DNA of 64,000 bases from Streptomyces sp. XM4193 (GTDB lineage: Bacteria > Actinomycetota > Actinomycetes > Streptomycetales > Streptomycetaceae), in contig NZ_JALLGK010000001.1 of NCBI RefSeq assembly GCF_023072595.1, forward strand, positions 1,178,001-1,242,000, read 5' to 3'. Positions 1 through 64,000 of this stretch are shown in pieces; the stretch's first letter is position 1, and the number at the start of each line of letters is the position of its first letter. A program made the translations under genes and the position numbers. The notes under the pieces were generated by a model that was not told where the DNA came from, did not search any database, and worked only from the letters and a program-made list of their open reading frames with translations.

Positions 1-2484
1 GCCATCGCGCGCGCGGAACGCGCCGAGGCGGAACGCCCCCGGGCGGCCGGCGCGGAGGCGGACGAGGCGGACGAGGCGGGCGAGGCGGACGGGATCGCCG
101 GGGGCGCGGAGGCCGCCGGGGTCGTCGGGCCGGACTTCGCCCGTACCGGGCTCAGCTCCGCGCAGGTCGCCGAACGCGTGGCGCGCGGCGAGGTCAACGA
201 CGTACCCGTACGTTCCTCCCGCTCCACCGGCGAGATCGTCCGTGCGAACGTCTTCACCCGGTTCAACGCGATCATCGGCGTCCTCTTCGCCATCATCCTG
301 GTCGTCGGGCCCATCCAGGACGGCCTGTTCGGCTTCGTGATCATCGCCAACACCGGTATCGGCATCATCCAGGAGCTGCGGGCCAAGCGGACTCTGGACA
401 ACCTCGCGGTCATCGGTGAGGCCAAGCCGAAGGTCCGGCGCGACGGCACGAGCGTGGAGGTGCCGACCGGCGAGATCGTGCTCGGCGACCTGGTCGAGCT
501 GGCCCCGGGCGACAAGGTCGTGGTGGACGGCGTGGTCGTCGGCGCCGACAACATGGAGATCGACGAGTCCCTGCTCACCGGCGAGGCCGACCCCGTCGTC
601 AAGCAGCCCGGCGACACCGTGATGTCCGGCAGCTTCGTCGTCGCGGGCGGCGGCTCGTTCACCGCGACCAAGGTCGGCAAGGAGGCGTACGCCGCACAAC
701 TGGCCGAGGAGGCCTCCCGCTTCACGCTCGTCCACTCCGAACTGCGCAGCGGCATCTCGCAGATCCTGAAATACATCACGTACATGCTGGTCCCGGCCGC
801 GATCGGGCTCATCATCAGCCAGATGGTCGTGGAGAGCCGGGGCGCCGACGAGGCGATCCGGCGCATGGTCGCCGGCATCGTGCCGATGGTCCCCGAAGGG
901 CTCGTGCTGCTCACCTCGGTCGCCTTCGCGATCGGTGTGATCCGGCTGGGACGTCAGCAGTGCCTGGTGCAGGAGCTGCCCGCGATCGAGGGCCTGGCCC
1001 GCGTCGACGTGGTCTGCCTCGACAAGACCGGCACCCTCACCGAGGGCGGCATGGACGTCACCGAGGTGCGGGGGCTGAACGGCGTCGACGAGGAGCGGGT
1101 GCGCGAGGTGCTCGCCGCCGTCGGCGACTCCGACCCGCGCCCCAACGCGAGCCTCCAGGCGATCATCGACGCCTGTCCCGCGCAGGACGCGAGCGGCTGG
1201 CGGTGCGAGAGCGCGCTGCCGTTCTCCTCCGCCCGCAAGTACAGCGGCGCGGTCCTCACCGACCCGCGGGGAGAGACCGCGACCTGGCTCCTGGGCGCCC
1301 CCGACGTGCTGCTGCCCGCGGACGACCCGCGGCTCACCGAGATCGACGAACTCAACGCCCAGGGCCTGCGGATCCTGCTGCTCGCCCGAGGCACCCGCCC
1401 GCTGGACCACCCCGCCGTCGCCGACGGCGTCGAGCCCACCGGACTCGTCGTGGTGGAGCAGCGGCTGCGCCCCGAGGCCGCCGACACCCTGCGCTACTTC
1501 GAGGAGCAGGACGTCGCCGCCAAGGTGATCTCCGGCGACAACGCCGTCTCCGTGGGCGCCGTCGCCGGCAAGCTCCAACTCCCCGGCGCCGACGACCCGG
1601 TGGACGCCCGCCGGATGCCGCAGGGCAAGGAGGAGATGGCCGCCGCCATCGAACGCGGCGCCGTCTTCGGCCGGGTCAGCCCCCAGCAGAAGCGGGAGAT
1701 GGTCGGCGCGCTCCAGGCCAAGGGCCACGATGTGGCCATGACCGGCGACGGCGTCAACGACGTGCTGGCCCTGAAGGACGCCGACATCGGTGTCGCCATG
1801 GGCAGCGGCTCGGAGGCGGCCAAGTCCGTCTCGCAGATCGTGCTGCTGAACAACAGCTTCGCCACCCTCCCCTCGGTCGTCGCCGAGGGCCGACGGGTCA
1901 TCGGCAACATCGAACGGGTCGCCAACCTCTTCCTGACCAAGACCGTCTACTCGGTGCTGCTCGCCGTCCTGGTGATCGCCTGGCAGATCCCGTACCCGTT
2001 CCTGCCGCGACACCTGACGCTGCTCTCCGCGCTGACCATCGGCATCCCGGCCTTCTTCCTGGCCCTGGCTCCGAACAGGGAACGCGCCAAACCCCACTTC
2101 GTGCGCCGCGTCATGCGGTACGCCGTCCCGTCCGGCATCATCGCGGCCACCGCCACGTTCACCTCGTACATGATCGCCAGGTCCTTCTACACCGGCGAGG
2201 GGTCGTTGGAGGCGGAGACCAGCGCGGCCACGCTGACGCTCTTCCTCACCGCGATGTGGGTGCTGGCGATCGTCGCCCGCCCCTACACCTGGTGGCGCGT
2301 CGGGCTGATCCTCACGATGGCGTGCGGCTTCGTGGTCGTGATGGTGACGCCGTGGTTGCAGCACTTCTTCCAGCTCAAACTGGTCGGCCTCACCATGCCG
2401 CTCACGGCGGCGGCCATCGCCGCGGTGGCGGCGGTGCTCCTGGAGATCGCCTGGCGCGTCGTCGCCACCCGCTTCCCGGCGTAG
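1..2484 (+). CDS. Cation-translocating P-type ATPase, CtpE-like (5' end outside window)
   Basis: ATP-driven cation pump of the plasma membrane. The frame is open from base 1, so the start lies upstream and only the last 827 residues are seen. Counting from base 1: actuator motif TGE at residues 193-195, PEGL in the membrane helix before the P-domain at 298-301, phosphorylation motif DKTGTLT at 341-347 (Asp341 is the phospho-acceptor), hinge motif TGDGVND at 581-587, then several C-terminal membrane helices. PEGL and the layout fit the CtpE group, whose M. tuberculosis member is linked to calcium uptake. The visible N-terminus is rich in Ala/Glu/Asp. The transported ion cannot be read from sequence alone. 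Confidence 0.93.
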   Translation, partial: AIARAERAEAERPRAAGAEADEADEAGEADGIAGGAEAAGVVGPDFARTGLSSAQVAERVARGEVNDVPVRSSRSTGEIVRANVFTRFNAIIGVLFAIILVVGPIQDGLFGFVIIANTGIGIIQELRAKRTLDNLAVIGEAKPKVRRDGTSVEVPTGEIVLGDLVELAPGDKVVVDGVVVGADNMEIDESLLTGEADPVVKQPGDTVMSGSFVVAGGGSFTATKVGKEAYAAQLAEEASRFTLVHSELRSGISQILKYITYMLVPAAIGLIISQMVVESRGADEAIRRMVAGIVPMVPEGLVLLTSVAFAIGVIRLGRQQCLVQELPAIEGLARVDVVCLDKTGTLTEGGMDVTEVRGLNGVDEERVREVLAAVGDSDPRPNASLQAIIDACPAQDASGWRCESALPFSSARKYSGAVLTDPRGETATWLLGAPDVLLPADDPRLTEIDELNAQGLRILLLARGTRPLDHPAVADGVEPTGLVVVEQRLRPEAADTLRYFEEQDVAAKVISGDNAVSVGAVAGKLQLPGADDPVDARRMPQGKEEMAAAIERGAVFGRVSPQQKREMVGALQAKGHDVAMTGDGVNDVLALKDADIGVAMGSGSEAAKSVSQIVLLNNSFATLPSVVAEGRRVIGNIERVANLFLTKTVYSVLLAVLVIAWQIPYPFLPRHLTLLSALTIGIPAFFLALAPNRERAKPHFVRRVMRYAVPSGIIAATATFTSYMIARSFYTGEGSLEAETSAATLTLFLTAMWVLAIVARPYTWWRVGLILTMACGFVVVMVTPWLQHFFQLKLVGLTMPLTAAAIAAVAAVLLEIAWRVVATRFPA

Positions 2485-2501
2485 CCACCCGGGGCGGGTG
2501 G
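2485..2501 (+). terminator. Short hairpin after P-type ATPase
   Basis: A 6-bp GC stem, CCACCC with GGGTGG around loop GGGGC, starts directly after the ATPase stop codon. There is no T-run, as is common in Streptomyces. It is a plausible but weak terminator between the ATPase and the convergent DUF397 gene. Confidence 0.4.
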
Positions 2502-2520
2502 TGACCTCTGTCGTCGGGCT

Positions 2521-2606
2521 CGGCCACGCCGAACGCCTGCGGCGCGCGCTCGGCCACGCCGAACGCCTGCGGCGCGCGCTCGGCCACGCCGAACGCCTGC
2601 GGCGCG
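2521..2606. repeat. 30-bp tandem repeat, 2.9 copies
   Basis: Units at 2521-2550, 2551-2580 and 2581-2606 (truncated) are identical where they overlap. The array lies in the gap between convergent genes (ATPase and DUF397). Perfect identity points to recent slippage or expansion. Reading it as protein gives a repetitive Arg/Ala peptide, so coding is unlikely. Confidence 0.9.
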
Positions 2607-2642
2607 TCCGCGAGTTGGTCCGGGCAGGCGGACTCCGGTCGT

Positions 2643-2843
2643 TCAGAGGCCGGGGCGGTCGGCCCCGAGGTGGACGAGGAAGGCCGTCCACTGCGCCGCG
2701 GGTACGGCGAGGGTGGGGCCGTCGACGTTCTTGGAGTCGCGCACCCGAGCGACTGCGCGACCGGCTGCCACTTCGACGCACTGACCGCCGTTGCCGCTGT
2801 AGGAGGAGGTCAGCCAGCGGAGGGACTCGTTGGTGTTCGTCAT
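2643..2843 (-). CDS. DUF397 domain protein
   Basis: A 66-residue protein made of one DUF397 domain: the WLTSSYSGNGGQCVEVA start, a RDSKN stretch and the VPAAQWTAFL end are typical. DUF397 proteins are small Streptomyces proteins usually encoded beside XRE-DUF5753 regulators (whiJ/Scr1-type loci), and a toxin or modulator role has been proposed. The ATG at 2843 is chosen because the domain begins there; the frame extends upstream but that part looks non-coding. No XRE partner is directly adjacent; one lies 0.9 kb away with another DUF397 gene, to which this protein is very similar (shared RDSKNV-GPTLAVPAAQW block). Its function is unproven. Confidence 0.85.
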   Translation of the reverse strand: MTNTNESLRWLTSSYSGNGGQCVEVAAGRAVARVRDSKNVDGPTLAVPAAQWTAFLVHLGADRPGL

Positions 2844-3033
2844 GGATCGGCCTTTCGCCGTGTGCGGTGAGCCTTGCTTCCGAAGTGCCCGGCGAGAGCG
2901 GGCCGTTGAGGGAACGCACTGTCGTTGTGCCCCGGCCGGAGCGCCTTCATCGCAGGGGCGCACGCCGTTCCGTGGTGAACACCCCGGGTTGGTCACCACG
3001 GCTGTGACCGGGGCCGTGCCTACCGTGGGTGGT

Positions 3034-3474
3034 ATGGACGACATCGGAGTTGAGCTCGACGACTTTCTCGGCCGTTACGCCGGCACGCTCTCCTCGTACG
3101 ACTCGCGGGGTGCGGCGGCCCTGTGGGGGAGCCCCGGCATGATCCTCACCGACCGGGAGGGCGCGGGTGTTCTGGAGTCCCGCGAGGCCATGGCCGAAGG
3201 GCTGGAGCGGTCGTATCCCGTCTATCGCAAGCTCGGGCTGGCCTCCGTCGGGTACGAGCGTCTCGGCCACGAGTTGCTCAGCGAGGCCGTCGTGCTGGTC
3301 CGGGTGCGCTGGCTCTTCCACGACGGCGACGGCGAGCTGATGACCGACAGCTTCGCGAGCTACGTACTGCGCCGTGACGAGGAGGGGCTGCGGGCTCATC
3401 TGTGTGTTCCCGCCGACGACATCGAGAAATTGCAGGCTCTCGCGGATCGGAAGGGAGTCGACCTCTTCGAGTAG
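3034..3474 (+). CDS. SnoaL/NTF2-like small protein
   Basis: A 146-residue soluble protein starting MDDIGVELDD. It has the pattern of a SnoaL/NTF2-like fold: an N-terminal helical part with DFLGRYAGTL, a central hydrophobic strand region (VVLVRVRWLF) and a C-terminal strand (SYVLRRDEEGLRAHLCVP). Members of this fold include isomerases, hydrolases and plain ligand binders, and no catalytic residues can be assigned. The ATG at 3034 is used because the in-frame upstream extension does not look like coding sequence. No signal peptide. The gene stands alone between two DUF397 genes on the other strand. Confidence 0.75.
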   Translation: MDDIGVELDDFLGRYAGTLSSYDSRGAAALWGSPGMILTDREGAGVLESREAMAEGLERSYPVYRKLGLASVGYERLGHELLSEAVVLVRVRWLFHDGDGELMTDSFASYVLRRDEEGLRAHLCVPADDIEKLQALADRKGVDLFE

Positions 3475-3562
3475 AACTCCCGGCGTGCGGTGGGCCGTTC
3501 ACGTCGTACGGCCCCGCGGCGTCTGCAGGCGCGGCGGGGCCGTACGCGGTGTGCGGTGTGCG

Positions 3563-3766
3563 TCAGCGGTCGGCCTTGAGGGTGGTGAGGAAGGCGGCCC
3601 ACTGGGCGGCGGGCACGGCGAGGGTGGGACCGCCGACGTTCTTGGAGTCGCGCACCGGGACGAGGCCGTGGGACGCGGCGAGGTCGGTGGCGACCTCGAC
3701 GCAGTCGCCGCCGTTGTCGCTGTAGGAGGACGTGAACCAGTGTGGGGACTCGCTCGGGAGCGTCAC
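3563..3766 (-). CDS. DUF397 domain protein, coupled to XRE regulator
   Basis: A 67-residue DUF397 protein (HWFTSSYSDNGGDCVEVA, VRDSKNV, VPAAQWAAFL). Its GTG start at 3766 overlaps the TGA of the upstream XRE-DUF5753 gene as GTGA, so the two are translationally coupled. This regulator plus DUF397 pair is the standard module of whiJ-like and Scr1-type loci in Streptomyces, thought to act on development or as a toxin-antitoxin-like pair. It closely resembles the DUF397 gene at 2643, so the two probably arose by local duplication. Confidence 0.88.
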   Translation of the reverse strand: MTLPSESPHWFTSSYSDNGGDCVEVATDLAASHGLVPVRDSKNVGGPTLAVPAAQWAAFLTTLKADR

Positions 3767-4602
3767 GGATTGCCCTTTCGTAGCTCTTCGATCATGGCCA
3801 CCGAGGCCGCCTGGGACAGGGATTCGGCCTGGAGCTGATGGTAGGCGGAGAGCAGGGGCAGTACGGAGGCCGCGTCGCGCTCCAGATGGCCGCGCAGCTG
3901 GGACTCCGCGTAGGCGACCACGGTCAGATCTGGCAGTGTCAGCAGATTCACCGGGAGGTTGAAGGGCCGCAGCTCGCCCATGCTGAACGGGGCGATCTGG
4001 AGGACGGTGTGGGGGAGTTGGGCGAACTCCAGCAGCCGGTCGAACTGCTCGCGCATGACGCTCTCGCCGCCGACGCTTCGGCGTATGCAGCTCTCGTCCA
4101 TCACGACCAGCATCGCCGGCGGGCTCGGTCGGGTCAGCGCGGCCTGCCTCTCCGCCAGGAACTCGACGCGCTCCACGGCATGGCCGGACGGGATGGCGCC
4201 GCGTCGGACCGCGCTCTCCGCCAGAACCCGTGCGTACGCGGGGGTTTGCAGCAGCCCGGGGATGATGCCCACGTTGTACAGGCGGATCTCCACGGCGCTG
4301 CTCTCGCGGCTGACGTACTCCGGGAAGCCCTCCAGCAGGCTGCCGTGCCGGATGTCCCGCCACTCCCGCTCGAAGGAGTCAGGGCCGTCCTTGATGCCGA
4401 AGGCGCGATCAAGTCGGCGGGCGAAAGGGAGAGTTGGCGGTTTGCGAACAGTTTCCACCGCCGAGATGTGCTGGCCGGAGTACTCCGTCCGCTCGGCGAG
4501 GAGGTCTTGGCTCCATCCGCGATCCTCGCGGAATCGCCTCATGCGTACGCCGAACGCGGCACGCGGACCGGCCTCCGGGTCGATTTCCTTGCGGTTGACC
4601 AC
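3763..4602 (-). CDS. XRE-family regulator with DUF5753 (WhiJ/Scr1-like)
   Basis: A 279-residue transcriptional regulator. An N-terminal helix-turn-helix lies at about residues 17-70 (FREDRGWSQDLLAERTEYSG is the first part of the XRE fold) and a DUF5753 ligand or partner domain at about 95-270 (IPGLLQTPAYAR, MDESCIRR and LPHTVLQIAPF are family landmarks). Members of this family usually act with DUF397 partners, and the DUF397 gene overlaps its stop codon by 4 bp. The divergent neighbour at 4707 shares its promoter region. Target genes are unknown; autoregulation is likely by family habit. Confidence 0.9.
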   Translation of the reverse strand: MVNRKEIDPEAGPRAAFGVRMRRFREDRGWSQDLLAERTEYSGQHISAVETVRKPPTLPFARRLDRAFGIKDGPDSFEREWRDIRHGSLLEGFPEYVSRESSAVEIRLYNVGIIPGLLQTPAYARVLAESAVRRGAIPSGHAVERVEFLAERQAALTRPSPPAMLVVMDESCIRRSVGGESVMREQFDRLLEFAQLPHTVLQIAPFSMGELRPFNLPVNLLTLPDLTVVAYAESQLRGHLERDAASVLPLLSAYHQLQAESLSQAASVAMIEELRKGNP

Positions 4603-4706
4603 GCTGTCACCCGTCTCTTCCTTCAGGTCTGGTCAGTTGAAGAGCTCAGAACGCTGGGCCACGCTGTCGCTTCCCGGTAGTGAACTCACTACGGAGAGGA
4701 GTCAGC

Positions 4707-5024
4707 GTGCTGGGAGACAGCGAACCCCCGAGGCCGTCGGTCCCACTCGGTTCATCGGCGCCCGAGACGCCGGACCTGAGCGAACTGAAGGTCAAATCAA
4801 GTGACTTGACAGTATGTAGTGAAGAAGTCACACAGTGGTGTGGGGGTGAGGAGGGGAGTGAAGCGAGTCCGATCCGGTCGGGAGGATCGTTGATCTTGGC
4901 CGGTGGAGAGGGTGAGGGGGAGGCGGAGGAACCGCAAAGACCGACCCGGGACGAGCTGAACGCGCGTATCGCTGGATTGCGGGTGCGGATCGAGCAGCAC
5001 TTCGAGGACTTGGAGAAGCGGTGA
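4707..5024 (+). CDS. Small hypothetical protein, coupled to the DUF7848-like gene
   Basis: A 105-residue protein of unknown function. The GTG at 4707 is preferred over the upstream GTG at 4680 because the strong Shine-Dalgarno GGAGAGGA sits 6 bases before it. The middle is low-complexity Gly/Glu (EGEGEAEEPQ); the last 35 residues (RDELNARIAGLRVRIEQHFE) look like a short amphipathic or coiled-coil helix. Its TGA overlaps the GTG of the next gene. The stretch from 4790 to 4830 is A/T-rich for this genome. No family recognised. Confidence 0.6.
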   Translation: MLGDSEPPRPSVPLGSSAPETPDLSELKVKSSDLTVCSEEVTQWCGGEEGSEASPIRSGGSLILAGGEGEGEAEEPQRPTRDELNARIAGLRVRIEQHFEDLEKR

Positions 5025-5308
5025 GTCAACGAACGTACGCCTTCAGGAAGTTCGTCGTGGTGCGGGACACCGAACCGGACCGGGAGCCCACCTGCTTCGC
5101 GATGCAGTGCGCGGTCTGCGAGGAGGCCGGGCCGCTCGTCGAGTCGGCGAAGTCCTCAGACCCGCAGGGGCAGTTGAGGGCCGACGAGGAGGCGAAGAGG
5201 CAGGCGGCGCAATGGGTGCCGGTGCACCGTCGGGAGCAACCGGAGCATCTCTCGCACCGGTTGATCCGTACGACCCCGTACCGGCTGGTGCCGGGGGAGT
5301 GGGAGTGA
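5021..5308 (+). CDS. DUF7848-like small protein with Cys pair
   Basis: A 95-residue protein that looks like a family common in Streptomyces (DUF7848, recalled from memory). It has a CFAMQCAVCEEAG segment with a CxxxxCxxC spacing that could bind a metal, and a conserved-looking end (HRLIRTTPYRLVPGEWE). The GTG start at 5021 overlaps the previous gene's stop (GTGA), so both are made together. The role is unknown; such genes often sit next to XRE-DUF5753 regulators, as here. Confidence 0.65.
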   Translation: MSQRTYAFRKFVVVRDTEPDREPTCFAMQCAVCEEAGPLVESAKSSDPQGQLRADEEAKRQAAQWVPVHRREQPEHLSHRLIRTTPYRLVPGEWE

Positions 5309-5357
5309 GGACGGCGAGCGCGTGCGTCGGGATGCTCGCCGGCCCTGGAACGCCGAA

Positions 5358-5391
5358 CGCCGTCGACGTGTCCCCTCACACGTCGACGGCG
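5358..5391. terminator. Bidirectional hairpin between convergent genes
   Basis: A perfect 14-bp inverted repeat (arms 5358-5371 and 5378-5391, core CGCCGTCGACG) with a 6-base loop CCCCTC. It lies between the end of the gene at 5308 and the end of the opposing VOC gene at 5420, so it can serve both. Confidence 0.8.
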
Positions 5392-5419
5392 CGATCAAAC
5401 GGTCGGCCGATGCCTCGGG

Positions 5420-5854
5420 TCAGTCGAGGCAGAACTCGTTGCCTTCGATGTCCTGCATCACCAGACACGACTCGTTGACCCCGTCGGCGACGAGCAGCCG
5501 TACCCGCTTCGCGCCGAGCGGGAGCAGTCGGGCGCACTCCGATTCCAGTGCGGCGAGACGCTCCTCGCCCACCAGGCCGGTGCCGACCCGTACGTCCAGA
5601 TGCAGCCGGTTCTTGGCGGCCTTGCCCTCCGGCACCCGCTGGAAGTACAGCCGCGGACCGGTCCCCGAGGGGTCGGAGCAGACGAAGCCCGCGTCGCGCT
5701 CCTCGGCCGGCTGGGTCTCCTCGTAGGCGTCCCAGCTGTCGAACCCCTCCGGTACGGGCGGTACGACGTAGCCGAGAACCTCGCACCAGAAGCGGGCGAG
5801 GCGCTGCGGCTGCGCGCAGTCGAAGGTGATCTGTACCTGTCGGATGGGTGCCAT
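5420..5854 (-). CDS. VOC family (glyoxalase-like) protein
   Basis: A 144-residue protein of the vicinal-oxygen-chelate fold. The start IRQVQITFDCAQPQRLARFW, the central KNRLHLDV strand and the end MQDIEGNEFCLD are typical of Streptomyces glyoxalase-like (Glyoxalase_6) proteins. Known VOC activities include metal-dependent lyases, dioxygenases and antibiotic-binding resistance proteins; none can be assigned. The ATG at 5854 matches the family start; the longer upstream frame is Arg-rich noise. The neighbouring gene upstream is a second VOC protein, sharing the KNRLH and GNEFC motifs. Confidence 0.88.
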   Translation of the reverse strand: MAPIRQVQITFDCAQPQRLARFWCEVLGYVVPPVPEGFDSWDAYEETQPAEERDAGFVCSDPSGTGPRLYFQRVPEGKAAKNRLHLDVRVGTGLVGEERLAALESECARLLPLGAKRVRLLVADGVNESCLVMQDIEGNEFCLD

Positions 5855-5934
5855 GGCGGGATCGTAGGACAAGTGAACCCGCCGTCGCCAGCGGTTATTT
5901 CGGGTGCGGCGGTGCGGTGTGGTGGTGCGGGGCG

Positions 5935-6384
5935 TCAGGAGACGCAGAACTCGTTGCCCTCGGGGTCGGTGAGCACGGACCACTGGCCGCCCTGGTCGTC
6001 GACGTCGTGGAGGTGGGTGGCGCCGAGCGCGGTGAGGCGGGCGACCTCCGTCGCGCGACTGCCGGCCTCGGCGTGCACGTCGATGTGGAGGCGGTTCTTG
6101 GTGGTCTTGGCCTCGGGGACCTGCTGGAAGAGGATGCGGCGGCCGAGCCCGATGCCGGTCTCGGCGGCGTACGGGTCGTCGGGGTGGCGTACGGCCACGA
6201 CGGTCCGCCAGGAGGGGCGGCCGTGGTGCTCGGTGAGGAGTGAGTCGTCGATGGCGCCGGCGCCGACCAGCCCGTTGATGAGGACGCTGTTGTCCTCGAC
6301 CAGGTAGCCGAGGGTCTGTGCCCAGAAGTCGGCGACGAGGTGCGGGTCGTGGGCGTCGACGACGAGCTTCCAGCTCAGGGCCAT
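5935..6384 (-). CDS. VOC family (glyoxalase-like) protein
   Basis: A 149-residue VOC protein: MALSWKLVVDAHDPHLVADFW at the N-terminus, TTKNRLHIDVH in the centre and TDPEGNEFCVS at the C-terminus. It is the same subfamily as the gene 80 bp downstream, so the pair is probably an old tandem duplication and may be co-transcribed. No signal peptide. Substrate unknown. Confidence 0.88.
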   Translation of the reverse strand: MALSWKLVVDAHDPHLVADFWAQTLGYLVEDNSVLINGLVGAGAIDDSLLTEHHGRPSWRTVVAVRHPDDPYAAETGIGLGRRILFQQVPEAKTTKNRLHIDVHAEAGSRATEVARLTALGATHLHDVDDQGGQWSVLTDPEGNEFCVS

Positions 6385-6941
6385 GGCGCGACTCCGGTGT
6401 GAGGTGAGGGGCGAGCGGGCTCGCGGGTGTGCTCGCAGGTGGGAAGCCTACGGCGGGGGTGTGACAGTCGGGTCGAAGCGCGCGGTGCGGTGTCGATCGG
6501 GTGGTGCGGCGTTGGCTGGGTGGTGCGGTGTTGGTCGGGTGGTTCGGCGGGTTGCCGGGTGGTGATGCGCGCTTGGTCGGGTGGTGTGGCGGTTGGGCCG
6601 GAGTGGCGGCGCGGGTGGTGATGCGGGGGCGTGCGGGCGGCGAAGTGCGCGGCGCTCAGGGCGAGTTCGGGGCGACCGGGGGAGGGCTGCCTGCGTTGAG
6701 CTGGGCTTTCGTGGCGAGTACCCAAAGGGAGTAAAAGGTGCGTACAACCATCGGCGGTCGATCCCTGTCGAACTGGTGGAAAACAGGGGGAAGGATCGGT
6801 GAACGGGGAGAGGTATCGCGTTCCGCAGTCATGAAATATCGCCAGAAGGCGGTGGATTGCGGTCGGTGGCGAACGACCCGGTCGGCTTCCTCGTCGAGAC
6901 CACACGCCCCGGACGGGGCACCAGGGAAGGACACGAACGCC
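6385..6941. other. Gene-less 557-bp gap with G/T-rich repeats
   Basis: Separates the divergent VOC gene and secreted-protein gene. From about 6490 to 6640 the + strand is almost free of A, with five exact GGGTGGTG cores (6499, 6518, 6557, 6579, 6613) and one GGGTGGTT (6537). From 6715 to 6850 the sequence becomes A-richer and probably carries the promoter of the 6942 gene. The frame of that gene is open back to 6738, but nothing upstream of the signal peptide looks like protein. Confidence 0.6.
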
Positions 6942-7361
6942 ATGGCTCTGAACACGCGTCGTATCAGGATCACCGCGGTGGCGCTGGGCGTCTCCGCGCT
7001 TGCGGGAGGCACGCTGCTGGGGGCGGGAGCGGCCCAGGCGGCGCCCGCAGCGGCGAAGGCGGCTGCCGCGCCGGCGCTGCCGTACGGCACCGTCGTCACT
7101 CCGGCCGGGGTGAACACCAGGCAGTACCCGAGCACCGACTCCTCGGTGAAGGGGACCCTGGTGTACGGGCAGCAGGTGGGCCTGGACTGCAAGGTCAACG
7201 CCCAGAACGTGGACGGCAACACCGTCTGGTTCAAGCTGCGGGGCGCCGAGCAGTGGGTGACCGCGCGCTGGGTCGACAACACCGGAACGGTCCTGCTGTG
7301 TAAGGACAAGTACCCGACCGCGGCGAACGGCAGCCGAGCGGCGAACGCGGCCAAGGGCTGA
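6942..7361 (+). CDS. Small secreted SH3-like domain protein
   Basis: A 139-residue exported protein. The ATG at 6942 follows GGGAAGGA by about 11 bases and begins a clear signal peptide (basic NTRRIR, hydrophobic core, AAQA-A cleavage near residue 32). The mature part matches bacterial SH3 domains found in cell-wall proteins: GVNTRQYPSTDSSVKGTLVYGQQV then VWFKLRGAEQWVTARWVDNTG. Two Cys (in LDCKVN and LLCKD) may form a disulfide. A role in binding peptidoglycan or the cell surface is inferred; there is no catalytic domain. Confidence 0.85.
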   Translation: MALNTRRIRITAVALGVSALAGGTLLGAGAAQAAPAAAKAAAAPALPYGTVVTPAGVNTRQYPSTDSSVKGTLVYGQQVGLDCKVNAQNVDGNTVWFKLRGAEQWVTARWVDNTGTVLLCKDKYPTAANGSRAANAAKG

Positions 7362-7566
7362 CCGCAGCAGCTGAGTTGAGGTGTGTGGGGCTCGGTGGAT
7401 ACGCCGGGCTCCACACCGGGTCCAGTGGCAACGGGCACCGAGAGTTGGGGAGTTGGCGGCTCGTTCGGTGTCGGGTGTCGCGCCGCACTGCTCGCCCGGT
7501 CCTCGGCGGGCGGGTGAGGCTACGGCTCAACCGGCCTCAATGGGACGGACGTTGGGGCCGTGTGGC

Positions 7567-8409
7567 TCAACCGGCGTCGGTGGCGAGGACGTTGAGCAGG
7601 TGCTCGACCTCGCGGGCGACGGCGGCGCGGGCAGGGCCGAGATAGGTGCGGGGGTCGGCCGTCTCCGGCCGTTCGGCCAGCTGCTCGCGCACGGCGGCGG
7701 TGAACGCCTTGTTGAGGTGCGTGGCGACGTTCACCTTGGTCATACCGGCGGCCACCGCCCGGCGCAGATCGTCGTCGCCCACTCCGGAGGAGCCGTGCAG
7801 CACCAGCGGCACCGGTACCGAGGTGCGCAACTCGCCGATCAGCGCGAAGTCCAGCACGGCGTCCCTGGTGAGCATCGCGTGCGAACTGCCGACGGCGACT
7901 GCGAGCGCGTCCACGCCGGTGGCCGCGACGAACTCGCGGGCCTCGGCCGGGTCGGTGCGAACGCCGGGAGCGTGGGCGCCGTCCTTGCCGCCGACCTCGC
8001 CGAGCTCGGCCTCCACCCAGACGCCGTGCCGGTGGCAGTGCTCCGTGACGGCCGCGGTGGCGGCCAGGTTCTCGTCGTACGGCAGCTTCGAGGCGTCGAA
8101 CATCACGCTGGAGAAGCCGAGTTGAACCGCCTCGTGGGCGAGCGCGGCCGACTCGGCGTGGTCGAGGTGCACCGCGACCGGCACGCGGGCGGCGCGGGCG
8201 ACAGCCAGCGTCGCGTGTGCCAGGGGAGCGAGGGCGCCGTGGTACTTCGCGGTGTTCTCGCTGATCTGGAGAACGACGGCACGCCGCGCCGCCTCGGCGC
8301 CGGTGACGATCGCCTCCGCGTGCTCCAACTGGACGACGTTGAACGCGCCGACTCCGCGGCCGGCGAGCGCTGCCGGACGGACGATCTCGTCGGTGGGTGC
8401 GAGCGGCAT
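7567..8409 (-). CDS. Class II ketose-bisphosphate aldolase (tagatose-bisphosphate type)
   Basis: A 280-residue zinc-dependent aldolase of the FbaA/GatY/KbaY family, cleaving a ketohexose bisphosphate into glycerone phosphate and glyceraldehyde 3-phosphate. Visible motifs: GAFNVVQLEHAEAIV at the N-terminus, zinc-binding VHLDHAE (about residues 80-86), SVMFDASKL, EAELGEVGG, and LVLHGSSGVGDDDLRRAV with a second zinc His. Its place after the kinase and SIS genes suggests tagatose 1,6-bisphosphate as substrate in galactosamine breakdown. Last gene of the leftward cluster, 9 bp after the kinase stop. Fructose bisphosphate cannot be excluded. Confidence 0.88.
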   Translation of the reverse strand: MPLAPTDEIVRPAALAGRGVGAFNVVQLEHAEAIVTGAEAARRAVVLQISENTAKYHGALAPLAHATLAVARAARVPVAVHLDHAESAALAHEAVQLGFSSVMFDASKLPYDENLAATAAVTEHCHRHGVWVEAELGEVGGKDGAHAPGVRTDPAEAREFVAATGVDALAVAVGSSHAMLTRDAVLDFALIGELRTSVPVPLVLHGSSGVGDDDLRRAVAAGMTKVNVATHLNKAFTAAVREQLAERPETADPRTYLGPARAAVAREVEHLLNVLATDAG

Positions 8410-8418
8410 GGTGCGTAC

Positions 8419-9711
8419 TCAACTTCCTTCTGAGGCAGGGGCGTTCGGCACGTCGGAACGAGCGGTGCGCGGCGGTCCGGCAGCCGCCGACGGCGCGGTG
8501 GTGGCTGGTGGGGCGCCTAGGTGGCCGGGGCGTACACCGCGTACAGGGCGTACAGGGTGCACGGGGGCGGGGCGTACGGTGACGCGTGCGCGCAGTTCCT
8601 CGTGGGCCCGGGCGTCGAACTCGCCCGCCACCGGGCGCAGTACGGCCGCCGCCGAGACGGCGACCGCCTCGCGCAACACCTCGGGCCAGCCCTCCGGGCA
8701 CGCCGTACGGCCGTCCGCGATCCCCGCGGCGAGGGCCGCGACGCAGGCGTCGCCCGCACCGGTCGGATTGCCGGCGAGTCTCGTGGGCGGCACGGCGTAC
8801 CAGGCGCCGTGCGGTGTGTCGGCGTACAGCCCGTCCGGTCCGGCGGAGGCGACCACGGCGCGGGCGCCGAGCGCGCGCAGCCGCGCGACCGCCTCCGGCA
8901 GGGTCCGTCCGCCGACGTCGTGCGGACCGTCGCCGGGACGGTCCGGGACTTCGCCGGGCCTGCCGTCCGAGCTGCTCGTGGGGCCGGCGCCGGTGGTGTG
9001 GCCGGTGCCGGTGCCGGTTTCGGTGCCGGTGCCGGGGGAGGGCGGGGCGGAACGGGACGCGGTGGAGCCGTCCTGAGCGGGGGTGGGCGCCAACTCGGGG
9101 CAGTCGTCGAGGAGTTCGGCGAGTCCGGCGAGTTCGGCGGCGTTCGGTTTGACCAGGTCGGGGCGGGCCGACAGAGCGGCGCGGAGTGCGGGCCCGCTGG
9201 TGTCCACGACGGCCGCGGCGCCCCGGCCGTCGTCGCCGTACCGGTGCGCGAGTCGTGTGAGCAGGGCGTACGCGTCCCGCGGCACTCCCGGCGGGAGGCT
9301 GCCCGAGAGCACGGCGACGCGGCAGTCCGCGACCAGCGAGCGGAAGCGGACGGTGAAGGCGTCCCATTCGGCGGGCGAGACGGTCGGACCGGACTGGTTG
9401 AAGATTGTGGCGTCGCCGTCCTCGGCGGAGACGATCGCGACGGTGCGGCGCGACTCGCCCCCGATGTCCAGGAGTTGCTCAGCGAGCCCCGCCGACTCCA
9501 GCTCCGCGCGGATGAGTTGACCCGTACTGCCGCCGGCCAGGCCGGTCACGGTGGAGGGCCGGCCGAGGGCGTGCAGCACCCGGGAGACGTTGAGGCCCTT
9601 TCCGCCGGCGCGCTCGTGGCTCCGCCCGACGCGGTGCGAGGCGCCCGGCACGAGCGCGGCCACCTCACAGGTGACGTCGAGCGCGGCGTTCAGTGTCACG
9701 GTGAGAATCAC
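8419..9711 (-). CDS. PfkB/1-phosphofructokinase-type sugar-phosphate kinase with low-complexity insert
   Basis: A 430-residue kinase related to FruK/LacC/PfkB. The GTG at 9711 has GAGGAGAG upstream. The N-terminus ILTVTLNAALDVTCEV and the GGKGLNVSRVLHALG motif are classic for 1-phosphofructokinase/tagatose-6-phosphate kinase; the ATP-site motif near the C-terminus reads GAGDACVAALAAG (Asp is the catalytic base). It is over 100 residues longer than usual: a Gly/Thr/Ser/Pro-rich insert (PGTGTETGTGTGH) lies before the last third, and a Pro/Ala-rich tail follows the domain. The context suggests phosphorylation of tagatose 6-phosphate; fructose 1-phosphate is the alternative. Confidence 0.85.
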   Translation of the reverse strand: MILTVTLNAALDVTCEVAALVPGASHRVGRSHERAGGKGLNVSRVLHALGRPSTVTGLAGGSTGQLIRAELESAGLAEQLLDIGGESRRTVAIVSAEDGDATIFNQSGPTVSPAEWDAFTVRFRSLVADCRVAVLSGSLPPGVPRDAYALLTRLAHRYGDDGRGAAAVVDTSGPALRAALSARPDLVKPNAAELAGLAELLDDCPELAPTPAQDGSTASRSAPPSPGTGTETGTGTGHTTGAGPTSSSDGRPGEVPDRPGDGPHDVGGRTLPEAVARLRALGARAVVASAGPDGLYADTPHGAWYAVPPTRLAGNPTGAGDACVAALAAGIADGRTACPEGWPEVLREAVAVSAAAVLRPVAGEFDARAHEELRARVTVRPAPVHPVRPVRGVRPGHLGAPPATTAPSAAAGPPRTARSDVPNAPASEGS

Positions 9712-9802
9712 GACGGCCAACTCTCCTCGTCCGTGCAGGAGTTGGCCGTCCGGGAAGGCGTGGCGGACGGTGTTCGGGGCGCGGCCATCTCTTCCGCCGC
9801 CG

Positions 9803-10783
9803 TCAGCTGTCCCGGGCGTCGAGGACGACGGACCGGGTGAGGTTGCGCGGCCGGTCCGGGTTGTGGCCCGCGGCCTCGGCGAGCAGCACGGCGAGCCGCT
9901 GCGCGCGCACCAGATCGGCGAGCGGGTCGAGTGCGCCGCCGGCCGAGGCCGCCTCCAGGTGGCCGCCGACGCCGCGCACCTCGTCCGCGAGACCGGCCGG
10001 CACCTCGCCGAGCACCCACGCCACCCGGCCTGGACCGGTGATGCTGATCGGACCGTGCCGGTACTCCATCGCCGGGTACGCCTCGGTCCACGCCTGTGCG
10101 GCCTCGCGCATCTTGAGGCCGGCCTCAAGCGCCAGACCACAGGTCCAGCCGGTGCCGAGAAAGGTGAACTGCTCGGCGGAGCTGAGCTGTTCGGTCAGCG
10201 GCGCGGTCAGGGCGCGTTCGGCGTCCGCCGCGGCCCGCTCGATTGCGGCGACGCCGGCGGGCAGCGCGTTCTCGGCCTCCAGATGGGCCCGGAAGAGTGC
10301 GAGCGCGGTGGTGGCGAAACGAGTCTGGACAACCGACTCCTCGTCCGCGAAGTCCAGCACGGCGACCGCGTCGGCCAGGCCCGCGATCGGGGTGTCGGGG
10401 TCGCCGGTCACCGCGCCGGTGGCCGTGCCGGTGCCCCGTACGCGCGCCAGCAGTTCGAGCACCTCGGTCGTGGTGCCGGAGCGGGAGAGCGCCAGGATCC
10501 GGTCGTAGGCGCGGCCGTGCGGGAACTCGGAGGCGGCGAAGGCGTCGGTCTCGCCGTGGCCGCCCCCCTCGCGCAGCGCCGCGTACGACTGGGCGACGAA
10601 CCAGGACGTACCGCAGCCGACCACGGCGACCCGCTCGCCCCTGCGGGGCAGGGCCGCTGTGTGCCGCTCCAGGGTGCGCGCGGCCTCGCGCCAGGTGTCC
10701 GGCTGGCTGGCGATCTCCACTGCGGTGCGTGAGCTGCCGGGCTCAGCCGGGGCGGCGGCGGAGGTGCCGTTGGCTGCGGACAT
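9803..10783 (-). CDS. SIS-domain sugar isomerase/deaminase, AgaS-like
   Basis: A 326-residue protein with two SIS (sugar isomerase) domains. First domain about residues 45-165 (VAVVGCGTSWFVAQSYAALRE, LALSRSGTTTEVLEL), second about 190-320 (FTFLGTGWTCGLALEAGLKMREA, YRHGPISI). This is the AgaS/GlmS-C type fold used to convert galactosamine 6-phosphate to tagatose 6-phosphate plus ammonia. The ATG at 10783 has AAGGAG upstream. First gene of the leftward cluster; kinase and aldolase follow, forming an apparent amino-sugar to triose pathway. The alternative is a glucosamine-6-phosphate enzyme. Confidence 0.85.
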   Translation of the reverse strand: MSAANGTSAAAPAEPGSSRTAVEIASQPDTWREAARTLERHTAALPRRGERVAVVGCGTSWFVAQSYAALREGGGHGETDAFAASEFPHGRAYDRILALSRSGTTTEVLELLARVRGTGTATGAVTGDPDTPIAGLADAVAVLDFADEESVVQTRFATTALALFRAHLEAENALPAGVAAIERAAADAERALTAPLTEQLSSAEQFTFLGTGWTCGLALEAGLKMREAAQAWTEAYPAMEYRHGPISITGPGRVAWVLGEVPAGLADEVRGVGGHLEAASAGGALDPLADLVRAQRLAVLLAEAAGHNPDRPRNLTRSVVLDARDS

Positions 10784-11116
10784 GTGGGGCTCCTTGGGGC
10801 GGCGGCGGATGCGTGGCGGCGGTGCGGTCGGTGCGGGCGCGCTGGGTGCTGCGGGTGGGGCGGCGGCGATGAGTGGGTCACGGGTCGTGTGCTGTGGTGC
10901 GTGAAGCTGCTCGATTCCAGGTCTCAGCAATCATAAATGAACGCACTTCCGGTGGTCCGAGTATCCACCAGGCCGCATCGCCGGTCCAGCCGTCGCGAAG
11001 GAGGACCGCCGTCTGCCGGGGGCGGTGGTCACACAGAGGTACCGGCCTACGATCGAGACCTGCCCCCGCGCGCCCGCCGCACCGCGAGCCGCGCACAGCC
11101 GTGAGGAGTCCGAGGC
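10784..11116. promoter_or_regulatory. Divergent promoter region of the amino-sugar locus
   Basis: A 333-bp gap between the leftward SIS-kinase-aldolase cluster and the rightward DeoR gene, the usual place for a DeoR-type operator. It contains one A/T-rich island at 10926-10940 with the imperfect palindrome TCATAAATGA and, on the minus strand, a good -10-like TATGAT (10930-10935). No convincing -35 was found. The rest is ordinary high-GC sequence. Confidence 0.45.
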
Positions 11117-11923
11117 ATGTCCAAGCACGAGAGGTGGAGTGCGCTTCTGGAACTCCTGGCCACCGAGGGCCGGTTGGAGGTGGAGGAGGCCGCCCTCGCG
11201 CTGGAGGTCTCCAGCGCGACCATCCGCCGGGACCTGGACGAACTCGCCGGCCAGCAGATGCTCGTGCGCACCAGGGGCGGCGCCATCGCGCACGGTGTCT
11301 CCTACGAGCTTCCGCTGCGCTACAAATCCGCTCGCCACGCTTCGGAGAAGCAGCGCATCGCCGCCGCCGCGGCCGAGTTGATCAGCAACGGAGAGGTCGT
11401 CGGGCTCAACGGCGGCACCACCACCACCGAGGTCGCCCGCACACTGGCCCTGCGCACCAGCGGCAGCCAGGACAACGCGGCCGGAGGACCCTCGGCGGGC
11501 TCTCCCGCCCTCACGGTGGTCACCAACGCGCTCAACATCGCGGGCGAACTCGCCGTCCGCCCGCAGATCAAGATCGTGACCACCGGTGGTGTCGCCCGGC
11601 CGCAGACCTTCGAGCTGGTCGGCCCGCTCACCCTGGGTGTGCTGAACGAAGTGGCCCTGGACGCGGTGGTGTTGGGAGTCGACGGGATCGACCCGCGACT
11701 GGGGGTGATGGCCCACCACGAGGACGAGGCGAGCATCAGCCGGCTCTTCGCCGAGCGCGCCCACCGCGTGATCGTGGTGACCGACTCCTCCAAGATGGGC
11801 CGCCGCGCCTTCGCCCGGATCTGCGACCTCGACCGGGTCGACGTGCTGGTGACCGACAAGGGCATCAGCGACGAGGACCGGGCGAGGATGACGGAGGCGG
11901 GAGTCCGCGTGCTCGCGGTCTGA
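11117..11923 (+). CDS. DeoR/GlpR-family sugar-phosphate-sensing repressor (AgaR-like)
   Basis: A 268-residue regulator. N-terminal DeoR winged helix at residues 5-60 with the signature RLEVEEAALALEVSSATIRR and the RTRGGAI wing; C-terminal DeoR sensor domain (about 75-250) with GLNGGTTTTEVART, VVTNALNIAGEL, VLGVDGID and VTDSSKMGRRAF. The family represses sugar catabolic genes and is relieved by a phosphorylated intermediate. It is divergent from the SIS-kinase-aldolase cluster and convergent with the GH109 gene, so it is the likely local repressor. A Gly/Ser-rich loop (SGSQDNAAGGPSAGSP) interrupts the sensor domain. Confidence 0.92.
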   Translation: MSKHERWSALLELLATEGRLEVEEAALALEVSSATIRRDLDELAGQQMLVRTRGGAIAHGVSYELPLRYKSARHASEKQRIAAAAAELISNGEVVGLNGGTTTTEVARTLALRTSGSQDNAAGGPSAGSPALTVVTNALNIAGELAVRPQIKIVTTGGVARPQTFELVGPLTLGVLNEVALDAVVLGVDGIDPRLGVMAHHEDEASISRLFAERAHRVIVVTDSSKMGRRAFARICDLDRVDVLVTDKGISDEDRARMTEAGVRVLAV

Positions 11924-11990
11924 CCCGTCGCCCCCGTACCCCCGCCCCCCGTCCGTGCGCCCGCCCCCGTCGTGCCCGACGCCCCGGACT

Positions 11991-12044
11991 GCGTACGCAC
12001 CCCGGGCCGCGTACGCATCCTGCGCCGCGTACGCACCCCGGGGC
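11991..12044. repeat. 18-bp tandem repeat, 3 copies, each starting with palindrome GCGTACGC
   Basis: Units begin at 11991, 12009 and 12027, each GCGTACGC followed by a C-rich half (ACCCCGGGCC, ATCCTGCGCC, ACCCCGGGGC). It lies between the convergent DeoR and GH109 genes. It may be plain slippage; evenly spaced 8-bp palindromes could also be protein-binding sites. Confidence 0.85.
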
Positions 12045-12078
12045 CTGCACGCGTCCGTATGCGCGCCGTCGGGGACGG

Positions 12079-13539
12079 CTAGCGGCGGACCGCCGGCATG
12101 TCGGACGGCTTGGAGTCCAGTCCCGGGCGCTTGTTGACCCATGCGCCGCGGGTGAAGTCCGGTACCGCGACCGGGCGTCCGTCCGCCTTGAGCGAGGCGA
12201 CGCTGAGCGGAACCGGCGCGCACCACGCGGCCGAGTCGTAGACGTCGATGTCCGGTACGAGCCCCGCGCGCATCTGCTGGATCGTGCGCCACTGGAGGAT
12301 GTAGTCCATCCCGCCGTGGCCGCCGGCCTCGGCCTCCTCCTCCAGCTTCACCCACAGCCAGTGGTCGAACTCCTTCTGGAGCTTGTCGAAGTCGCGCCAG
12401 GCGTGGTCGGTGTGGTCCGGCTCCAGGTAGACCCGGCCGCCGGACTCGCCCTGACCCGCGTAGTCCTCGAAGATGCCGCGGCTGCCGGCGATGCTGTTGA
12501 TCCGGCTGTAGGGGCGCGGCGAGCTGACGTCGTGCTCGGCGCGGATGATGCGGCCCTTCTCGGTCTCGATCAGACAGGTGACCAGGTCGCCGTTGATGTA
12601 CTCCTCCTTCCAGGAGGGGTGCGACTTGGGCACGTGGCGAGCCCGGTAGTCGGCGAGGCCCCTGGCGGGAGTGGCGGTCGCCCGGAGGGTGCGCAGTCGG
12701 TCGCCGCGGTTGATGTCCATGGCTGCCGCGATCGGGGCGAGGCCGTGCATCGGGTAGAACGACGCGAGGCTGCGGGTGTGCCACAGCCGACGCCAGGAGT
12801 CGGTGTAGTAGTCGTCGTCGAAGAGCAGTTCGCGCAGGTCGTGGAGGTAGCCGCCGTGGCCGTTGGTGACGTCGCCGAAGAGGCCGTCGTGGGTCATCTT
12901 GAGCATCGACAGCTCGTTGCGGCCGTACGAGCAGTTCTCGGCGAGGAAGAGGTGCCTTCGGGTGCGCTCGCTGGTGTCGACCAGGTCCCACAGCTCCGAC
13001 AGCTCGGTGGCGACGGGGAGTTCGACGATCGCGTGCTTGCCGGCGAGCAGCGCGGCCCGGCCCTGCTCGTGGTGGAACTCCCACGGCGTGGCGATGTAGA
13101 CGAGGTCGATGTCCTCGCGGCGCAGCATCTCCCGGTAGGACTTCGCGGAGCCGCCGTACGTCGCCGGGCGGGGCTTGCCGTCGGAGACGAGGGAGTCGGC
13201 GCACTTCTCGGCGCGCTCCTTGCGGATGTCGCAGACGGCGGTGACCTGCGCGCCGGGGATGATCGACCAGCCCGCGGTCATCCCGGTGCCGCGCTGGCCG
13301 AGGCCGACGCAGGCGACGCGCACGGTCTCGTGCGGCTCGTACGGTACGCCGATCATCGACTTCTGGCCGGGGCGTCGACGCGGGTCGCTCTGACCGCGCG
13401 CGGCTCCCGCCGCACTCGTCGCGCCGGTCGCCGGTACGGCTGCGGCGGGGCCCGCGAGGCCGACTCCGGCCGCCAGGGCGCTCGTGGCCACCGCGCCGCC
13501 CAACACCAACCGTCGTGATATCGCGGGCTTTTCAGTCAT
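12079..13539 (-). CDS. Exported GH109 alpha-N-acetylgalactosaminidase (Gfo/Idh/MocA fold)
   Basis: A 486-residue protein. The ATG at 13539 begins a Tat signal (ISRRLVLGG, hydrophobic core, PAAA). Then a Gfo/Idh/MocA Rossmann domain with VACVGLGQRGTGM (NAD site), AVCDIRKERAE, IATPWEFHHEQG and GKHAIVELPVATE, followed by GH109 landmarks: ENCSYGRNELSML, GGYLHDLRELL and YPMHGLAPIAAAMDINRGDRL. GH109 enzymes keep NAD bound and remove terminal alpha-GalNAc by a redox-assisted hydrolysis. Tat export fits folding with the cofactor inside the cell. Its place next to the tagatose-pathway genes and DeoR regulator supports GalNAc use. Confidence 0.87.
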   Translation of the reverse strand: MTEKPAISRRLVLGGAVATSALAAGVGLAGPAAAVPATGATSAAGAARGQSDPRRRPGQKSMIGVPYEPHETVRVACVGLGQRGTGMTAGWSIIPGAQVTAVCDIRKERAEKCADSLVSDGKPRPATYGGSAKSYREMLRREDIDLVYIATPWEFHHEQGRAALLAGKHAIVELPVATELSELWDLVDTSERTRRHLFLAENCSYGRNELSMLKMTHDGLFGDVTNGHGGYLHDLRELLFDDDYYTDSWRRLWHTRSLASFYPMHGLAPIAAAMDINRGDRLRTLRATATPARGLADYRARHVPKSHPSWKEEYINGDLVTCLIETEKGRIIRAEHDVSSPRPYSRINSIAGSRGIFEDYAGQGESGGRVYLEPDHTDHAWRDFDKLQKEFDHWLWVKLEEEAEAGGHGGMDYILQWRTIQQMRAGLVPDIDVYDSAAWCAPVPLSVASLKADGRPVAVPDFTRGAWVNKRPGLDSKPSDMPAVRR

Positions 13540-13864
13540 GGGACGCGCTCCTGGGTCCGTCGTGAGCTGTACCGGCGTCAGCACTCTGTCGGCAAGCAGA
13601 ACCAGGTGTCAATAGATGCTCACAGGAGAGCTGTTTCGCGCAGAAAAAATCATCGAAGGCAGGGGCCGAGTGGCGCGGGCGCGGGGTGGTGGTGAGGGGG
13701 TTCGGAACGCGCGTACGGCCAGGCTCGTCCCGCGGGGGAGCCTGGCCGTACGTCGTCCGGATGTGAACGGCCCGCTGGGGGCCGGTGGTCGAACCGCTGT
13801 TTCGAGCGGGTCCTCGGGCAAGTGGTCGAGCCGACCGGTCAGCCGGCTGGATCGACCGGTGGGG

Positions 13865-16271
<2,407 letters not shown>

Positions 16272-16798
16272 GGACGATCACTCACTTCGGTTCTACGGCG
16301 GAAAGTGACACGGCAGGCCGACGCGCCGGCGGTCCGAGCGCACGCTCGGCGGGCCGGACGCGCACTGGGCGTGCCGGAGAGGGCGGACCCGTGGTCCGCC
16401 GCTGTCAGCCGTAGATCTGAAGGAAGGAACTCATGCGGCGACCCTAGCGCGTGTTTCGAAAGCGGATCCTGGTCATGCGGTGATCCTGATCGTTGTCGTG
16501 TGGAGGTCTGGCGAGCGAACAAGGGGCAGTGCCGGCGCCGCAGTTGCCGAAGGGGGAGAAGCCGGGGCGCCCACTCGTGTGGTCACGCCGGCGGCTGATC
16601 GACGACATACCTTCTCGGGGGCCTCGGGCATCCCCGGCGGGACATGCCTGAGGAGTACGGACCGTGGAGGTGCTCGTACGACCTGCTGGGAGAGGTACGC
16701 GCTGCGAGGCGACCGTCCTCGTCACCGCCATCAACGAGTGGCTGTGGCCGGCACTTTCGAGTTTCGGCAGATCCGGGCAGCTGCGCTTCCACACTCAT
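16272..16798. other. 527-bp gap between glycosyltransferase and ligand-binding protein genes
   Basis: Contains the promoter side of the leftward glycosyltransferase and the IS5 transposase relic described separately. The rest shows no gene that can be supported; open frames on both strands lack family features. Confidence 0.6.
16538..16700 (+). pseudogene. Relic of an IS5-family transposase
   Basis: Two fragments in different frames match the N-terminal part of IS5-type transposases common in Streptomyces. Bases 16538-16609 give PQLPKGEKPGRPLVW then SRRRLIDDI; bases 16638-16700 give RDMPEEYGPWRCSYDLLGEVR, in which EYGPW and YDL are family landmarks. The two are joined by a frameshift of several bases and nothing downstream continues the protein. 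This is a decayed, truncated insertion sequence. Its ends were not found. Confidence 0.65.
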
Positions 16799-17908
16799 TC
16801 AGCCGGTGTGGAGGATCCGAAAGCGCTCAGGTTCCGCCGGATCCCGATCAACGACTTGGATGGGTGCCCAAGCCCATTGCCAAACGCTGATGCCCGGCGT
16901 GCGGGAGAACCGGATCGGCCTGCGGGTGCCCTCGACCGCCACGCGCGGCCACGACTCGGCGATGGCCGCCCGGCCCGTGCCGTGGGAACGCAGCACCCCA
17001 GCGAGGGCGGCGACGGTGTCCCAGCCCTCGAAGGCGACGAAGGAGGGCACTTCGCCGAGCCGCTCGCGGAGTTCCTTCCCGACGCGTTCACCGAGCGGAC
17101 CGAGGCGCTCGGGCAGGTAGCGCAGGAACGGGATCCCGGCGCCGTCCTCACCCAGCGCCGCGACCCATTCGGCGAACTCCGGTTGTCCGGCCGGAGCGCC
17201 GACAAGGATCTCCGCGAGTCGCCGGTCGCCCCGGACGGCCCGGACGATCGGCACCGCCGGCTCCGGATGGCCGACCAGCAGTAGGAGCGCCGTCGCGCCA
17301 TTCTCGACGAGCGCGTCGCACAGAGCCTCGGGCGTGAGCGTCGCGTCGAGTTCGAGGACGGTGCCGCCGCGGGGAGCGAGGTGGTCCCGCAGGACGCGAG
17401 TCCCGGACGCCCAGTAGACGCTGGGCTGGGTCGCCACAGCGATCCGGCGCCGGCCCGCGCGGAGGAGGAAGTCCGCGTAGATCCGCCAGCCGTAGGACTG
17501 GGCCGGGGCCAGACGCGCAACCCACCGCGTCGGTTCCTCGGTGAGCGAGTCGAGCACCGCGGACGAGCAGAGAAACGGCACGCCGAGGGCGTCGGCTCGG
17601 GCGGCGGCGGCGCGGGCGACCACGCTGTGATACTCACCCACCACGGCGGCCACGCCCAGGTGGACCAGCTCCTCGACGGCCGCCGCAGCCCGCTCCGGAT
17701 CGGCCGCGGTGTCCCGGACCACCAACTCCAGGGGTCTGCCGGCGATTCCGCCGGTGTCGTTGACCTCGCGAACGGCCAGGTCGACTCCTGCGAGCAGGTG
17801 TCGGCCCGCCTCGACCCAGCCGGGCCGCGTCAGTGGGGCGAGGGCACCCAGGCGAATGGATGACCCGTCTGTGTGCTCCGCTCCGGACGACGATGGTGGC
17901 GTGTTCAT
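16799..17908 (-). CDS. Periplasmic-binding-fold (Peripla_BP_6) protein without signal peptide
   Basis: A 369-residue protein of the leucine-binding/AmiC family. It starts (ATG 17908, GGGAGA 9 bases upstream) with a short Ser-rich stretch, then IRLGALAPLTRPGWVEAGRHLLAGVDLAVREVNDTGGIAGRP is the family's first lobe (landmark: G-LAPLT...G-DLAV-E-N--GGI-GRP); later GEYHSVVARAAAARAD and AFEGWDTVAALAGVL follow. Normal ABC solute-binding proteins have a lipoprotein or Sec signal; none is seen, and the far-upstream extension is not one either. No permease genes are nearby. It may be a cytoplasmic ligand sensor like AmiC, or an exported protein with a misplaced start. Confidence 0.78.
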   Translation of the reverse strand: MNTPPSSSGAEHTDGSSIRLGALAPLTRPGWVEAGRHLLAGVDLAVREVNDTGGIAGRPLELVVRDTAADPERAAAAVEELVHLGVAAVVGEYHSVVARAAAARADALGVPFLCSSAVLDSLTEEPTRWVARLAPAQSYGWRIYADFLLRAGRRRIAVATQPSVYWASGTRVLRDHLAPRGGTVLELDATLTPEALCDALVENGATALLLLVGHPEPAVPIVRAVRGDRRLAEILVGAPAGQPEFAEWVAALGEDGAGIPFLRYLPERLGPLGERVGKELRERLGEVPSFVAFEGWDTVAALAGVLRSHGTGRAAIAESWPRVAVEGTRRPIRFSRTPGISVWQWAWAPIQVVDRDPAEPERFRILHTG

Positions 17909-18441
17909 CGGATGGCGTCTCCCTGGGGACGATGCGGTCGCGGTCCGCCCGGATCGCGCGCCGGCCGTTGACGGTGCGCGCTCACCACGTCCCGCCGAGG
18001 CAGGCGCGCCCGGCTGATCATGCCGGTCATTGGATCCAATGCCCGCGCCTGTGGGCAACAGAGATGTGGCTTGCTGAGCCGCCAAGCATCATCGTCATCG
18101 GCACCGGCGAGGGCCTGCACCCCAGGAGGTCGCTTCCGAAACTCGCTCCAGTGGGCGGCCGTTCGGCGCGTACTGGAGCGGTGCGGTGCCCGGGCGGCGT
18201 TCGGAGCGTTTCGTGCGCCGCAGCGGTGTCCGCCGTGTGCGGATTCTGCATGTCCGTCGCGTTGTTCCGGATGAATCGGTCATCACGTCTTGGTCGCGTC
18301 ATTGGTGTGTTCCTGTGGTGATCGGCGTCATGCCTGGCGCCGCCCGACACGCGCCCGTAGCTTCGATTCGGCAACTCGCGCGCGCTCGCCGCGAGTTGGG
18401 ATCTCGTGCGCCTCCGAGGAGGCCGGGGAAAGGGGTACGGC
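17909..18441. other. 533-bp divergent gap
   Basis: Lies between the leftward ligand-binding protein and the rightward DUF4185 gene and must hold both promoters. Composition is slightly less GC-rich around 18250-18310. No clear operator, RNA gene or coding frame could be supported. Confidence 0.5.
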
Positions 18442-19533
18442 ATGGCGGGAACGAGCAGAAGGTCCCTGCTGCGGGCGGGAATCGGTGCCGCGGGGGCGGC
18501 GGCCGTCTGGGGTGCGGGAGCGTCCGCGGCGAACGCGGCCACCGCGCGTACGGGCACGCCCGCGGCGAGGCTCGCGCCCACCGGCGCGAAGGTCAAGAAC
18601 CTCACCGGTCCGGCCGAGACCGGTCGTTTCGCCGCACCGTGGACGGACCTCGGCATCCCGGCGCGCACCCCGAACGGTTCGCTCTTCCTCGCCTGCGGCG
18701 ACACCTTCGACGGGGGAGGCGTCGGGGGCCCCAACTGGCGTTCACCCGTGGGCCTGCGGTCCTCCAGCGCCGCACTCGGCTCGATCACCGTCGACGGTGC
18801 GGTGGGAGGCAGCAGCGCCCGGCACCTCGTCCCCGAGGGCCACGAGGGCGGCACCACCGCCATCCCGTCGGACATCTTCACCATCGGCGACACGATGTAC
18901 ATGCATCTGATGCGCGGGGTGATCTACCAGACCCACCACAGCGACTTCTGGCGCTCCACCGACGGCGGCGAGAACTGGGAGTACCTCTGCCAGTGGCCCG
19001 GCAACGCGCTCGGCGGCCAGTTCCAGCAGAAGACGTACGCGATCGCCGACGACGGCTGGGCCTATGTGCTCTCCACCGTCTTCAACCGGGACATCGTCTC
19101 CGGCCTCCTCCTGCACCGGGTGCGCCACGAGTCGGTCGGTGACCCGGCCGCCTACGAGCCGTGGGGCTGGGACGGAGCCAACTGGGCCTGGGGCACGCCC
19201 GCGACGACCGTCTCCGCGGCCCGCCGGTGGGGCGAGATCTGCTTCCGCGCGATGGAGGGCCGGTACGCGCTGACCTGGCTCAACATGGACGCCCTCGGCA
19301 TCCGCGCGCAGATCTTCGACCTGCCGACCTCCAACCTCTTCGCCACCCCCGAGCAGACGATCATTCACCCGGTGCCGCCCGGCCAGGAGGGCGGCAACCG
19401 GGTGGCGCACCCGTACGGCGGTTGGATCTTCCCGGGCTCGACCTTCCAGGACTTCCACATCGCCGTCAGCCAGTGGTACGACCCGCAGAACTACCGGGTG
19501 ATGCAGTACCGCATCAACGGTCTGGCTGTGTGA
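18442..19533 (+). CDS. Tat-exported DUF4185 domain protein
   Basis: A 363-residue exported protein. The ATG at 18442 begins a Tat signal (TSRRSLLRAG, Ala-rich core, AANA). The mature part has features of DUF4185, a five-bladed propeller-like family related to sialidase folds: DLGIPARTPNGSLFLACGDTFD, a SDFWRSTDGGENWEYL Asp-box-like turn (S-DGG--W), and RWGEICFRAMEGRYALTW. A cell-surface or secreted carbohydrate-active role is inferred. Its 3' end overlaps the end of the convergent rarD gene by 20 bp. Confidence 0.85.
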   Translation: MAGTSRRSLLRAGIGAAGAAAVWGAGASAANAATARTGTPAARLAPTGAKVKNLTGPAETGRFAAPWTDLGIPARTPNGSLFLACGDTFDGGGVGGPNWRSPVGLRSSSAALGSITVDGAVGGSSARHLVPEGHEGGTTAIPSDIFTIGDTMYMHLMRGVIYQTHHSDFWRSTDGGENWEYLCQWPGNALGGQFQQKTYAIADDGWAYVLSTVFNRDIVSGLLLHRVRHESVGDPAAYEPWGWDGANWAWGTPATTVSAARRWGEICFRAMEGRYALTWLNMDALGIRAQIFDLPTSNLFATPEQTIIHPVPPGQEGGNRVAHPYGGWIFPGSTFQDFHIAVSQWYDPQNYRVMQYRINGLAV

Positions 19534-20542
19534 TCGCACCGGCGCTCGCCACGGTCGGTGCGGCGGGGTCCTCCGCCGCACCGGCTGCCGCGCCGGTTGT
19601 CGTGCCGGCTGCCGTGTCCGGCACCAATCGGGCGGCGCGGGCGCGGAGTTCGACGCGGCTGCGGCGGGCGTTGCGCAGCGCGTCGAAGGTCAGGATCACC
19701 AGCGCCAGCCAGACCAGCAGGAAGCCGGCCAGCCGCGCCGGCGGCATCTCCTCGTGGAAGACCGTCAGCCCCAGGACGAACATCAGCGCCGGGCCCAGAT
19801 ACTGAAGCATCCCGACCGTCGACAGCGGCACCCGCATCGTCGCCGCGCCGAAGGCGATCAGCGGCAGCGCGGTGGCGAGGCCGGAAAGCGCCAACAGCCC
19901 CGCGTGCGCGGTCCCTTCGGCCAGGAATCCGGACTCGCCGCGAACCGCGAGCCAGCCGAGGTAGCCCATCGCCGGCAGGAACTGGAGCACGGAGTCGGCG
20001 CTGAAGCCCTCCACGCCGTCCAGTCCGGTGCGCTTCTTCATCAGCCCGTAGCCGGCGAAGCTGAAGCTCAGCGCCAGCGAGACCCAGGGCACCTGCCCGT
20101 AGGCGAAGGTCATCACCGCGACGGCGGAGGCGCCGACGCCGACCGCCACCCACTGGAGCGAACGCAGCCGCTCCCGCAGCAGCAGCACTCCGATGGCGAT
20201 GGTGATCAGCGGGTTGATGAAGTACCCGAGCGACGCCTCCAGCACCCGGTCCGCGCTGACCGCCCAGATGAAGATGTACCAGTTGACCGAGATCAGCACC
20301 GCCGAGAGCGCCGTCATCGCGAGCTTGCGAGGGTCGCGGAGCAGAGGCCGGATCCACGACCAGCGCCCGACCAGGAGCAGGATCACCAGCGCGGTCGGGA
20401 GCGACCAGACCATCCGGTGGGCCAGCACCTCGCCCGGTGGCGAATCGTTCAACAGCGCCCAGTACAGGGGGAGGAACCCCCACATCCCGAAGGCCGCGAA
20501 GCCGTATGCCAGCCCGGTCCGTGCCTCGCTCTTCGATGACAC
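19514..20542 (-). CDS. rarD: RarD/EamA-family membrane transporter
   Basis: A 342-residue drug/metabolite-type transporter with about ten membrane helices. The start GLAYGFAAFGMWGFLPLYWALL and the stretches LISVNWYIFIWAVSADRVLEASLGYFINPL (key words: NWYIFIWAV, ASLGYFINPL) and GMLQYLGPALMFVLGL are diagnostic for RarD. RarD proteins are poorly characterised exporters, first tied to chloramphenicol sensitivity. A hydrophilic Ala/Gly/Thr-rich tail (AAGTTTGAAAGAAE) follows the last helix and overlaps the convergent DUF4185 gene. Confidence 0.92.
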   Translation of the reverse strand: MSSKSEARTGLAYGFAAFGMWGFLPLYWALLNDSPPGEVLAHRMVWSLPTALVILLLVGRWSWIRPLLRDPRKLAMTALSAVLISVNWYIFIWAVSADRVLEASLGYFINPLITIAIGVLLLRERLRSLQWVAVGVGASAVAVMTFAYGQVPWVSLALSFSFAGYGLMKKRTGLDGVEGFSADSVLQFLPAMGYLGWLAVRGESGFLAEGTAHAGLLALSGLATALPLIAFGAATMRVPLSTVGMLQYLGPALMFVLGLTVFHEEMPPARLAGFLLVWLALVILTFDALRNARRSRVELRARAARLVPDTAAGTTTGAAAGAAEDPAAPTVASAGAITQPDR

Positions 20543-20684
20543 TTCGGCCCCTCCCTGTGCGCCGTGGGCGACGTCCGCCGTGCCCTGTGCGCAAGGTAAC
20601 GCTCCCGGCCGGCGCAGTCATTCCCGTTTCGCACTATGGTCCTGACGCCGGTACGTGCGCGTCGCCGCGCACCGCGTGAGCGCA

Positions 20685-20724
20685 CATGCCGAGAGTGCTC
20701 ACGCCGAGAGTGCTCACGCCGAAG
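20685..20724. repeat. 15-bp tandem repeat, about 2.6 copies
   Basis: The unit GCCGAGAGTGCTCAC is repeated head to tail, with a final partial copy (GCCGAAGAC), in the gap between rarD and korB. It looks like local slippage; there is no sign of a hairpin function. Confidence 0.7.
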
Positions 20725-20841
20725 ACCCGACCGGGGCGGGGCTCACGCAGCGGTGGCCGGGACCCGGACGGGCCCCGGCCACCTGCGATGCGGTGTCTGC
20801 GGGCGTTGCCGCGAGCGCTCTCTCGGCGCGCGGGCGGTGGG

Positions 20842-21942
20842 TCAGCCGGCGACGGTCCAGGTGTCGTTGCCGTGCAGCAGCGCACCGAGGTCGCCCTTGC
20901 CGCTCTTGTGCACCGCCGTCTCCAACTGCTCGGTCATCAGCGTCTCGTAGACCGGCCGACGGACATCGCGCAGAATCCCGATCGGGGTCTGGTGCAGGGT
21001 GTCCGGATCGGCGATCCGCGAGAGCGCGAAGGCCAGCGTCGGGGACTGCGCATGCGCGTCGTGGACCAGGATGCCGTCGGTGCCGTGCTCGGCGACGTCG
21101 ACCACCTCCAGCTCCCCGGAAGCGGGGTCGCGCACCACGCCCTTGGAACCCAGCCCGTCCTCGGCCGGCAGCCCGAAGCGGATCGGCTCGCCGTGCTGGA
21201 GCCGGATCACCGCCTCCTGGGCCTGCTCGCGGTCCTTGAGGACCTCGAAGGCGCCGTCGTTGAAGATGTTGCAGTTCTGGTAGATCTCGACCAGCGCCGT
21301 GCCGGGGTGGTCGGCAGCGGCGCGCAGCACCTCGGTGAGGTGCTTGCGGTCGGAGTCCACCGTGCGGGCGACGAACGACGCCTCCGCGCCGATCGCCAGC
21401 GACACCGGGTTGAACGGGGCGTCCAGCGAACCCATCGGAGAGGACTTGGTGAGCTTGCCCGGCTCCGAGGTGGGGGAGTACTGGCCCTTGGTGAGGCCGT
21501 AGATCCGGTTGTTGAAGAGCAGGATCTTCAGGTTGACGTTGCGACGCAGCGCGTGGATCAGGTGGTTGCCGCCGATGGAGAGGGCGTCGCCGTCACCGGT
21601 CACCACCCAGACCGACAGATCGCTGCGCGCGGCTGCCAGGCCGGTCGCGATCGCCGGGGCGCGGCCGTGGATGGAGTGCATCCCGTAGGTGCTCAGGTAG
21701 TACGGGAAGCGCGAGGAGCAGCCGATGCCGGAGACGAAGACGATGTTCTCCCGGGCCAGCCCCAGCTCGGGCATGAAGCCCTGGACCGCGGCGAGCACGG
21801 CGTAGTCGCCGCAGCCGGGGCACCAGCGGACCTCCTGGTCGGACTTGAAGTCCTTGGCAGTCTGCTTGACCTCGGTCTTGGGGACCAGCGCGAGCGGGTG
21901 CGGTGCCCGCTCCCGGTCGCCCTGGGCGAGAACGTCAGCCAT
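20842..21942 (-). CDS. korB: 2-oxoacid:ferredoxin oxidoreductase, beta subunit
   Basis: A 366-residue subunit that binds thiamine diphosphate and an iron-sulfur cluster. Visible: WCPGCGDYAVL (two Cys), FVSGIGCSSRFPYY (third Cys), TGDGDALSIGGNHLIHA (ThDP/Mg motif GDGD...N), LLFNNRIYGLTKGQ and YQNCNIFND (fourth Cys). With the alpha subunit it oxidises 2-oxoglutarate or a similar 2-oxoacid and reduces ferredoxin. Its start overlaps the end of korA by 8 bp, so the pair is coupled. In aerobic actinobacteria KorAB can replace or supplement 2-oxoglutarate dehydrogenase. Confidence 0.96.
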   Translation of the reverse strand: MADVLAQGDRERAPHPLALVPKTEVKQTAKDFKSDQEVRWCPGCGDYAVLAAVQGFMPELGLARENIVFVSGIGCSSRFPYYLSTYGMHSIHGRAPAIATGLAAARSDLSVWVVTGDGDALSIGGNHLIHALRRNVNLKILLFNNRIYGLTKGQYSPTSEPGKLTKSSPMGSLDAPFNPVSLAIGAEASFVARTVDSDRKHLTEVLRAAADHPGTALVEIYQNCNIFNDGAFEVLKDREQAQEAVIRLQHGEPIRFGLPAEDGLGSKGVVRDPASGELEVVDVAEHGTDGILVHDAHAQSPTLAFALSRIADPDTLHQTPIGILRDVRRPVYETLMTEQLETAVHKSGKGDLGALLHGNDTWTVAG

Positions 21943-23833
21943 GGTCGATGGCCTCCTTGAGAACGTGGGCGAGCTGCTCGGCCTTGAACGGCATGCCGTT
22001 CACCTGCGTGTGCGGCTTTGCGTCGACGAGGAACCGGGCGCGGAGCAGCGTGGAGAGCTGCCCGAGGTTCATCTCCGGCACGACCACGCGGTCGTAACCG
22101 CGCAGCACCTCACCGAGGTTGGCGGGGAAGGGGTTGAGGTGCCGCAGATGCGCCTGCGCGACCTGCCCGCCCGCGCGCCTGACCCGACGCACCGCCGCGG
22201 TGATCGGGCCGTACGTCGAGCCCCAGCCGATCACCAGGACCCGTGCTCCCGCGCCGTCCGGGCCGGCCGGGTCGTCGACGACCAGATCCGGCACCTCGAT
22301 GCCGTCGATCTTCGCCTGGCGGGTGCGCACCATGTGCTCGTGGTTGGCCGGGTCGTAGGAGATGTTGCCCGTGCCGTCCTGCTTCTCGATGCCGCCGATG
22401 CGGTGCTCCAGCCCCGGGGTGCCGGGCACCGCCCACGGCCGGGCGAGGGTCTGCGGATCCCGCTTGTAGGGCCAGAACGCCTCGGTGCCGTCCTCCAGCG
22501 TGTGGTTCGGGCCGGTGGCGAACTGCGTGCGCAGATCGGGGAGTTCCTCGACCTCGGGGATGCGCCAGGGCTCCGAGCCGTTGGCCAGGTAGCCGTCGGA
22601 GAGCAGGAAGACCGGGGTGCGGTACGTCAGCGCGATCCGGGTCGCCTCCAGGGCGGCGTCGAAGCAGTCGCCCGGGGTGGAGGGGGCCACGATCGGCACC
22701 GGGGCCTCGCCGTTGCGCCCGTACATCGCCTGAAGCAGGTCGGCCTGCTCAGTCTTGGTGGGCAGGCCGGTGGAGGGGCCGCCGCGCTGGATGTCGACGA
22801 TCAGCAGCGGCAGTTCGAGCGAGACGGCGAGACCGATGGTCTCGGACTTCAGCGCGACGCCCGGGCCCGAGGTGGTGGTGACACCGAGCGCACCGCCGAA
22901 CGCGGCGCCCAGCGCGGCGCCGATGCCCGCGATCTCGTCCTCGGCCTGGAAGGTCCGCACGCCGAAGTTCTTGTGCCGGGACAGCTCGTGGAGGATGTCC
23001 GAGGCCGGGGTGATCGGGTACGAGCCGAGGAAGAGCGGCAGGTCCGCCTGCTGCGAGGCCGCCACCAGCCCGTAGGAGAGTGCGAGGTTGCCCGAGATGT
23101 TCCGGTAGGTGCCGGTCGGGAACGCCTTGGTGGCCGGGGCCACTTCGTAGGAGACCGCGAAGTCCTCGGTGGTCTCGCCGAAGTTCCAGCCGGCTCGGAA
23201 GGCGGCGACGTTCGCCTCCGCGATCTGCGGCTTCTTCGCGAACTTCGTCCGCAGGAAGCGCTCGGTGCCCTCGACCGGACGGTTGTACATCCAGGACAGC
23301 AGCCCGAGCGCGAACATGTTCTTGCTGCGGGCGGCCTCCTTGCGGCCGAGGTCGTACTCCTTGAGCGCCTCCACGGTCAGCGTGGTCAGCGGCACCGGGT
23401 GGACCCGGTAGCCGTCCAGCGAGCCGTCCTCCAGCGGGCTGGTGGCGTATCCCACCTTCGCCATCGCGCGCTTGGCGAACTCGTCGGTGTTGACGATGAT
23501 CTCGGCGCCCTTGGGCAGGTCGCCGATGTTCGCGCGCAGCGCGGCCGGGTTCATCGCGACCAGGACGTTCGGGGCGTCCCCGGGCGTGAGGATGTCGTGG
23601 TCGGCGAAGTGCAGCTGGAACGAGGAGACGCCGGGCAGGGTCCCTGCGGGGGCGCGGATCTCGGCCGGGAAGTTCGGCAGAGTGGAGAGATCGTTGCCGA
23701 AGGTGGCGGTCTCGGAGGTGAATCGATCACCGGTGAGTTGCATACCGTCGCCGGAGTCCCCCGCGAACCGGATAATCACCCGGTCCAGACGCCTGACTTC
23801 CTTGGCGCTTTCTTGGCTGACCTGCTGGGTCAC
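21935..23833 (-). CDS. korA: 2-oxoacid:ferredoxin oxidoreductase, fused gamma-alpha subunit
   Basis: A 632-residue subunit. The gamma-like domain comes first (about 18-190, IIRFAGDSGDGMQLTG), then the alpha pyrimidine-binding domain (about 220-440, with GSYPITPASDILHELS and TTSGPGVALKSE) and the C-terminal domain with VLVIGWGSTYGPI. The gamma-alpha fusion is typical of actinobacterial KorA. GTG start at 23833. First gene of the korAB operon; the two-component genes upstream run in the same direction, separated by 274 bp that holds no supported gene. Confidence 0.96.
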   Translation of the reverse strand: MTQQVSQESAKEVRRLDRVIIRFAGDSGDGMQLTGDRFTSETATFGNDLSTLPNFPAEIRAPAGTLPGVSSFQLHFADHDILTPGDAPNVLVAMNPAALRANIGDLPKGAEIIVNTDEFAKRAMAKVGYATSPLEDGSLDGYRVHPVPLTTLTVEALKEYDLGRKEAARSKNMFALGLLSWMYNRPVEGTERFLRTKFAKKPQIAEANVAAFRAGWNFGETTEDFAVSYEVAPATKAFPTGTYRNISGNLALSYGLVAASQQADLPLFLGSYPITPASDILHELSRHKNFGVRTFQAEDEIAGIGAALGAAFGGALGVTTTSGPGVALKSETIGLAVSLELPLLIVDIQRGGPSTGLPTKTEQADLLQAMYGRNGEAPVPIVAPSTPGDCFDAALEATRIALTYRTPVFLLSDGYLANGSEPWRIPEVEELPDLRTQFATGPNHTLEDGTEAFWPYKRDPQTLARPWAVPGTPGLEHRIGGIEKQDGTGNISYDPANHEHMVRTRQAKIDGIEVPDLVVDDPAGPDGAGARVLVIGWGSTYGPITAAVRRVRRAGGQVAQAHLRHLNPFPANLGEVLRGYDRVVVPEMNLGQLSTLLRARFLVDAKPHTQVNGMPFKAEQLAHVLKEAIDHG

Positions 23834-24107
23834 TGCGGAGGACCTCCCCTTGAGGCAACGGCTCGCTGCCCATCGTACGTGCGTCGGGACGGCCGAACTC
23901 CGCCCGATCGGATGATGGACGCCCGGCTGAGACGGGGTGTCCGTGGCGGTCGCGTCCGCGCGGCAGACATGGTTCGCGGACGTGAAGCGGTGGTGTCGCG
24001 GGAGCGGTCCGGGCGATCCGAACGGAGCGCCCCCTGCGCGGAGTTGGCGGTGACGGCCCCGCTGGCCGAAGCGCGCTGCCGGCCGGTGACAGGGCCGCCG
24101 ATCCGTA

Positions 24108-24779
24108 TCACGAGTTGAGATAGGTCAGTACGGCGAGGACTCTTCGGTGATCCGCGTCACTGTGGGCGAGACCGAGCTTCATGAAGATATTGCTCACATG
24201 CTTCTCGACCGCCGAGCCGCTGACCACCATGCGGGCGGCGATGGCCGAATTCGTACGGCCTTCCGCCATCAGCCCCAGAACCTCCCGCTCACGCGGTGTG
24301 AGCCGCTCCACCACATCCTGTTTGCGGCTGCGGCCGAGCAACTGTGTGACGACCTCCGGATCGAGCGCGGTACCCCCGTCCGCCACCCGACAGACCGCGT
24401 CCACGAACTCCCGCACATCGGCGACCCGATCCTTGAGGAGATAGCCGACGCCCTGGGTGGTGCCGGCCAGCAACTCGGTGGCGTACTGCTCCTCGACGTA
24501 CTGCGAGAGGACCAGGACGCCCACGCTCGGGTACCGGCCGCGCAGCTCTATCGCGGCCCGCACTCCCTCGTCGGTGTGGGTCGGCGGCATCCGGACATCG
24601 GCGACCACCACATCCGGCAGTCCGCCGCCTGCAGCGAGGTCGGCGACGGTCTTGACCAGCGCCTCGCCGTCCCCCACCCCGGCGACGACCTCGTGCCCCC
24701 GGTCGGTGAGCAGCCGGGTCAACCCCTCGCGCAGCAGTACCGAGTCCTCGGCGATGACGACCCGTACGTTGTCCGACAC
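24108..24779 (-). CDS. NarL/FixJ-family response regulator
   Basis: A 223-residue regulator. Receiver domain 1-125 with acidic pocket AEDS, phospho-acceptor Asp61 (VVVADVRMPP), Thr/Ser switch in VLVLSQY and Lys in LLKDRV; LuxR-type HTH at about 158-215 (LTPREREVLGLMAEGRTNSAIAARM, shortened landmark: TPREREVL...N-AIA). It is the last gene of the leftward set, 142 bp after the second histidine kinase. It is expected to take phosphate from one or both kinases; korAB lies next downstream and is a candidate target. Confidence 0.95.
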   Translation of the reverse strand: MSDNVRVVIAEDSVLLREGLTRLLTDRGHEVVAGVGDGEALVKTVADLAAGGGLPDVVVADVRMPPTHTDEGVRAAIELRGRYPSVGVLVLSQYVEEQYATELLAGTTQGVGYLLKDRVADVREFVDAVCRVADGGTALDPEVVTQLLGRSRKQDVVERLTPREREVLGLMAEGRTNSAIAARMVVSGSAVEKHVSNIFMKLGLAHSDADHRRVLAVLTYLNS

Positions 24780-24921
24780 TTCTCTACTTCCCCCTGGTCT
24801 CCGAAGTCAGGTACTCAGCATCCCAGAATCCGGACGGCTTCGGCAGGCTGCCTCGGTTGCCTGCCGGTACTTGCGGCCACTGTCCCGGCGGGGGAGCGAG
24901 GCGGCGTGGTGTGCGGTTGAA

Positions 24922-26280
24922 TCAGCGGGCGGCCTTGGTGCCCTTCGCGCCGGAGGCGGTGGTGGCGTCTGCGCGGGTGTGGGTGGGTTGGGGGTCTCGC
25001 CAGGGGAGTTCGATGGTGATGGTGGTGGGTCCGCCGGGTGGGGAGTGGATGAGGAGGAGTCCGTCGACGGAGTTGAGGCGGTCGGCGAGGCCTTTGAGTC
25101 CGGTGCCGGTTTGGGTGGTGGCGCCGCCTTGGCCGTTGTCGGTGATTTGGATGAGGAGGCGGTTTTTGGTGCGCCAGAGTTCGACGTCGGCTTGGGTGGC
25201 GTGGCTGTGTTTGCTGATGTTTTGGAGGAGTTCGGAGACGGTGAAGTAGGCGATGGCTTCGATGGCGGGTGCGGGTCTGTGGGGTATTTCGGTGTGGAGG
25301 GTGGTGGGTACGGTGCAGCGGGCGCGGAGTGCGGAGAGTGCGGGTGCGAGTCCTCGGTCGGTGAGGATTGCGGGGTGGATTCCGCGGGCGAGGTCGCGGA
25401 GTTCTTGGAGGGCGAGTTTTACTTCGCCGTGTGCTTCGTCGACCATTTTTGCGGCGGATTCGGGGTCTTCGGAGAGTTTTTCCTTGGCGAGGCCGAGGTC
25501 CATGGCGAGAGCGACGAGTCTGGCCTGGGCGCCGTCGTGCAGATCCCGCTCGATACGCCGCAGATCCGCACTGGCCGTGTCCACCGCGGTGCCGCGCGCG
25601 CTCTCCAGCTTTCGCACCTCGCTGGCGAGCCTGGAAGGGCCGAGCAGGCCGACGACGAGCATCCGGTCCAGGGCGGCGAGGCCCCGCAGCATCCAGGGGC
25701 TGAGAAGGACGAACACCACTCCCGTCGCCGAGGCGAGCGTGATCTCGACCGGGGTGTCCAGCCAGATGCCGCTGCCGTCGGACTCGCCGTAGAGCTGGAG
25801 GCCGGGATCGTCGGTGTAGGTCGGGAAGACCCAGTGCCACAGCGGGTAGAGAGCGAGCGCCCAGCCGTAGAGCCACAGCGTCACACCGGTGATGAAGGAG
25901 AACAGCGCGAGCGGAAGGCTCAGCATCGCGTGGCAGGCGTGCCGCCAGGCGGCGCCGTTCTTCAGCGTCGCGCCGATCAGCGCCATGGCGCCGGTGCGCT
26001 CGCCCCGGGGTCGTATCGGCTCGGGCGCGGCCACTCGCACCCCGAGCAGCGCGCGGGTGCGGGAGCGCTGCACCGTGCCCAACCCGCGGCACAGCACAAG
26101 TGTCAGAGCCAGCAGCGGCACTCCGAGGAAGGTGATCAGCAGCGCTCCGCTCGCCGCCATCAGCGTCACGACCAGAACGAACGCCGGCAGGGCGATGAGC
26201 AGCCCGCTCACGATGTGGAGCAGAGCGCGCCAGGTCCATCCCGCGAACGGGGCGCGCAGCACTTCTTTGAGGACACGCAT
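24922..26280 (-). CDS. NarL-type sensor histidine kinase (copy 1 of tandem pair)
   Basis: A 452-residue membrane kinase. The N-terminal half has about four to five hydrophobic helices (a PspC/YccF-like sensor region, e.g. LLIALPAFVLVVTLMAASG). HisKA_3 domain: phospho-acceptor His248 in IERDLHDGAQ; HATPase domain with ELLQNISKHS (N-box), DNGQGG and GTGLKGLADRL. Its 3' 600 bp (24977-25583) is 99% identical to the kinase just upstream, whereas the sensor halves differ, and this block uses C- and A-ending codons unlike the rest of the gene. It begins 8 bp after the stop of the other kinase. Confidence 0.94.
   Translation of the reverse strand: MRVLKEVLRAPFAGWTWRALLHIVSGLLIALPAFVLVVTLMAASGALLITFLGVPLLALTLVLCRGLGTVQRSRTRALLGVRVAAPEPIRPRGERTGAMALIGATLKNGAAWRHACHAMLSLPLALFSFITGVTLWLYGWALALYPLWHWVFPTYTDDPGLQLYGESDGSGIWLDTPVEITLASATGVVFVLLSPWMLRGLAALDRMLVVGLLGPSRLASEVRKLESARGTAVDTASADLRRIERDLHDGAQARLVALAMDLGLAKEKLSEDPESAAKMVDEAHGEVKLALQELRDLARGIHPAILTDRGLAPALSALRARCTVPTTLHTEIPHRPAPAIEAIAYFTVSELLQNISKHSHATQADVELWRTKNRLLIQITDNGQGGATTQTGTGLKGLADRLNSVDGLLLIHSPPGGPTTITIELPWRDPQPTHTRADATTASGAKGTKAAR
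24977..25583 (-). repeat. 607-bp direct repeat inside kinase genes, copy 1
   Basis: Pairs with 26341-26947 at a fixed offset of 1364 bp. No mismatch from 24977 to 25457, then five mismatches to 25583, where similarity stops. The coding strand of the block is C/A-rich and G-poor, with wobble positions almost all C or A, unlike the flanking G/C-wobble sequence. Confidence 0.95.
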
Positions 26281-26288
26281 GGCAGTGG

Positions 26289-27521
26289 TCAGCGCTCCGA
26301 TCCGTTGTCCGTGTGGGTGTGGGTGGTTCGTGTGTTGGTGGTGTGGGTGGGTTGGGGGTCTCGCCAGGGGAGTTCGATGGTGATGGTGGTGGGTCCGCCG
26401 GGTGGGGAGTGGATGAGGAGGAGTCCGTCGACGGAGTTGAGGCGGTCGGCGAGGCCTTTGAGTCCGGTGCCGGTTTGGGTGGTGGCGCCGCCTTGGCCGT
26501 TGTCGGTGATTTGGATGAGGAGGCGGTTTTTGGTGCGCCAGAGTTCGACGTCGGCTTGGGTGGCGTGGCTGTGTTTGCTGATGTTTTGGAGGAGTTCGGA
26601 GACGGTGAAGTAGGCGATGGCTTCGATGGCGGGTGCGGGTCTGTGGGGTATTTCGGTGTGGAGGGTGGTGGGTACGGTGCAGCGGGCGCGGAGTGCGGAG
26701 AGTGCGGGTGCGAGTCCTCGGTCGGTGAGGATTGCGGGGTGGATTCCGCGGGCGAGGTCGCGGAGTTCTTGGAGGGCGAGTTTTACTTCGCCGTGTGCTT
26801 CGTCGACCATTTTTGCGGCGGCTTCGGGGTCTTCGGTGAGTTTTTCCTTGGCGAGGCCGAGGTCCATGGCGAGAGCGACGAGTCTGGCCTGGGCGCCGTC
26901 GTGCAGATCCCGCTCGATCCGCCGCAGATCCCCGCTGGCCGTGTCGGTGACCGTCTCCTTGTTGCTCCTGAGCTGAGCGATCCGCCGCTCCAGCCCGTCG
27001 GAGGGGGAGAGCAGGCCGCGCACCATCACCCGGTCGACCTGCGTCAACAGCCGCGCCAGCCACGGCAGAAGCGGCCAGAGCACGAACAGCGACACCAGCG
27101 TGATCGCGAAGGTCAGCACTCCCCAGGGAAGTCTGATCACCGCGAACAGCGCCGAGCGCCAGCCGACCGGGTCGGAGAGCGTCCGCCACAGCCACGGGAA
27201 GAAGCCCGGTTCTCCGGCTCGACCGAGCGGCGACGGCTCCTCGATCCGCAGGCCCAGCAGCACCCGCGCTCGACCGCGCTCCCAACGCCCCAGCGCGCGC
27301 ATGCCGGTGAGGCCCGCCGCGAGCACCGGCAGCCCGACCACGGTGACCGAGAGCAGCGCAGCCGCGAACACCCACACCACCGCACACACGAAGGCGAAGA
27401 TGCCGAGCGGGAGGTTGAGCAGCAGATGGACGATCTCCCGCCAGGTCGTGCCGCTCAGCGCCGCTCGTGGCGGAGGAAGCGACTCAGCACCGGCCGCTTC
27501 GGAAGTGGATCTCTCGGTCAT
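26289..27521 (-). CDS. NarL-type sensor histidine kinase (copy 2 of tandem pair)
   Basis: A 410-residue membrane kinase, first gene of the operon kinase-kinase-response regulator. Hydrophobic sensor region at residues 25-165, phospho-acceptor His207 in IERDLHDGAQ, N-box ELLQNISKHS, DNGQGG and GTGLKGLADRL. The C-terminal 200 residues are nearly identical to those of the downstream kinase (481 bp run without a mismatch), but the sensor region is only distantly similar, so the two probably sense different signals and feed the same regulator. The tail ends in a Thr/His-rich stretch (TTNTRTTHTHTDNGS). Confidence 0.94.
   Translation of the reverse strand: MTERSTSEAAGAESLPPPRAALSGTTWREIVHLLLNLPLGIFAFVCAVVWVFAAALLSVTVVGLPVLAAGLTGMRALGRWERGRARVLLGLRIEEPSPLGRAGEPGFFPWLWRTLSDPVGWRSALFAVIRLPWGVLTFAITLVSLFVLWPLLPWLARLLTQVDRVMVRGLLSPSDGLERRIAQLRSNKETVTDTASGDLRRIERDLHDGAQARLVALAMDLGLAKEKLTEDPEAAAKMVDEAHGEVKLALQELRDLARGIHPAILTDRGLAPALSALRARCTVPTTLHTEIPHRPAPAIEAIAYFTVSELLQNISKHSHATQADVELWRTKNRLLIQITDNGQGGATTQTGTGLKGLADRLNSVDGLLLIHSPPGGPTTITIELPWRDPQPTHTTNTRTTHTHTDNGSER
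26341..26947 (-). repeat. 607-bp direct repeat inside kinase genes, copy 2
   Basis: The second copy of the kinase catalytic block (see 24977-25583). It covers the dimerisation/phosphotransfer and ATPase domains and ends just before the unique C-terminal tails. Confidence 0.95.
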
Positions 27522-27782
27522 GCCACAAGACTGCCGTGCCGTCCACGCTGCTCGCCATGAGGTCTCCCGCAACGTCTGCTGGGGTTTTCCCCAGCCGGAG
27601 GTACGCAAAGCCGCACGGCTCGCGCCCCCGGCTCGCGCTCCTGCCGCGCGCCCCCGCCCCGCCGCGCGCCCGCGTGTACGCCGGCTGCCCGCCTGCGTCG
27701 GCACCCGCGCGGACCGGCCAGGCGCGCGGGCGCGGACGGCCGCCGGGGCCGCGTCTCGGTGGGTCGGCCTCCCGCCTCGGCG

Positions 27783-28550
27783 TCAACCGGTCTGCGGGCG
27801 ACCGGTGTTGGGGCCGAGCCAGGTGTAGCGGTGCTCGGGACGGCCCGCCGACCCGTATCGCATACGGAGCTCGGCGCGACCGTCGGCACAGAGGTGTTCG
27901 AGGTAGCGGCGGGCGGTGACGCGGGAGACGCCGGTCCGCTCGCTGACGTCGACGGCCGACAGATCGCCGTCGGCCTCGCGCAGGGTCCCGGCGATCAGCT
28001 CGCTGGTCGCCGCGGTCAGGCCCTTGGGCAGTGACTGCGTCGCGGTGGAGGGCCGCATCAGGCCGAACAGCCGGTCCACATCGCGCTGACTGGCCGCCTG
28101 GCCCGCTCCGGCCATCCGCTGCCGGGCGACGGCGAACCGTTCCAGCTGGTCGCGCAGCGCGGTGAGCGGGAAGGGTTTGAGCAGATAGTGGACGGCCCCG
28201 CCGTGCAGTGCGGCGCGCACCTGGTCGATGTCGCGCACGGCGGTGATGACGAGGAAGTCCACCGGATGGTGCCCGGCGTTCTCCGGCGAACGCTGTCTGC
28301 GCAGCACCGAGATGCCGGTGTCGTCCGGCAGGTAGAGGTCCAACAGGACCAGGTCGGGCCGGAGTCGGGCCATCTCGGTCAGCGCGTCCGCGGCGGTGTG
28401 GGCGACTCCGACCACCGTGAAGCCGGGCAGCGACTGGACCAGCTCGCGGTGGTTGCGGGCCACTCGTACGTCGTCGTCGACGACCAGCACCCTGATGCGC
28501 GGCGCGGGTGGTGGCACGGGCTGCGAGGGGGTGGCGGCGGAGGTGCTCAC
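27783..28550 (-). CDS. CitB/DcuR-family response regulator
   Basis: A 255-residue regulator. Receiver domain about 22-145 (VLVVDDDVRVARNH, phospho-acceptor Asp in LVLLDLYLPDDTG, LKPF Lys), then a winged or HTH C-terminal domain (SAVDVSERTGVSRVTARRYLEHL) as in CitB/DpiA. GTG start at 28550 overlaps the kinase stop (GTGA), so both are co-translated. The family controls citrate or C4-dicarboxylate uptake; the divergent tctCBA genes are the obvious targets. Confidence 0.93.
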   Translation of the reverse strand: MSTSAATPSQPVPPPAPRIRVLVVDDDVRVARNHRELVQSLPGFTVVGVAHTAADALTEMARLRPDLVLLDLYLPDDTGISVLRRQRSPENAGHHPVDFLVITAVRDIDQVRAALHGGAVHYLLKPFPLTALRDQLERFAVARQRMAGAGQAASQRDVDRLFGLMRPSTATQSLPKGLTAATSELIAGTLREADGDLSAVDVSERTGVSRVTARRYLEHLCADGRAELRMRYGSAGRPEHRYTWLGPNTGRPQTG

Positions 28551-30688
28551 GATCGTTCGACCGCCCCGTCGGAGCCGGAGCCGGAGCCGGACTCGGAGTC
28601 GGAGCTGGACTCGGAGCCGGGGGTGTGCGCGGTCCTGGTGCGCGAGGTGACGGCGCCCGGAGTGGCGGCACCCGAGGTCCCGGCGCCGGCAGGCTCGCCG
28701 GGCTGAACGCCGGAGCCGTCGGAGGGATCGGGGGCGGAGTTGTCGTACGGGCGCGGTGTGCGTGGGCCGCCGGCGCCGAGTACGGGGGCGTCGGGGCCCG
28801 CGCCGTCGTCGATGTCCGTTTCGTCCTCGAACGGGTGGTCGGAGACGGGTAGGTAGGCGGTGAACACGGCTCCCTCTTCGGACATGGCGTCGCCGGGAAC
28901 CTCCACCCCGACGCTGCCTCCGCGACTTTCGCAGACCTGCCGCACGAGCGCCAGCCCCAGGCCCTCGCCGAGGCCGCGGGTGTTTCTGCTGTCCGCGGCC
29001 TTGGTGGTGAACCCGTACTCGAAGATCTCCTCGGCGAGCCCGGCGCCGACCCCGTGCCCGGAGTCGATGACGCGGATCTCCACCAGATCGTGCGGGAGTT
29101 CGTCGCCGTCGGCGGGGTGGACCCGGATCAGCAGCTCGACCCAGCCCTCCTCGCCGGTGCGTCCGGTGACCGCGTCCAGGGCGTTGTCCAGCAGGTTTCC
29201 CAGTACCAGCAGCACATCGGCGCGGAGCCCGCCCGGGAGGGTGTAGGGCACTCTGCTCATCGGGGACAGCCGCAGCTCCGCGTTCTGCTCGTCGGCCTGG
29301 GCGCTCTTGGCGAGCGCGAGCGCGGCGACGGCCGAGTCCGCGATGTGACCGCTGATCTGGCCGCTCGCCCGGGCGTGCGCGGCGGACAGATCGGTGAGGT
29401 AGGCGCGGGCCTCCTCCACCTCGCCGAGCTCCAGCAGACCGGCCAGGGTGTGGATGCGGTTCGCGAACTCGTGGGACTGCGAACGCAGCCCGCGGGTGAC
29501 GGTACGGGCGCCGTCCAACTCCCCGGTCAGCCGGTCGAGTTCGGTGCGGTCGCGCAGTGTCACCACCGCACCCGCCGCGCGGCCGTGCACGCTGACCGGC
29601 ATCCGGTTGCAGACCAGCACCCGGGCGCCGATCAGCACGATCTGGTCCTCTCCCTCGGTCGCCCCGCCGATGATGTCGCGCAGCCGCGAGTCCAGTTCCA
29701 GCGCCTCCAGTGCGGTGCCCTCGCAGGCGTCCGGCAGCGACAGCAGCTGCCGTGCGGGCGGATTGACCAGCACGAGCCGGTCGTCGTTGTCCACGGCGAT
29801 CACGCCCTCGCGCACCGCGTGGAGCAGCGCCTCCCGGCTCTCCAGCAGCGCGGTGATGTCCGCCGGCTCCAGCCCGTACGTCTTCGCGCGGACCCGGCGG
29901 GAGAGCACGTACGCGCCCGCGGCGCCCAGCGTCAGCACGGCTGCGACGGTGCCCATGATCGACGGCAGCGCGTCCGTCGCCTCGGTGGCGATGTCGGAGG
30001 TCAGGACGCCGACGGAGACGTAGCCGAGGACGTCCTCGCCGCTCGGCCCGCCGAGGATCGGTACCTTCGCCCGCACGCTGGTGCCCTGGGTGCCGGTCTG
30101 CTGACCGCTCCACTCCTCTCCCGCGCCCGCCGGGCCGGGCGGGGTCGACACACGCTTGCCGATGAGCCGGTCGTCCACATGCGACATCCGGATGCCGTCC
30201 GGGGTGGCGACCACGACGTACTCGGCGCCGGTCGCGCGTCCCACCCGGTCCGCCAGCGGGTCGATCACGGCCGGCGGATCCGCCGAGGCCAGCGCCTCGC
30301 TGATCTCCGGCATCGCCGCCACCGAACGCCCGATGGTCAGCACCCGCTCGGTGTACTGCCGGTCCAACTGCCGGTCGTGGTGCGCCACCCACAGTGCGCC
30401 CGTCACCACCAGAGCGAGGACGAGCAGCGTCGCGTAGCCGACGAAGAGCGAACCGGTCAGCGAGAGCCGGTGCCGGCGCAGCCGACCGCAGACCCGGCGG
30501 AAGGCGCGCAGCGGACCGCCCCGGCGGCCCGGCCCACCCGCGGCCCCGGAGTCGCGCGTGTCGCGGTCGTCGGAGTCGCCGATGTCGCGGGGCACGGGCG
30601 GGGTGTGCGGGCCGGGCGACACGGGAGGCGCGGGAGGCACGGCCCCGTCGGGAACGGGGTGCGGACGGGCTGGGCGGCGGAGGCGCAT
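28547..30688 (-). CDS. CitA/DcuS-family sensor histidine kinase with long tails
   Basis: A 713-residue membrane kinase. After a Pro/Gly-rich cytoplasmic start come helix 1 (about 75-98), an extracytoplasmic PAS (CitA-type) domain about 100-250 with IGRSVAAMPEISEAL and GIRMSHVDDRLIGKRV, helix 2 (VLTLGAAGAYVL), a cytoplasmic PAS (VIAVDNDDRLVLVN), H-box SQSHEFANRIHTLAGLLELG, and HATPase motifs (LGNLLDNALDAV, GHGVG, GLGEGLGLAL). The CitA PAS binds tricarboxylates directly in known members. The last 90 residues are low-complexity and end in a Ser/Glu/Gly-rich repeat (SESSSDSESGSGSGSDG). Confidence 0.94.
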   Translation of the reverse strand: MRLRRPARPHPVPDGAVPPAPPVSPGPHTPPVPRDIGDSDDRDTRDSGAAGGPGRRGGPLRAFRRVCGRLRRHRLSLTGSLFVGYATLLVLALVVTGALWVAHHDRQLDRQYTERVLTIGRSVAAMPEISEALASADPPAVIDPLADRVGRATGAEYVVVATPDGIRMSHVDDRLIGKRVSTPPGPAGAGEEWSGQQTGTQGTSVRAKVPILGGPSGEDVLGYVSVGVLTSDIATEATDALPSIMGTVAAVLTLGAAGAYVLSRRVRAKTYGLEPADITALLESREALLHAVREGVIAVDNDDRLVLVNPPARQLLSLPDACEGTALEALELDSRLRDIIGGATEGEDQIVLIGARVLVCNRMPVSVHGRAAGAVVTLRDRTELDRLTGELDGARTVTRGLRSQSHEFANRIHTLAGLLELGEVEEARAYLTDLSAAHARASGQISGHIADSAVAALALAKSAQADEQNAELRLSPMSRVPYTLPGGLRADVLLVLGNLLDNALDAVTGRTGEEGWVELLIRVHPADGDELPHDLVEIRVIDSGHGVGAGLAEEIFEYGFTTKAADSRNTRGLGEGLGLALVRQVCESRGGSVGVEVPGDAMSEEGAVFTAYLPVSDHPFEDETDIDDGAGPDAPVLGAGGPRTPRPYDNSAPDPSDGSGVQPGEPAGAGTSGAATPGAVTSRTRTAHTPGSESSSDSESGSGSGSDGAVERS

Positions 30689-31137
30689 GGGGCGGCGGTT
30701 CCAGTGAAAGGCGGAGGTGGCACGGGGCGAACGGCGGTTCCCGCAGCCGGCGGAACACGACCAATACGACCACTACGACGCCAGTGTTAACAGATCTCGT
30801 ACATCGCCGTAACCCCGCTCCACACTGTGGGGCACCTCGCCGGGTCCCCACCCCGCGGGCCCGACGACCGTCCGTCCCCGGCGGTCCGCAGCCGTTCCGC
30901 ACCGTCCCGACCCCGGGGGCGGAGGAACCCGAGCCCCGCACCCGACGAGCACCCCGCACCCGCACGAGCACCCCGCACCTCGCACGAGCCGGCCGCAACA
31001 CCGCGCGAACAACGCACAGCGCCCCACGAGCAAGCCGCACACACCCCCCCCGCACCTGCACGGGCTCACCCCGGGCCCCGCACGTGCACCCGCAACCACC
31101 CCCGTACCGAGCTGCGGAGAATCACGGAGGAAGCCAG
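30689..31137. promoter_or_regulatory. Divergent control region between citA-like and tctC genes
   Basis: A 449-bp gap. Bases 30780-30830 are the least GC-rich part (GTTAACAGATCT, TCGTACATCGCCG) and are the best place for promoters or CitB-type binding. From 30900 to 31090 the + strand is a C/A-rich low-complexity run with the motif GAGCACCCCGCAC repeated. The region ends with the GGAGG ribosome site of tctC. No coding frame supported. Confidence 0.45.
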
Positions 31138-32139
31138 ATGAAGGTGGCACCGACCCGGGCGGCCCTGACGCGGATCGCCGCCTGCGGCGCGGCTGCGATC
31201 CTGGTGGGCGTCGCTGTGGTCGACGTACGGCAGAGCGCCGCGTCGGGCACGGGAGAGAACGAGAAGCTGCTGCTGATCGCGCCCGCGGCCCCCGGCGGCG
31301 GGTGGGACATGCTCGCCCGCGAGATGCAGAACGGTCTGCGCGAGGAGGGCCTGCGGCGCAACGTCGAGGTCTCCAACGCCGAGGGCGCGGGCGGCACCAT
31401 CGGGCTCACCCAGACCGCCAACCGCGAGGGCCAGTCCGGCGTTCTCACCATGACCGGACTCGGCATGGTCGGCGCCGTGGAGACACTCGGTTCGCAGCAC
31501 ACCATGGCGGACGCCACCCCGATCGCCCAACTGGCCTCCGAGTACCTGACGGTGGTCGTGCCGAAGAACTCGCCCTTCCGGACGGCGGACGAACTCGCCG
31601 ACGCCTGGCGGGAGAAGAAGCGCGGTCTGCCGGTCGCGGGCGGCTCGATGGGCGGCGTCGACCAGATCTTCGCCGCGCAGGTCGCGCAGAGCATGAAGGT
31701 GCCGCCGGGCGGCATCAACTACCTGCCGTACGCGGGTGGCGGCGAGGTGCTGACCTCGCTGCTCTCCGGCACCGCCCAGGTCGGATTCGGCACCTACGGC
31801 GACTTCAGCGACCAGTTGGAGTCCGGCGCGGTGCGCGCGCTGGGCATCTCCTCGCCGCAGCGGCTCAAGGGCGTCGACGAACTGCCCACTCTGCGCGAAC
31901 AGGGATACGACGTGGAGATGTCCAACTGGCGAGGGGTGATCGCTCCGCCCGGCATCGGCGAGGAGGAGGCGAAGAAGCTGGAGAGGGTGCTCGCCAAGCT
32001 CCGCAAGACCCCCACCTGGGCCGACACCCTCAAGCGGAACCGGTGGACCGACACGTACCAGGGGCGTGAGGAGTTCACGGCCTTCCTGAAGGAAGAGGTC
32101 GCGGTGGCGCGCAAGACCGTGAAGGCGCTGGGTCTGTGA
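31138..32139 (+). CDS. tctC: Tripartite tricarboxylate transporter substrate-binding protein
   Basis: A 333-residue extracytoplasmic binding protein of the TctC/Bug family. The ATG at 31138 is preceded by GGAGGAAG and starts a signal peptide or membrane anchor (RIAACGAAAILVGVAVVDV). Landmarks: LLIAPAAPGGGWDMLAREM, VVVPKNSPFRTADELADA, GINYLPYAGGGEVLTSLLSG, RALGISSPQRL and RGVIAPPGI. It captures citrate or another carboxylate and hands it to TctAB. The frame is open far upstream but that part is the C-rich control region. Its TGA overlaps the GTG of tctB. Confidence 0.94.
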   Translation: MKVAPTRAALTRIAACGAAAILVGVAVVDVRQSAASGTGENEKLLLIAPAAPGGGWDMLAREMQNGLREEGLRRNVEVSNAEGAGGTIGLTQTANREGQSGVLTMTGLGMVGAVETLGSQHTMADATPIAQLASEYLTVVVPKNSPFRTADELADAWREKKRGLPVAGGSMGGVDQIFAAQVAQSMKVPPGGINYLPYAGGGEVLTSLLSGTAQVGFGTYGDFSDQLESGAVRALGISSPQRLKGVDELPTLREQGYDVEMSNWRGVIAPPGIGEEEAKKLERVLAKLRKTPTWADTLKRNRWTDTYQGREEFTAFLKEEVAVARKTVKALGL

Positions 32140-32945
32140 CGGGCGCGGAGGAGGACCAGGACGTGACGAGAAACGGACCGGCCGCATCCCGGCCGTCAGC
32201 AGCGGAAGCCGGCACGACGGCTGGCGACCGGGCAGCGGAGGCCGGAAACGCGGCCGAGGCCGGGCACGCTGCGGAGGCCGGGAACGCTGCGGAGGAGACC
32301 ACGGCGGAAGCCGGGAACGCAGCAACCCCCGCGCCCGACGCGGAAGACGACGACCCTACGGCGGGCCGCGACGCGGAGACCGACGCGGAGACCGACGAGG
32401 GCCGCGACGCGGACCTCGCGCCGGCGCCCGCGTACGACCCGGAGACCGCTCCGTGGGTCGGCCCGCGCGCCTGGGTCTTCCCGGCGCTGGTCGCGACGTT
32501 CGGTGCGATCGCGGTGTGGGGCGCGTTCACCATCCAGGCCCCGCCCAACACCGAGCCGCCCGGCCCCGGAGTCGTGCCCGGCGTGGTCGGCACGCTGCTG
32601 CTGGTGGTCGCGGCCTGGATGGCCGCCACCAATCTGCGGTCGGCCCGTCAGCTCCGCGGAAGCGGTCGCGCCCAACTGCCCGGCCACGTGCCCCCGCCCC
32701 CGACCGACTGGCCGCCGGTGCTGCTGATCGTCGGCACGCTCGCCGTGCACGTCGCGCTGCTGGAGACGCTGGGCTGGCTGCTCGCCGGTGCACTGCTCTT
32801 CTGGGGCGTCGCGTACGCCTTCGGTGCCCGTTCGTACGCGCGTGACGCGCTCGTCGCCGTGTCGATGTCGGCGGCGGTGCAGGTCGGCTTCTCCTTCGGG
32901 CTGGGCCTGAGCCTGCCCGGCGGCGTACTGGAATGGATGGTGTGA
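32136..32945 (+). CDS. tctB: Tripartite tricarboxylate transporter small membrane subunit
   Basis: A 269-residue subunit; GTG start at 32136 overlaps the tctC stop. The C-terminal 150 residues hold four hydrophobic helices (WVFPALVATFGAIAVWGAF, VVGTLLLVVAAWMAATNL, LLIVGTLAVHVALLETLGWLL, the DALVAVSMSAAVQVGFSF region) as expected for TctB. The first about 110 residues are an unusual acidic/Ala-rich extension with a repeat of EAGNAAE/EAGHAAE units and DAETDAETDEG, absent from standard TctB (about 150 residues). Confidence 0.9.
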   Translation: MTGAEEDQDVTRNGPAASRPSAAEAGTTAGDRAAEAGNAAEAGHAAEAGNAAEETTAEAGNAATPAPDAEDDDPTAGRDAETDAETDEGRDADLAPAPAYDPETAPWVGPRAWVFPALVATFGAIAVWGAFTIQAPPNTEPPGPGVVPGVVGTLLLVVAAWMAATNLRSARQLRGSGRAQLPGHVPPPPTDWPPVLLIVGTLAVHVALLETLGWLLAGALLFWGVAYAFGARSYARDALVAVSMSAAVQVGFSFGLGLSLPGGVLEWMV

Positions 32946-32946
32946 C

Positions 32947-34530
32947 GTGGAAGCCTTCTCCCTTCTCGGCGACGGGCTCGTCTCCGCGCTGACCCCGGCG
33001 AACCTGCTGTGGGCGTTCTGCGGCGTGCTGTTGGGCACCGCCGTCGGCGTGCTGCCCGGCATGGGCTCCGCGATGGCCGTGGCGCTGCTGCTGCCGGTCA
33101 CCTTCCAGATGGACCCGACCGCGGCGTTCATCCTCTTCGCCGGCGTCTACTACGGCGGCATGTTCGGCGGTGCGACCACCTCCATCCTGCTCAACACCCC
33201 CGGCCAGGCGTCCTCGATCGCCACCACCTACGAGGGCCACAAGATGGCGCTGGCCGGACGGGCGCCGCAGGCACTGGGCACCGCCGTCATCGGCTCGTTC
33301 GTGGCGAGCATCATCGGCACTCTGGTGGTCGCGCTCTTCGCCCCGGCGATGGTCGACTTCGCGCTGAAGTTCGGGCCCGGCGAGTACTTCGCGCTGACCG
33401 TCTTCTCCTTCGTGGCCGTCGCCGCGGTGGTCTCCGGCTCGGTGGTGCGGGGCATCGCCTCGCTGCTGATCGGCCTGGCCATCGGACTGGTGGGCATCGA
33501 CAGCCAGAGCGGGGCACCGCGCTTCGACTTCGGCTCGGCCGTGCTGCTGGACGGCGTGGACCTGATCATCGTGACCGTCGGTCTGCTGGCGCTCGGCGAG
33601 GTGCTCTACGTCGCCGCACAGGGCCGGTACGCGCCCGACCTGGCCTCCATCCGGTCCGGAAAGCCGTGGCTCAAGCGCCGGGATCTGCGCCGCTCCTGGC
33701 CCGCGTGGCTGCGCGGCACCGCGCTCGGCACGACCTTCGGCCCGATCCCCGGCAGCGGTGCGGAGATCCCCACCTTCCTCTCGCTGGGCGCCGAGCGCAG
33801 ACTGGCCAAGCGGCGCGAGCGCCGCGGCGGCGAGAAGAGCGAGTTCGGCAAGGGCGCCATCGAAGGCGTCGCCGGGCCCGAGGCCGCCAACAACGGCTCC
33901 GCGGCCGGAACTCTCGTACCCCTGCTGGGACTTGGGCTCCCCACCTCGGCCACGGCCGCGATCATGCTGGCAGCCTTCCAGCAGTACGGGCTCCAGCCGG
34001 GTCCGGTGCTCTTCGAACGCAACGGCGATCTCGTCTGGACCCTGCTGGCCTCGCTGCTGATCGGCTCGGTGCTGCTGCTGGCCATCAACCTGCCGTTCGC
34101 CCCGCTGTGGGCCAAGCTGCTGAAGCTGCCCAAGCCGTACCTGTACGCGGGCATCACGCTCTTCTCGGTGCTGGCGGTCTACGCCATCAACGGCTCCACG
34201 GTGCATCTGGTGATGCTGCTCGCGGTGTCCCTGCTCGCCTTCGCGATGCGGCACTTCGGCGTACCGGTGGCGCCCGCGCTGATCGGTGTGGTGCTCGGCC
34301 CGATCGCCGAGACCGAGCTGCGCCGGGCGCTCGCCGCCTCGGCCGGCGACCCCTCGATCCTCGTCAACAGCGGTATCTCGATCGGCCTCTATGTGATGGT
34401 CGTCGTCGCCGCGCTGCTTCCGTTGGCGGCGAAGCTGCGCCGACTGCGCAGCAGCCGCACCGGAGCCGACCGGGACGGTCGGGACGGCGGCGGGGAGGAG
34501 CGCGAGCCGGCCGGTACGGCGTCGCGCTGA
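32947..34530 (+). CDS. tctA: Tripartite tricarboxylate transporter large membrane subunit
   Basis: A 527-residue integral membrane protein with about 11-12 helices. Family motifs: [25 protein letters not shown] near the N-terminus, [20 protein letters not shown] and, in the second half, [17 protein letters not shown] and [26 protein letters not shown] (PEAANNA-like motif plus G-LGLP). It forms the transport channel with TctB and takes substrate from TctC, driven by an ion gradient. GTG start 1 bp after the tctB stop. The operon ends at a strong hairpin. Confidence 0.96.
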
Positions 34531-34541
34531 CGCACTCCGCG

Positions 34542-34580
34542 CACGCGGGCGGGCACCCCAACTGGGGGCCCGCCCGCGTG
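34542..34580 (+). terminator. Terminator of the tctCBA operon
   Basis: A perfect 13-bp inverted repeat (arms 34542-34554, CACGCGGGCGGGC, and 34568-34580) with an extra CCCC/GGGG pairing inside the loop. It starts 12 bp after the tctA stop codon. Confidence 0.88.
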
Positions 34581-34766
34581 TTCGCGCCCGGGCGCCCGAC
34601 CCGGCAGACGCGCGGTGCCGCCGGGCGTACACGCCGCACCGCGGTTGTACGGGCGGGCGGTCGGCCCGGGTCCGGACGTTGCGGTCCGGGCCCGAGGCGT
34701 GCGGGGTGCGCCTCGCGGGGTCGGAGCACGGGCTGCAACCGGGAGGTCGGAGCACGGGGCCGTGAC

Positions 34767-34856
34767 GAGGGGCCGTGACGCTGGGCGGTGGCGCTGGGCT
34801 GGGACGAGGGGCCGTGACGCTGGGCGGTGGCGCTGGGCTGGGACGAGGGGCGGTCA
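34767..34856. repeat. 39-bp tandem repeat, about 2.3 copies
   Basis: The unit beginning GAGGGGCCGTGACGCTGGGC repeats with period 39 between the tctA terminator and the end of the FG-GAP gene. The last copy runs into the FG-GAP stop codon. The copies are identical, so expansion is recent. The whole 34531-34853 gap otherwise holds only the tct terminator. Confidence 0.85.
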
Positions 34857-36413
34857 GCGGGCGAAGTGGCGGCCGAACTCGGCCCCGTCGGTCTCCGCGA
34901 TGCCGAACACCGCAGGCGTCAGCGGGGAGTTCGCGTCCGCGTCGCCGATGCCGTCCGCCGAACCTGTCAGCACATGGACGGCTCCCACCTTCTCCTTCTT
35001 CGCGCCGGGCTCCGCGGGCGCACCGACGGCCAGTTCGGGATGCCGGTCGCCGTCGGCGTCCCAGAAGTGCAGCGCGGCGCCGAAGTCCGAGCGTTCGTCC
35101 GTGTCGTCGCTCTCGGGCAGGAGCCGCTGCACACCGTCGGTGGACGGGCCCTCCGCGCTGCCGCGGAGCAGCAGCACCGGGCCGCGTCCGCCGACCGTCC
35201 CGATCGCGAGTTCGGCGCGTCCGTCGCCGTCGACGTCCTCGGCCGCGAGGGACTCGGCGAAGGCGCGCTTGCCCGCCTCGTCGCGCTCGCCGGGCTCGGT
35301 GACGTCCTCGTAGCTGATCTCGGTGTGCGCCTCGGGCCCGTTCTCGCCGCCCCGGAAGACCTCGACCGGGCCGCTGACCGCGCTGTCCGGCGCCGAGTCA
35401 CCGGGGTGGCGGCGCAGCAGCAGATCGGTGAAGCCGTCGCCGTCGACGTCCGCCGCGGCTGCGTTGTCAATGCCCGGCAGCACGGAGTTGTCCGGCTTCC
35501 CGAAGCCGTCCGGGCCGCCGGTGGTCAGCACGCCGTACTTGCCGCCGCCCATCATGTCGTCCTCGAACACGTGCGAGGTGACGAGGTCGTCGGCCCCGTC
35601 GCCGTCGAGGTCTGCGGCGAAGGCGTCCGCCACCGCCGGAGTACCGGCCGCGCCGCTCTTCAACTCCTCGGGAATCCCCGGCGACTTCGGCACCTCGGCG
35701 GTGTCGGCCGCCTCGCCGTCCCGGGCGAAGGGACCTTTCAGCAGACCTGTGCCGCTGCCCATCGCGACCACGAGGTCCGTGTGCTCGTCACCGTCGAAGT
35801 CCCCGGCCACCAGCAGCGAGTCGTCGAGTCCGTCCGCGGGGGCGTGGTCCTTCGGTACGTCCGCGAGGTAGGTGCCGTCACCCCGGCCGTCGCGCAGACC
35901 GTCCTTGGAGCCCCAGAGCACCAGCACTCCCGTACGGGCTCCGTCCGGGCCCTTGTCCTCGCCGTAGGTCTCGACGTGGGTGACGAGATCGGTGAAGCCG
36001 TCGCCGTCCAGGTCGCGGGCGATCATGTGGCGGGCGAAGCCGACACCGTCGCCGCGTTCGTGCGGGGTGCCGGTGACCTGCTGGCCGATCCGCTGCCGCC
36101 GGGGTTCGCCGTTCCGGGCGCCGTAGCTGACGGCGACGGAGTCCTCGCCGAAGGAGGCGGCCGTGGCCATGTCCTCCAGGCCGTCGCCGTTGAAGTCGGT
36201 CTTCGGCGCGGTGCCGGCCGGGCCGTTCTCGACGGGGCGGGCGCTCCCATCGGCGTCGGCTCCGTCGCCGGCCGAGAGCGCCTGGGCGCCGAGCGCCACC
36301 GCCACCAGCGTGGCGGCCACCGCGGACGCGCCGCCGGCCCACCACCACCGGCTCCGTCGTCGGCTGTCCGGGCGTTCGCGGTCCGGTTGTCGCGGCGTGC
36401 GTTCCTCCGTCAC
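34854..36413 (-). CDS. FG-GAP/VCBS repeat protein, membrane-anchored or secreted
   Basis: A 519-residue protein. A basic start (RRRSRWWW) and one hydrophobic segment (ASAVAATLVAVALGAQAL) give a signal anchor. The rest is an integrin-like beta-propeller made of FG-GAP repeats with calcium-binding loops such as DFNGDGLED, DLDGDGFTD, DVDGDGFTD, DVDGDGRAE and DADGDRHPE, about seven copies. Such proteins sit at the cell surface and bind partners or sugars; no catalytic domain is seen. A single gene, with the stop next to a 39-bp repeat array. Confidence 0.88.
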   Translation of the reverse strand: MTEERTPRQPDRERPDSRRRSRWWWAGGASAVAATLVAVALGAQALSAGDGADADGSARPVENGPAGTAPKTDFNGDGLEDMATAASFGEDSVAVSYGARNGEPRRQRIGQQVTGTPHERGDGVGFARHMIARDLDGDGFTDLVTHVETYGEDKGPDGARTGVLVLWGSKDGLRDGRGDGTYLADVPKDHAPADGLDDSLLVAGDFDGDEHTDLVVAMGSGTGLLKGPFARDGEAADTAEVPKSPGIPEELKSGAAGTPAVADAFAADLDGDGADDLVTSHVFEDDMMGGGKYGVLTTGGPDGFGKPDNSVLPGIDNAAAADVDGDGFTDLLLRRHPGDSAPDSAVSGPVEVFRGGENGPEAHTEISYEDVTEPGERDEAGKRAFAESLAAEDVDGDGRAELAIGTVGGRGPVLLLRGSAEGPSTDGVQRLLPESDDTDERSDFGAALHFWDADGDRHPELAVGAPAEPGAKKEKVGAVHVLTGSADGIGDADANSPLTPAVFGIAETDGAEFGRHFAR

Positions 36414-36801
36414 GGTCTCGGTCCTCCCCGTGTAGTACCCGCCCGGTCGCAGGGTCCGCGCCCTCGGCGCCGAACGGGGTGCGTGCGGTTTTCTCGTGCG
36501 GTCGTGCCGTGCGTGCCCGTGCCCTGCGTGTCCGATCGGTGTGCGGTCTTTCTGTGTGCGGTCGTTGGGTGCGGGTGCGCGGTTCTGAAGAGGACGTGCG
36601 CGGGGTGGCGAGGAGTTCCTGCGGACCGCCGATTTCGCGGTGCGGCCGACTCCGGCGGGTTGGCTCGCGGGTCGGTGCGGTGCTCAAGTCGCCGCGTCCG
36701 CAGGGGCGTTGGCCCGACTGCGCTGCGGACTGCGGCTGGTCGAGGGGCTGCGGTGCTGTGCGGCTGCGGGGCTGTGGAGCCGCGGGCGGATCGGGGCCGG
36801 C
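36414..36801. other. 388-bp gap upstream of FG-GAP gene and downstream of ribokinase
   Basis: Both neighbours are leftward, so this holds the promoter of the FG-GAP gene and the end of the ribokinase unit. The stretch 36480-36590 is G/T-rich on the + strand with many GTGCG and TGTGCGGT words. No terminator hairpin or coding frame could be supported. Confidence 0.45.
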
Positions 36802-37770
36802 TCACGGGCGGAAAGCGGCGGGCAGTTCGTCGGCGCGGGGGATCGAGTCCATCGCACCGGGCCGCGTCACGGTGAGTGCGGCGGCGGCCGAGGCGCGGGC
36901 CAGTGCGGTGGCCGGTTGCCGCTGTCCGGCCGCGAGGTCGGCGGCCAGATATCCCGCGTAGGTGTCGCCGGCCGCCGTGGTGTCGGTGGCGGTGACCGGC
37001 ACGGCCGGGATGTGGACGGCGGTCGCGCCGTGTGCGCCGCCGCAGACGTACGCTCCGTCCGCCCCCGCCGTGCAGACGACCGTGCACGCCAGCGAGTCGG
37101 CCACCCGTGCGACGAGAGCGGGCAGCGCGTCGAGACCGGTCGCTGCGCGAGCCGGCTCGGCAGGCGGCAACTCGTCGGCGAGCCCCAGCAGTTGGGCCAC
37201 CGTACACATCTCTCCCCGGTTGACCACCAGGTGGTCGAGGCCCGCGCCCAGGCAGTCGGCCCGTTCCGGCGCCGGGGCGGCGTTGAGAACGACGCGAGCG
37301 CCGCGCCGCTTCCCGAGGTGTGCGGCGTGCACGACGACCTCCGACGGGATCTCCAACTGGAGCAGCAGCACGTCGCCCTCGCCGAGGTCGCGCAGCCCCG
37401 ACTCGACGTCGGCGACGGTCAGTCGGGAGTTCGCGCCGGGCGATACGACGATCCGGTTCTCGCCGGCCCCGTCCAGCAGCACGATCGCGGTACCGGTCGG
37501 CGCACCCTCCACGGTGCGCACCCGGCGGGCGTCGACCCCGGAACCGTCCAACTCGGCGCGGACCAGCCTGCCGTGCGCGTCGTCACCCACCGCGCCGACC
37601 ATCACCACTTCGGCGCCCGCCCGTGCGGCGGCCACCGCCTGGTTGCCGCCCTTGCCGCCGGCGGACAGCCGTACGTCGGAGGCGAGCACGGTCTCGCCCG
37701 CCTCGGGGCAGTCGGTCAACTCCAGCAGCTGGTCGGCGTTGAGACTGCCGACGACGTGGACGACGGGCAC
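36802..37770 (-). CDS. rbsK: Ribokinase (PfkB family)
   Basis: A 322-residue sugar kinase that makes ribose 5-phosphate from ribose and ATP. Motifs: VVGSLNADQLLEL at the N-terminus (sugar-binding Asn-Asp), GGKGGNQAVAAARAGAEV (PfkB signature 1), LNAAPAPE, VNRGEM (NxxE motif region, here N-RGE) and DTTAAGDTYAGYLAADL (signature 2 with catalytic Asp). No rbs transporter or regulator is adjacent, so it stands alone, and another pentose or nucleoside sugar is possible. Confidence 0.92.
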   Translation of the reverse strand: MPVVHVVGSLNADQLLELTDCPEAGETVLASDVRLSAGGKGGNQAVAAARAGAEVVMVGAVGDDAHGRLVRAELDGSGVDARRVRTVEGAPTGTAIVLLDGAGENRIVVSPGANSRLTVADVESGLRDLGEGDVLLLQLEIPSEVVVHAAHLGKRRGARVVLNAAPAPERADCLGAGLDHLVVNRGEMCTVAQLLGLADELPPAEPARAATGLDALPALVARVADSLACTVVCTAGADGAYVCGGAHGATAVHIPAVPVTATDTTAAGDTYAGYLAADLAAGQRQPATALARASAAAALTVTRPGAMDSIPRADELPAAFRP

Positions 37771-37871
37771 GGACGTTCCTTCCTGTTCGGCGGGTTCGGT
37801 CTGTTCGGTTCGGTTCGGTTCGGTGAGAGCGCGTCGCCCCCGGTGGAGACGGGTCGCCCTGCTGGAGAAGT

Positions 37872-38345
37872 TCAGCTCGTACGTGTGGTGGAGCAGTCCA
37901 GTTCACACCAGACCACTTTCCCCACCACCCTTCCACCGACCGCACCGGACAGAAGTGCGTAGCGACCCCACGCCCGAGCCAGCCGTTCGACGAGCAGCAG
38001 CCCTCGCCCGTGGGCGTCGTCGAACGTGACGGGTACGGGGCCGGGCAGGTCGGGATGTTCGTCGCGCACGCTGATCCGCAGCACGCCCTCGCGCACTCGC
38101 GCCCGTACACAGACCTGTCCCTCCGCGTGCCTGACGGCGTTGCCCACCAGCTCGCCGGTCAGCAACTCGGCGGTGTCCGCCACCTCTCGGGGAGGCCGCA
38201 GGCCGTCCAACGCGGTTCGGAAGGCCGCGCGTGCCACGCGTGCGGCACGGGGAACGTTGGACAGCTGAAGCCCGCACTCCCACTCGTCGGGCGGATGGAG
38301 CGGAACAGCCGTCGGCGTGAGTCGACGCAGTTCGGAAGCGGACAC
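37872..38345 (-). CDS. ATP-binding regulatory protein (HATPase_c_2, anti-sigma-like)
   Basis: A 157-residue GHKL-type ATPase resembling the kinase domain of anti-sigma factors (SpoIIAB/RsbW), common in Streptomyces. N-box ELLTGELVGNAVRHA, G1 region SVRDEHPDLP and G2 box DDAHGRGLLLVERLARAWG are visible. The GTG at 38345 follows GGGGGT. It is divergent from an XRE-DUF5753 regulator with two DUF397 genes; the trio matches whiJ/abaA-like developmental clusters. It may phosphorylate or bind a partner protein there. Confidence 0.88.
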   Translation of the reverse strand: MSASELRRLTPTAVPLHPPDEWECGLQLSNVPRAARVARAAFRTALDGLRPPREVADTAELLTGELVGNAVRHAEGQVCVRARVREGVLRISVRDEHPDLPGPVPVTFDDAHGRGLLLVERLARAWGRYALLSGAVGGRVVGKVVWCELDCSTTRTS

Positions 38346-38599
38346 GGGACCCCCAAGGTCGTTGCGGTGCTGAGGAGTTGGTCTTGCCGATGAAGCGGTG
38401 GAACGCGGCGCTCCGGGTCGGTGGCCTGCCGTGCCGCCGCGCGCAGGCAGCACGATGCACTTCCGACACCCGAAAACGGCGAGTGAGTGACGCACTACAC
38501 ACGGTAGGGCACATGGATTGCATGTTGCTACTCAATAGGGGAAGAGCTTCAACTTCCCTGGTCGGTAGATTGGTTGGTTACAGCGGAGAGGGAGTGCTT

Positions 38600-39451
38600 G
38601 TGGCGCCGAGGAGCAGGCCGACGGCCAGGCAGCAACGTCTTGGCGCCGAGTTGCGGAGCTTGCGTGAGGCTGCCGGTGTGTCGTCGGCAACTGCCGCCAA
38701 GGCACTTGGCGTCGACGCGACCCGTATAAGCAACATCGAAGCGGGCCGAGTAGGGGTGAACGACGAACGGTTCAGAGCCCTCGCGGAGTTGTACGACTGC
38801 GCGGACCACGCCTTCCTGGAGGCGCTCGTCGAACTCGGCCGCACCAGGCGCGGTCGATGGTGGGACGTCCACCGTGGCACGGTCTCGCGCGGCCAGATCG
38901 ATTTGGTGGAAATCGAAACCGAGGCCACCGAGTTGAGGACCGCGCAGACCACACACATTCCGGGCGTCTTCCAGACTGCCGAGTACGCCCGCGCCATCTT
39001 CCGGCAGGCCGTCCCGGAGTTGCCCTCGCACGAGGTGGAGGAGCGGGTCTCCTTCCGGTTGAAGAGGCAGGAGATCCTCTTCCGTCCCCGCCCCGTTCCT
39101 TTTCTCGCGGTCGTTCACGAGGCTGCGCTCCGGATGCAGTTCGGTGGCGCCGCCGCCGCGAAGAGGCAGCTCAATCATCTGCTGGAGGCCGGTGACCGTG
39201 CTTCGGTCACTCTCCGCATCATTCCCTTCTCCGCAGGCGAGTTTCCCGGGGCGGGCCAGACGATCACTTACGCGGCCGGTCCGGTCCCGCAACTCGACAC
39301 GGTGATTCTCGACGCCTCACACGGGCCCGAAATTCTGTACTCGGAAACGGAGTTGGCCAAGTACCGGGCGCTGCTCGGGCGTACCGTGGAGATTGCACTC
39401 GGCGCCGAGGAGTCCCGCGAGTTCCTGGTGGGGATCATCGAAGACCTGTGA
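38600..39451 (+). CDS. XRE-family regulator with DUF5753 (WhiJ/Scr1-like)
   Basis: A 283-residue regulator. The GTG at 38600 is preferred because GGAGAGGGAG ends 5 bases before it; an upstream ATG (38513) in the same frame lacks a ribosome site. HTH at about residues 12-65 (LGAELRSLREAAGVSSATAA, DATRISNIEAGR) and DUF5753 at about 95-275 (HIPGVFQTAEYARAIF, LAVVHEAALRM, TLRIIPFSAGE). Two DUF397 genes follow 13 bp downstream, and an ATPase gene is divergent. The A/T-rich stretch 38510-38580 (TTGCATGTTGCTACTC) probably holds the shared promoter and operator. Confidence 0.92.
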   Translation: MAPRSRPTARQQRLGAELRSLREAAGVSSATAAKALGVDATRISNIEAGRVGVNDERFRALAELYDCADHAFLEALVELGRTRRGRWWDVHRGTVSRGQIDLVEIETEATELRTAQTTHIPGVFQTAEYARAIFRQAVPELPSHEVEERVSFRLKRQEILFRPRPVPFLAVVHEAALRMQFGGAAAAKRQLNHLLEAGDRASVTLRIIPFSAGEFPGAGQTITYAAGPVPQLDTVILDASHGPEILYSETELAKYRALLGRTVEIALGAEESREFLVGIIEDL

Positions 39452-39464
39452 GAGGACGTACCGG

Positions 39465-39653
39465 ATGACCCAGTGGCTGAAGTCGAGTTACTGCGCCGAG
39501 GCGAACAACTGCGTGGAGATCGCGCGCACCGGGACGGGAGACGGCGTAGCTCTGCGCGAATCGGCCGATCCCGCGGTGCAGTTGACCTCCGACTTCTCCC
39601 GGTTGGCCGCGCTGCTGGAGGCCGCGCGCACCGGTCGACTTGCCGGCCTCTGA
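39465..39653 (+). CDS. DUF397 domain protein, first of tandem pair
   Basis: A 62-residue protein: WLKSSYCAEANNCVEIAR, ALRESADPAVQL and LAALLEAARTGRLAGL, a DUF397 form with the RESADP signature. ATG at 39465 with GAGAGGA 8 bases upstream. Encoded 13 bp after the XRE-DUF5753 gene and 10 bp before a second, closely similar DUF397 gene; all three are probably one operon. Possible toxin or partner of the XRE protein. Confidence 0.88.
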   Translation: MTQWLKSSYCAEANNCVEIARTGTGDGVALRESADPAVQLTSDFSRLAALLEAARTGRLAGL

Positions 39654-39663
39654 GGGGCGGAGA

Positions 39664-39858
39664 ATGGTGAACACGAGCTGGCAGAAGTCGAGTTACTGCG
39701 CCGAGGCGAGCAACTGCGTGGAGATTGCGTCCGGTTCGACGGGCGGAGTCGTCCGGCTCCGCGAATCCGCCGATCCCGCAGTCGAGTTGACGACGACCGC
39801 GGACCGATTGGCCGCGCTGCTGGAGGCCGCGCGCAGCGGTCGACTGGCCGACCTCTGA
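39664..39858 (+). CDS. DUF397 domain protein, second of tandem pair
   Basis: A 64-residue DUF397 protein (WQKSSYCAEASNCVEIAS, RLRESADPAVEL, LAALLEAARSGRLADL). About 70% identical to its neighbour, including long identical DNA stretches, so a recent tandem duplication. ATG at 39664 with GGGGCGGAGA upstream. Same operon as the XRE regulator. Confidence 0.88.
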   Translation: MVNTSWQKSSYCAEASNCVEIASGSTGGVVRLRESADPAVELTTTADRLAALLEAARSGRLADL

Positions 39859-39899
39859 ACGGGCCGTTCCGGAGCGCGACTTCAGTGCGCGTGAGCGCC

Positions 39900-40637
39900 T
39901 CAGCGAAGATGTGAGGCGCCGTTGAGGTCGAGGACGGTTCCGGAGGCCCAGATCGCCTCGGGGGAGGCGAGCCACACGGCGGCGGCGGCAATCTCCTCGG
40001 GCGCGGCGACGCGACCGAACGGGCTCTGCGCGCGCACCTCGTCGGTGAGGCGGTCGGCGACGCGTTCCGTCTCGACGAAGCCCGGCGCCACGGAGGCGAC
40101 ACCGATGCCGTGCGGAGCCAGCGCGACCGCCAGGGACTGGCCGAGCGCGTGCAGCGCCGCCTTGGACGCGCCGTACGCCGGGTGGTCCGGTTCGCCCCGA
40201 TGGGCGCCGCGCGAACCGATGTTGACGATCCGGCCGCCGGCGCCCCGCTCGATCATCAGCTGAGCGGCGAGGTGGCTCACGTGGGCGGCGCCGAGCAGGT
40301 TGACGTCGACGATCCGGCGCCAGGCGGCATGCCAGTCGGCGTAGGAGGTGTCCGCGACGGGGTGGGGCTCGTTGGCAGCGGCGTTGTTGACCAGCACGTC
40401 CACGGCGCCGAGGCCCGTCGACGCCGCCTCGACCAGCTCGGCGGCCCCGTCGGGGGTGCTCAGGTCGCCGCGCACCAGCACGTGGCCCTCACCGGGCAGC
40501 GCGGCGAAGGCGGCTTCGGCTGCCTCGGCGCGCGAACCGTAGTGCAGGGCGACGCGGTCGCCGCGTTCGGCGAAGGCGTGTGCGATCGCCCGGCCGATTC
40601 CGCGCGAGGCGCCGGTGACGAGGACTGCTCTGCTCAC
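39900..40637 (-). CDS. SDR-family oxidoreductase
   Basis: A 245-residue short-chain dehydrogenase/reductase. NAD(P) motif TGASRGIG at residues 8-15, an acidic/Ser turn, NNAA, Ser in NIGSRG, catalytic YGASK, and PGFVETE after it. The sequence ends with the usual GTVLDLNGA. The GTG at 40637 has GGAGAG upstream. Substrate unknown; the ALHYGSRAEAAEA stretch suggests NADP preference (FabG-like). A single gene convergent with the DUF397 pair. Confidence 0.93.
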   Translation of the reverse strand: MSRAVLVTGASRGIGRAIAHAFAERGDRVALHYGSRAEAAEAAFAALPGEGHVLVRGDLSTPDGAAELVEAASTGLGAVDVLVNNAAANEPHPVADTSYADWHAAWRRIVDVNLLGAAHVSHLAAQLMIERGAGGRIVNIGSRGAHRGEPDHPAYGASKAALHALGQSLAVALAPHGIGVASVAPGFVETERVADRLTDEVRAQSPFGRVAAPEEIAAAAVWLASPEAIWASGTVLDLNGASHLR

Positions 40638-41109
40638 GGAACTCTCCTTCTGGCGCTGCCGTTCGCCTCCGTGGAATCGCACGCTACCCGCCGCCACCGG
40701 GCGATTGGGGCCCGGGCCCGCCGGGACGGCCCGGCCGGGCGTACGGCGGCGGCTGCCCGGTCCGGCGTACGGCGGCGGCGGGCTGGAGCGGGCGTACGGC
40801 GGCGGTGGCGCGCAGTCGGCGGGCGGACGTGCGCAGTCGGCGGGCGGACGTGTTCGGTCGCGGGTGGGGGGCGACTTCGGGCGGTCGGTCGCCGGGGAGG
40901 TCGCCGAACACCGCCGGAGTGTCGTGTTCCGCATCTACGTGTACTTCTCAAGAAGCCCCGGGGGCGCGAGGATTGGGGTCGCGCCGGTCGAACCGGGCTG
41001 TCGGAGGGCGGCCGGGGTGGGGGCCGTAAAATACGGCGGTGCAGATGTGCCGAGTACAGGGGAGTGGCCGGCGGTTGCAGTCCGGCATCACTGAGGGGAT
41101 GACAGAGCG
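40638..41109. other. 472-bp divergent gap with short repeats
   Basis: Carries the promoters of the SDR gene (left) and the EccD-like gene (right). It contains three GCGTACGGCGGCGG words (40739, 40765, 40792) and, right after, a 21-bp unit CGCAGTCGGCGGGCGGACGTG repeated twice exactly (40811-40852). Bases 41020-41060 (GTAAAATACGGCGG) are A/T-richer and may hold the promoter of the right-hand operon. No coding frame supported. Confidence 0.5.
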
Positions 41110-42267
41110 ATGGTGACTGCCGCACAGCCGGGTCCCGCCGCGACCCGGGCACGTCCGGAGTCCGCTCCGCCCCCGTCGCCGGAGACCGCGCAGGGCCCGG
41201 GGCCCCACCCCGTCGAGGACCCGGTCGGCCCGTCCGCGCCGCTCGGGGTGCGCAACTGGCGTTGGGACGAGCCCGCTCGGGCCAGGACCGCCGGGGTGAC
41301 GGCCCTCGCGCTCGGACTGGTCGCCGCCTGGTACGCCCACCACTGGCTCGGTTCCGCCCGTGCGGGCACGGTCCTTCTGGTTGTCGCCTGCCTGGCGGGG
41401 GCGGCGGGCTCCGTGCTCGGCGGCCTCGCCGACGGTGCGCGTGCCGGCGACCGACACCGCCTGGGATACGTGCTGTTGGCGCTGGCCGGCCTCTGGGGCG
41501 TGTGCGGCGCATGGGTCGCGACGGGCACGCTCGCGGTGCGGCTGGCCGCGTTCGCCTCGGCCGTCGCGCTGACACTGGTGCTCGCCGGAGTGAGTACGCC
41601 GCTGGGCCGCAGCGCGCTCCTCGGCGCGGGCGCGGTGGCCGCCACCGCCGCGCTCTGGGAGACGGGACTGCTGCTGACCGACGCACGCGGCACCGGCGTC
41701 GTGCTCGGCGCCCTGTCGGTGTTCGTCCTCGGCTTCCTGCCGCGTCTCGCGCTCCAGGGCGCGGGGCTGCTGCGGCTGGACGACCAGCGTGCGCGCGGCA
41801 CTTCGGTCAGCGCGCACGAGGTCGACACCGCGCTCGCCGACAACCACCGGCAGTTGGCCCTGGTCACCATGACCGCCGCCGCCTCGACCGCCGCCGGCGG
41901 CTGGCTGGCGCTGGAACGACCGTCGCCGTGGAGTGTCGGACTGGTGGTGCTGCTCGCGGTGCTGCTGCTGGCGCGCGCCCGGGCGTATCCGCTGACGGTG
42001 GAGGTGCTGGCGTTGACGGCCGCGGCCGCCGTGCTGCTGGTGCGTCTGGTGGTGCTGTGGGGCTCCCACGCGACGGTCGGCCCTCTCGCGCTGTTCGCGG
42101 TGCTGCTGGGCGGAGTGCTGATGACGCTGGTGGTGCGCGTGCCGGAGCGCACGGGTGGGATGCTGCGGAGGGTGACCGACGTGGGGGAGTCGGTCAGTGT
42201 GGTGCTGCTTCTGCCGTTCGTGGTGGGAGCGTTCGGGGTGTTCGGTCAGCTGCTCACGGCGTTCTGA
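41110..42267 (+). CDS. EccD-like membrane protein, no ubiquitin-like domain
   Basis: A 385-residue membrane protein. After about 55 Pro/Ala-rich residues there are eleven predicted helices (e.g. TAGVTALALGLVAAWYA, VLLVVACLAGAAGSVLG, LALVTMTAAASTAAGGWLAL, VSVVLLLPFVVGAFGVFG), the count and spacing of EccD of type VII secretion, including the polar loop after helix 6 and before helix 7. It lacks EccD's N-terminal ubiquitin-like domain. The next gene encodes an EspI-like ATPase, the second type VII association. No eccB, eccC, eccE, mycP or esx genes are in the window. The EccD assignment rests on topology and context, so moderate. Confidence 0.6.
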   Translation: MVTAAQPGPAATRARPESAPPPSPETAQGPGPHPVEDPVGPSAPLGVRNWRWDEPARARTAGVTALALGLVAAWYAHHWLGSARAGTVLLVVACLAGAAGSVLGGLADGARAGDRHRLGYVLLALAGLWGVCGAWVATGTLAVRLAAFASAVALTLVLAGVSTPLGRSALLGAGAVAATAALWETGLLLTDARGTGVVLGALSVFVLGFLPRLALQGAGLLRLDDQRARGTSVSAHEVDTALADNHRQLALVTMTAAASTAAGGWLALERPSPWSVGLVVLLAVLLLARARAYPLTVEVLALTAAAAVLLVRLVVLWGSHATVGPLALFAVLLGGVLMTLVVRVPERTGGMLRRVTDVGESVSVVLLLPFVVGAFGVFGQLLTAF

Positions 42268-42270
42268 GCT

Positions 42271-44835
42271 GTGGAGATGTCGAGGGGGCATGCGGAGATG
42301 ACGGCACGGGACGAAGTCCGGGGCGCAGAGCGGGACTCGGCGTCCGCGGGCGGAGGCGTTCCGCCCGCGGAGCAGGGGGCGGGCCCTCGCGAGGGAGCGC
42401 CGGAGCCGGCCGGTTCGGCCGACGGCGGCGGTGTGCAGGAGGACGTGGCGCGCACCTTCGGCGGGGCGCTGCCGCTCCCGGACGACCGCGACGCGGCGGC
42501 GGCGGACGTGAACGCGGTGCAGCTGCCGGAGGCGGGAACGCTGCCGGACGCGGAGGGCCTGCCGGACGCGGGAACGCTGCCGGACGAGGACCCTGTCCTG
42601 CTCGCGGGCTTCGGTCCGGTGCCGTTGCCCGCGCCCGTACCGGGACCGAGGCTGAGGGCCGCCGCCGAGTCCGAGGCCGACGCGCGCGCCCGGGCCGTGG
42701 CCGACCCGGGCGCGGAGCCCGTGGCCGACGGCGGAGGCGCCGCGGAGATCGAGCCGGAGGACGCCGTACCGCCGGGGTTCGAGGCCCAACAGCTCCCGGG
42801 CGAAGCCGAGTCGAAGCCGACGGCCGGGGCGGCAGCCCGCCCGGCGGACGAAGCAGCCGCGGCGAGCGTGCCGCCGCCGCAGGGCGGGGCGCCGGTGGAG
42901 GGCGGGGCGCCGGTGGAGGGGCCCGACCGGGGGCCCGCACCCCCGACGGCAGAGCCGGCCGCCGAAGAACGGACCCAGGTCGGGATCGAGGTGCCGTTCG
43001 CGGAGGACGAGGACGCCGCCGTCACCCAACACATCGAGGCCCTCGCGCCGCCGCCCATGCCGGCCGTTCCGCCCCCGCTGCCGCAGTCGGCGCCGCCCTC
43101 CGGGGAGTCGGCAGTCGCCTCCGTCGCCGCTCCGACCGGTACCGGCCCGACGATCGACCAACTCCCGCCTCCCGACGCGGTGTTCGACGTGAGCAGCCCA
43201 CCGCCCGCGTTTCCCGAACCGGCAGCGGCCGAGCAGACGCTGCTGCTGTCACCCGTCCCCGCGGACCTCGCCGCCGAGCCGACGGCCGCCGCCGAGCCGA
43301 CGGCCGCCGCCGAGCCGACGGCCGCCACCGAGACGTACGCCGCCACCGAGACGTACGCCGCCACCGAGCCGACCGTCTCCGGTGTCCCGTACGCCGCACC
43401 GACCGCCGCACCGACCGTCGCCGCCGAGTCGTACGCCGCACCCCCCGCCCCGCTGCCGCCGCACGCGGTGGCCGCGCCGCCGACTGTCCAACAGCCGCCC
43501 GTCGCCGCGCGGCCCGCCGCCCAATCCGCCGTGCAGCCCGGACCGCAGGCCGCGACGTCACCCGCACCGCACGTCGGGTCGGCGGCGGGGCGCACCGAGG
43601 TCGAGCCACCGCGGAACGCTCCGTCGCAGCCGCCGCGGGCACCGGCGGCGCCGCAGGCACCGGCAGTCCCGCAGGCGCCGGCGGCGCACGCACCCGCGCA
43701 CACCGCACCGGCCGCCCACCCCGTCAACCCGCCGCAGTCCGGACCCTCCGCGCCGGTCGGGCCGCAGCCGTACGCCCAGCCGACCCAGCAGGCCCCGCCC
43801 GCCCGGCCGGCTCACTCCACCCAGGCGGCCCCGCCCGCCCGGCACATGCCGAACGCGCCGTACGCCCCGTCGGCCCCGCACCTGCCGTACGGCTCGGCGC
43901 CCGGGGCTCTGGCGCCGGTCTCCGTCCCCGTCAACGGGCCGGAGGTGGCCGAGGTCAAAAGACGGGCGCGGCACGGCGACAGCATGTCCCGACGCACCGT
44001 CCAGGCGCTGCACCGGCTCGTCTCCTCCACCGCGCGCGAGACCACGATCGCCACCGAGACCGCCCGCGCGATACAGCAACCGGTGCACAGCGGACGCCAG
44101 TTGGCGGTCACCAGCATCCGCGGGGGCGCGGGCAAGTCGACAATCGCCGCGCTGCTGTCCCTCACCTACGCGCACTACCGCAACGATCCGACGCTCACCG
44201 TGGAGGCCGATCCTGCCCTCGGGACCATTCCGGGCCGGCTCGGGGCCTCAGAGATCCGCTGGACCTGCGCGGATCTGGCGCGGATCGTCAACCCCTCGAT
44301 GCGGCTGACCGACATCACCGGCTATCTGGTGCGGCTGCCCGGCGGCGGCTGGCTGCTGCCCGCGAGTCAGGGCGCGGTCGGCGCCCAACTCGACCTGGAC
44401 ACCTACCGTGTCGTGATCACCTCGCTCGGCCGCTACTTCGGCACCTCGGTGGTGGACTGCGAGACGCTGCCCGCCGAAGTGGCACGCACCGCGCTGACCA
44501 CCACCCAGGCGCGGGTGCTCGTCACCCCGGCGACGGTGGAGGGGGTTGCGGCGACGCGTTCGGTGCTGGACTGGATGGGCAAGCTCCATCCGCGGATGCT
44601 CGCCACCACCGTGGTCGCCGTTTCGCACGCGGTACCCGACACCGCGCTCGACGAGGCGAAGGCGATCCGGCATCTCGCGGTCGGCGGCGCGACGGTCGTC
44701 CCCATCCCCTACGACCGGCACCTCGCCGCGGGCGGCGCGATCCGCACGGAGCTGCTGGGCCACCACACCCGTGCCGCGGCCGCCCGTCTCGCCGCGGAGT
44801 GCATGGGGCGTGCGGTCGCGTTCGACCGGCGGTAG
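42271..44835 (+). CDS. EspI-like MinD/ParA-family ATPase with long Pro/Ala-rich N-terminus
   Basis: A protein of up to 854 residues (GTG 42271; ATG 42298 is also possible). Residues 1-560 are a disordered Pro/Ala/Glu-rich region with short repeats (EPTAAA, TETYAA, PVEGGA). The C-terminal 290 residues are a MinD/ParA-type domain: deviant Walker A IRGGAGKSTIAALL, VEADPALGTIPGRLG, PASQGAV and VVDCETLPAEVAR. Proline-rich N-terminus plus this ATPase domain is the plan of EspI of mycobacterial ESX-1 and its relatives, which tune secretion. It follows the EccD-like gene by 3 bp, so they are co-expressed. Confidence 0.72.
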   Translation: MEMSRGHAEMTARDEVRGAERDSASAGGGVPPAEQGAGPREGAPEPAGSADGGGVQEDVARTFGGALPLPDDRDAAAADVNAVQLPEAGTLPDAEGLPDAGTLPDEDPVLLAGFGPVPLPAPVPGPRLRAAAESEADARARAVADPGAEPVADGGGAAEIEPEDAVPPGFEAQQLPGEAESKPTAGAAARPADEAAAASVPPPQGGAPVEGGAPVEGPDRGPAPPTAEPAAEERTQVGIEVPFAEDEDAAVTQHIEALAPPPMPAVPPPLPQSAPPSGESAVASVAAPTGTGPTIDQLPPPDAVFDVSSPPPAFPEPAAAEQTLLLSPVPADLAAEPTAAAEPTAAAEPTAATETYAATETYAATEPTVSGVPYAAPTAAPTVAAESYAAPPAPLPPHAVAAPPTVQQPPVAARPAAQSAVQPGPQAATSPAPHVGSAAGRTEVEPPRNAPSQPPRAPAAPQAPAVPQAPAAHAPAHTAPAAHPVNPPQSGPSAPVGPQPYAQPTQQAPPARPAHSTQAAPPARHMPNAPYAPSAPHLPYGSAPGALAPVSVPVNGPEVAEVKRRARHGDSMSRRTVQALHRLVSSTARETTIATETARAIQQPVHSGRQLAVTSIRGGAGKSTIAALLSLTYAHYRNDPTLTVEADPALGTIPGRLGASEIRWTCADLARIVNPSMRLTDITGYLVRLPGGGWLLPASQGAVGAQLDLDTYRVVITSLGRYFGTSVVDCETLPAEVARTALTTTQARVLVTPATVEGVAATRSVLDWMGKLHPRMLATTVVAVSHAVPDTALDEAKAIRHLAVGGATVVPIPYDRHLAAGGAIRTELLGHHTRAAAARLAAECMGRAVAFDRR
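43258..43374 (+). repeat. 15-bp codon repeats in the EspI-like gene
   Basis: Unit GCCGCCGAGCCGACG and its variants (GCCACCGAGACGTAC) repeat head to tail, coding for EPTAA/ETYAA units in the disordered N-terminal region. In-frame expansion without loss of reading frame. Confidence 0.75.
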
Positions 44836-45202
44836 GCGGACGCGGGCCCGGCGGCAACGTCCGGGAGCGAGGTGCGCAGATCCCGGCGGGCGGCGCTTCC
44901 GACGACAAGTGCCGGGCGGACCGGGCCCGTTGACGGTGGCCGCGCCGATGCTCCGGGCCCGCCCCGCCGCGGCTCGTACGCTCCTTCGAGCGGTGAACGA
45001 CGCGCACGGAGCGGACGCCGACATACCGGAGCAAGCCCGGAGCAAGCCGCAAGTCGCCGTCCCGCACGTCCGCTCCGAACGTCCCGGTGGTGAGACGGGG
45101 CAGTCGGACGTCAGGGGGCAGGGCCTAGACTCCGGTGCGTACAGATCGTCGAACGCGTACGCACGCTGAGAGACGGACGTCAACACGCAGAGGAACGGTG
45201 TC
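44836..45202. promoter_or_regulatory. 367-bp gap with candidate nuoA promoter
   Basis: Lies between the EspI-like gene and nuoA. A good actinobacterial -10 hexamer TAGACT is at 45126-45131; a weak -35 candidate TCGGAC lies 16 bases before it (45104-45109). The ribosome site AGAGGAA is before the GTG of nuoA. The rest is plain GC-rich sequence with no supported gene. Confidence 0.4.
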
Positions 45203-45574
45203 GTGCCGGACTACTTCCACGGCTACTCGGTCGTCGGCCTGGTCGCGGTCCTCGGCGCGGTGTTCGTGGCGGCGGCCTTCACCGGAGGTCGGCTGCTGCG
45301 GCCGGTCGCGCCGACGCGCGAGAAGATGCTGACCTACGAGTGCGGCGTCGATCCGGTGGGCGACGACTGGGCGCACACCCAGGTTCGCTATTACGTGTAC
45401 GCCTTCCTCTACGTGATCTTCGCGATCGACTCGATCTTCCTCTTCCCCTGGGCGACGATCTTCGCCGCGGTCGGATTCGGTGCAGCGACGCTGGTGGAGA
45501 TGTTCATCTTCCTCGGGCTGCTGGCGATCGGACTGCTCTACGCATATAAGAAGGGCGTCCTCACATGGACGTGA
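45203..45574 (+). CDS. nuoA: Complex I subunit A (second nuo cluster)
   Basis: A 123-residue membrane subunit with three helices and the family motif [14 protein letters not shown] in the first loop (usual YECG-DP). First gene of a ten-gene cluster A-B-C-H-I-J-K-L-M-N. GTG start at 45203 with AGAGGAA upstream. NuoA helps form the quinone site cavity of complex I. Its end overlaps nuoB by 10 bp. Confidence 0.95.
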
Positions 45575-46158
45575 CACGTGCCGACCTCCCGGAACCGCGA
45601 CGACTCGGTGCGCTGGCCCGGCTGGCGCCCGAGCCGATGAAGGTGGTCCTCAACTGGGGTCGCCGCTACAGCCTCTGGGTCTTCAACTTCGGACTGGCCT
45701 GCTGCGCCATCGAGTTCATCGCGGCGTCGATGTCGCGGCACGACTTCATCCGGCTCGGCGTCATCCCGTTCGCGCCCGGACCCAGACAGGCCGACCTGAT
45801 GGTCGTCTCGGGCACGGTGACGGACAAGATGGCGCCCGCCGTCAAGCGGCTCTACGAGCAGATGCCCGAGCCCAAGTACGTGGTCTCCTTCGGCGCGTGC
45901 TCCAACTGCGGTGGCCCGTACTGGGATTCGTACTCGGTGACCAAGGGCGTGGACCAGATCATCCCGGTCGATGTGTACGTGCCCGGTTGCCCGCCGCGCC
46001 CCGAGGCGCTGCTCCAGGGGATTCTGAAGCTCCAGGAGAAGATCGCGCAGGAGTCGCTGAGCGAGCGGTACGGCCGCGGGCCCACGGGGGCGGGTCCGGC
46101 CGCGCTCGCGAGCGGACTGGTGACGCCTCCGCCCACGCCGGGCGAGGAGGCCAAATGA
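45565..46158 (+). CDS. nuoB: Complex I subunit B (second nuo cluster)
   Basis: A 197-residue peripheral subunit that carries iron-sulfur cluster N2, the last electron carrier before quinone. The ligands are visible: the double Cys in LACCAIEF, Cys in FGACSNCGG, and Cys in [10 protein letters not shown]. The 20-residue start and a 40-residue Gly/Ala/Pro-rich tail are longer than usual. Overlaps nuoA by 10 bp and nuoC by 4 bp. Confidence 0.96.
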
Positions 46159-47612
46159 GCGTGCCCACCCCGGAACCCGACGAGACCGCCGGGGCGACCC
46201 CGCGCCCCGCTCCCGCCGCGCCCGATGCGGCCGGCTCGTCGGCCGCGCCGGCCGAGCCCGAGGGGTGGCTGCCCGCGCCCGCGGCCGAACTGTTCGGCGA
46301 GGGCGCGAGTGCGAGCGACGCGTACGCGCTGCTCACCGTCGACGTACCCGCCCAACGCTGGCTCGCGGCCCTGCGGTTGGCGCGGGACGAACTGGGCTGC
46401 ACCTACTTCGACTGGCTGAGCGCCGTCGACGAACCCGGCAGCGGATTCCGGGTCTGCGCCCATCTCGTCGCCCTGCCGGGCGCCGCGTCGGACGGCACGG
46501 CCCGCGGGCTGCGCCGGCTGCTGATCCGTACGACCGTGGCGCACGCCTCGCCCGAACTCCCCACCGCCACCGGGGTGTTCGCCGGTGCGGCCTGGCACGA
46601 GCGGGAGACGTACGAGATGTTCGGCGTACGGTTCACCGACCACCCCGGACTCGAACCGCTCCTGCTGCCGGACGGCTTCGAGGGACATCCGCTGCGCAAG
46701 GACTTCGTGCTCGCCGCCCGGGTGGTGAAGGCCTGGCCGGGCGCCAAGGAACCCGGCGAGAGCCACGACGGCGGGCCCAAACGGCGGCAGATGCTGCCGC
46801 CGGGCGTACCCGACCCGAACGAGTGGGGCCCGCTCAAGGGCCAGCTCCCACCCGCTCCGGCCCGACCCGCCCGCGGCCGTGCGGGCGCCGCCGGTCGCAC
46901 GGGGGCGGCGGGGCGTACGAGTGCTGCTGGCGCGGACGCGGCCGGTGAGCGCCCGCGCCGTACCCGCAGCGCCGCCGCGGGCTCGTCGAGCCAAGCAGCC
47001 GCAGGCGCCGCGGAGGAACCGGGAGCACCGGCCACCGGGGACGCCGCGGCACCGACGAGGCGTCCGCGCCGCAGCCGCACCGCCGCGGACGGTTCGGCCT
47101 CGCAGACCGCCCCGACCCCGAAGCCGGACACCGACCCGAAGCCGCCGGTCGCTCCTGGGCCGGACGCCGCTCCCGAGTCGGCCGCTCCCGAGTCGTCGGC
47201 GCCGGAGTCCGCGGCGAGGCCCGGCAGTTCACCGGCCGGAACGACCGGCCGTGCTCGGCGGAACCGCAGCGTGAACGAGGGCTCCGCCTCGCAGCGTGCA
47301 CCCCGGACCGACGCCGCACCGGACTCCGCGTCGAGCGGTGCGCCCGGACAGCGTTCCAGCGACGCTCCCTGGCACCACGCACGCCCCGCCTTCGACGACG
47401 CGACCCCCTCCGGCGACGACGCGGCGTCCAACAGCCGTACGGCGCCCGGCGAGACCGCGCCCGACACAGCTGCGCCCTGCGAGACCGCGCCCGGCGAGAC
47501 CGCGGCGGAACGCGGGTCGGGGTCGCAACGCGGGTCGGGGCCGGAGGACGAGGCGTCGTCCGCCGCCGAGGACGCGGAGTCCGAGCGCGGCCGTACGGAG
47601 GACGAGGGCTGA
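46155..47612 (+). CDS. nuoC: Complex I subunit C (second nuo cluster) with long disordered tail
   Basis: A 485-residue protein in which only about residues 35-215 are NuoC-like: [41 protein letters not shown] and the LRKDF motif. The rest, about 270 residues, is Pro/Ala/Ser/Glu-rich and contains three copies of a degenerate 13-residue unit R-R-(T/S/N)-R-(S/T)-x-x-x-GS-(S/A)-SQ. NuoC is normally about 170-250 residues and sits next to NuoD, but no nuoD follows; nuoH begins in the last base of this gene's stop (TGATG). Confidence 0.88.
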
Positions 47613-48571
47613 TGGAGTTCTTCGACGTCGCCTGGCGGCTGCTGGTCGTCATGCTCGCGTTCCTCGTGCTGCCGCTGCTGGTGGGCCAGGCCGAGCACAA
47701 GGTCATGGCGCACATGCAGGGACGCGTCGGTCCGATGCACGCGGGCGGCTTCCACGGCTGGGCCCAACTCGTCGCCGACGGGGTGAAGTTCGCCCAGAAG
47801 GAGGATGTCGTCCCGGCCGCGGCCGACCGTCGCGTCTTCCAACTCGCGCCCGCGGTCGCCCTGGTGCCGTATCTCATCGTCCTCATCGCCATCCCGCTGG
47901 CGCCCAACGGCGTGGTCGGGCAGGTGGTGGACGCCGGTATCTTCTTCGTCCTCGCGGTGCTGGGCGTCGGTGTGCTCGGCCAGGTGATGGGCGGCTGGGC
48001 CTCGGCCAACAAGTACTCGCTGCTGGGCGGGATGCGCACCGCCGCCCAGCTCATGGCGTACGAGCTGCCGCTGCTGCTCGCCGCCGCCTCCGTGGTGATG
48101 GCCTCCGGCACGCTCTCGCTGCCCGGAATCCTCGACGCCTGGCAGTGGTGGTGGCTGCCGTGGCAGCTCGTCGGGGCGTTCGTGTTCTTCGTCGCCGGCG
48201 TCGCCGAGCTGCACCGCCCGCCCTTCGACGCGCCGTTGGCGCCCGAAGAGATCATCTTCGGTCCGCTGACGGAGTACGGCGGCCTGCGCTTCGCCTTCTT
48301 CATGCTGTCGGAGTACGCCGGCATCGTGGTGATCTCGGCGCTGACGTCGGTGCTCTTCCTCGGCGGCTGGCACGGTCCGTTCGCCGATCAACTCGGCTGG
48401 CTGTGGATGCTCCTGAAGACAGCCGCTCTCTGCTTCCTGGTGATCTGGATGCGGGTCGCCTGGCCCCGGTTGCGGGCCGACCAGATCCAGCGGTTCGCGT
48501 GGACCTGCCTGGTGCCGTTGGCACTGGCCCAGATCGCGCTGACCGGCGTCGTGAAGGTGGTGTTCCTGTAA
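47612..48571 (+). CDS. nuoH: Complex I subunit H (second nuo cluster)
   Basis: A 319-residue membrane subunit with eight helices that forms the quinone chamber. Family motifs: [19 protein letters not shown] near the N-terminus, [16 protein letters not shown], and [17 protein letters not shown] with [15 protein letters not shown] (acidic residues of the proton path). Overlaps nuoC by 1 bp and nuoI by 1 bp (TAATG). Confidence 0.97.
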
Positions 48572-49320
48572 TGGGCCTCCCCGGCTCGGGCCTCGCCAAA
48601 GGGCTGGCCATCACGCTGCGGACCATGACGAGGCGGTCGGTCACCGCGCACTACCCGGACGTACAGCCGGAGTTGCCCGCGCGCAGCCGCGGTGTCATCG
48701 GGCTCTTCGAGGAGAACTGCACGGTCTGCATGCTGTGCGCCCGCGAGTGCCCCGACTGGTGCATCTACATCGACTCGCACAAGGAGACCGTTCCGGCCAC
48801 CACCCCGGGAGGCCGGGACCGCAGCCGCAACGTGCTGGACCGCTTCGCCATCGACTTCTCGCTCTGCATGTACTGCGGAATCTGCATCGAGGTCTGCCCC
48901 TTCGACGCGCTGTTCTGGTCGCCGGAGTTCGAGTACGCCGAGACCGACATCCACGAACTGACCCACGAACGCGAGAAGTTGCGCGAGTGGATGTGGACCG
49001 TCCCCGAACCGCCGCCGCTGGACCCCGCAGCGGAGGAGCCCAAGGAAGTGGGCTCCGCACGCAAGGCCGCCGACAAGCTCGCCGTCCAACTGGCCGCGCA
49101 GCTGGAGCAGGAGCGCGCGCAACAGGAGCGCGCGGAGGCCGCCGAGCCGGCCGGACCGGACGCCGGCGACCCCGGCCCCGCGCCGGCCGACGGCGCTGCC
49201 GGGCCGCTCGTCGACGGGCGTCCGGACCGGCCCGAGGGAGCCGACCGGACCGAGGGCGACCGGCCGGAGGGAGCCGACCGGCCCGAGGACCGCCGCCGGG
49301 ATCGGGAGGGAGACGCATGA
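48571..49320 (+). CDS. nuoI: Complex I subunit I (second nuo cluster) with acidic tail
   Basis: A 249-residue iron-sulfur subunit with two [4Fe-4S] motifs, [15 protein letters not shown] and [16 protein letters not shown], carrying clusters N6a and N6b. A core of about 150 residues is followed by about 100 residues of Ala/Glu/Pro-rich sequence with the repeated unit [11 protein letters not shown]. In complexes without NADH modules (ferredoxin-linked), NuoI is the likely entry point from ferredoxin. Overlaps nuoJ by 4 bp. Confidence 0.95.
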
Positions 49321-50174
49321 GCACGTTCCCCGCCCACGCCTCCGGCACCGTCGACGGCACGCTGCTGCTCGCCGCCGGACGCGGCTTCATGTCGCCGACC
49401 GGCGTGGAGATCGCCTTCGTGCTCGTCGGCCTCGTCACGCTCGGCGCCGCGATCATGGCGGTGACCAGCAAGCAGCTGGTGCACGCCGCACTCTGGCTGG
49501 TACTGGCACTGGGTGGCATCGCGGTCGAATATCTGCTGCTCACGGCCGAGTTCATCGCCTGGGTGCAGGTGTTGATCTACGTCGGCTCGGTCGTCGTGCT
49601 GCTGCTCTTCGGGCTGATGCTCACCCGGGCGCCCATCGGGCCCTCGCCCGACGCGGACTCCGGCAACCGCTGGGTCGCCCTCGCGGTCGCTCTCGCCACC
49701 GCCGCGACACTGGTCACCGTCGTCGTCGACGCCTTCGTCTCGGCCAACTCCGCCTGGATCACGCTGGACACCCCGCAGGGGGACACCGCGACGATCGGCG
49801 AGAGTCTCTTCCGGTACTGGGTGCTGCCGTTCGAGGCGCTCTCGGTGCTGCTGCTGGCAGCGCTGGTCGGCGCGATCGTGCTCTCCCGCCGCAGATCCGC
49901 CGCGGCGGACGCCGCGCCCCGGACCCCCGCCCGGACGCCGGCCCGCACCTCCCGCCCCGCCGCCCCGACCGTGTCCGCCACCCCGCCCGCGTCCGCCACC
50001 CCGCCCGTGCCCGGCGTCCGCGACGAGGCAGAGACCCGCCCCGCCGCGTCCGGCGGCCCCGTCGGGCAACCGCCGGGCGCCGGTGAACGGGCCGACGCCG
50101 ACGGGCAGTCGGAACAGGACCCGGGCACCGAGAGCGAGCCGCGGTCCGGCCGGGGGAAGAAGGAAGAGCGCTGA
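49317..50174 (+). CDS. nuoJ: Complex I subunit J (second nuo cluster)
   Basis: A 285-residue membrane subunit; five helices in the first 200 residues, including the pi-bulge type helix region [20 protein letters not shown] (landmark YVGAV/YVGSV). About 85 residues of Pro/Ala/Thr-rich tail follow ([10 protein letters not shown] repeat). ATG at 49317 in an ATGA overlap with nuoI; nuoK starts in the last base of the stop. Confidence 0.93.
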
Positions 50175-50602
50175 TGCATCTCGTCTATCCGGCCGTACTC
50201 TCCGCTCTCCTCTTCAGCGTCGGCCTCTACGGCGTGCTGGCCAGACGCAACATCGTCCTCGTCCTGATCTCCGTCGAGCTGATGCTCAACGCGGTCAACC
50301 TCAACCTCGTCGCCTTCGACGTCTGGCTCCGCGACGAACTGCACGCCGGGCAGTCGCTGACGCTCTTCACCATCGCGATCGCCGCCGCCGAGATCGGTAT
50401 CGGCCTGGCCATCGTCCTCCTCGTGTTCCGCAACCGCGGCAGCTCGAACCTGGACGAACTCAGGGACCTCGCCGAGGAACCGCCCGACGGACCGCGCCAC
50501 GACTCCGACGCCGTCGAGCCGTCCGGCGAGGCCACCGACCCGGCCGGCACCGGCCACCAACCCGACGCCGCCGCGGCGAAGAAGGCGGAGGCCACCGCGT
50601 GA
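50174..50602 (+). CDS. nuoK: Complex I subunit K (second nuo cluster)
   Basis: A 142-residue antiporter-like subunit (MrpC type). Three helices in the first 98 residues with the conserved membrane Glu in [13 protein letters not shown] and in [13 protein letters not shown] 44-residue hydrophilic tail is extra compared with typical NuoK (about 100 residues). Overlaps nuoL by 4 bp (GTGA). Confidence 0.94.
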
Positions 50603-52695
50603 GCACGACCACTCTCGCCGTACTCGTCCCGCTGTTGCCCTTCCTCGGTGCCTTCGCCGGCTTCGCGGCGGGCCGCAGGGCACCCGGCTTCGTGCGGCCG
50701 CTCGCCGTGCTGCCGACTCTCGCGGCCACCGCGCTGGCGGTCGTGGTCGCGCTGCGGCAGGGCGGCGGCACGGGGGAGTCGGCGGTCACCGCCGCCACCG
50801 AACTCACCCCCACCGGCAACGGATCGCTCCCGATCAGCCTCGCCTTCCACCTCGACGGCTTCGCCGTGCTCGTGGCAGTGCTGGTCGCCCTGGTCGCCAC
50901 CTGCGTGCAGCTCTACTCGACGGGCTATCTCCGCGACGATCCGCGCTACGCCTCCTACGCCGCGCTCGTCTCGCTGTTCACCTCCGCGATGCTTCTGGTG
51001 GTCTACGCCGACGACCTCATCGTGCTGCTGGTCGGCTGGGAGATCATGGGCATCTGCTCGTACTTCCTGGTCGGCCACTACTGGGAGAAGGCGGCGGCAC
51101 GCTCCGCCTCCCTCAAGGCGTTCCTGATCACCAAGCTCGGCGACGTCCCCTTCCTGATCGGCATCCTGGCGCTGGCCTCCGAAGCCGGCACCTTCCGCAT
51201 CAGCACGATCGTCGCCCGACTCACCTCCTCCCTCTCGGACTTCGAGCTCGGCCACCCGACGCTGATCGCGCTGCTGCTGCTCGCGGGAGTCGCGGGCAAG
51301 TCGGCGCAGTTCCCGCTGCACAGCTGGCTGCCGGACGCGATGGCGGGCCCCACCCCGGTCTCCGCGCTGATCCACGCCGCCACGATGGTCGCGGCCGGCG
51401 TGTACTTCGTGGCAAGACTGCTGCCGGTCTTCACCGCCTCCGCGGCGGCGCTGGTGGTCCTCGCCCTCCTCGCGGCCCTGACCATGGTCGGTTCGGCCCT
51501 GGCCGCGCTGGCACAGGACGACCTCAAACGGGTGCTCGCCTACTCCACCGTCGGCCAACTCGGCTACATGCTCGGTGCGTTGGCCGTCGGCAACCGATCG
51601 GCCGCCGTCTTCCACCTCCTGTCCCACGGTGCGTTCAAGGCCCTGCTCTTCCTGACCGCCGGTGTGGTGATCACCGCGGCCGGCACCGCCTCGCTGACGG
51701 CCATGGCCCGGATACGCGGCCTCACCCGCCGGGCACCGGACGCGTTCTGGACCATGACGATCGGGCTCCTCGCCCTCGCCGCGCTCCCTCCCTTCAGCGG
51801 CTTCTTCTCCAAGGAAGCCGTCCTGGGCGCCGCCGAGCACGCCGCCGTCGACCCCGACCGGGGCATCCCCGCGACCGCGGGCTGGATCGTGCTCGCCGCC
51901 GGCCTGGCCACCGCCCTTCTCACCGCGAGCTACGCCACCCGGCTCTGGCTGCTCACCTGGCGCGACGCCCCCGTCCAGCCCGAGCCGTCGCCCGCGACCC
52001 TGCCCGCCGCACCCGGCCTTCCGCCAACGGCGGAGCCGACCGCGCCCGGAGCGCCGACCGCGCCGGGAGCGCCGGGGGCGCCCGGAGCGCCGACCGCGCC
52101 CGGAGCGCCGGGAGCGCCGGCCACGCCCGCTGTGCCGACGGTCACCGCGGAGGCGACCACGACCGGTGTGCCGACCGCGCCCGCCGCACGCCCCGCCACA
52201 CTGCCCATGAACGCCGTGCTGTGGCTGCTGGCGGTCCCCTCCCTCGGCTTCGGGCTGCTCTACTCACGCCTGCCCGACTGGTTCGACGGCGACAGCCTCG
52301 CGCCGACGCTCACCACCTCCGTCCTGGCCACCGGCGTGGCCCTCGTCGGCGCGCTGGTCACCTACGCGACCTGGCGCCACACCACCGTGCTCGGCCGCGA
52401 CCCGGACCCCGGCCCGGTGCTCCTGGGGCCGTTGCACGGGCCCGCCCGCGCCGGCTTCCACCTCGACGCGCTGTACGACCGGCTCTTCGTCGCACCCGTG
52501 CGCGGCGGCGCACGACTGGTCCGCTTCCTCGACCGCGAGGTCGTCGACGGCTGTGTACGCGGAGCCGCCACCCTGCCCCGTTGGCTCGGAGCCGCGCTGC
52601 GCAGGACCCAGACCGGCAACGCGCAGACCTATCTGAGCGCACTGCTGGCCGGCGCGATCATCCTGACCATCGCCGTCCTCGCCGCCGGAGCGTGA
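50599..52695 (+). CDS. nuoL: Complex I subunit L (second nuo cluster) with Gly-Ala-Pro insert
   Basis: A 698-residue proton-pumping antiporter-like subunit. Conserved: [17 protein letters not shown] (helix 5 Glu), [33 protein letters not shown] (helix 7 Lys/His region; landmark [15 protein letters not shown]), and [16 protein letters not shown]. An unusual insert of about 45 residues made of GAP triplets ([17 protein letters not shown]) lies between late helices, coded by nested 9-bp repeats at 52033-52125. C-terminal lateral-helix region ends the protein. GTG start in a GTGA overlap. Confidence 0.95.
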
Positions 52696-52698
52696 GTC

Positions 52699-54531
52699 GT
52701 GACTGCCCTGAACGCCCTCGTCCCCGGCGCGAGCGCACCGCAACTCCTGCTGGTCGCCGCGCTGTTGCTCCCGCTGCTCGGCGCCGTCGCCGCGCTGCTG
52801 CCCGCACCGCCCGGTCTGCGCGGACGCAGCCCGGAGCAGGCCGTACTGCGCCACGGTGTCACCGTCACCGGCGCCGTACTGCTGGCCACGGTGGTGCTGG
52901 CCGCAGGCTTCGACTACGACCGGGCCGGCGACATCCAGGCGGAGTCGGACGTCAGCTGGATCCCGGCCTTCGGTATTCGTCTGCACTTCGGCATCGACGG
53001 CATCTCGCTTCCCCTCCTCGTCCTCACGGCGCTGCTCTGCTTCCTGTGCGCGCTCTACAGCTACTTCGTCGCGCCACCACGGGGGGCGGGGTCGCCCAAG
53101 GCCTTCGTGGCGCTGCTGCTCGTCCTGGAGACCGGGGTCCTGGCGACCTTCGCGGTCCTGGACCTGGTGCTGTTCTTCCTGGCCTTCGAGATGGTCCTCA
53201 TCCCGATGTACTTCCTGATCGCCCGCTGGGGCGGTGCCGGACGCGCCCCGGCCGCCTGGAAGTTCGTCCTCTACACCCTCCTCGGCTCCGTGGTGATGCT
53301 CCTCGGACTGCTGCTCATCGGCCTTCAGGGCGGCACCTTCGACATGGTGGCACTCGCCACTGACAACGGCGCCTCGCTCACCCGCACCACACAGCTCGTC
53401 GCCGTCCTCGCCATCGGTGTCGGACTGGCGGTCAAGACGCCGATGTGGCCGCTGCACAGCTGGCTGCCGGACGCCCACACCGCCGCTCCCACGGTCGGGT
53501 CGGTGCTGCTGGCGGGCGTCCTGCTGAAGATGGGCACCTACGGACTCGTACGGATCGTGCTGCCGATCGCACCCGAGGGGGCGGCCCACTTCGCGCCCTA
53601 TCTCGGCGCCTTCGCCGTCGTCGGCATCCTCTACGGATCGCTGGCCTGTCTGGCGCTCGTGCGCAGGGGCGCCGGCGGCGACCTCAAGCGGTTGATCGCC
53701 TACTCCTCGGTCGGACACATGGGTTTCGTCCTCCTGGGGATCGCCACCCTCACCCGTACCGGCGTCAACGGCGCGCTCTTCGCCAACGTCGCGCACGGAC
53801 TCGTCACCGGCCTGCTCTTCTTCCTCGTCGGCGCGCTCAAGGAACGCACCGGCACCACCGACCTCGACCGGCTCGCCGCCACCAACGGGGCCGCCCTCTA
53901 CGGCCGTTCACCCCGGCTCGGCGGACTGCTGGCCTTCGCCGCGATCGCCTCGCTGGGACTGCCCGGACTCGCCGGCTTCTGGGGCGAGATGCTCGCCCTG
54001 CTCGGCGCGTACGACCCCGCCGACGGACTGAGCCGCCCGACCTACCTGGTCTTCATGGCGCTGGCCGCCTTCGGCACGCTGCTGACCGCGGCGTATCTGC
54101 TGCTGGTCGTACGCCGCGTGTGCATGGGCGATCCGAACGAGGCCCCCCGCCCGTCCACGGACACCACACCCCCCGGACCCGACAGCGCCCCGACTCCGAC
54201 CCCGACCCCGGCTCCGGCTTCGAGCCCGACGCAGGGTCCGGCGCACAGCCCGGCGCACAGCCCGGCGACCGAGCCGCATCCGGAGGCCGCATCGACCGCG
54301 GCCACCGCATCGACCGCGGCCACCGCATCGACCGCGGCCACCGCATCGACCGCGACCACCACGGCGGTCGCGGCACCGCCGACCGCCGCGCTCCCGGACG
54401 TTCGCGGGTACGAGTACGCGGCCTGGGTGCCGCTCGTCGTCCTCACCCTGCTCACCGGGTTGTGGCCCGGCCTCCTCCTGCACCTGACCAACCCGGCCGT
54501 GCAGAACCTGCTGCCAGGAGTCACCCGATGA
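52699..54531 (+). CDS. nuoM: Complex I subunit M (second nuo cluster) with Ala/Thr insert
   Basis: A 610-residue proton-pumping subunit with 14 helices. Landmarks: FEMVLIPMYFLIARWGG (Glu of helix 5), [38 protein letters not shown] and KRLIAYSSVGHMGFVLLG. Before the last helix is an insert of about 85 residues, Pro/Ala/Thr-rich, part of it coded by four copies of an 18-bp repeat (TASTAA units). GTG start 3 bp after nuoL; stop overlaps nuoN by 4 bp. Confidence 0.95.
   Translation: MTALNALVPGASAPQLLLVAALLLPLLGAVAALLPAPPGLRGRSPEQAVLRHGVTVTGAVLLATVVLAAGFDYDRAGDIQAESDVSWIPAFGIRLHFGIDGISLPLLVLTALLCFLCALYSYFVAPPRGAGSPKAFVALLLVLETGVLATFAVLDLVLFFLAFEMVLIPMYFLIARWGGAGRAPAAWKFVLYTLLGSVVMLLGLLLIGLQGGTFDMVALATDNGASLTRTTQLVAVLAIGVGLAVKTPMWPLHSWLPDAHTAAPTVGSVLLAGVLLKMGTYGLVRIVLPIAPEGAAHFAPYLGAFAVVGILYGSLACLALVRRGAGGDLKRLIAYSSVGHMGFVLLGIATLTRTGVNGALFANVAHGLVTGLLFFLVGALKERTGTTDLDRLAATNGAALYGRSPRLGGLLAFAAIASLGLPGLAGFWGEMLALLGAYDPADGLSRPTYLVFMALAAFGTLLTAAYLLLVVRRVCMGDPNEAPRPSTDTTPPGPDSAPTPTPTPAPASSPTQGPAHSPAHSPATEPHPEAASTAATASTAATASTAATASTATTTAVAAPPTAALPDVRGYEYAAWVPLVVLTLLTGLWPGLLLHLTNPAVQNLLPGVTR
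54289..54360 (+). repeat. 18-bp tandem repeat, 4 copies, inside nuoM
   Basis: Units at 54289, 54307, 54325 and 54343 (GCATCGACCGCGGCCACC), the first three identical and the last with one change. They encode TASTAA units in a disordered insert, keeping the frame because the period is a multiple of three. Confidence 0.95.
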
Positions 54532-56141
54532 CCTACGCCGCCGCGGACCTCGTCCAGTCCGTCGACTGGGTCGCGCTCGCCCCGCCCACGGTCATCACGG
54601 TGGCCGCGCTCGTCCTGCTGGTCGCCGACCTCTTCCTGGACGAGCGCCGCAAACCGCTGCTCGGCTGGGGCGCGGTGCTGGCGACGGTCCTCGCCGCACT
54701 GAGCCTGCTCCCGCTCGTCGGCGAGCGGCGCAGCACCTTCTGCCTGGTCGGGGACCCCGGTTCGTGCAGCTACACCGCGGACACCTTCGCGCTCACCGTC
54801 CAACTCCTCGTGCTCGGCGCCGCGTTGGTGACCGCACTGATCTCGCTGGCGCTGGTGCGGGACGCGAAGCTGCCCGCGGGGGAGTACTGGTTCCTGCTGC
54901 TGGCCTCGACCGCCGGCGCCGTGCTGCTGCCCGCCGCCCGCGATCTGGCGACCCTGGTCATCGCCCTGGAGGTCGCCTCCCTGCCGGTCTTCGCGCTGCT
55001 CGCGCTGCGTGCCGGCGACCGCCGCGGCTCGGAGGCGGCGCTCAAGTTCTTCCTGTCTTCGGTCGCCGCCACCGCCGTCACGCTGATGGGCATCAGCCTG
55101 CTGTACGCGGCCACCGGCAGCCTCCACCTGAACCGTGTCGCGACCGGCCTGGAGGAGGTCGACCCGCAGCTGGAGACGCTGGCCGCGGCCGGAGTGGTGC
55201 TCACCCTCGTCGGCTTCGCCTTCAAGACCGCCGTGGTGCCCTTCCACTTCTGGGTCCCCGACACCTACGTCGGCGCCCCCGTGCCCGTCGCCGCCTTCCT
55301 CTCGGTGGTCGGCAAGGCGGTCGGCTTCGTCGGACTCATCCTGGTCACTCTGCTCGCCTTCCCGGGACGCGCGGACACCTGGGCGCCGGCGGTCGCCGTG
55401 CTCGCCGCGCTGACCATGACCGTCGGCAACCTCGCCGCGATGCGCCAGCGCGCGGACACCCGCCACAGCGCCGTACGGCTGCTCGCCTGGTCCTCCGTCG
55501 GCCAGGCCGGCTATCTGATCGTCCCGCTCGCCGCCGCGGGGTACGCGAGCGGCGAGGAGCCGCTGCGGGTCGTCGGGGCGAGCCTGAGCTACGCCCTGAT
55601 GTACGCGGCGGTCAACCTCGGCGCCTTCGCGGTCGTCACCCATGTCGCCCGCAGCGCACCGGCCAACCGCCTCACCGACTACCGCGGCCTCTTCGCCCGC
55701 AACCCGCTGGCCGCGCTGGCGCTTGGCTTCTTCCTGCTCTGCCTGGCCGGACTCCCGCCGGGGGTGATCGGACTCTTCGCCAAGGTCGCGGTCTTCGGAG
55801 CGGCGGTGGACGCCGGACTCGGCTGGCTCGCGGTGGTCATGGCACTGAACGTGGTCCTCGGCCTCGTCTACTACCTCCGCTGGACCGCGCTGCTCTTCCA
55901 GCCCGCACCCGATTCCGAGGCCGCTTCCGAAACCGGGCCCGGCCCGGAGGCCGATTCCGCAGCCGCACCCGAGCCCGGCTCCGCCGTCCGGCCCGCGACC
56001 GGCTCCGGGGTCCGGACCCGTACCGCCACCCCGCTGCGGGGGCCCACGGCGCTCGCCGTCGCCCTGACCGCCTGCGTCGCAGCGGTGCTCTCCGGCTTGC
56101 CCCAGCTCGTACTGCGCTTCGCCTCCACCACCCTCTTCTGA
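54528..56141 (+). CDS. nuoN: Complex I subunit N (second nuo cluster)
   Basis: A 537-residue proton-pumping subunit with 14 helices. Landmarks: FVVIALEV-type Glu helix (here VIALEVASLPVFALLAL), GFAFKTAVVPFHFWVPDTYVGAPVPVAAFLS (helix 7 Lys region) and RLLAWSSVGQAGYL. A 45-residue Ser/Glu/Ala-rich stretch (SEAASETGPGPEAD) is inserted before the last helix. ATG in an ATGA overlap with nuoM. Last gene of the nuo cluster. Confidence 0.95.
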   Translation: MTYAAADLVQSVDWVALAPPTVITVAALVLLVADLFLDERRKPLLGWGAVLATVLAALSLLPLVGERRSTFCLVGDPGSCSYTADTFALTVQLLVLGAALVTALISLALVRDAKLPAGEYWFLLLASTAGAVLLPAARDLATLVIALEVASLPVFALLALRAGDRRGSEAALKFFLSSVAATAVTLMGISLLYAATGSLHLNRVATGLEEVDPQLETLAAAGVVLTLVGFAFKTAVVPFHFWVPDTYVGAPVPVAAFLSVVGKAVGFVGLILVTLLAFPGRADTWAPAVAVLAALTMTVGNLAAMRQRADTRHSAVRLLAWSSVGQAGYLIVPLAAAGYASGEEPLRVVGASLSYALMYAAVNLGAFAVVTHVARSAPANRLTDYRGLFARNPLAALALGFFLLCLAGLPPGVIGLFAKVAVFGAAVDAGLGWLAVVMALNVVLGLVYYLRWTALLFQPAPDSEAASETGPGPEADSAAAPEPGSAVRPATGSGVRTRTATPLRGPTALAVALTACVAAVLSGLPQLVLRFASTTLF

Positions 56142-56395
56142 CCCGCTCCGGCCCCGTCCTCCAGCGACCAGGCATCCCAGCGATCCCCTGCGACCTTCGA
56201 TTCGCGGCTGCACGCCTCCCACCGCTCCGCCGGGAGCGTGCGCGGACGGGCGCCGCGGGCCGTGTCGCAGCCCGCACACGCGCTCGGGGAACCCGTGCCC
56301 GGGGACCGGCGTTGTGGGAGTGGGGAGGGTCCGCTGGAGGGTGGAGGTACACCTGACCGCAGGTGTTCTCCCGCCGCACATCTGGAGGGCGAACC

Positions 56396-57244
56396 GTGCA
56401 CGGCCGACACAATGGGACAAGGACTGCCCTGCTCCTGGGCCTGATGTCCGCGCTCATCATGGGCGTCGGCAGCGTCTTCGGCAGCACCGGGCTCGTCCTC
56501 GCTCTTCTCGTCGCCATCGGGCTCAACGGCTTCGCGTACTGGCGCGGTGACACCCTGTCGCTGCGCGCCATGCGAGCGCGCCCGGTCAGCGAGTTCGAGG
56601 CACCCGAGCTCTACCGCGTGGTGCGGGAGCTCTCCACCGCCGCGCGGCGGCCGATGCCGAGGGTCTACCTCTCGCCCACCGACGCCCCCAACGCCTTCGC
56701 CACCGGCCGCAGCCCCCGGCACGCGACCGTCTGCTGCACCAGAGGCATCCTGCGGCTGCTCGACGAGCGCGAGCTGCGCGGCGTCATCGCGCACGAGCTC
56801 AGCCACATCTACAACCGCGACATCCTGCTCGCCTCGGTCGCCGGCTGTCTCGCCTCCGCGGTGATGCTCCTGGTCCACCTCGCCTGGCTGCTGCCCTTCG
56901 GGCGCACCGAGGAGGACGGGCCCGGCCTGGTCGAGCTGCTGCTGCTCGCCGTGCTCGGGCCGCTCGCCGCCACTGTGATCCGCCTGGCCGTCAGCAGATC
57001 CCGGGAGTACGGGGCGGACGCGGCCGGCGCCCGCCTCACCGGCGACCCGCTGGCCCTCGCCTCCGCCCTGCGCAAGCTCGACGTCGGTACGAGCCGGCTG
57101 CCGCTCCCCGGCGAGCCGCGGCTGCGCACCGCGAGCCACCTCATGATCGCCAACCCGTTCGGCTGCACCGGGCGCCGCGGTCTCTTCGCCACCCACCCTC
57201 CGATGAAAGAGCGCATCGCTCGTCTCGAACGCATGGGAAGCTGA
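56396..57244 (+). CDS. htpX: M48-family membrane zinc protease HtpX
   Basis: A 282-residue membrane protease for quality control of membrane proteins. Two N-terminal helices, zinc motif HELSH in VIAHELSHIYNRD with the downstream Glu ligand in SREYGADAAGARL, then two more helices in the middle, and the HPPMKERIARL end typical of HtpX. GTG at 56396 has GGAGGG 7 bases upstream. Starts 255 bp after nuoN; a YccF gene follows 5 bp downstream. Confidence 0.94.
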   Translation: MHGRHNGTRTALLLGLMSALIMGVGSVFGSTGLVLALLVAIGLNGFAYWRGDTLSLRAMRARPVSEFEAPELYRVVRELSTAARRPMPRVYLSPTDAPNAFATGRSPRHATVCCTRGILRLLDERELRGVIAHELSHIYNRDILLASVAGCLASAVMLLVHLAWLLPFGRTEEDGPGLVELLLLAVLGPLAATVIRLAVSRSREYGADAAGARLTGDPLALASALRKLDVGTSRLPLPGEPRLRTASHLMIANPFGCTGRRGLFATHPPMKERIARLERMGS

Positions 57245-57249
57245 TCGAC

Positions 57250-57624
57250 GTGAAGACGATTCTGAACATCATCTGGCTTGTCCTGAGCGGCTTTTGGCTC
57301 TTCTTGGCCTACCTGCTCGCCGGTCTGATCCTGTGCATCACCGTGATCGGCATCCCCTTCGGCCTGGCCTCCTTCCGCATCGGCCGGTACGCCCTGTGGC
57401 CGTTCGGCTACGAGGCGGTCGAACGCCGCGACGCGGGCGCCCCGTCGTGCGTGGGCAATGTGCTCTGGCTGCTGCTGGCCGGCTGGTGGCTCGCTCTCGG
57501 CCACATCTTCACCGGTATCGCGCTCTGCGTGACGATCATCGGAATCCCGCTGGGCATCGCCAACTTCAAGATGATCCCGGTCTCGCTGATGCCGCTGGGC
57601 CGCGAGATAGTCCCCACCCGCTGA
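57250..57624 (+). CDS. YccF-domain membrane protein
   Basis: A 124-residue protein with two YccF repeats, each two helices followed by ITVIGIPFGLASFRIGRYALWPFG and VTIIGIPLGIANFKMIPVSLMPLG (core: IGIP-G-A-F). Function unknown. GTG start 5 bp after htpX, so probably co-transcribed with the protease. The same kind of hydrophobic pattern occurs in the sensor regions of the two kinases at 25-27 kb. Confidence 0.92.
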   Translation: MKTILNIIWLVLSGFWLFLAYLLAGLILCITVIGIPFGLASFRIGRYALWPFGYEAVERRDAGAPSCVGNVLWLLLAGWWLALGHIFTGIALCVTIIGIPLGIANFKMIPVSLMPLGREIVPTR

Positions 57625-57987
57625 CGCACCCGCCGGCGCCCCACGCGTCGGCGTCCGCCCTCCGCCGACCACCCCCGTCCGGCGCGTTCCGGCACAGGGC
57701 CCGCGCCGGTCGCTGCCTGCCGCGCCACAGCGGCCCGGTGCGCGCCGGGCCCCGCGCCGGGCGACCCCGTCCCGCGTCCGTACGCCGCCGCCGGGTGCTG
57801 CCGCCGCGGCGTACGCGCAGGGCCGCCCGGGGCGTCGTACGCGCCTGTCGTACACGGCCGGGGGCCTCGCACGCCTGCGGGCTCCGTGCGCCCGCCACTG
57901 CCGCCCCGCCGCTGCCGCCCCACCACTGCCGCCCCGGGGTGGCCCTGCGAGCGGCCCGGTGCCGGTCCCAGCCCTGCCGGCTGACCG
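57625..57987. other. 363-bp convergent gap
   Basis: Between yccF and the opposing TetR gene. The + strand is C-rich, with the word CTGCCGCCCC repeated near 57890-57935. No clear long hairpin and no coding frame were found. Confidence 0.45.
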
Positions 57988-58569
57988 CTACGGAGTGTCC
58001 GCGCCGCTGATCCAGGCCATCGCCTGCGCGAGGTCCCGCCCGTCCGGCACCGGGTAGTGCTCCAACTGCTGTTGCAGCAGCAGCCCGCCCAGCAGCGTCA
58101 TGTAGAGCGAGCCGAACACCCGCCGCTGCTCCTCGGTCACTTCCTCGGCCGGAACACCGTTCAGCAGTGCGATCAGTCCGGTCGACGACTCCGGCCAGGA
58201 CGTGGCGAAGAACTCCCGGAGCGCGGAGTCGCGGTCCGCGAGCAGCACCGCCTCCATCTGCGCGCTCCACAGCGCACGGTGCTTCTGGAACAGGTCGATG
58301 ATCACCGTCCAGCCCGTCTCGAAGTGCTGGCGGCGGCCGGCCCCGTCGGGCAGCACGGCGGCCAGGGCCTGCTCGGCGTCGTCGCCCCAGTCGCTGGTGG
58401 CGGCGAACAGGGCCTCGGCCATCAGCGCGTTCTTCGAGCCGTAGTGGTAGCCGATCGACGCCAGGTTGGTGCCGGACGCCGCCACGATGTCGCGCGCGGT
58501 GGTCCTGGCGTACCCCTTCTCCAGCAGACAGCGCTTCGCGCCGGCCAGCAGATCCTCACGGTGTCCCAT
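57988..58569 (-). CDS. TetR-family repressor
   Basis: A 193-residue regulator. HTH at residues 5-50 (GYARTTARDIVAASGTNLASIGYHYGSKNALMAEAL; landmark T-RDI-A-SG-N-ASI-YHYGSK), followed by an alpha-helical ligand domain with an LLGGLLLQQQLEH helix. Divergent from an MFS pump gene with a palindromic operator in the 96-bp gap, so it very likely represses the pump and itself, with release by a drug-like ligand. Confidence 0.94.
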   Translation of the reverse strand: MGHREDLLAGAKRCLLEKGYARTTARDIVAASGTNLASIGYHYGSKNALMAEALFAATSDWGDDAEQALAAVLPDGAGRRQHFETGWTVIIDLFQKHRALWSAQMEAVLLADRDSALREFFATSWPESSTGLIALLNGVPAEEVTEEQRRVFGSLYMTLLGGLLLQQQLEHYPVPDGRDLAQAMAWISGADTP

Positions 58570-58615
58570 GCCCGCAGCCTATCCAGCGCCTGGACGCGCG
58601 TCTGGGACAGGTGAC

Positions 58616-58658
58616 TTGTACGCGTGTCCTATACGAGCGTATAAGACGCGTGTATAGT
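58616..58658 (+). promoter_or_regulatory. Promoter and TetR operator of the MFS pump
   Basis: An imperfect 22-bp palindrome at 58626-58647: outer GTC/GAC arms and inner TATACG-AG-CGTATA. Candidate promoter TTGTAC (58616-58621) and TATAAG (58640-58645), 18 bp apart, overlaps it; a second -10-like TATAGT lies at 58653-58658, 8 bp before the pump ATG. No Shine-Dalgarno is seen, so the mRNA is probably leaderless or nearly so. Repressor binding would block RNA polymerase directly. Confidence 0.6.
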
Positions 58659-58665
58659 CGACGCC

Positions 58666-60447
58666 ATGCGCACCTTCACCAAGTCCCACGCCGCACCCGC
58701 CCGTGCGGGACGCAGAGAGTGGGCCGCGCTCTGCGTGCTTCTGCTGCCGTTGCTCCTCGTGTCCATGGACGTCTCGGTGCTCTACTTCGCCGTCCCGTTC
58801 ATCGCCCAGGAGCTGGGCCCCACCGCCACCGAACAGCTGTGGATCCTGGACATCTACGCGTTCGTCCTGGCCGGGCTGCTGCTGACGATGGGAGCGCTCG
58901 GCGACCGCATCGGGCGCCGGCGCCTCCTGCTGATCGGCGCCGCGGCGTTCGGCGCGGCCTCACTCGCCGCCGCGTACGCCGACGGCCCGGGCGAACTCAT
59001 CACGGCCCGCGCCCTGTTGGGGCTCGGCGGCGCCACGTTGATGCCCGCCACCCTCGCGCTGATCCGCAACCTCTTCCGCGACCCGCGCCAACGCGCCACC
59101 GCCATCGCGATCTGGTCGGCGGTGCTGAGCAGCGGCGTCGCTCTCGGCCCGGTCATCAGCGGAGTGCTGCTGGAGCACTACTGGTGGGGATCGGTGTTCC
59201 TGATCAACCTGCCCGCCATGCTGGCCCTCCTGGCCCTGGCCCCGTTCCTGGTGCCCGAGTCCAGGAACGAGCACGCCGGCCGCTTCGACCGACTCAGCTC
59301 ACTGCTCTCCCTCGCCGCGATCCTGCCCGCGGTGTACGCGGTCAAGGAGGCCGCCGCCCACGGCTTCCAGGTGCTGGACGGGGTCGCCCTGGCTGTCGCC
59401 GCGGTCTTCGGCGCGCTCTTCGTGCGGCGCCAGTCGCGCTGTCCGCACCCCATGCTGCCGCCGGACCTCTTCCGCGTCCGCGGCGTACCGGCGGCGCTCG
59501 CCTGCCAGTTGGTGGCGATGTTCGTCATGGTGGGCAGCGCGGTCTTCACCACCCAGTACCTCCAGATGGTGCTCGGCCACAGCCCGCTCACCGCCGCACT
59601 GTGGAGCCTGCTGCCGCCGCTGGGCGTGGCGATCGCCGCACCCGCCGCCGTGGCGCTCGCCCGAACGGTCAACCGCGCCCACCTCATCGCCGCGGGCTTC
59701 TGCCTGGCCGTCACCGGGCTGCTGCTGATCGTCCGGGTGGAGGTCGACTCGCCGCTGTGGCACGTGCTGGTGGGTGTCGGGGTGTGCTCCGCGGGCCTTG
59801 CCGCGGTCATGACCCTGATGACCGACCTCGTCGTCGGCGCGGCTCCGGCCGAGCGGGCCGGCAGCGCCTCGGCCACCGTGGAGTGCGCCTCGGAACTGGG
59901 CGGCGCGCTCGGCATGGCGATCCTCGGCAGCATCGGCGCCGCCGTCTACCGCGGCGAGATCAAGGACACGCTCGCCGACGGACCCGCCGCCGAAACCCTC
60001 GGCGGCGCCGTGCAGGTGGCCGGTCAACTGCCCGGCGAGGCAGGGCGTGCGCTGCTCGACACAGCCCGTACGGCCTTCACGAACGGCATGAACGCCGCCG
60101 CACTCGTGGCCGCCGCACTCGCTCTGGCCACCGCAGGCCTCGCCGCACACCGACTGCGCCACACCGGCACCACGCCCACCGGCGGACCGGCGGACGACAC
60201 CGCCGAGCCACCCACGGCCGACACCTCGGTGTCCGCGCCTGTCGCGCCCGCGCCCGTCGCGCCCGAGTTCGTCGGTGAGCTGGGGCTGGGTGGAGATGCC
60301 ACGGCGCCTGAACCCGGGAGGGTGGACTCGTCCGAGCCGGGTCCGGCGGGTTCCGCCGAGCCGGGAGGCGTACCCCGACCCGGGGACGGTCACGGGTCCG
60401 GACACGACCTCGTGCGCGACCGAATGCGCGACCGAATGCGCGACTGA
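58666..60447 (+). CDS. MFS drug-efflux transporter, DHA2 family (14 helices)
   Basis: A 593-residue proton-driven exporter. 14 hydrophobic helices in the first 500 residues, with motif A GALGDRIGRRRLLLIG after helix 2 and the helix 4-5 region ALLGLGGATLMPATLALIRNLF typical of SmvA/QacA. A hydrophilic tail of about 90 residues ends in a repeat, RDRMRDRMRD. Paired with the divergent TetR gene. Probably removes cationic drugs or an internal metabolite. Confidence 0.94.
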   Translation: MRTFTKSHAAPARAGRREWAALCVLLLPLLLVSMDVSVLYFAVPFIAQELGPTATEQLWILDIYAFVLAGLLLTMGALGDRIGRRRLLLIGAAAFGAASLAAAYADGPGELITARALLGLGGATLMPATLALIRNLFRDPRQRATAIAIWSAVLSSGVALGPVISGVLLEHYWWGSVFLINLPAMLALLALAPFLVPESRNEHAGRFDRLSSLLSLAAILPAVYAVKEAAAHGFQVLDGVALAVAAVFGALFVRRQSRCPHPMLPPDLFRVRGVPAALACQLVAMFVMVGSAVFTTQYLQMVLGHSPLTAALWSLLPPLGVAIAAPAAVALARTVNRAHLIAAGFCLAVTGLLLIVRVEVDSPLWHVLVGVGVCSAGLAAVMTLMTDLVVGAAPAERAGSASATVECASELGGALGMAILGSIGAAVYRGEIKDTLADGPAAETLGGAVQVAGQLPGEAGRALLDTARTAFTNGMNAAALVAAALALATAGLAAHRLRHTGTTPTGGPADDTAEPPTADTSVSAPVAPAPVAPEFVGELGLGGDATAPEPGRVDSSEPGPAGSAEPGGVPRPGDGHGSGHDLVRDRMRDRMRD

Positions 60448-60530
60448 ATCCGACGGCGGTGCGACATCCGCCCGTCAGGCCGTGCCGCGGGACACCGGAC
60501 GGGGAGGCCGGTCCCTGCCGCACGCGGGCC

Positions 60531-60574
60531 GGGCCGGTCGCGAACCGGGGCATCGCCCCGTGCGCGACCGGCCC
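60531..60574. terminator. Bidirectional terminator between MFS gene and yajQ
   Basis: Compound hairpin: perfect 12-bp outer stem (arms 60531-60542, GGGCCGGTCGCG, and 60563-60574) and a 6-bp inner stem CGGGGC/GCCCCG with an ATC loop, between two convergent genes. Confidence 0.88.
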
Positions 60575-60663
60575 GGTCGTCTGCGTCCCACGGTCGCGGC
60601 TCCCGGTCATCGCACCTCGTGCGACCAGGAGCCGGTGACCAACTGCCGCTGCCTCAGCGGTAG

Positions 60664-61152
60664 TTAGCGGTAGTTCACGAACTGCAGCGCGAAGTCGAAG
60701 TCCTTGCCCTTGAGCAGGGCGATCACTTCCTGGAGGTGGTCCCGGCTCTTGGAGCTGACGCGCAGCTCGTCACCCTGGACCTGCGCCTTGATGCCCTTGG
60801 GGCCCTCGTCGCGGATGATCTTCGCGACCTTCTTGGCGTCCTCCTGGGAGATCCCCTCCTTGAGGGAGGAGACCAGTCGGTACTCCTTGCCGGAGAGCTG
60901 AGGCTCCCCGGAGTCCAGCACCTTCAGCGAGACGCCCCGCTTGACCAGCTTGGACTGGAAGATGTCGAGCACGGCCTTCGCGCGCTCCTCGGAGTTCGCC
61001 CTGATCTCGATCTGCTCGCCCGACCAGGCGATGGACGCGCCCACGCCCTTGAAGTCGTACCGCTGGGAGATCTCCTTGCCCGCCTGGTTGAGGGCGTTGT
61101 CGACCTCCTGCCGCTCGACCTTCGAGACGATGTCGAAACTGGAGTCGGCCAT
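60664..61152 (-). CDS. yajQ: YajQ-family nucleotide-binding protein
   Basis: A 162-residue protein with two ferredoxin-like domains. Landmarks: [21 protein letters not shown] (F-IVSK), [69 protein letters not shown] (core K-IKDEGPKK--QIQGD--RVS-K-RDDLQ) and the FALQFVNYR end. Xanthomonas members bind cyclic di-GMP; others bind RNA or nucleotides. Single gene beside tRNA-Tyr, as in related Streptomyces by memory. Confidence 0.96.
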
Positions 61153-61342
61153 CGTGAGTTGGCTCCTCGTACATAGATTCCGCTGACGACGATGCCGGCC
61201 CGGCGCTCCCGTTCCGGCCGGGTCAGCCTAGCCCCGACGGATGGCCCCCTGCCCCGCAACAACCAGGTGGCGAAGCACCCACGGGTATCAGGTAGTGTTT
61301 ACCCCGTTGCCGCGGAGCAGGGCTCCGGGGCGGCAAATCCCA

Positions 61343-61424
61343 GGCGGTGTGCCCGAGCGGCCAAAGGGAGCAGACTGTAAATCTGCCGGCTCAGCCTTCC
61401 CAGGTTCGAATCCTGGCGCCGCCA
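61343..61424 (+). tRNA. tRNA-Tyr (anticodon GTA)
   Basis: 82 nt, class II fold. Acceptor stem GGCGGTG pairs with CGCCGCC (61417-61423) with A as discriminator; CCA is not encoded. Anticodon stem CAGA/TCTG region with loop CTGTAAA, anticodon GTA at 61377-61379. Long variable arm CCGGCTCAGCCTTCCC region and T-loop GTTCGAATC. A strong terminator follows 10 bp later. Confidence 0.97.
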
Positions 61425-61433
61425 CACGGATGG

Positions 61434-61478
61434 GAAACCCCCTTCGACCAGCTGTCACAGCAGGTCGAAGGGGGTTTC
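61434..61478 (+). terminator. Terminator after tRNA-Tyr
   Basis: A perfect 16-bp inverted repeat, arms 61434-61449 (GAAACCCCCTTCGACC) and 61463-61478, with a 13-base loop and a GGGGGTTTCGT end that supplies a short T-run. Confidence 0.92.
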
Positions 61479-61485
61479 GTCGTTC

Positions 61486-62162
61486 CGGGCAACGGGGCTG
61501 CGTCTCGTGCGTCGACAACCTCGACATCCACCCGTCGATGCGCCTGGGCATCGACCACGGCCCGGCCCCCTCGCGGTCGGCACTGTGCTACCCGCTGGGC
61601 GAGCCGCCCCTCGACAGCATCCAGGCCGTACCGCCGCCACGACCTCGTCCAACCGCTCGTGCGTCGTCGTACGGTCGCCGGGCGAGGTCGACGTCCTGTC
61701 CCAGTGGACGAGCGCGTCCACCAGCTCAGGCCGTTCCAACTCCAACTCCCCGTGCAGCCCCGCCCCTCAGCCTCCAGCATCCCCTGCACTTCCAGCTGCG
61801 CGAGCGCGCGACGAACCGCAGCGCGCGACATCTCACACCGCGTACAGCTGGGCCTCCGAAGGGAATCGGGCGCCTACCTGAAACTCGTCGGCTGCGATTA
61901 CTTCGGCCAGTCGTTCATTCAACGGACGATGCCGGTCGGCACCACTCACCACCCGCCAGCCCACCCCAGGTACCGACTCCACCAACCTCTCGGCGGCCAG
62001 TACGTTCAGCGCCCGCCGGACAGTGCCCCGGCCGACGCTGTGTCTCCGCGTCAACTCGGCTTTAGACGGCAACTTCTCGAGTAGCCGGCTGTCCTGAACC
62101 AGCTCGCGAAGTTGATCGGCACCACCCGGAATGTTCCTCGGGGACTGGCTTGTGACATCCAC
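61486..62162 (-). pseudogene. Broken GntR-type regulator with two winged-helix motifs
   Basis: Read right to left: from GTG 62162 the frame gives a GntR-like winged helix (DQLRELVQDSRLLEKLPSKAEL, HSVGRGTVRRALNVLAAERL) and then a second one (PLNERLAEVIAADEF, RFPSEAQLYAV) that hits a stop at 61833-61835. The rest of this second helix-turn-helix, MSRAAVRRALAQLEVQGML, is in another frame just after the stop; the wing and following part (ELERPELVDALVHWD, HERLDEVVA) are back in the first frame, and YGLDAVEGRLAQ is again in the other. So at least two indels break it. It lies inside the tRNA-flanked islet next to the CRISPR array. Confidence 0.65.
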
Positions 62163-62201
62163 GCCTCCAAACGCACGATTCGTCGCAAGCTCCCAGGCGC
62201 T

Positions 62202-62657
62202 GGACCCATCCCCGCATGCGCGGGGAGCAGTGCGTCGGAGCACCTACCGACGTCGGTAGGTGGAGACCATCCCCGCGTGCGCGGGGAGCAGGCGATCTTC
62301 GCCCTGCCCATGCTGATGAAACTGGGACCATCCCCGCGTGCGCGGGGAGCAGAGCGAGCCGCGTCCTAGCCTCGCGTCCGGATTGGGGCCATCCCCGCGT
62401 GCGCTGGGAGCGGTCCTCCTGTGGCCTGGGCGGGGCGAGCCCGAAGGGACCATCCCCGCGTGCGCGGGGAGCAGCGCTGATTCGAGAACCGGCCGTTGGC
62501 CTCGCCGGGACCATCCCCGCGTGCGCGGGGAGCAGGTCAAGACGGCCGTGACCGAGGACGACCACACGGGACCATCCCCGCGTGCGCGGGGAGCAGTCAT
62601 GGTCTCTGTCCTCTTGATCGTGTGTGCAGGGACCATCCCCGCGTGCGCGGGGAGCAG
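62202..62657 (-). CRISPR. Orphan CRISPR array, type I-E-like: 8 repeats, 7 spacers
   Basis: 29-nt repeats start at 62202, 62263, 62324, 62385, 62446, 62507, 62568 and 62629, exactly 61 bp apart, so every spacer is 32 nt. On the minus strand the repeat begins CTGCTCCCCGCG and ends CGGGGATGGTCCC, the usual I-E orientation, with an 8-bp stem. Repeats at 62507, 62568, 62629, 62446 and 62324 are identical; 62263 has one change, 62385 three and 62202 three. Degeneracy at the left end fits transcription leftward, with the leader right of 62657, where the sequence is A/T-richer. No cas gene is in the window. Confidence 0.95.
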
Positions 62658-62862
62658 TCTTGCTGACCTGCGGGTTTATCCGAAGAGGAGTACGGGCTGA
62701 GCAACTATTGGAGAATCGGACATTTCTCCCCTTAGGTGTAGTCCGCTGCTCAAGCACGGTACGCGATCAAGCCTGCGCCGTGCTGAGCGTTCCCCCATCC
62801 GTCCCCCGAGACGACTGCTGGCGTATGAGGCGGCCTGGCCAGCGGCTCATGGAGGAGCCCGA

Positions 62863-62903
62863 TGTGAATCTGCGGGCTCAGCCTTCGCAGGTTCGAATCC
62901 TGG
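62863..62903 (+). repeat. Diverged copy of the tRNA-Tyr 3' half (att-like)
   Basis: 41 bases matching tRNA-Tyr 61376-61416 without gaps at an offset of 1487 bp, with only three mismatches; it covers the anticodon loop, variable arm and T-arm (GCAGGTTCGAATCCTGG). The acceptor end after 62903 does not match, and the 5' half (62829-62862) is only vaguely similar, so this is not a working tRNA. Confidence 0.8.
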
Positions 62904-63271
62904 TTTCGCAGCACCCCACCCCGGCTGGGCGCCCTTCGGCTTCCGCGCGCACCCCGCCCGGACGGGCCGCGCTCCGTTGCCGCTCCTCCTCGGGGTACGG
63001 GGTCCCGGCCACTGTGTGCCACTTCGCCCGGCCTCAACTCCTCGTGTACGCGGACCGGTCCGCGATGATCGGCGCAGCCCCTGCCGTCGGCTTCGTCCCC
63101 GCGTGCGGTGGGGCGGCAGTCCATCGGCTGTGCGATCCGCGAGATCCCGGGGCCGTCCCCGAATGCGCGCGGGGAGCGGGGTTGGGTGACCGGGGTTCTG
63201 TGCGGCAGCGGGGCCGGGCTGGGGCCGTGGCCACCGCGGGACGTCCCCGCCCACCCCGCCTCCCGCGTGGG
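62904..63271. other. 368-bp gap right of the islet
   Basis: No gene can be supported. It contains the two relic CRISPR repeats (described separately) and otherwise GC-rich sequence whose open frames lack family features. Confidence 0.5.
63089..63178 (-). CRISPR. Two decayed CRISPR repeats (relic array)
   Basis: Bases 63089-63119 contain TCCCCGCGTGCG then GGGGCGGCAG, and 63149-63178 contain GGGGCCGTCCCC then CGCGGGGAGCGG; both align to the intact repeat (GGGACCATCCCC, GCGCGGGGAGCAG) with small insertions and several substitutions. They are 29 bases apart, close to a spacer length. They appear to be remains of an older or second array 430 bp from the intact one. Confidence 0.55.
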
Positions 63272-64000
63272 CTACTCGGCGCGGAGGAAGGCGCTGGTGG
63301 TGACCTGGCCGATCTTCCGCAGTCGGGTGCCGCCGTCGGCGAGGTGCTTGTCGGTGGCCTCCTTGACGCCCTGCCACACCCGGTCGTCGTAGTCGTCGAC
63401 GACGATCACCGCGCCGGGCGCGGCCAGTTGCTCGACCCAGTCGAGGTCCGCCTTGACGCCCTGTGCCGAGTGGTCGCCGTCGACGACGATCACGCCGAAC
63501 TCGCTGCCGGCGAGCGCGGTGTGGATCCGAGGGGCGGTGGAGTAGCCGCGCAAGAGGCGGAGCCGGTCGGGGAGTACGCCGGTGTAGTGCAGGTTGGCGC
63601 GTACGACGTCCTCGTTGATCGGGGTGCCGGAGGCGTCGACGTCGATCGTCATCTCTTCCTGGAGCTGTACGGAGGCGATCGGGTCGACGATCGTCAGTTC
63701 GTACGGGATGCCGGCGCGCAGCAGTTGCCGGGCGAGGCAGCCGGCGAAGAGCCCGTAGAGGGTGCCGATCTCCAGCACCCGGCCGTTGGGCGGCCGCAGC
63801 AGCGGTGTGGTGGCGAGCTTGCCGAGAATGTTGGAGGTGCCGCCGGCGATCCGGCCGACGCCGCGGTTCTCCGCCTCGACGAGTGTGCGGTACGCCTGGA
63901 TGACGGCGCGGCGCGCGTGCTTCTCGCCGGTGACGTCGGCGACCTGCTTCGTCACGGCGGTGATCTGGCCGGGCCCGGGGTGACGGTTGAATCGGCGGCC
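63272..64000 (-). CDS. Class I SAM-dependent methyltransferase (5' end probably outside window)
   Basis: Methyltransferase of the Methyltransf_24/cephalosporin-hydroxylase-like type. Motif I VLEIGTLYGLFAGCLAR, acidic motif II YELTIVDPIAS, and VIVVDGDHSAQGVKADLDWVEQL followed by GAVIVVDDYDD are clear; the end is QVTTSAFLRAE. GTG at 63955 gives 227 residues, but the frame stays open to the window edge with a protein-like stretch (RFNRHPGPGQITA), so the true start may lie beyond 64000. Substrate unknown; similar proteins modify sugars or small molecules in cell-wall and antibiotic pathways. Confidence 0.8.
   Translation of the reverse strand, partial: GRRFNRHPGPGQITAVTKQVADVTGEKHARRAVIQAYRTLVEAENRGVGRIAGGTSNILGKLATTPLLRPPNGRVLEIGTLYGLFAGCLARQLLRAGIPYELTIVDPIASVQLQEEMTIDVDASGTPINEDVVRANLHYTGVLPDRLRLLRGYSTAPRIHTALAGSEFGVIVVDGDHSAQGVKADLDWVEQLAAPGAVIVVDDYDDRVWQGVKEATDKHLADGGTRLRKIGQVTTSAFLRAE

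What the first reader, a model, noticed from the sequence alone, without database searches (positions are those of the whole stretch)
24977..26947. Tandem kinases share a 607-bp catalytic block that is 99% identical, while their sensors differ
481 bp match without one difference and the whole block differs at five positions, yet the membrane sensor halves are clearly diverged. A recent simple duplication would have kept the sensors alike, so gene conversion must be keeping the catalytic halves the same. This would keep both kinases matched to the single response regulator while inputs vary.
Basis: seen in the sequence. Interest (0 to 1): 0.65.

Follow-up and report, generated by a model that had tools for sequence, protein, structure and literature searches.

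The report
Replication-polarised gene conversion in tandem kinases
Two neighbouring sensor-kinase genes in a Streptomyces share an almost identical half because gene conversion keeps copying one onto the other, and this and similar copied regions carry a base bias whose direction follows chromosome replication, which suggests that the unusual mismatch-repair enzyme NucS filters the copying.

Summary
The repeat is real: 606 bp, five differences, at 24976-25581 and 26340-26945. It covers the HisKA_3/HATPase halves of two tandem kinases beside one response regulator, the architecture of AbrC1/C2/C3.

Across 90 species the sensors stay 51-66% alike while the catalytic halves range from 69 to 100%. 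Skew rises with copy identity (Spearman 0.87), with at least five changes of strong-skew state on the tree. Gene conversion is supported. 'Conversion keeps the kinases matched' is not: 56 of 90 pairs are under 87.1% identical.

Following the skew into complete Streptomyces genomes gave an unexpected rule: in 86 of 86 repeated skewed segments the G/T-rich strand is the leading strand, whichever strand is coding. Streptomyces NucS cuts exactly G/T, G/G and T/T mismatches. Conversion annealed on the lagging-strand template and filtered by NucS would give this polarity. The rule is shown; the NucS mechanism is inferred. Prior publication of the rule could not be checked: the original GRINS paper was not readable here.

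The parts
26289..27521 (-). Kinase 1 (AbrC1-like): PF13796 sensor, HisKA_3, HATPase_c; phospho-acceptor His207 by motif
   Evidence: Pfam; coordinates; His position
24922..26280 (-). Kinase 2 (AbrC2-like): PF13796 sensor, HisKA_3, HATPase_c; phospho-acceptor His248 by motif
   Evidence: Pfam
24108..24779 (-). Response regulator (AbrC3-like): Response_reg plus LuxR/GerE domain
24976..25581 (-). Repeat copy in kinase 2: 606 bp, 99.2% identical to the other copy; five differences at 25458, 25473, 25555, 25568, 25570
26340..26945 (-). Repeat copy in kinase 1: 606 bp
25177..25443 (-). 89 consecutive codons with A or C at the third position (kinase 2)
25003..25173 (-). 57 consecutive codons with A or C at the third position (kinase 2)
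26541..26807 (-). 89 consecutive codons with A or C at the third position (kinase 1)
26367..26537 (-). 57 consecutive codons with A or C at the third position (kinase 1)
25582..26280 (-). Diverged part of kinase 2 (sensor half); no repeat, no negative skew, 51.3% identical to its paralogue
26946..27521 (-). Diverged part of kinase 1 (sensor half)

Best explanation
The catalytic halves of an AbrC-type tandem kinase pair are a two-copy, GRINS-type element: recurrent gene conversion keeps them alike and at the same time pushes one DNA strand to A/C (amino bases) and the other to G/T (keto bases). SHOWN: conversion; its repeated independent appearance at this locus in Streptomyces; skew growing with copy identity and not seen here without homogenisation; in Streptomyces GRINS generally, the keto strand is the replication leading strand whichever strand is coding. 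INFERRED: conversion occurs at the fork, with single-stranded DNA of lagging-strand sequence from one copy annealing to the exposed lagging-strand template of the other. NucS, the actinobacterial mismatch endonuclease, cuts only keto-keto mismatches (G/T, G/G, T/T). A donor base G/T over a recipient A/C makes such a mismatch and is rejected; a donor A/C over a recipient G/T makes an amino-amino mismatch that NucS ignores, and is fixed. Each round therefore collects the A/C alleles of both copies on the lagging strand until no silent G/T remains. abrC is transcribed head-on to replication, so its coding strand is the lagging, A/C-rich one.
For: Copy identity and skew covary over 90 species, Spearman 0.87 for GC and 0.77 for TA skew; at least 5 changes of strong-skew state on a sensor/RR tree and 13 of moderate skew; independent pairs about 7 concordant to 0 discordant, p about 0.016. 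No strongly skewed pair is under 93% identical, but six pairs are 88-93% identical without skew, so conversion seems to come first. Fourfold sites: C .48 to .84, A .02 to .11, G .48 to .04, T .03 to .001. Sites that were G become C (401) far more often than A (40). As pairs homogenise, shared C rises .26 to .85 while shared G falls .33 to .03. Polarity: 86/86 repeated skewed segments, 27/27 stretches in 11 complete genomes plus G000, have keto = leading; 56/56 co-directional genes are keto-coding, 0/30 head-on genes are; unskewed background is about 0. abrC is head-on in 16 of 16 complete genomes with a clear origin. nucS is present in this genome. Streptomyces NucS cuts G/T, T/T, G/G and not T/C, A/A, A/C, G/A, C/C (PMC11109965). 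In M. smegmatis, oligonucleotides on the lagging-strand template are rejected for G-T and G-G but accepted for C-C, A-A, A-C, and repair is confined to about 5-6 bp (PMC11551744). NucS restrains recombination between 85-95% identical sequences (PMC5290159).
Against: No conversion or NucS experiment exists for this locus. GRINS are reported, less often, in cyanobacteria, firmicutes and some eukaryotes (PMC10394414), where NucS is not the known mismatch-repair enzyme, so NucS may not be necessary. Some single-copy genes (pyruvate kinase, SIMPL, PLP decarboxylase neighbourhoods) are equally A/C-coded and oppose the replication rule. Between the window and S. tardus the block also changes more slowly than its surroundings (99.2% against 93.6%), which the model allows but does not require. 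With a laxer skew cut-off (0.15) three of 87 repeated segments disagree. The 86 segments are not independent (27 stretches; some genomes closely related).
Confidence: 0.55

Rival explanations
1. Strand-asymmetric replication errors, not conversion, recode the region; conversion only spreads them.
For: In Streptomyces lacking NucS, leading-strand A>G and C>T exceed their complements, which also pushes the leading strand towards keto (PMC11109965). The polarity found here follows replication.
Against: That spectrum is transitions, whereas G to C (401) outnumbers G to A (40) at fourfold sites. Neighbouring DNA in the same stretches has leading-strand skew near zero. The sensor halves of the same genes are unaffected.
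Confidence: 0.12
2. The skewed sequence itself promotes conversion (skew first), as proposed for polyketide synthase GRINS; the cause of the skew is something else.
For: PMC9899208 states that biased composition and low complexity make GRINS prone to conversion. Skew and identity are tightly linked.
Against: Six pairs are 88-93% identical with skew near zero and none is strongly skewed below 93% identity. It does not explain the replication polarity.
Confidence: 0.15
3. Selection on codon usage, mRNA structure or translation of the kinase catalytic domain, with paralogue identity a by-product.
For: The change is largely synonymous.
Against: 62 of 90 species lack the skew at the same domain. 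Other repeats in Streptomyces have the opposite coding-strand bias when transcribed with the fork (56/56; this genome's C13 synthase). Residues drift to Thr and His.
Confidence: 0.04
4. Adaptive homogenisation: conversion is maintained because both kinases must fit the single response regulator.
For: Two kinases and one regulator form the S. coelicolor AbrC system and both kinases autophosphorylate (PMC4428217).
Against: Catalytic halves diverge to 69-87% identity in 56 of 90 species with the same architecture. S. coelicolor kinases share only 57% of residues and both act there.
Confidence: 0.07
5. Recent segmental duplication, assembly collapse or horizontal import of one block.
For: Near-identity, and contig breaks at this repeat in G373.
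Against: Intact tandem pairs with 100% identical blocks in independent assemblies including a single-contig chromosome. Diverged flanks within each pair. No further full-length copy in the genome.
Confidence: 0.03

Closest known systems
[quoted passage not shown] Nivina et al. 2021, as described in PMC10394414 and PMC9899208)
   Same: At least 500 bp, more than 90% identity to another region of the same cluster, GC and TA skew over 0.25, conversion implied
   Different: Lies in a conserved two-gene histidine-kinase pair rather than an assembly line; only two copies; an orthologous locus in hundreds of species allows replicated tests; polarity shown here to follow replication
AbrC1/AbrC2/AbrC3 two-component system (SCO4598/4597/4596), PMC4428217 and PMC3098853
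   Same: Two tandem Sensor-HisKA_3-HATPase kinases beside one NarL-type regulator; conserved in Streptomyces
   Different: In this genome the catalytic halves are homogenised and recoded; the S. coelicolor kinases share 57% of residues. Direct comparison with the S. coelicolor sequences was not run
NucS/EndoMS non-canonical mismatch repair (PMC11109965, PMC11551744, PMC5290159)
   Same: Its keto-keto mismatch specificity and lagging-strand editing outcomes give the bias seen here
   Different: None of the passages read from these papers concerns GRINS; PMC11109965 does not mention gene conversion or GRINS
Concerted evolution or GC-biased gene conversion
   Same: Homogenised paralogues with diverged flanks
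   Different: G+C falls in the block (about 0.74 to 0.64-0.71) and the bias is amino/keto on one strand, not G+C

Membership tests
GRINS | Region of at least 500 bp with over 80-90% DNA identity to another region of the same gene cluster | tested here: met
   606 bp, 99.2%
[quoted passage not shown]
   -0.45 and -0.42 on the coding strand; flanks not
GRINS | Evidence of gene conversion between copies | tested here: met
   Paralogues closer than orthologues in the block only
GRINS | Located in an assembly-line polyketide synthase (the setting in which GRINS were defined) | tested here: not met
   Host genes are histidine kinases; hence called GRINS-type, a variant in another gene family
AbrC two-component system | Two tandem histidine kinases plus one response regulator, conserved in Streptomyces | tested here: met
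AbrC two-component system | Sequence orthology to SCO4596-SCO4598 | not tested
   S. coelicolor sequences were not fetched; assignment rests on architecture and genus-wide conservation
NucS-filtered conversion | nucS present in the genome | tested here: met
   PF01939 hit, 138 bits, G000:C14:185288-185650
NucS-filtered conversion | Bias lost without NucS | not testable with these tools
   Needs a nucS deletion or NucS-lacking genomes rich in repeats

The most novel reading that the evidence does not exclude
GRINS are the footprint of a replication-coupled, NucS-filtered gene-conversion ratchet: any tandem repeat in a NucS-bearing genome that converts through the lagging-strand template loses G/T from its lagging strand, site by site. 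This would explain what makes GRINS, why they are commonest in actinobacteria, and why their sign follows replication.
Probability: 0.45. Interest if true: 0.9.

Novelty: new variant of a known kind. Interest (0 to 1): 0.78.

Why it matters
The cause of GRINS, which reshape antibiotic-making synthases, has been described as unknown (recollection of the 2021 abstract; the paper was not readable here). A two-copy locus present in nearly every Streptomyces species, in all states from diverged to fully recoded, turns that into a replicated natural experiment. The replication-polarity rule rules out codon-usage explanations and points to a specific enzyme whose known mismatch specificity predicts the bias and its sign. 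If right, a DNA-repair enzyme's blind spot directs protein evolution in tandem repeats, with use in designing or stabilising repetitive biosynthetic genes.

Tried and rejected
The original GRINS paper is not in the library. Direct GC-biased conversion was rejected because G+C falls in the block. Keto-free tracts made of Lys/Ala/Pro low-complexity protein were found by the pattern and kept out of the polarity test, which used skew plus duplication instead. The idea that the single-copy exceptions have a hidden near-identical paralogue was checked for pyruvate kinase and not supported (second copy 73-74%). No literature on replication polarity of GRINS or on NucS and GRINS was found in the held library; that is not proof of absence.

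Full report
OBSERVATION. The direct repeat is as described: 24976-25581 and 26340-26945, 606 bp, five mismatches, 482 bp without a difference. It lies on the minus strand in two tandem kinases, each a PF13796 sensor followed by HisKA_3 and HATPase_c, beside a LuxR-type response regulator. No other full copy exists in this 6.05-Mb genome. The architecture, order and genus-wide conservation match the AbrC1/AbrC2/AbrC3 system, two kinases and one regulator controlling antibiotic production in S. coelicolor (PMC4428217, PMC3098853). Direct sequence comparison with S. coelicolor was not made.

Both copies coincide with intense strand skew that stops near the repeat edges. In kinase 1 the catalytic block has 98 fourfold sites (84% C, 16% A, no G, no T), 21 twofold purine sites (all A) and 22 twofold pyrimidine sites (all C): 141 of 141 silent third positions are amino bases, while the sensor halves keep 57% G/T at fourfold sites. 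High local identity plus intense GC and TA skew is the definition of GRINS as given in PMC10394414 and PMC9899208, here outside a polyketide synthase.

COMPARATIVE TEST. Nearly all species of the genus that were sampled (391 of 393) have a match, usually two. From 90 de-duplicated loci with both kinases: sensor identity within a genome is 51-66% throughout, catalytic identity 69-100%. Skew and identity rise together (Spearman 0.87, p 6e-29 for GC skew; 0.77 for TA skew). On a tree of sensors plus regulator, strong skew needs at least five changes of state and moderate skew thirteen; independent pairs are concordant about 7 to 0. The tree is a quick one and its deep branches are partly unresolved. 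In 24 of 90 species the two blocks are closer to each other than to any orthologue in the set, never so for the sensors. The set is not random: some loci were chosen because they resemble the window's block.

CONVERSION, AND ITS ORDER. Codon determinism cannot explain within-genome identity: skewed blocks of different species share a median 83% of codons at same-residue sites, against 88-100% within a genome and 100% in most skewed pairs. Strong skew occurs only above 93% identity, whereas six pairs are 88-93% identical with skew near zero. Homogenisation therefore appears to precede skew. As identity rises, sites shared as C climb from .26 to .85 and sites shared as G fall from .33 to .03. 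Sites with consensus G in unskewed species became C 401 times, A 40 times and stayed G 33 times.

POLARITY FOLLOWS REPLICATION. In this genome other keto-free tracts occur in NRPS and Rhs-type repeats and in a synthase on contig C13 whose coding strand has the opposite, G/T-rich bias. Tracts were then located in complete Streptomyces genomes and dnaA was mapped. From 39 analysed stretches (15 complete genomes plus G000), strand-blind skew detection plus duplication gave 86 repeated skewed segments in 27 stretches from 11 complete genomes plus G000. In all 86 the keto strand is the leading strand; 56 of 56 genes co-directional with the fork are keto-coding and 0 of 30 head-on genes are. The rule holds at skew cut-offs 0.2, 0.25 and 0.3; at 0.15 it is 84 of 87. 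The rest of the same stretches has leading-strand skew near zero. The segments are not independent, so the Fisher p of 8e-24 overstates the evidence; 27 of 27 stretches is the fairer figure. abrC is head-on in 16 of 16 complete genomes with a clear origin, as its A/C-rich coding strand requires. In this genome dnaA and abrC lie on one contig, dnaA at 227 kb and abrC at 1203 kb on the minus strand, which also fits.

MECHANISM (inferred). Streptomyces NucS cuts G/T, T/T and G/G and shows no activity on T/C, A/A, A/C, G/A or C/C, and it is stimulated by the replication clamp (PMC11109965). In M. smegmatis, oligonucleotides annealed to the lagging-strand template are rejected when they make G-T or G-G mismatches but accepted for C-C, A-A, A-C and others, and repair patches are only about 5-6 bp, so neighbouring mismatches are judged separately (PMC11551744). 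If strands of lagging-strand sequence pass between repeats at the fork, amino alleles pass and keto alleles are removed, one site at a time. Both copies then collect every A/C allele on the lagging strand. This predicts the two bases enriched, the strand, the transversions and the dependence on repeats. This genome has nucS. The opposite choice of annealed strand would predict the opposite polarity, which is not seen.

LIMITS. NucS has not been tested at this locus. GRINS outside actinobacteria argue that NucS may not be the only route. A recurrent set of single-copy A/C-coded genes around pyruvate kinase and SIMPL breaks the rule and has no near-identical second copy. The original GRINS paper was not available, so novelty of the polarity rule is unverified. 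The adaptive 'matching' idea is not needed and is weakened by free divergence of the catalytic halves in most species.

VERDICT. Observation confirmed; conversion supported; purpose not supported. The locus is a new variant of a known kind (a GRINS-type element in a kinase pair), and the polarity rule with a specific enzymatic hypothesis makes an open question about GRINS directly testable.

Noticed in passing
L291 (G013 2.38 Mb), L294 (G209 2.51 Mb), L296 (G074 6.14 Mb), G012 4.36 Mb: Single-copy pyruvate kinase and SIMPL-domain genes with mostly A/C third positions on the coding strand, recurrent in several Streptomyces and against the replication-polarity rule where tested; no near-identical second copy (73-74%).
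   Followed up: partly
L293 (G105 0.67 Mb), L295 (G248 5.60 Mb): Another single-copy A/C-coded neighbourhood: a PLP-dependent decarboxylase gene in both, next to an aminopeptidase-like (ERAP1_C) gene in L295; 92-96% A/C third positions in the decarboxylase.
   Followed up: partly
G377:C1:9375226 and 9397795; G074:C1:7869920 and 7919630: Inverted copies of keto-free tracts within one replichore: one copy follows the replication rule and the other necessarily does not; a natural test of how fast polarity adjusts.
   Followed up: no
G084:C1:260618 and 11864010: Keto-free tracts at mirrored positions near both chromosome ends, probably in terminal inverted repeats, so both copies keep the same orientation to replication.
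   Followed up: no
window 26289-26340: Kinase 1 ends in a Thr/His-rich tail (THTTNTRTTHTHTDNGSER), as if the A/C bias had also shaped unconstrained protein sequence.
   Followed up: no
window 24976-25581 and 26340-26945 against L117: The skewed block is more conserved between this genome and S. tardus (99%) than its surroundings (about 94%); the same holds for several other skewed species pairs but not clearly for unskewed pairs.
   Followed up: partly
G373:C64:32 and C22:1: An assembly breaks at this repeat, so draft genomes probably under-report homogenised pairs.
   Followed up: no
window 27783-34530: A cache-domain sensor kinase and its regulator next to genes resembling a tripartite tricarboxylate transporter (substrate-binding protein, small and large membrane proteins).
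   Followed up: no
window 6271-6780, 41941-42390, 30751-31140: Other short stretches with same-sign GC and TA skew; no repeat of 40 bp or more was seen for 30751-31140, and the other two were not checked for repeats.
   Followed up: no
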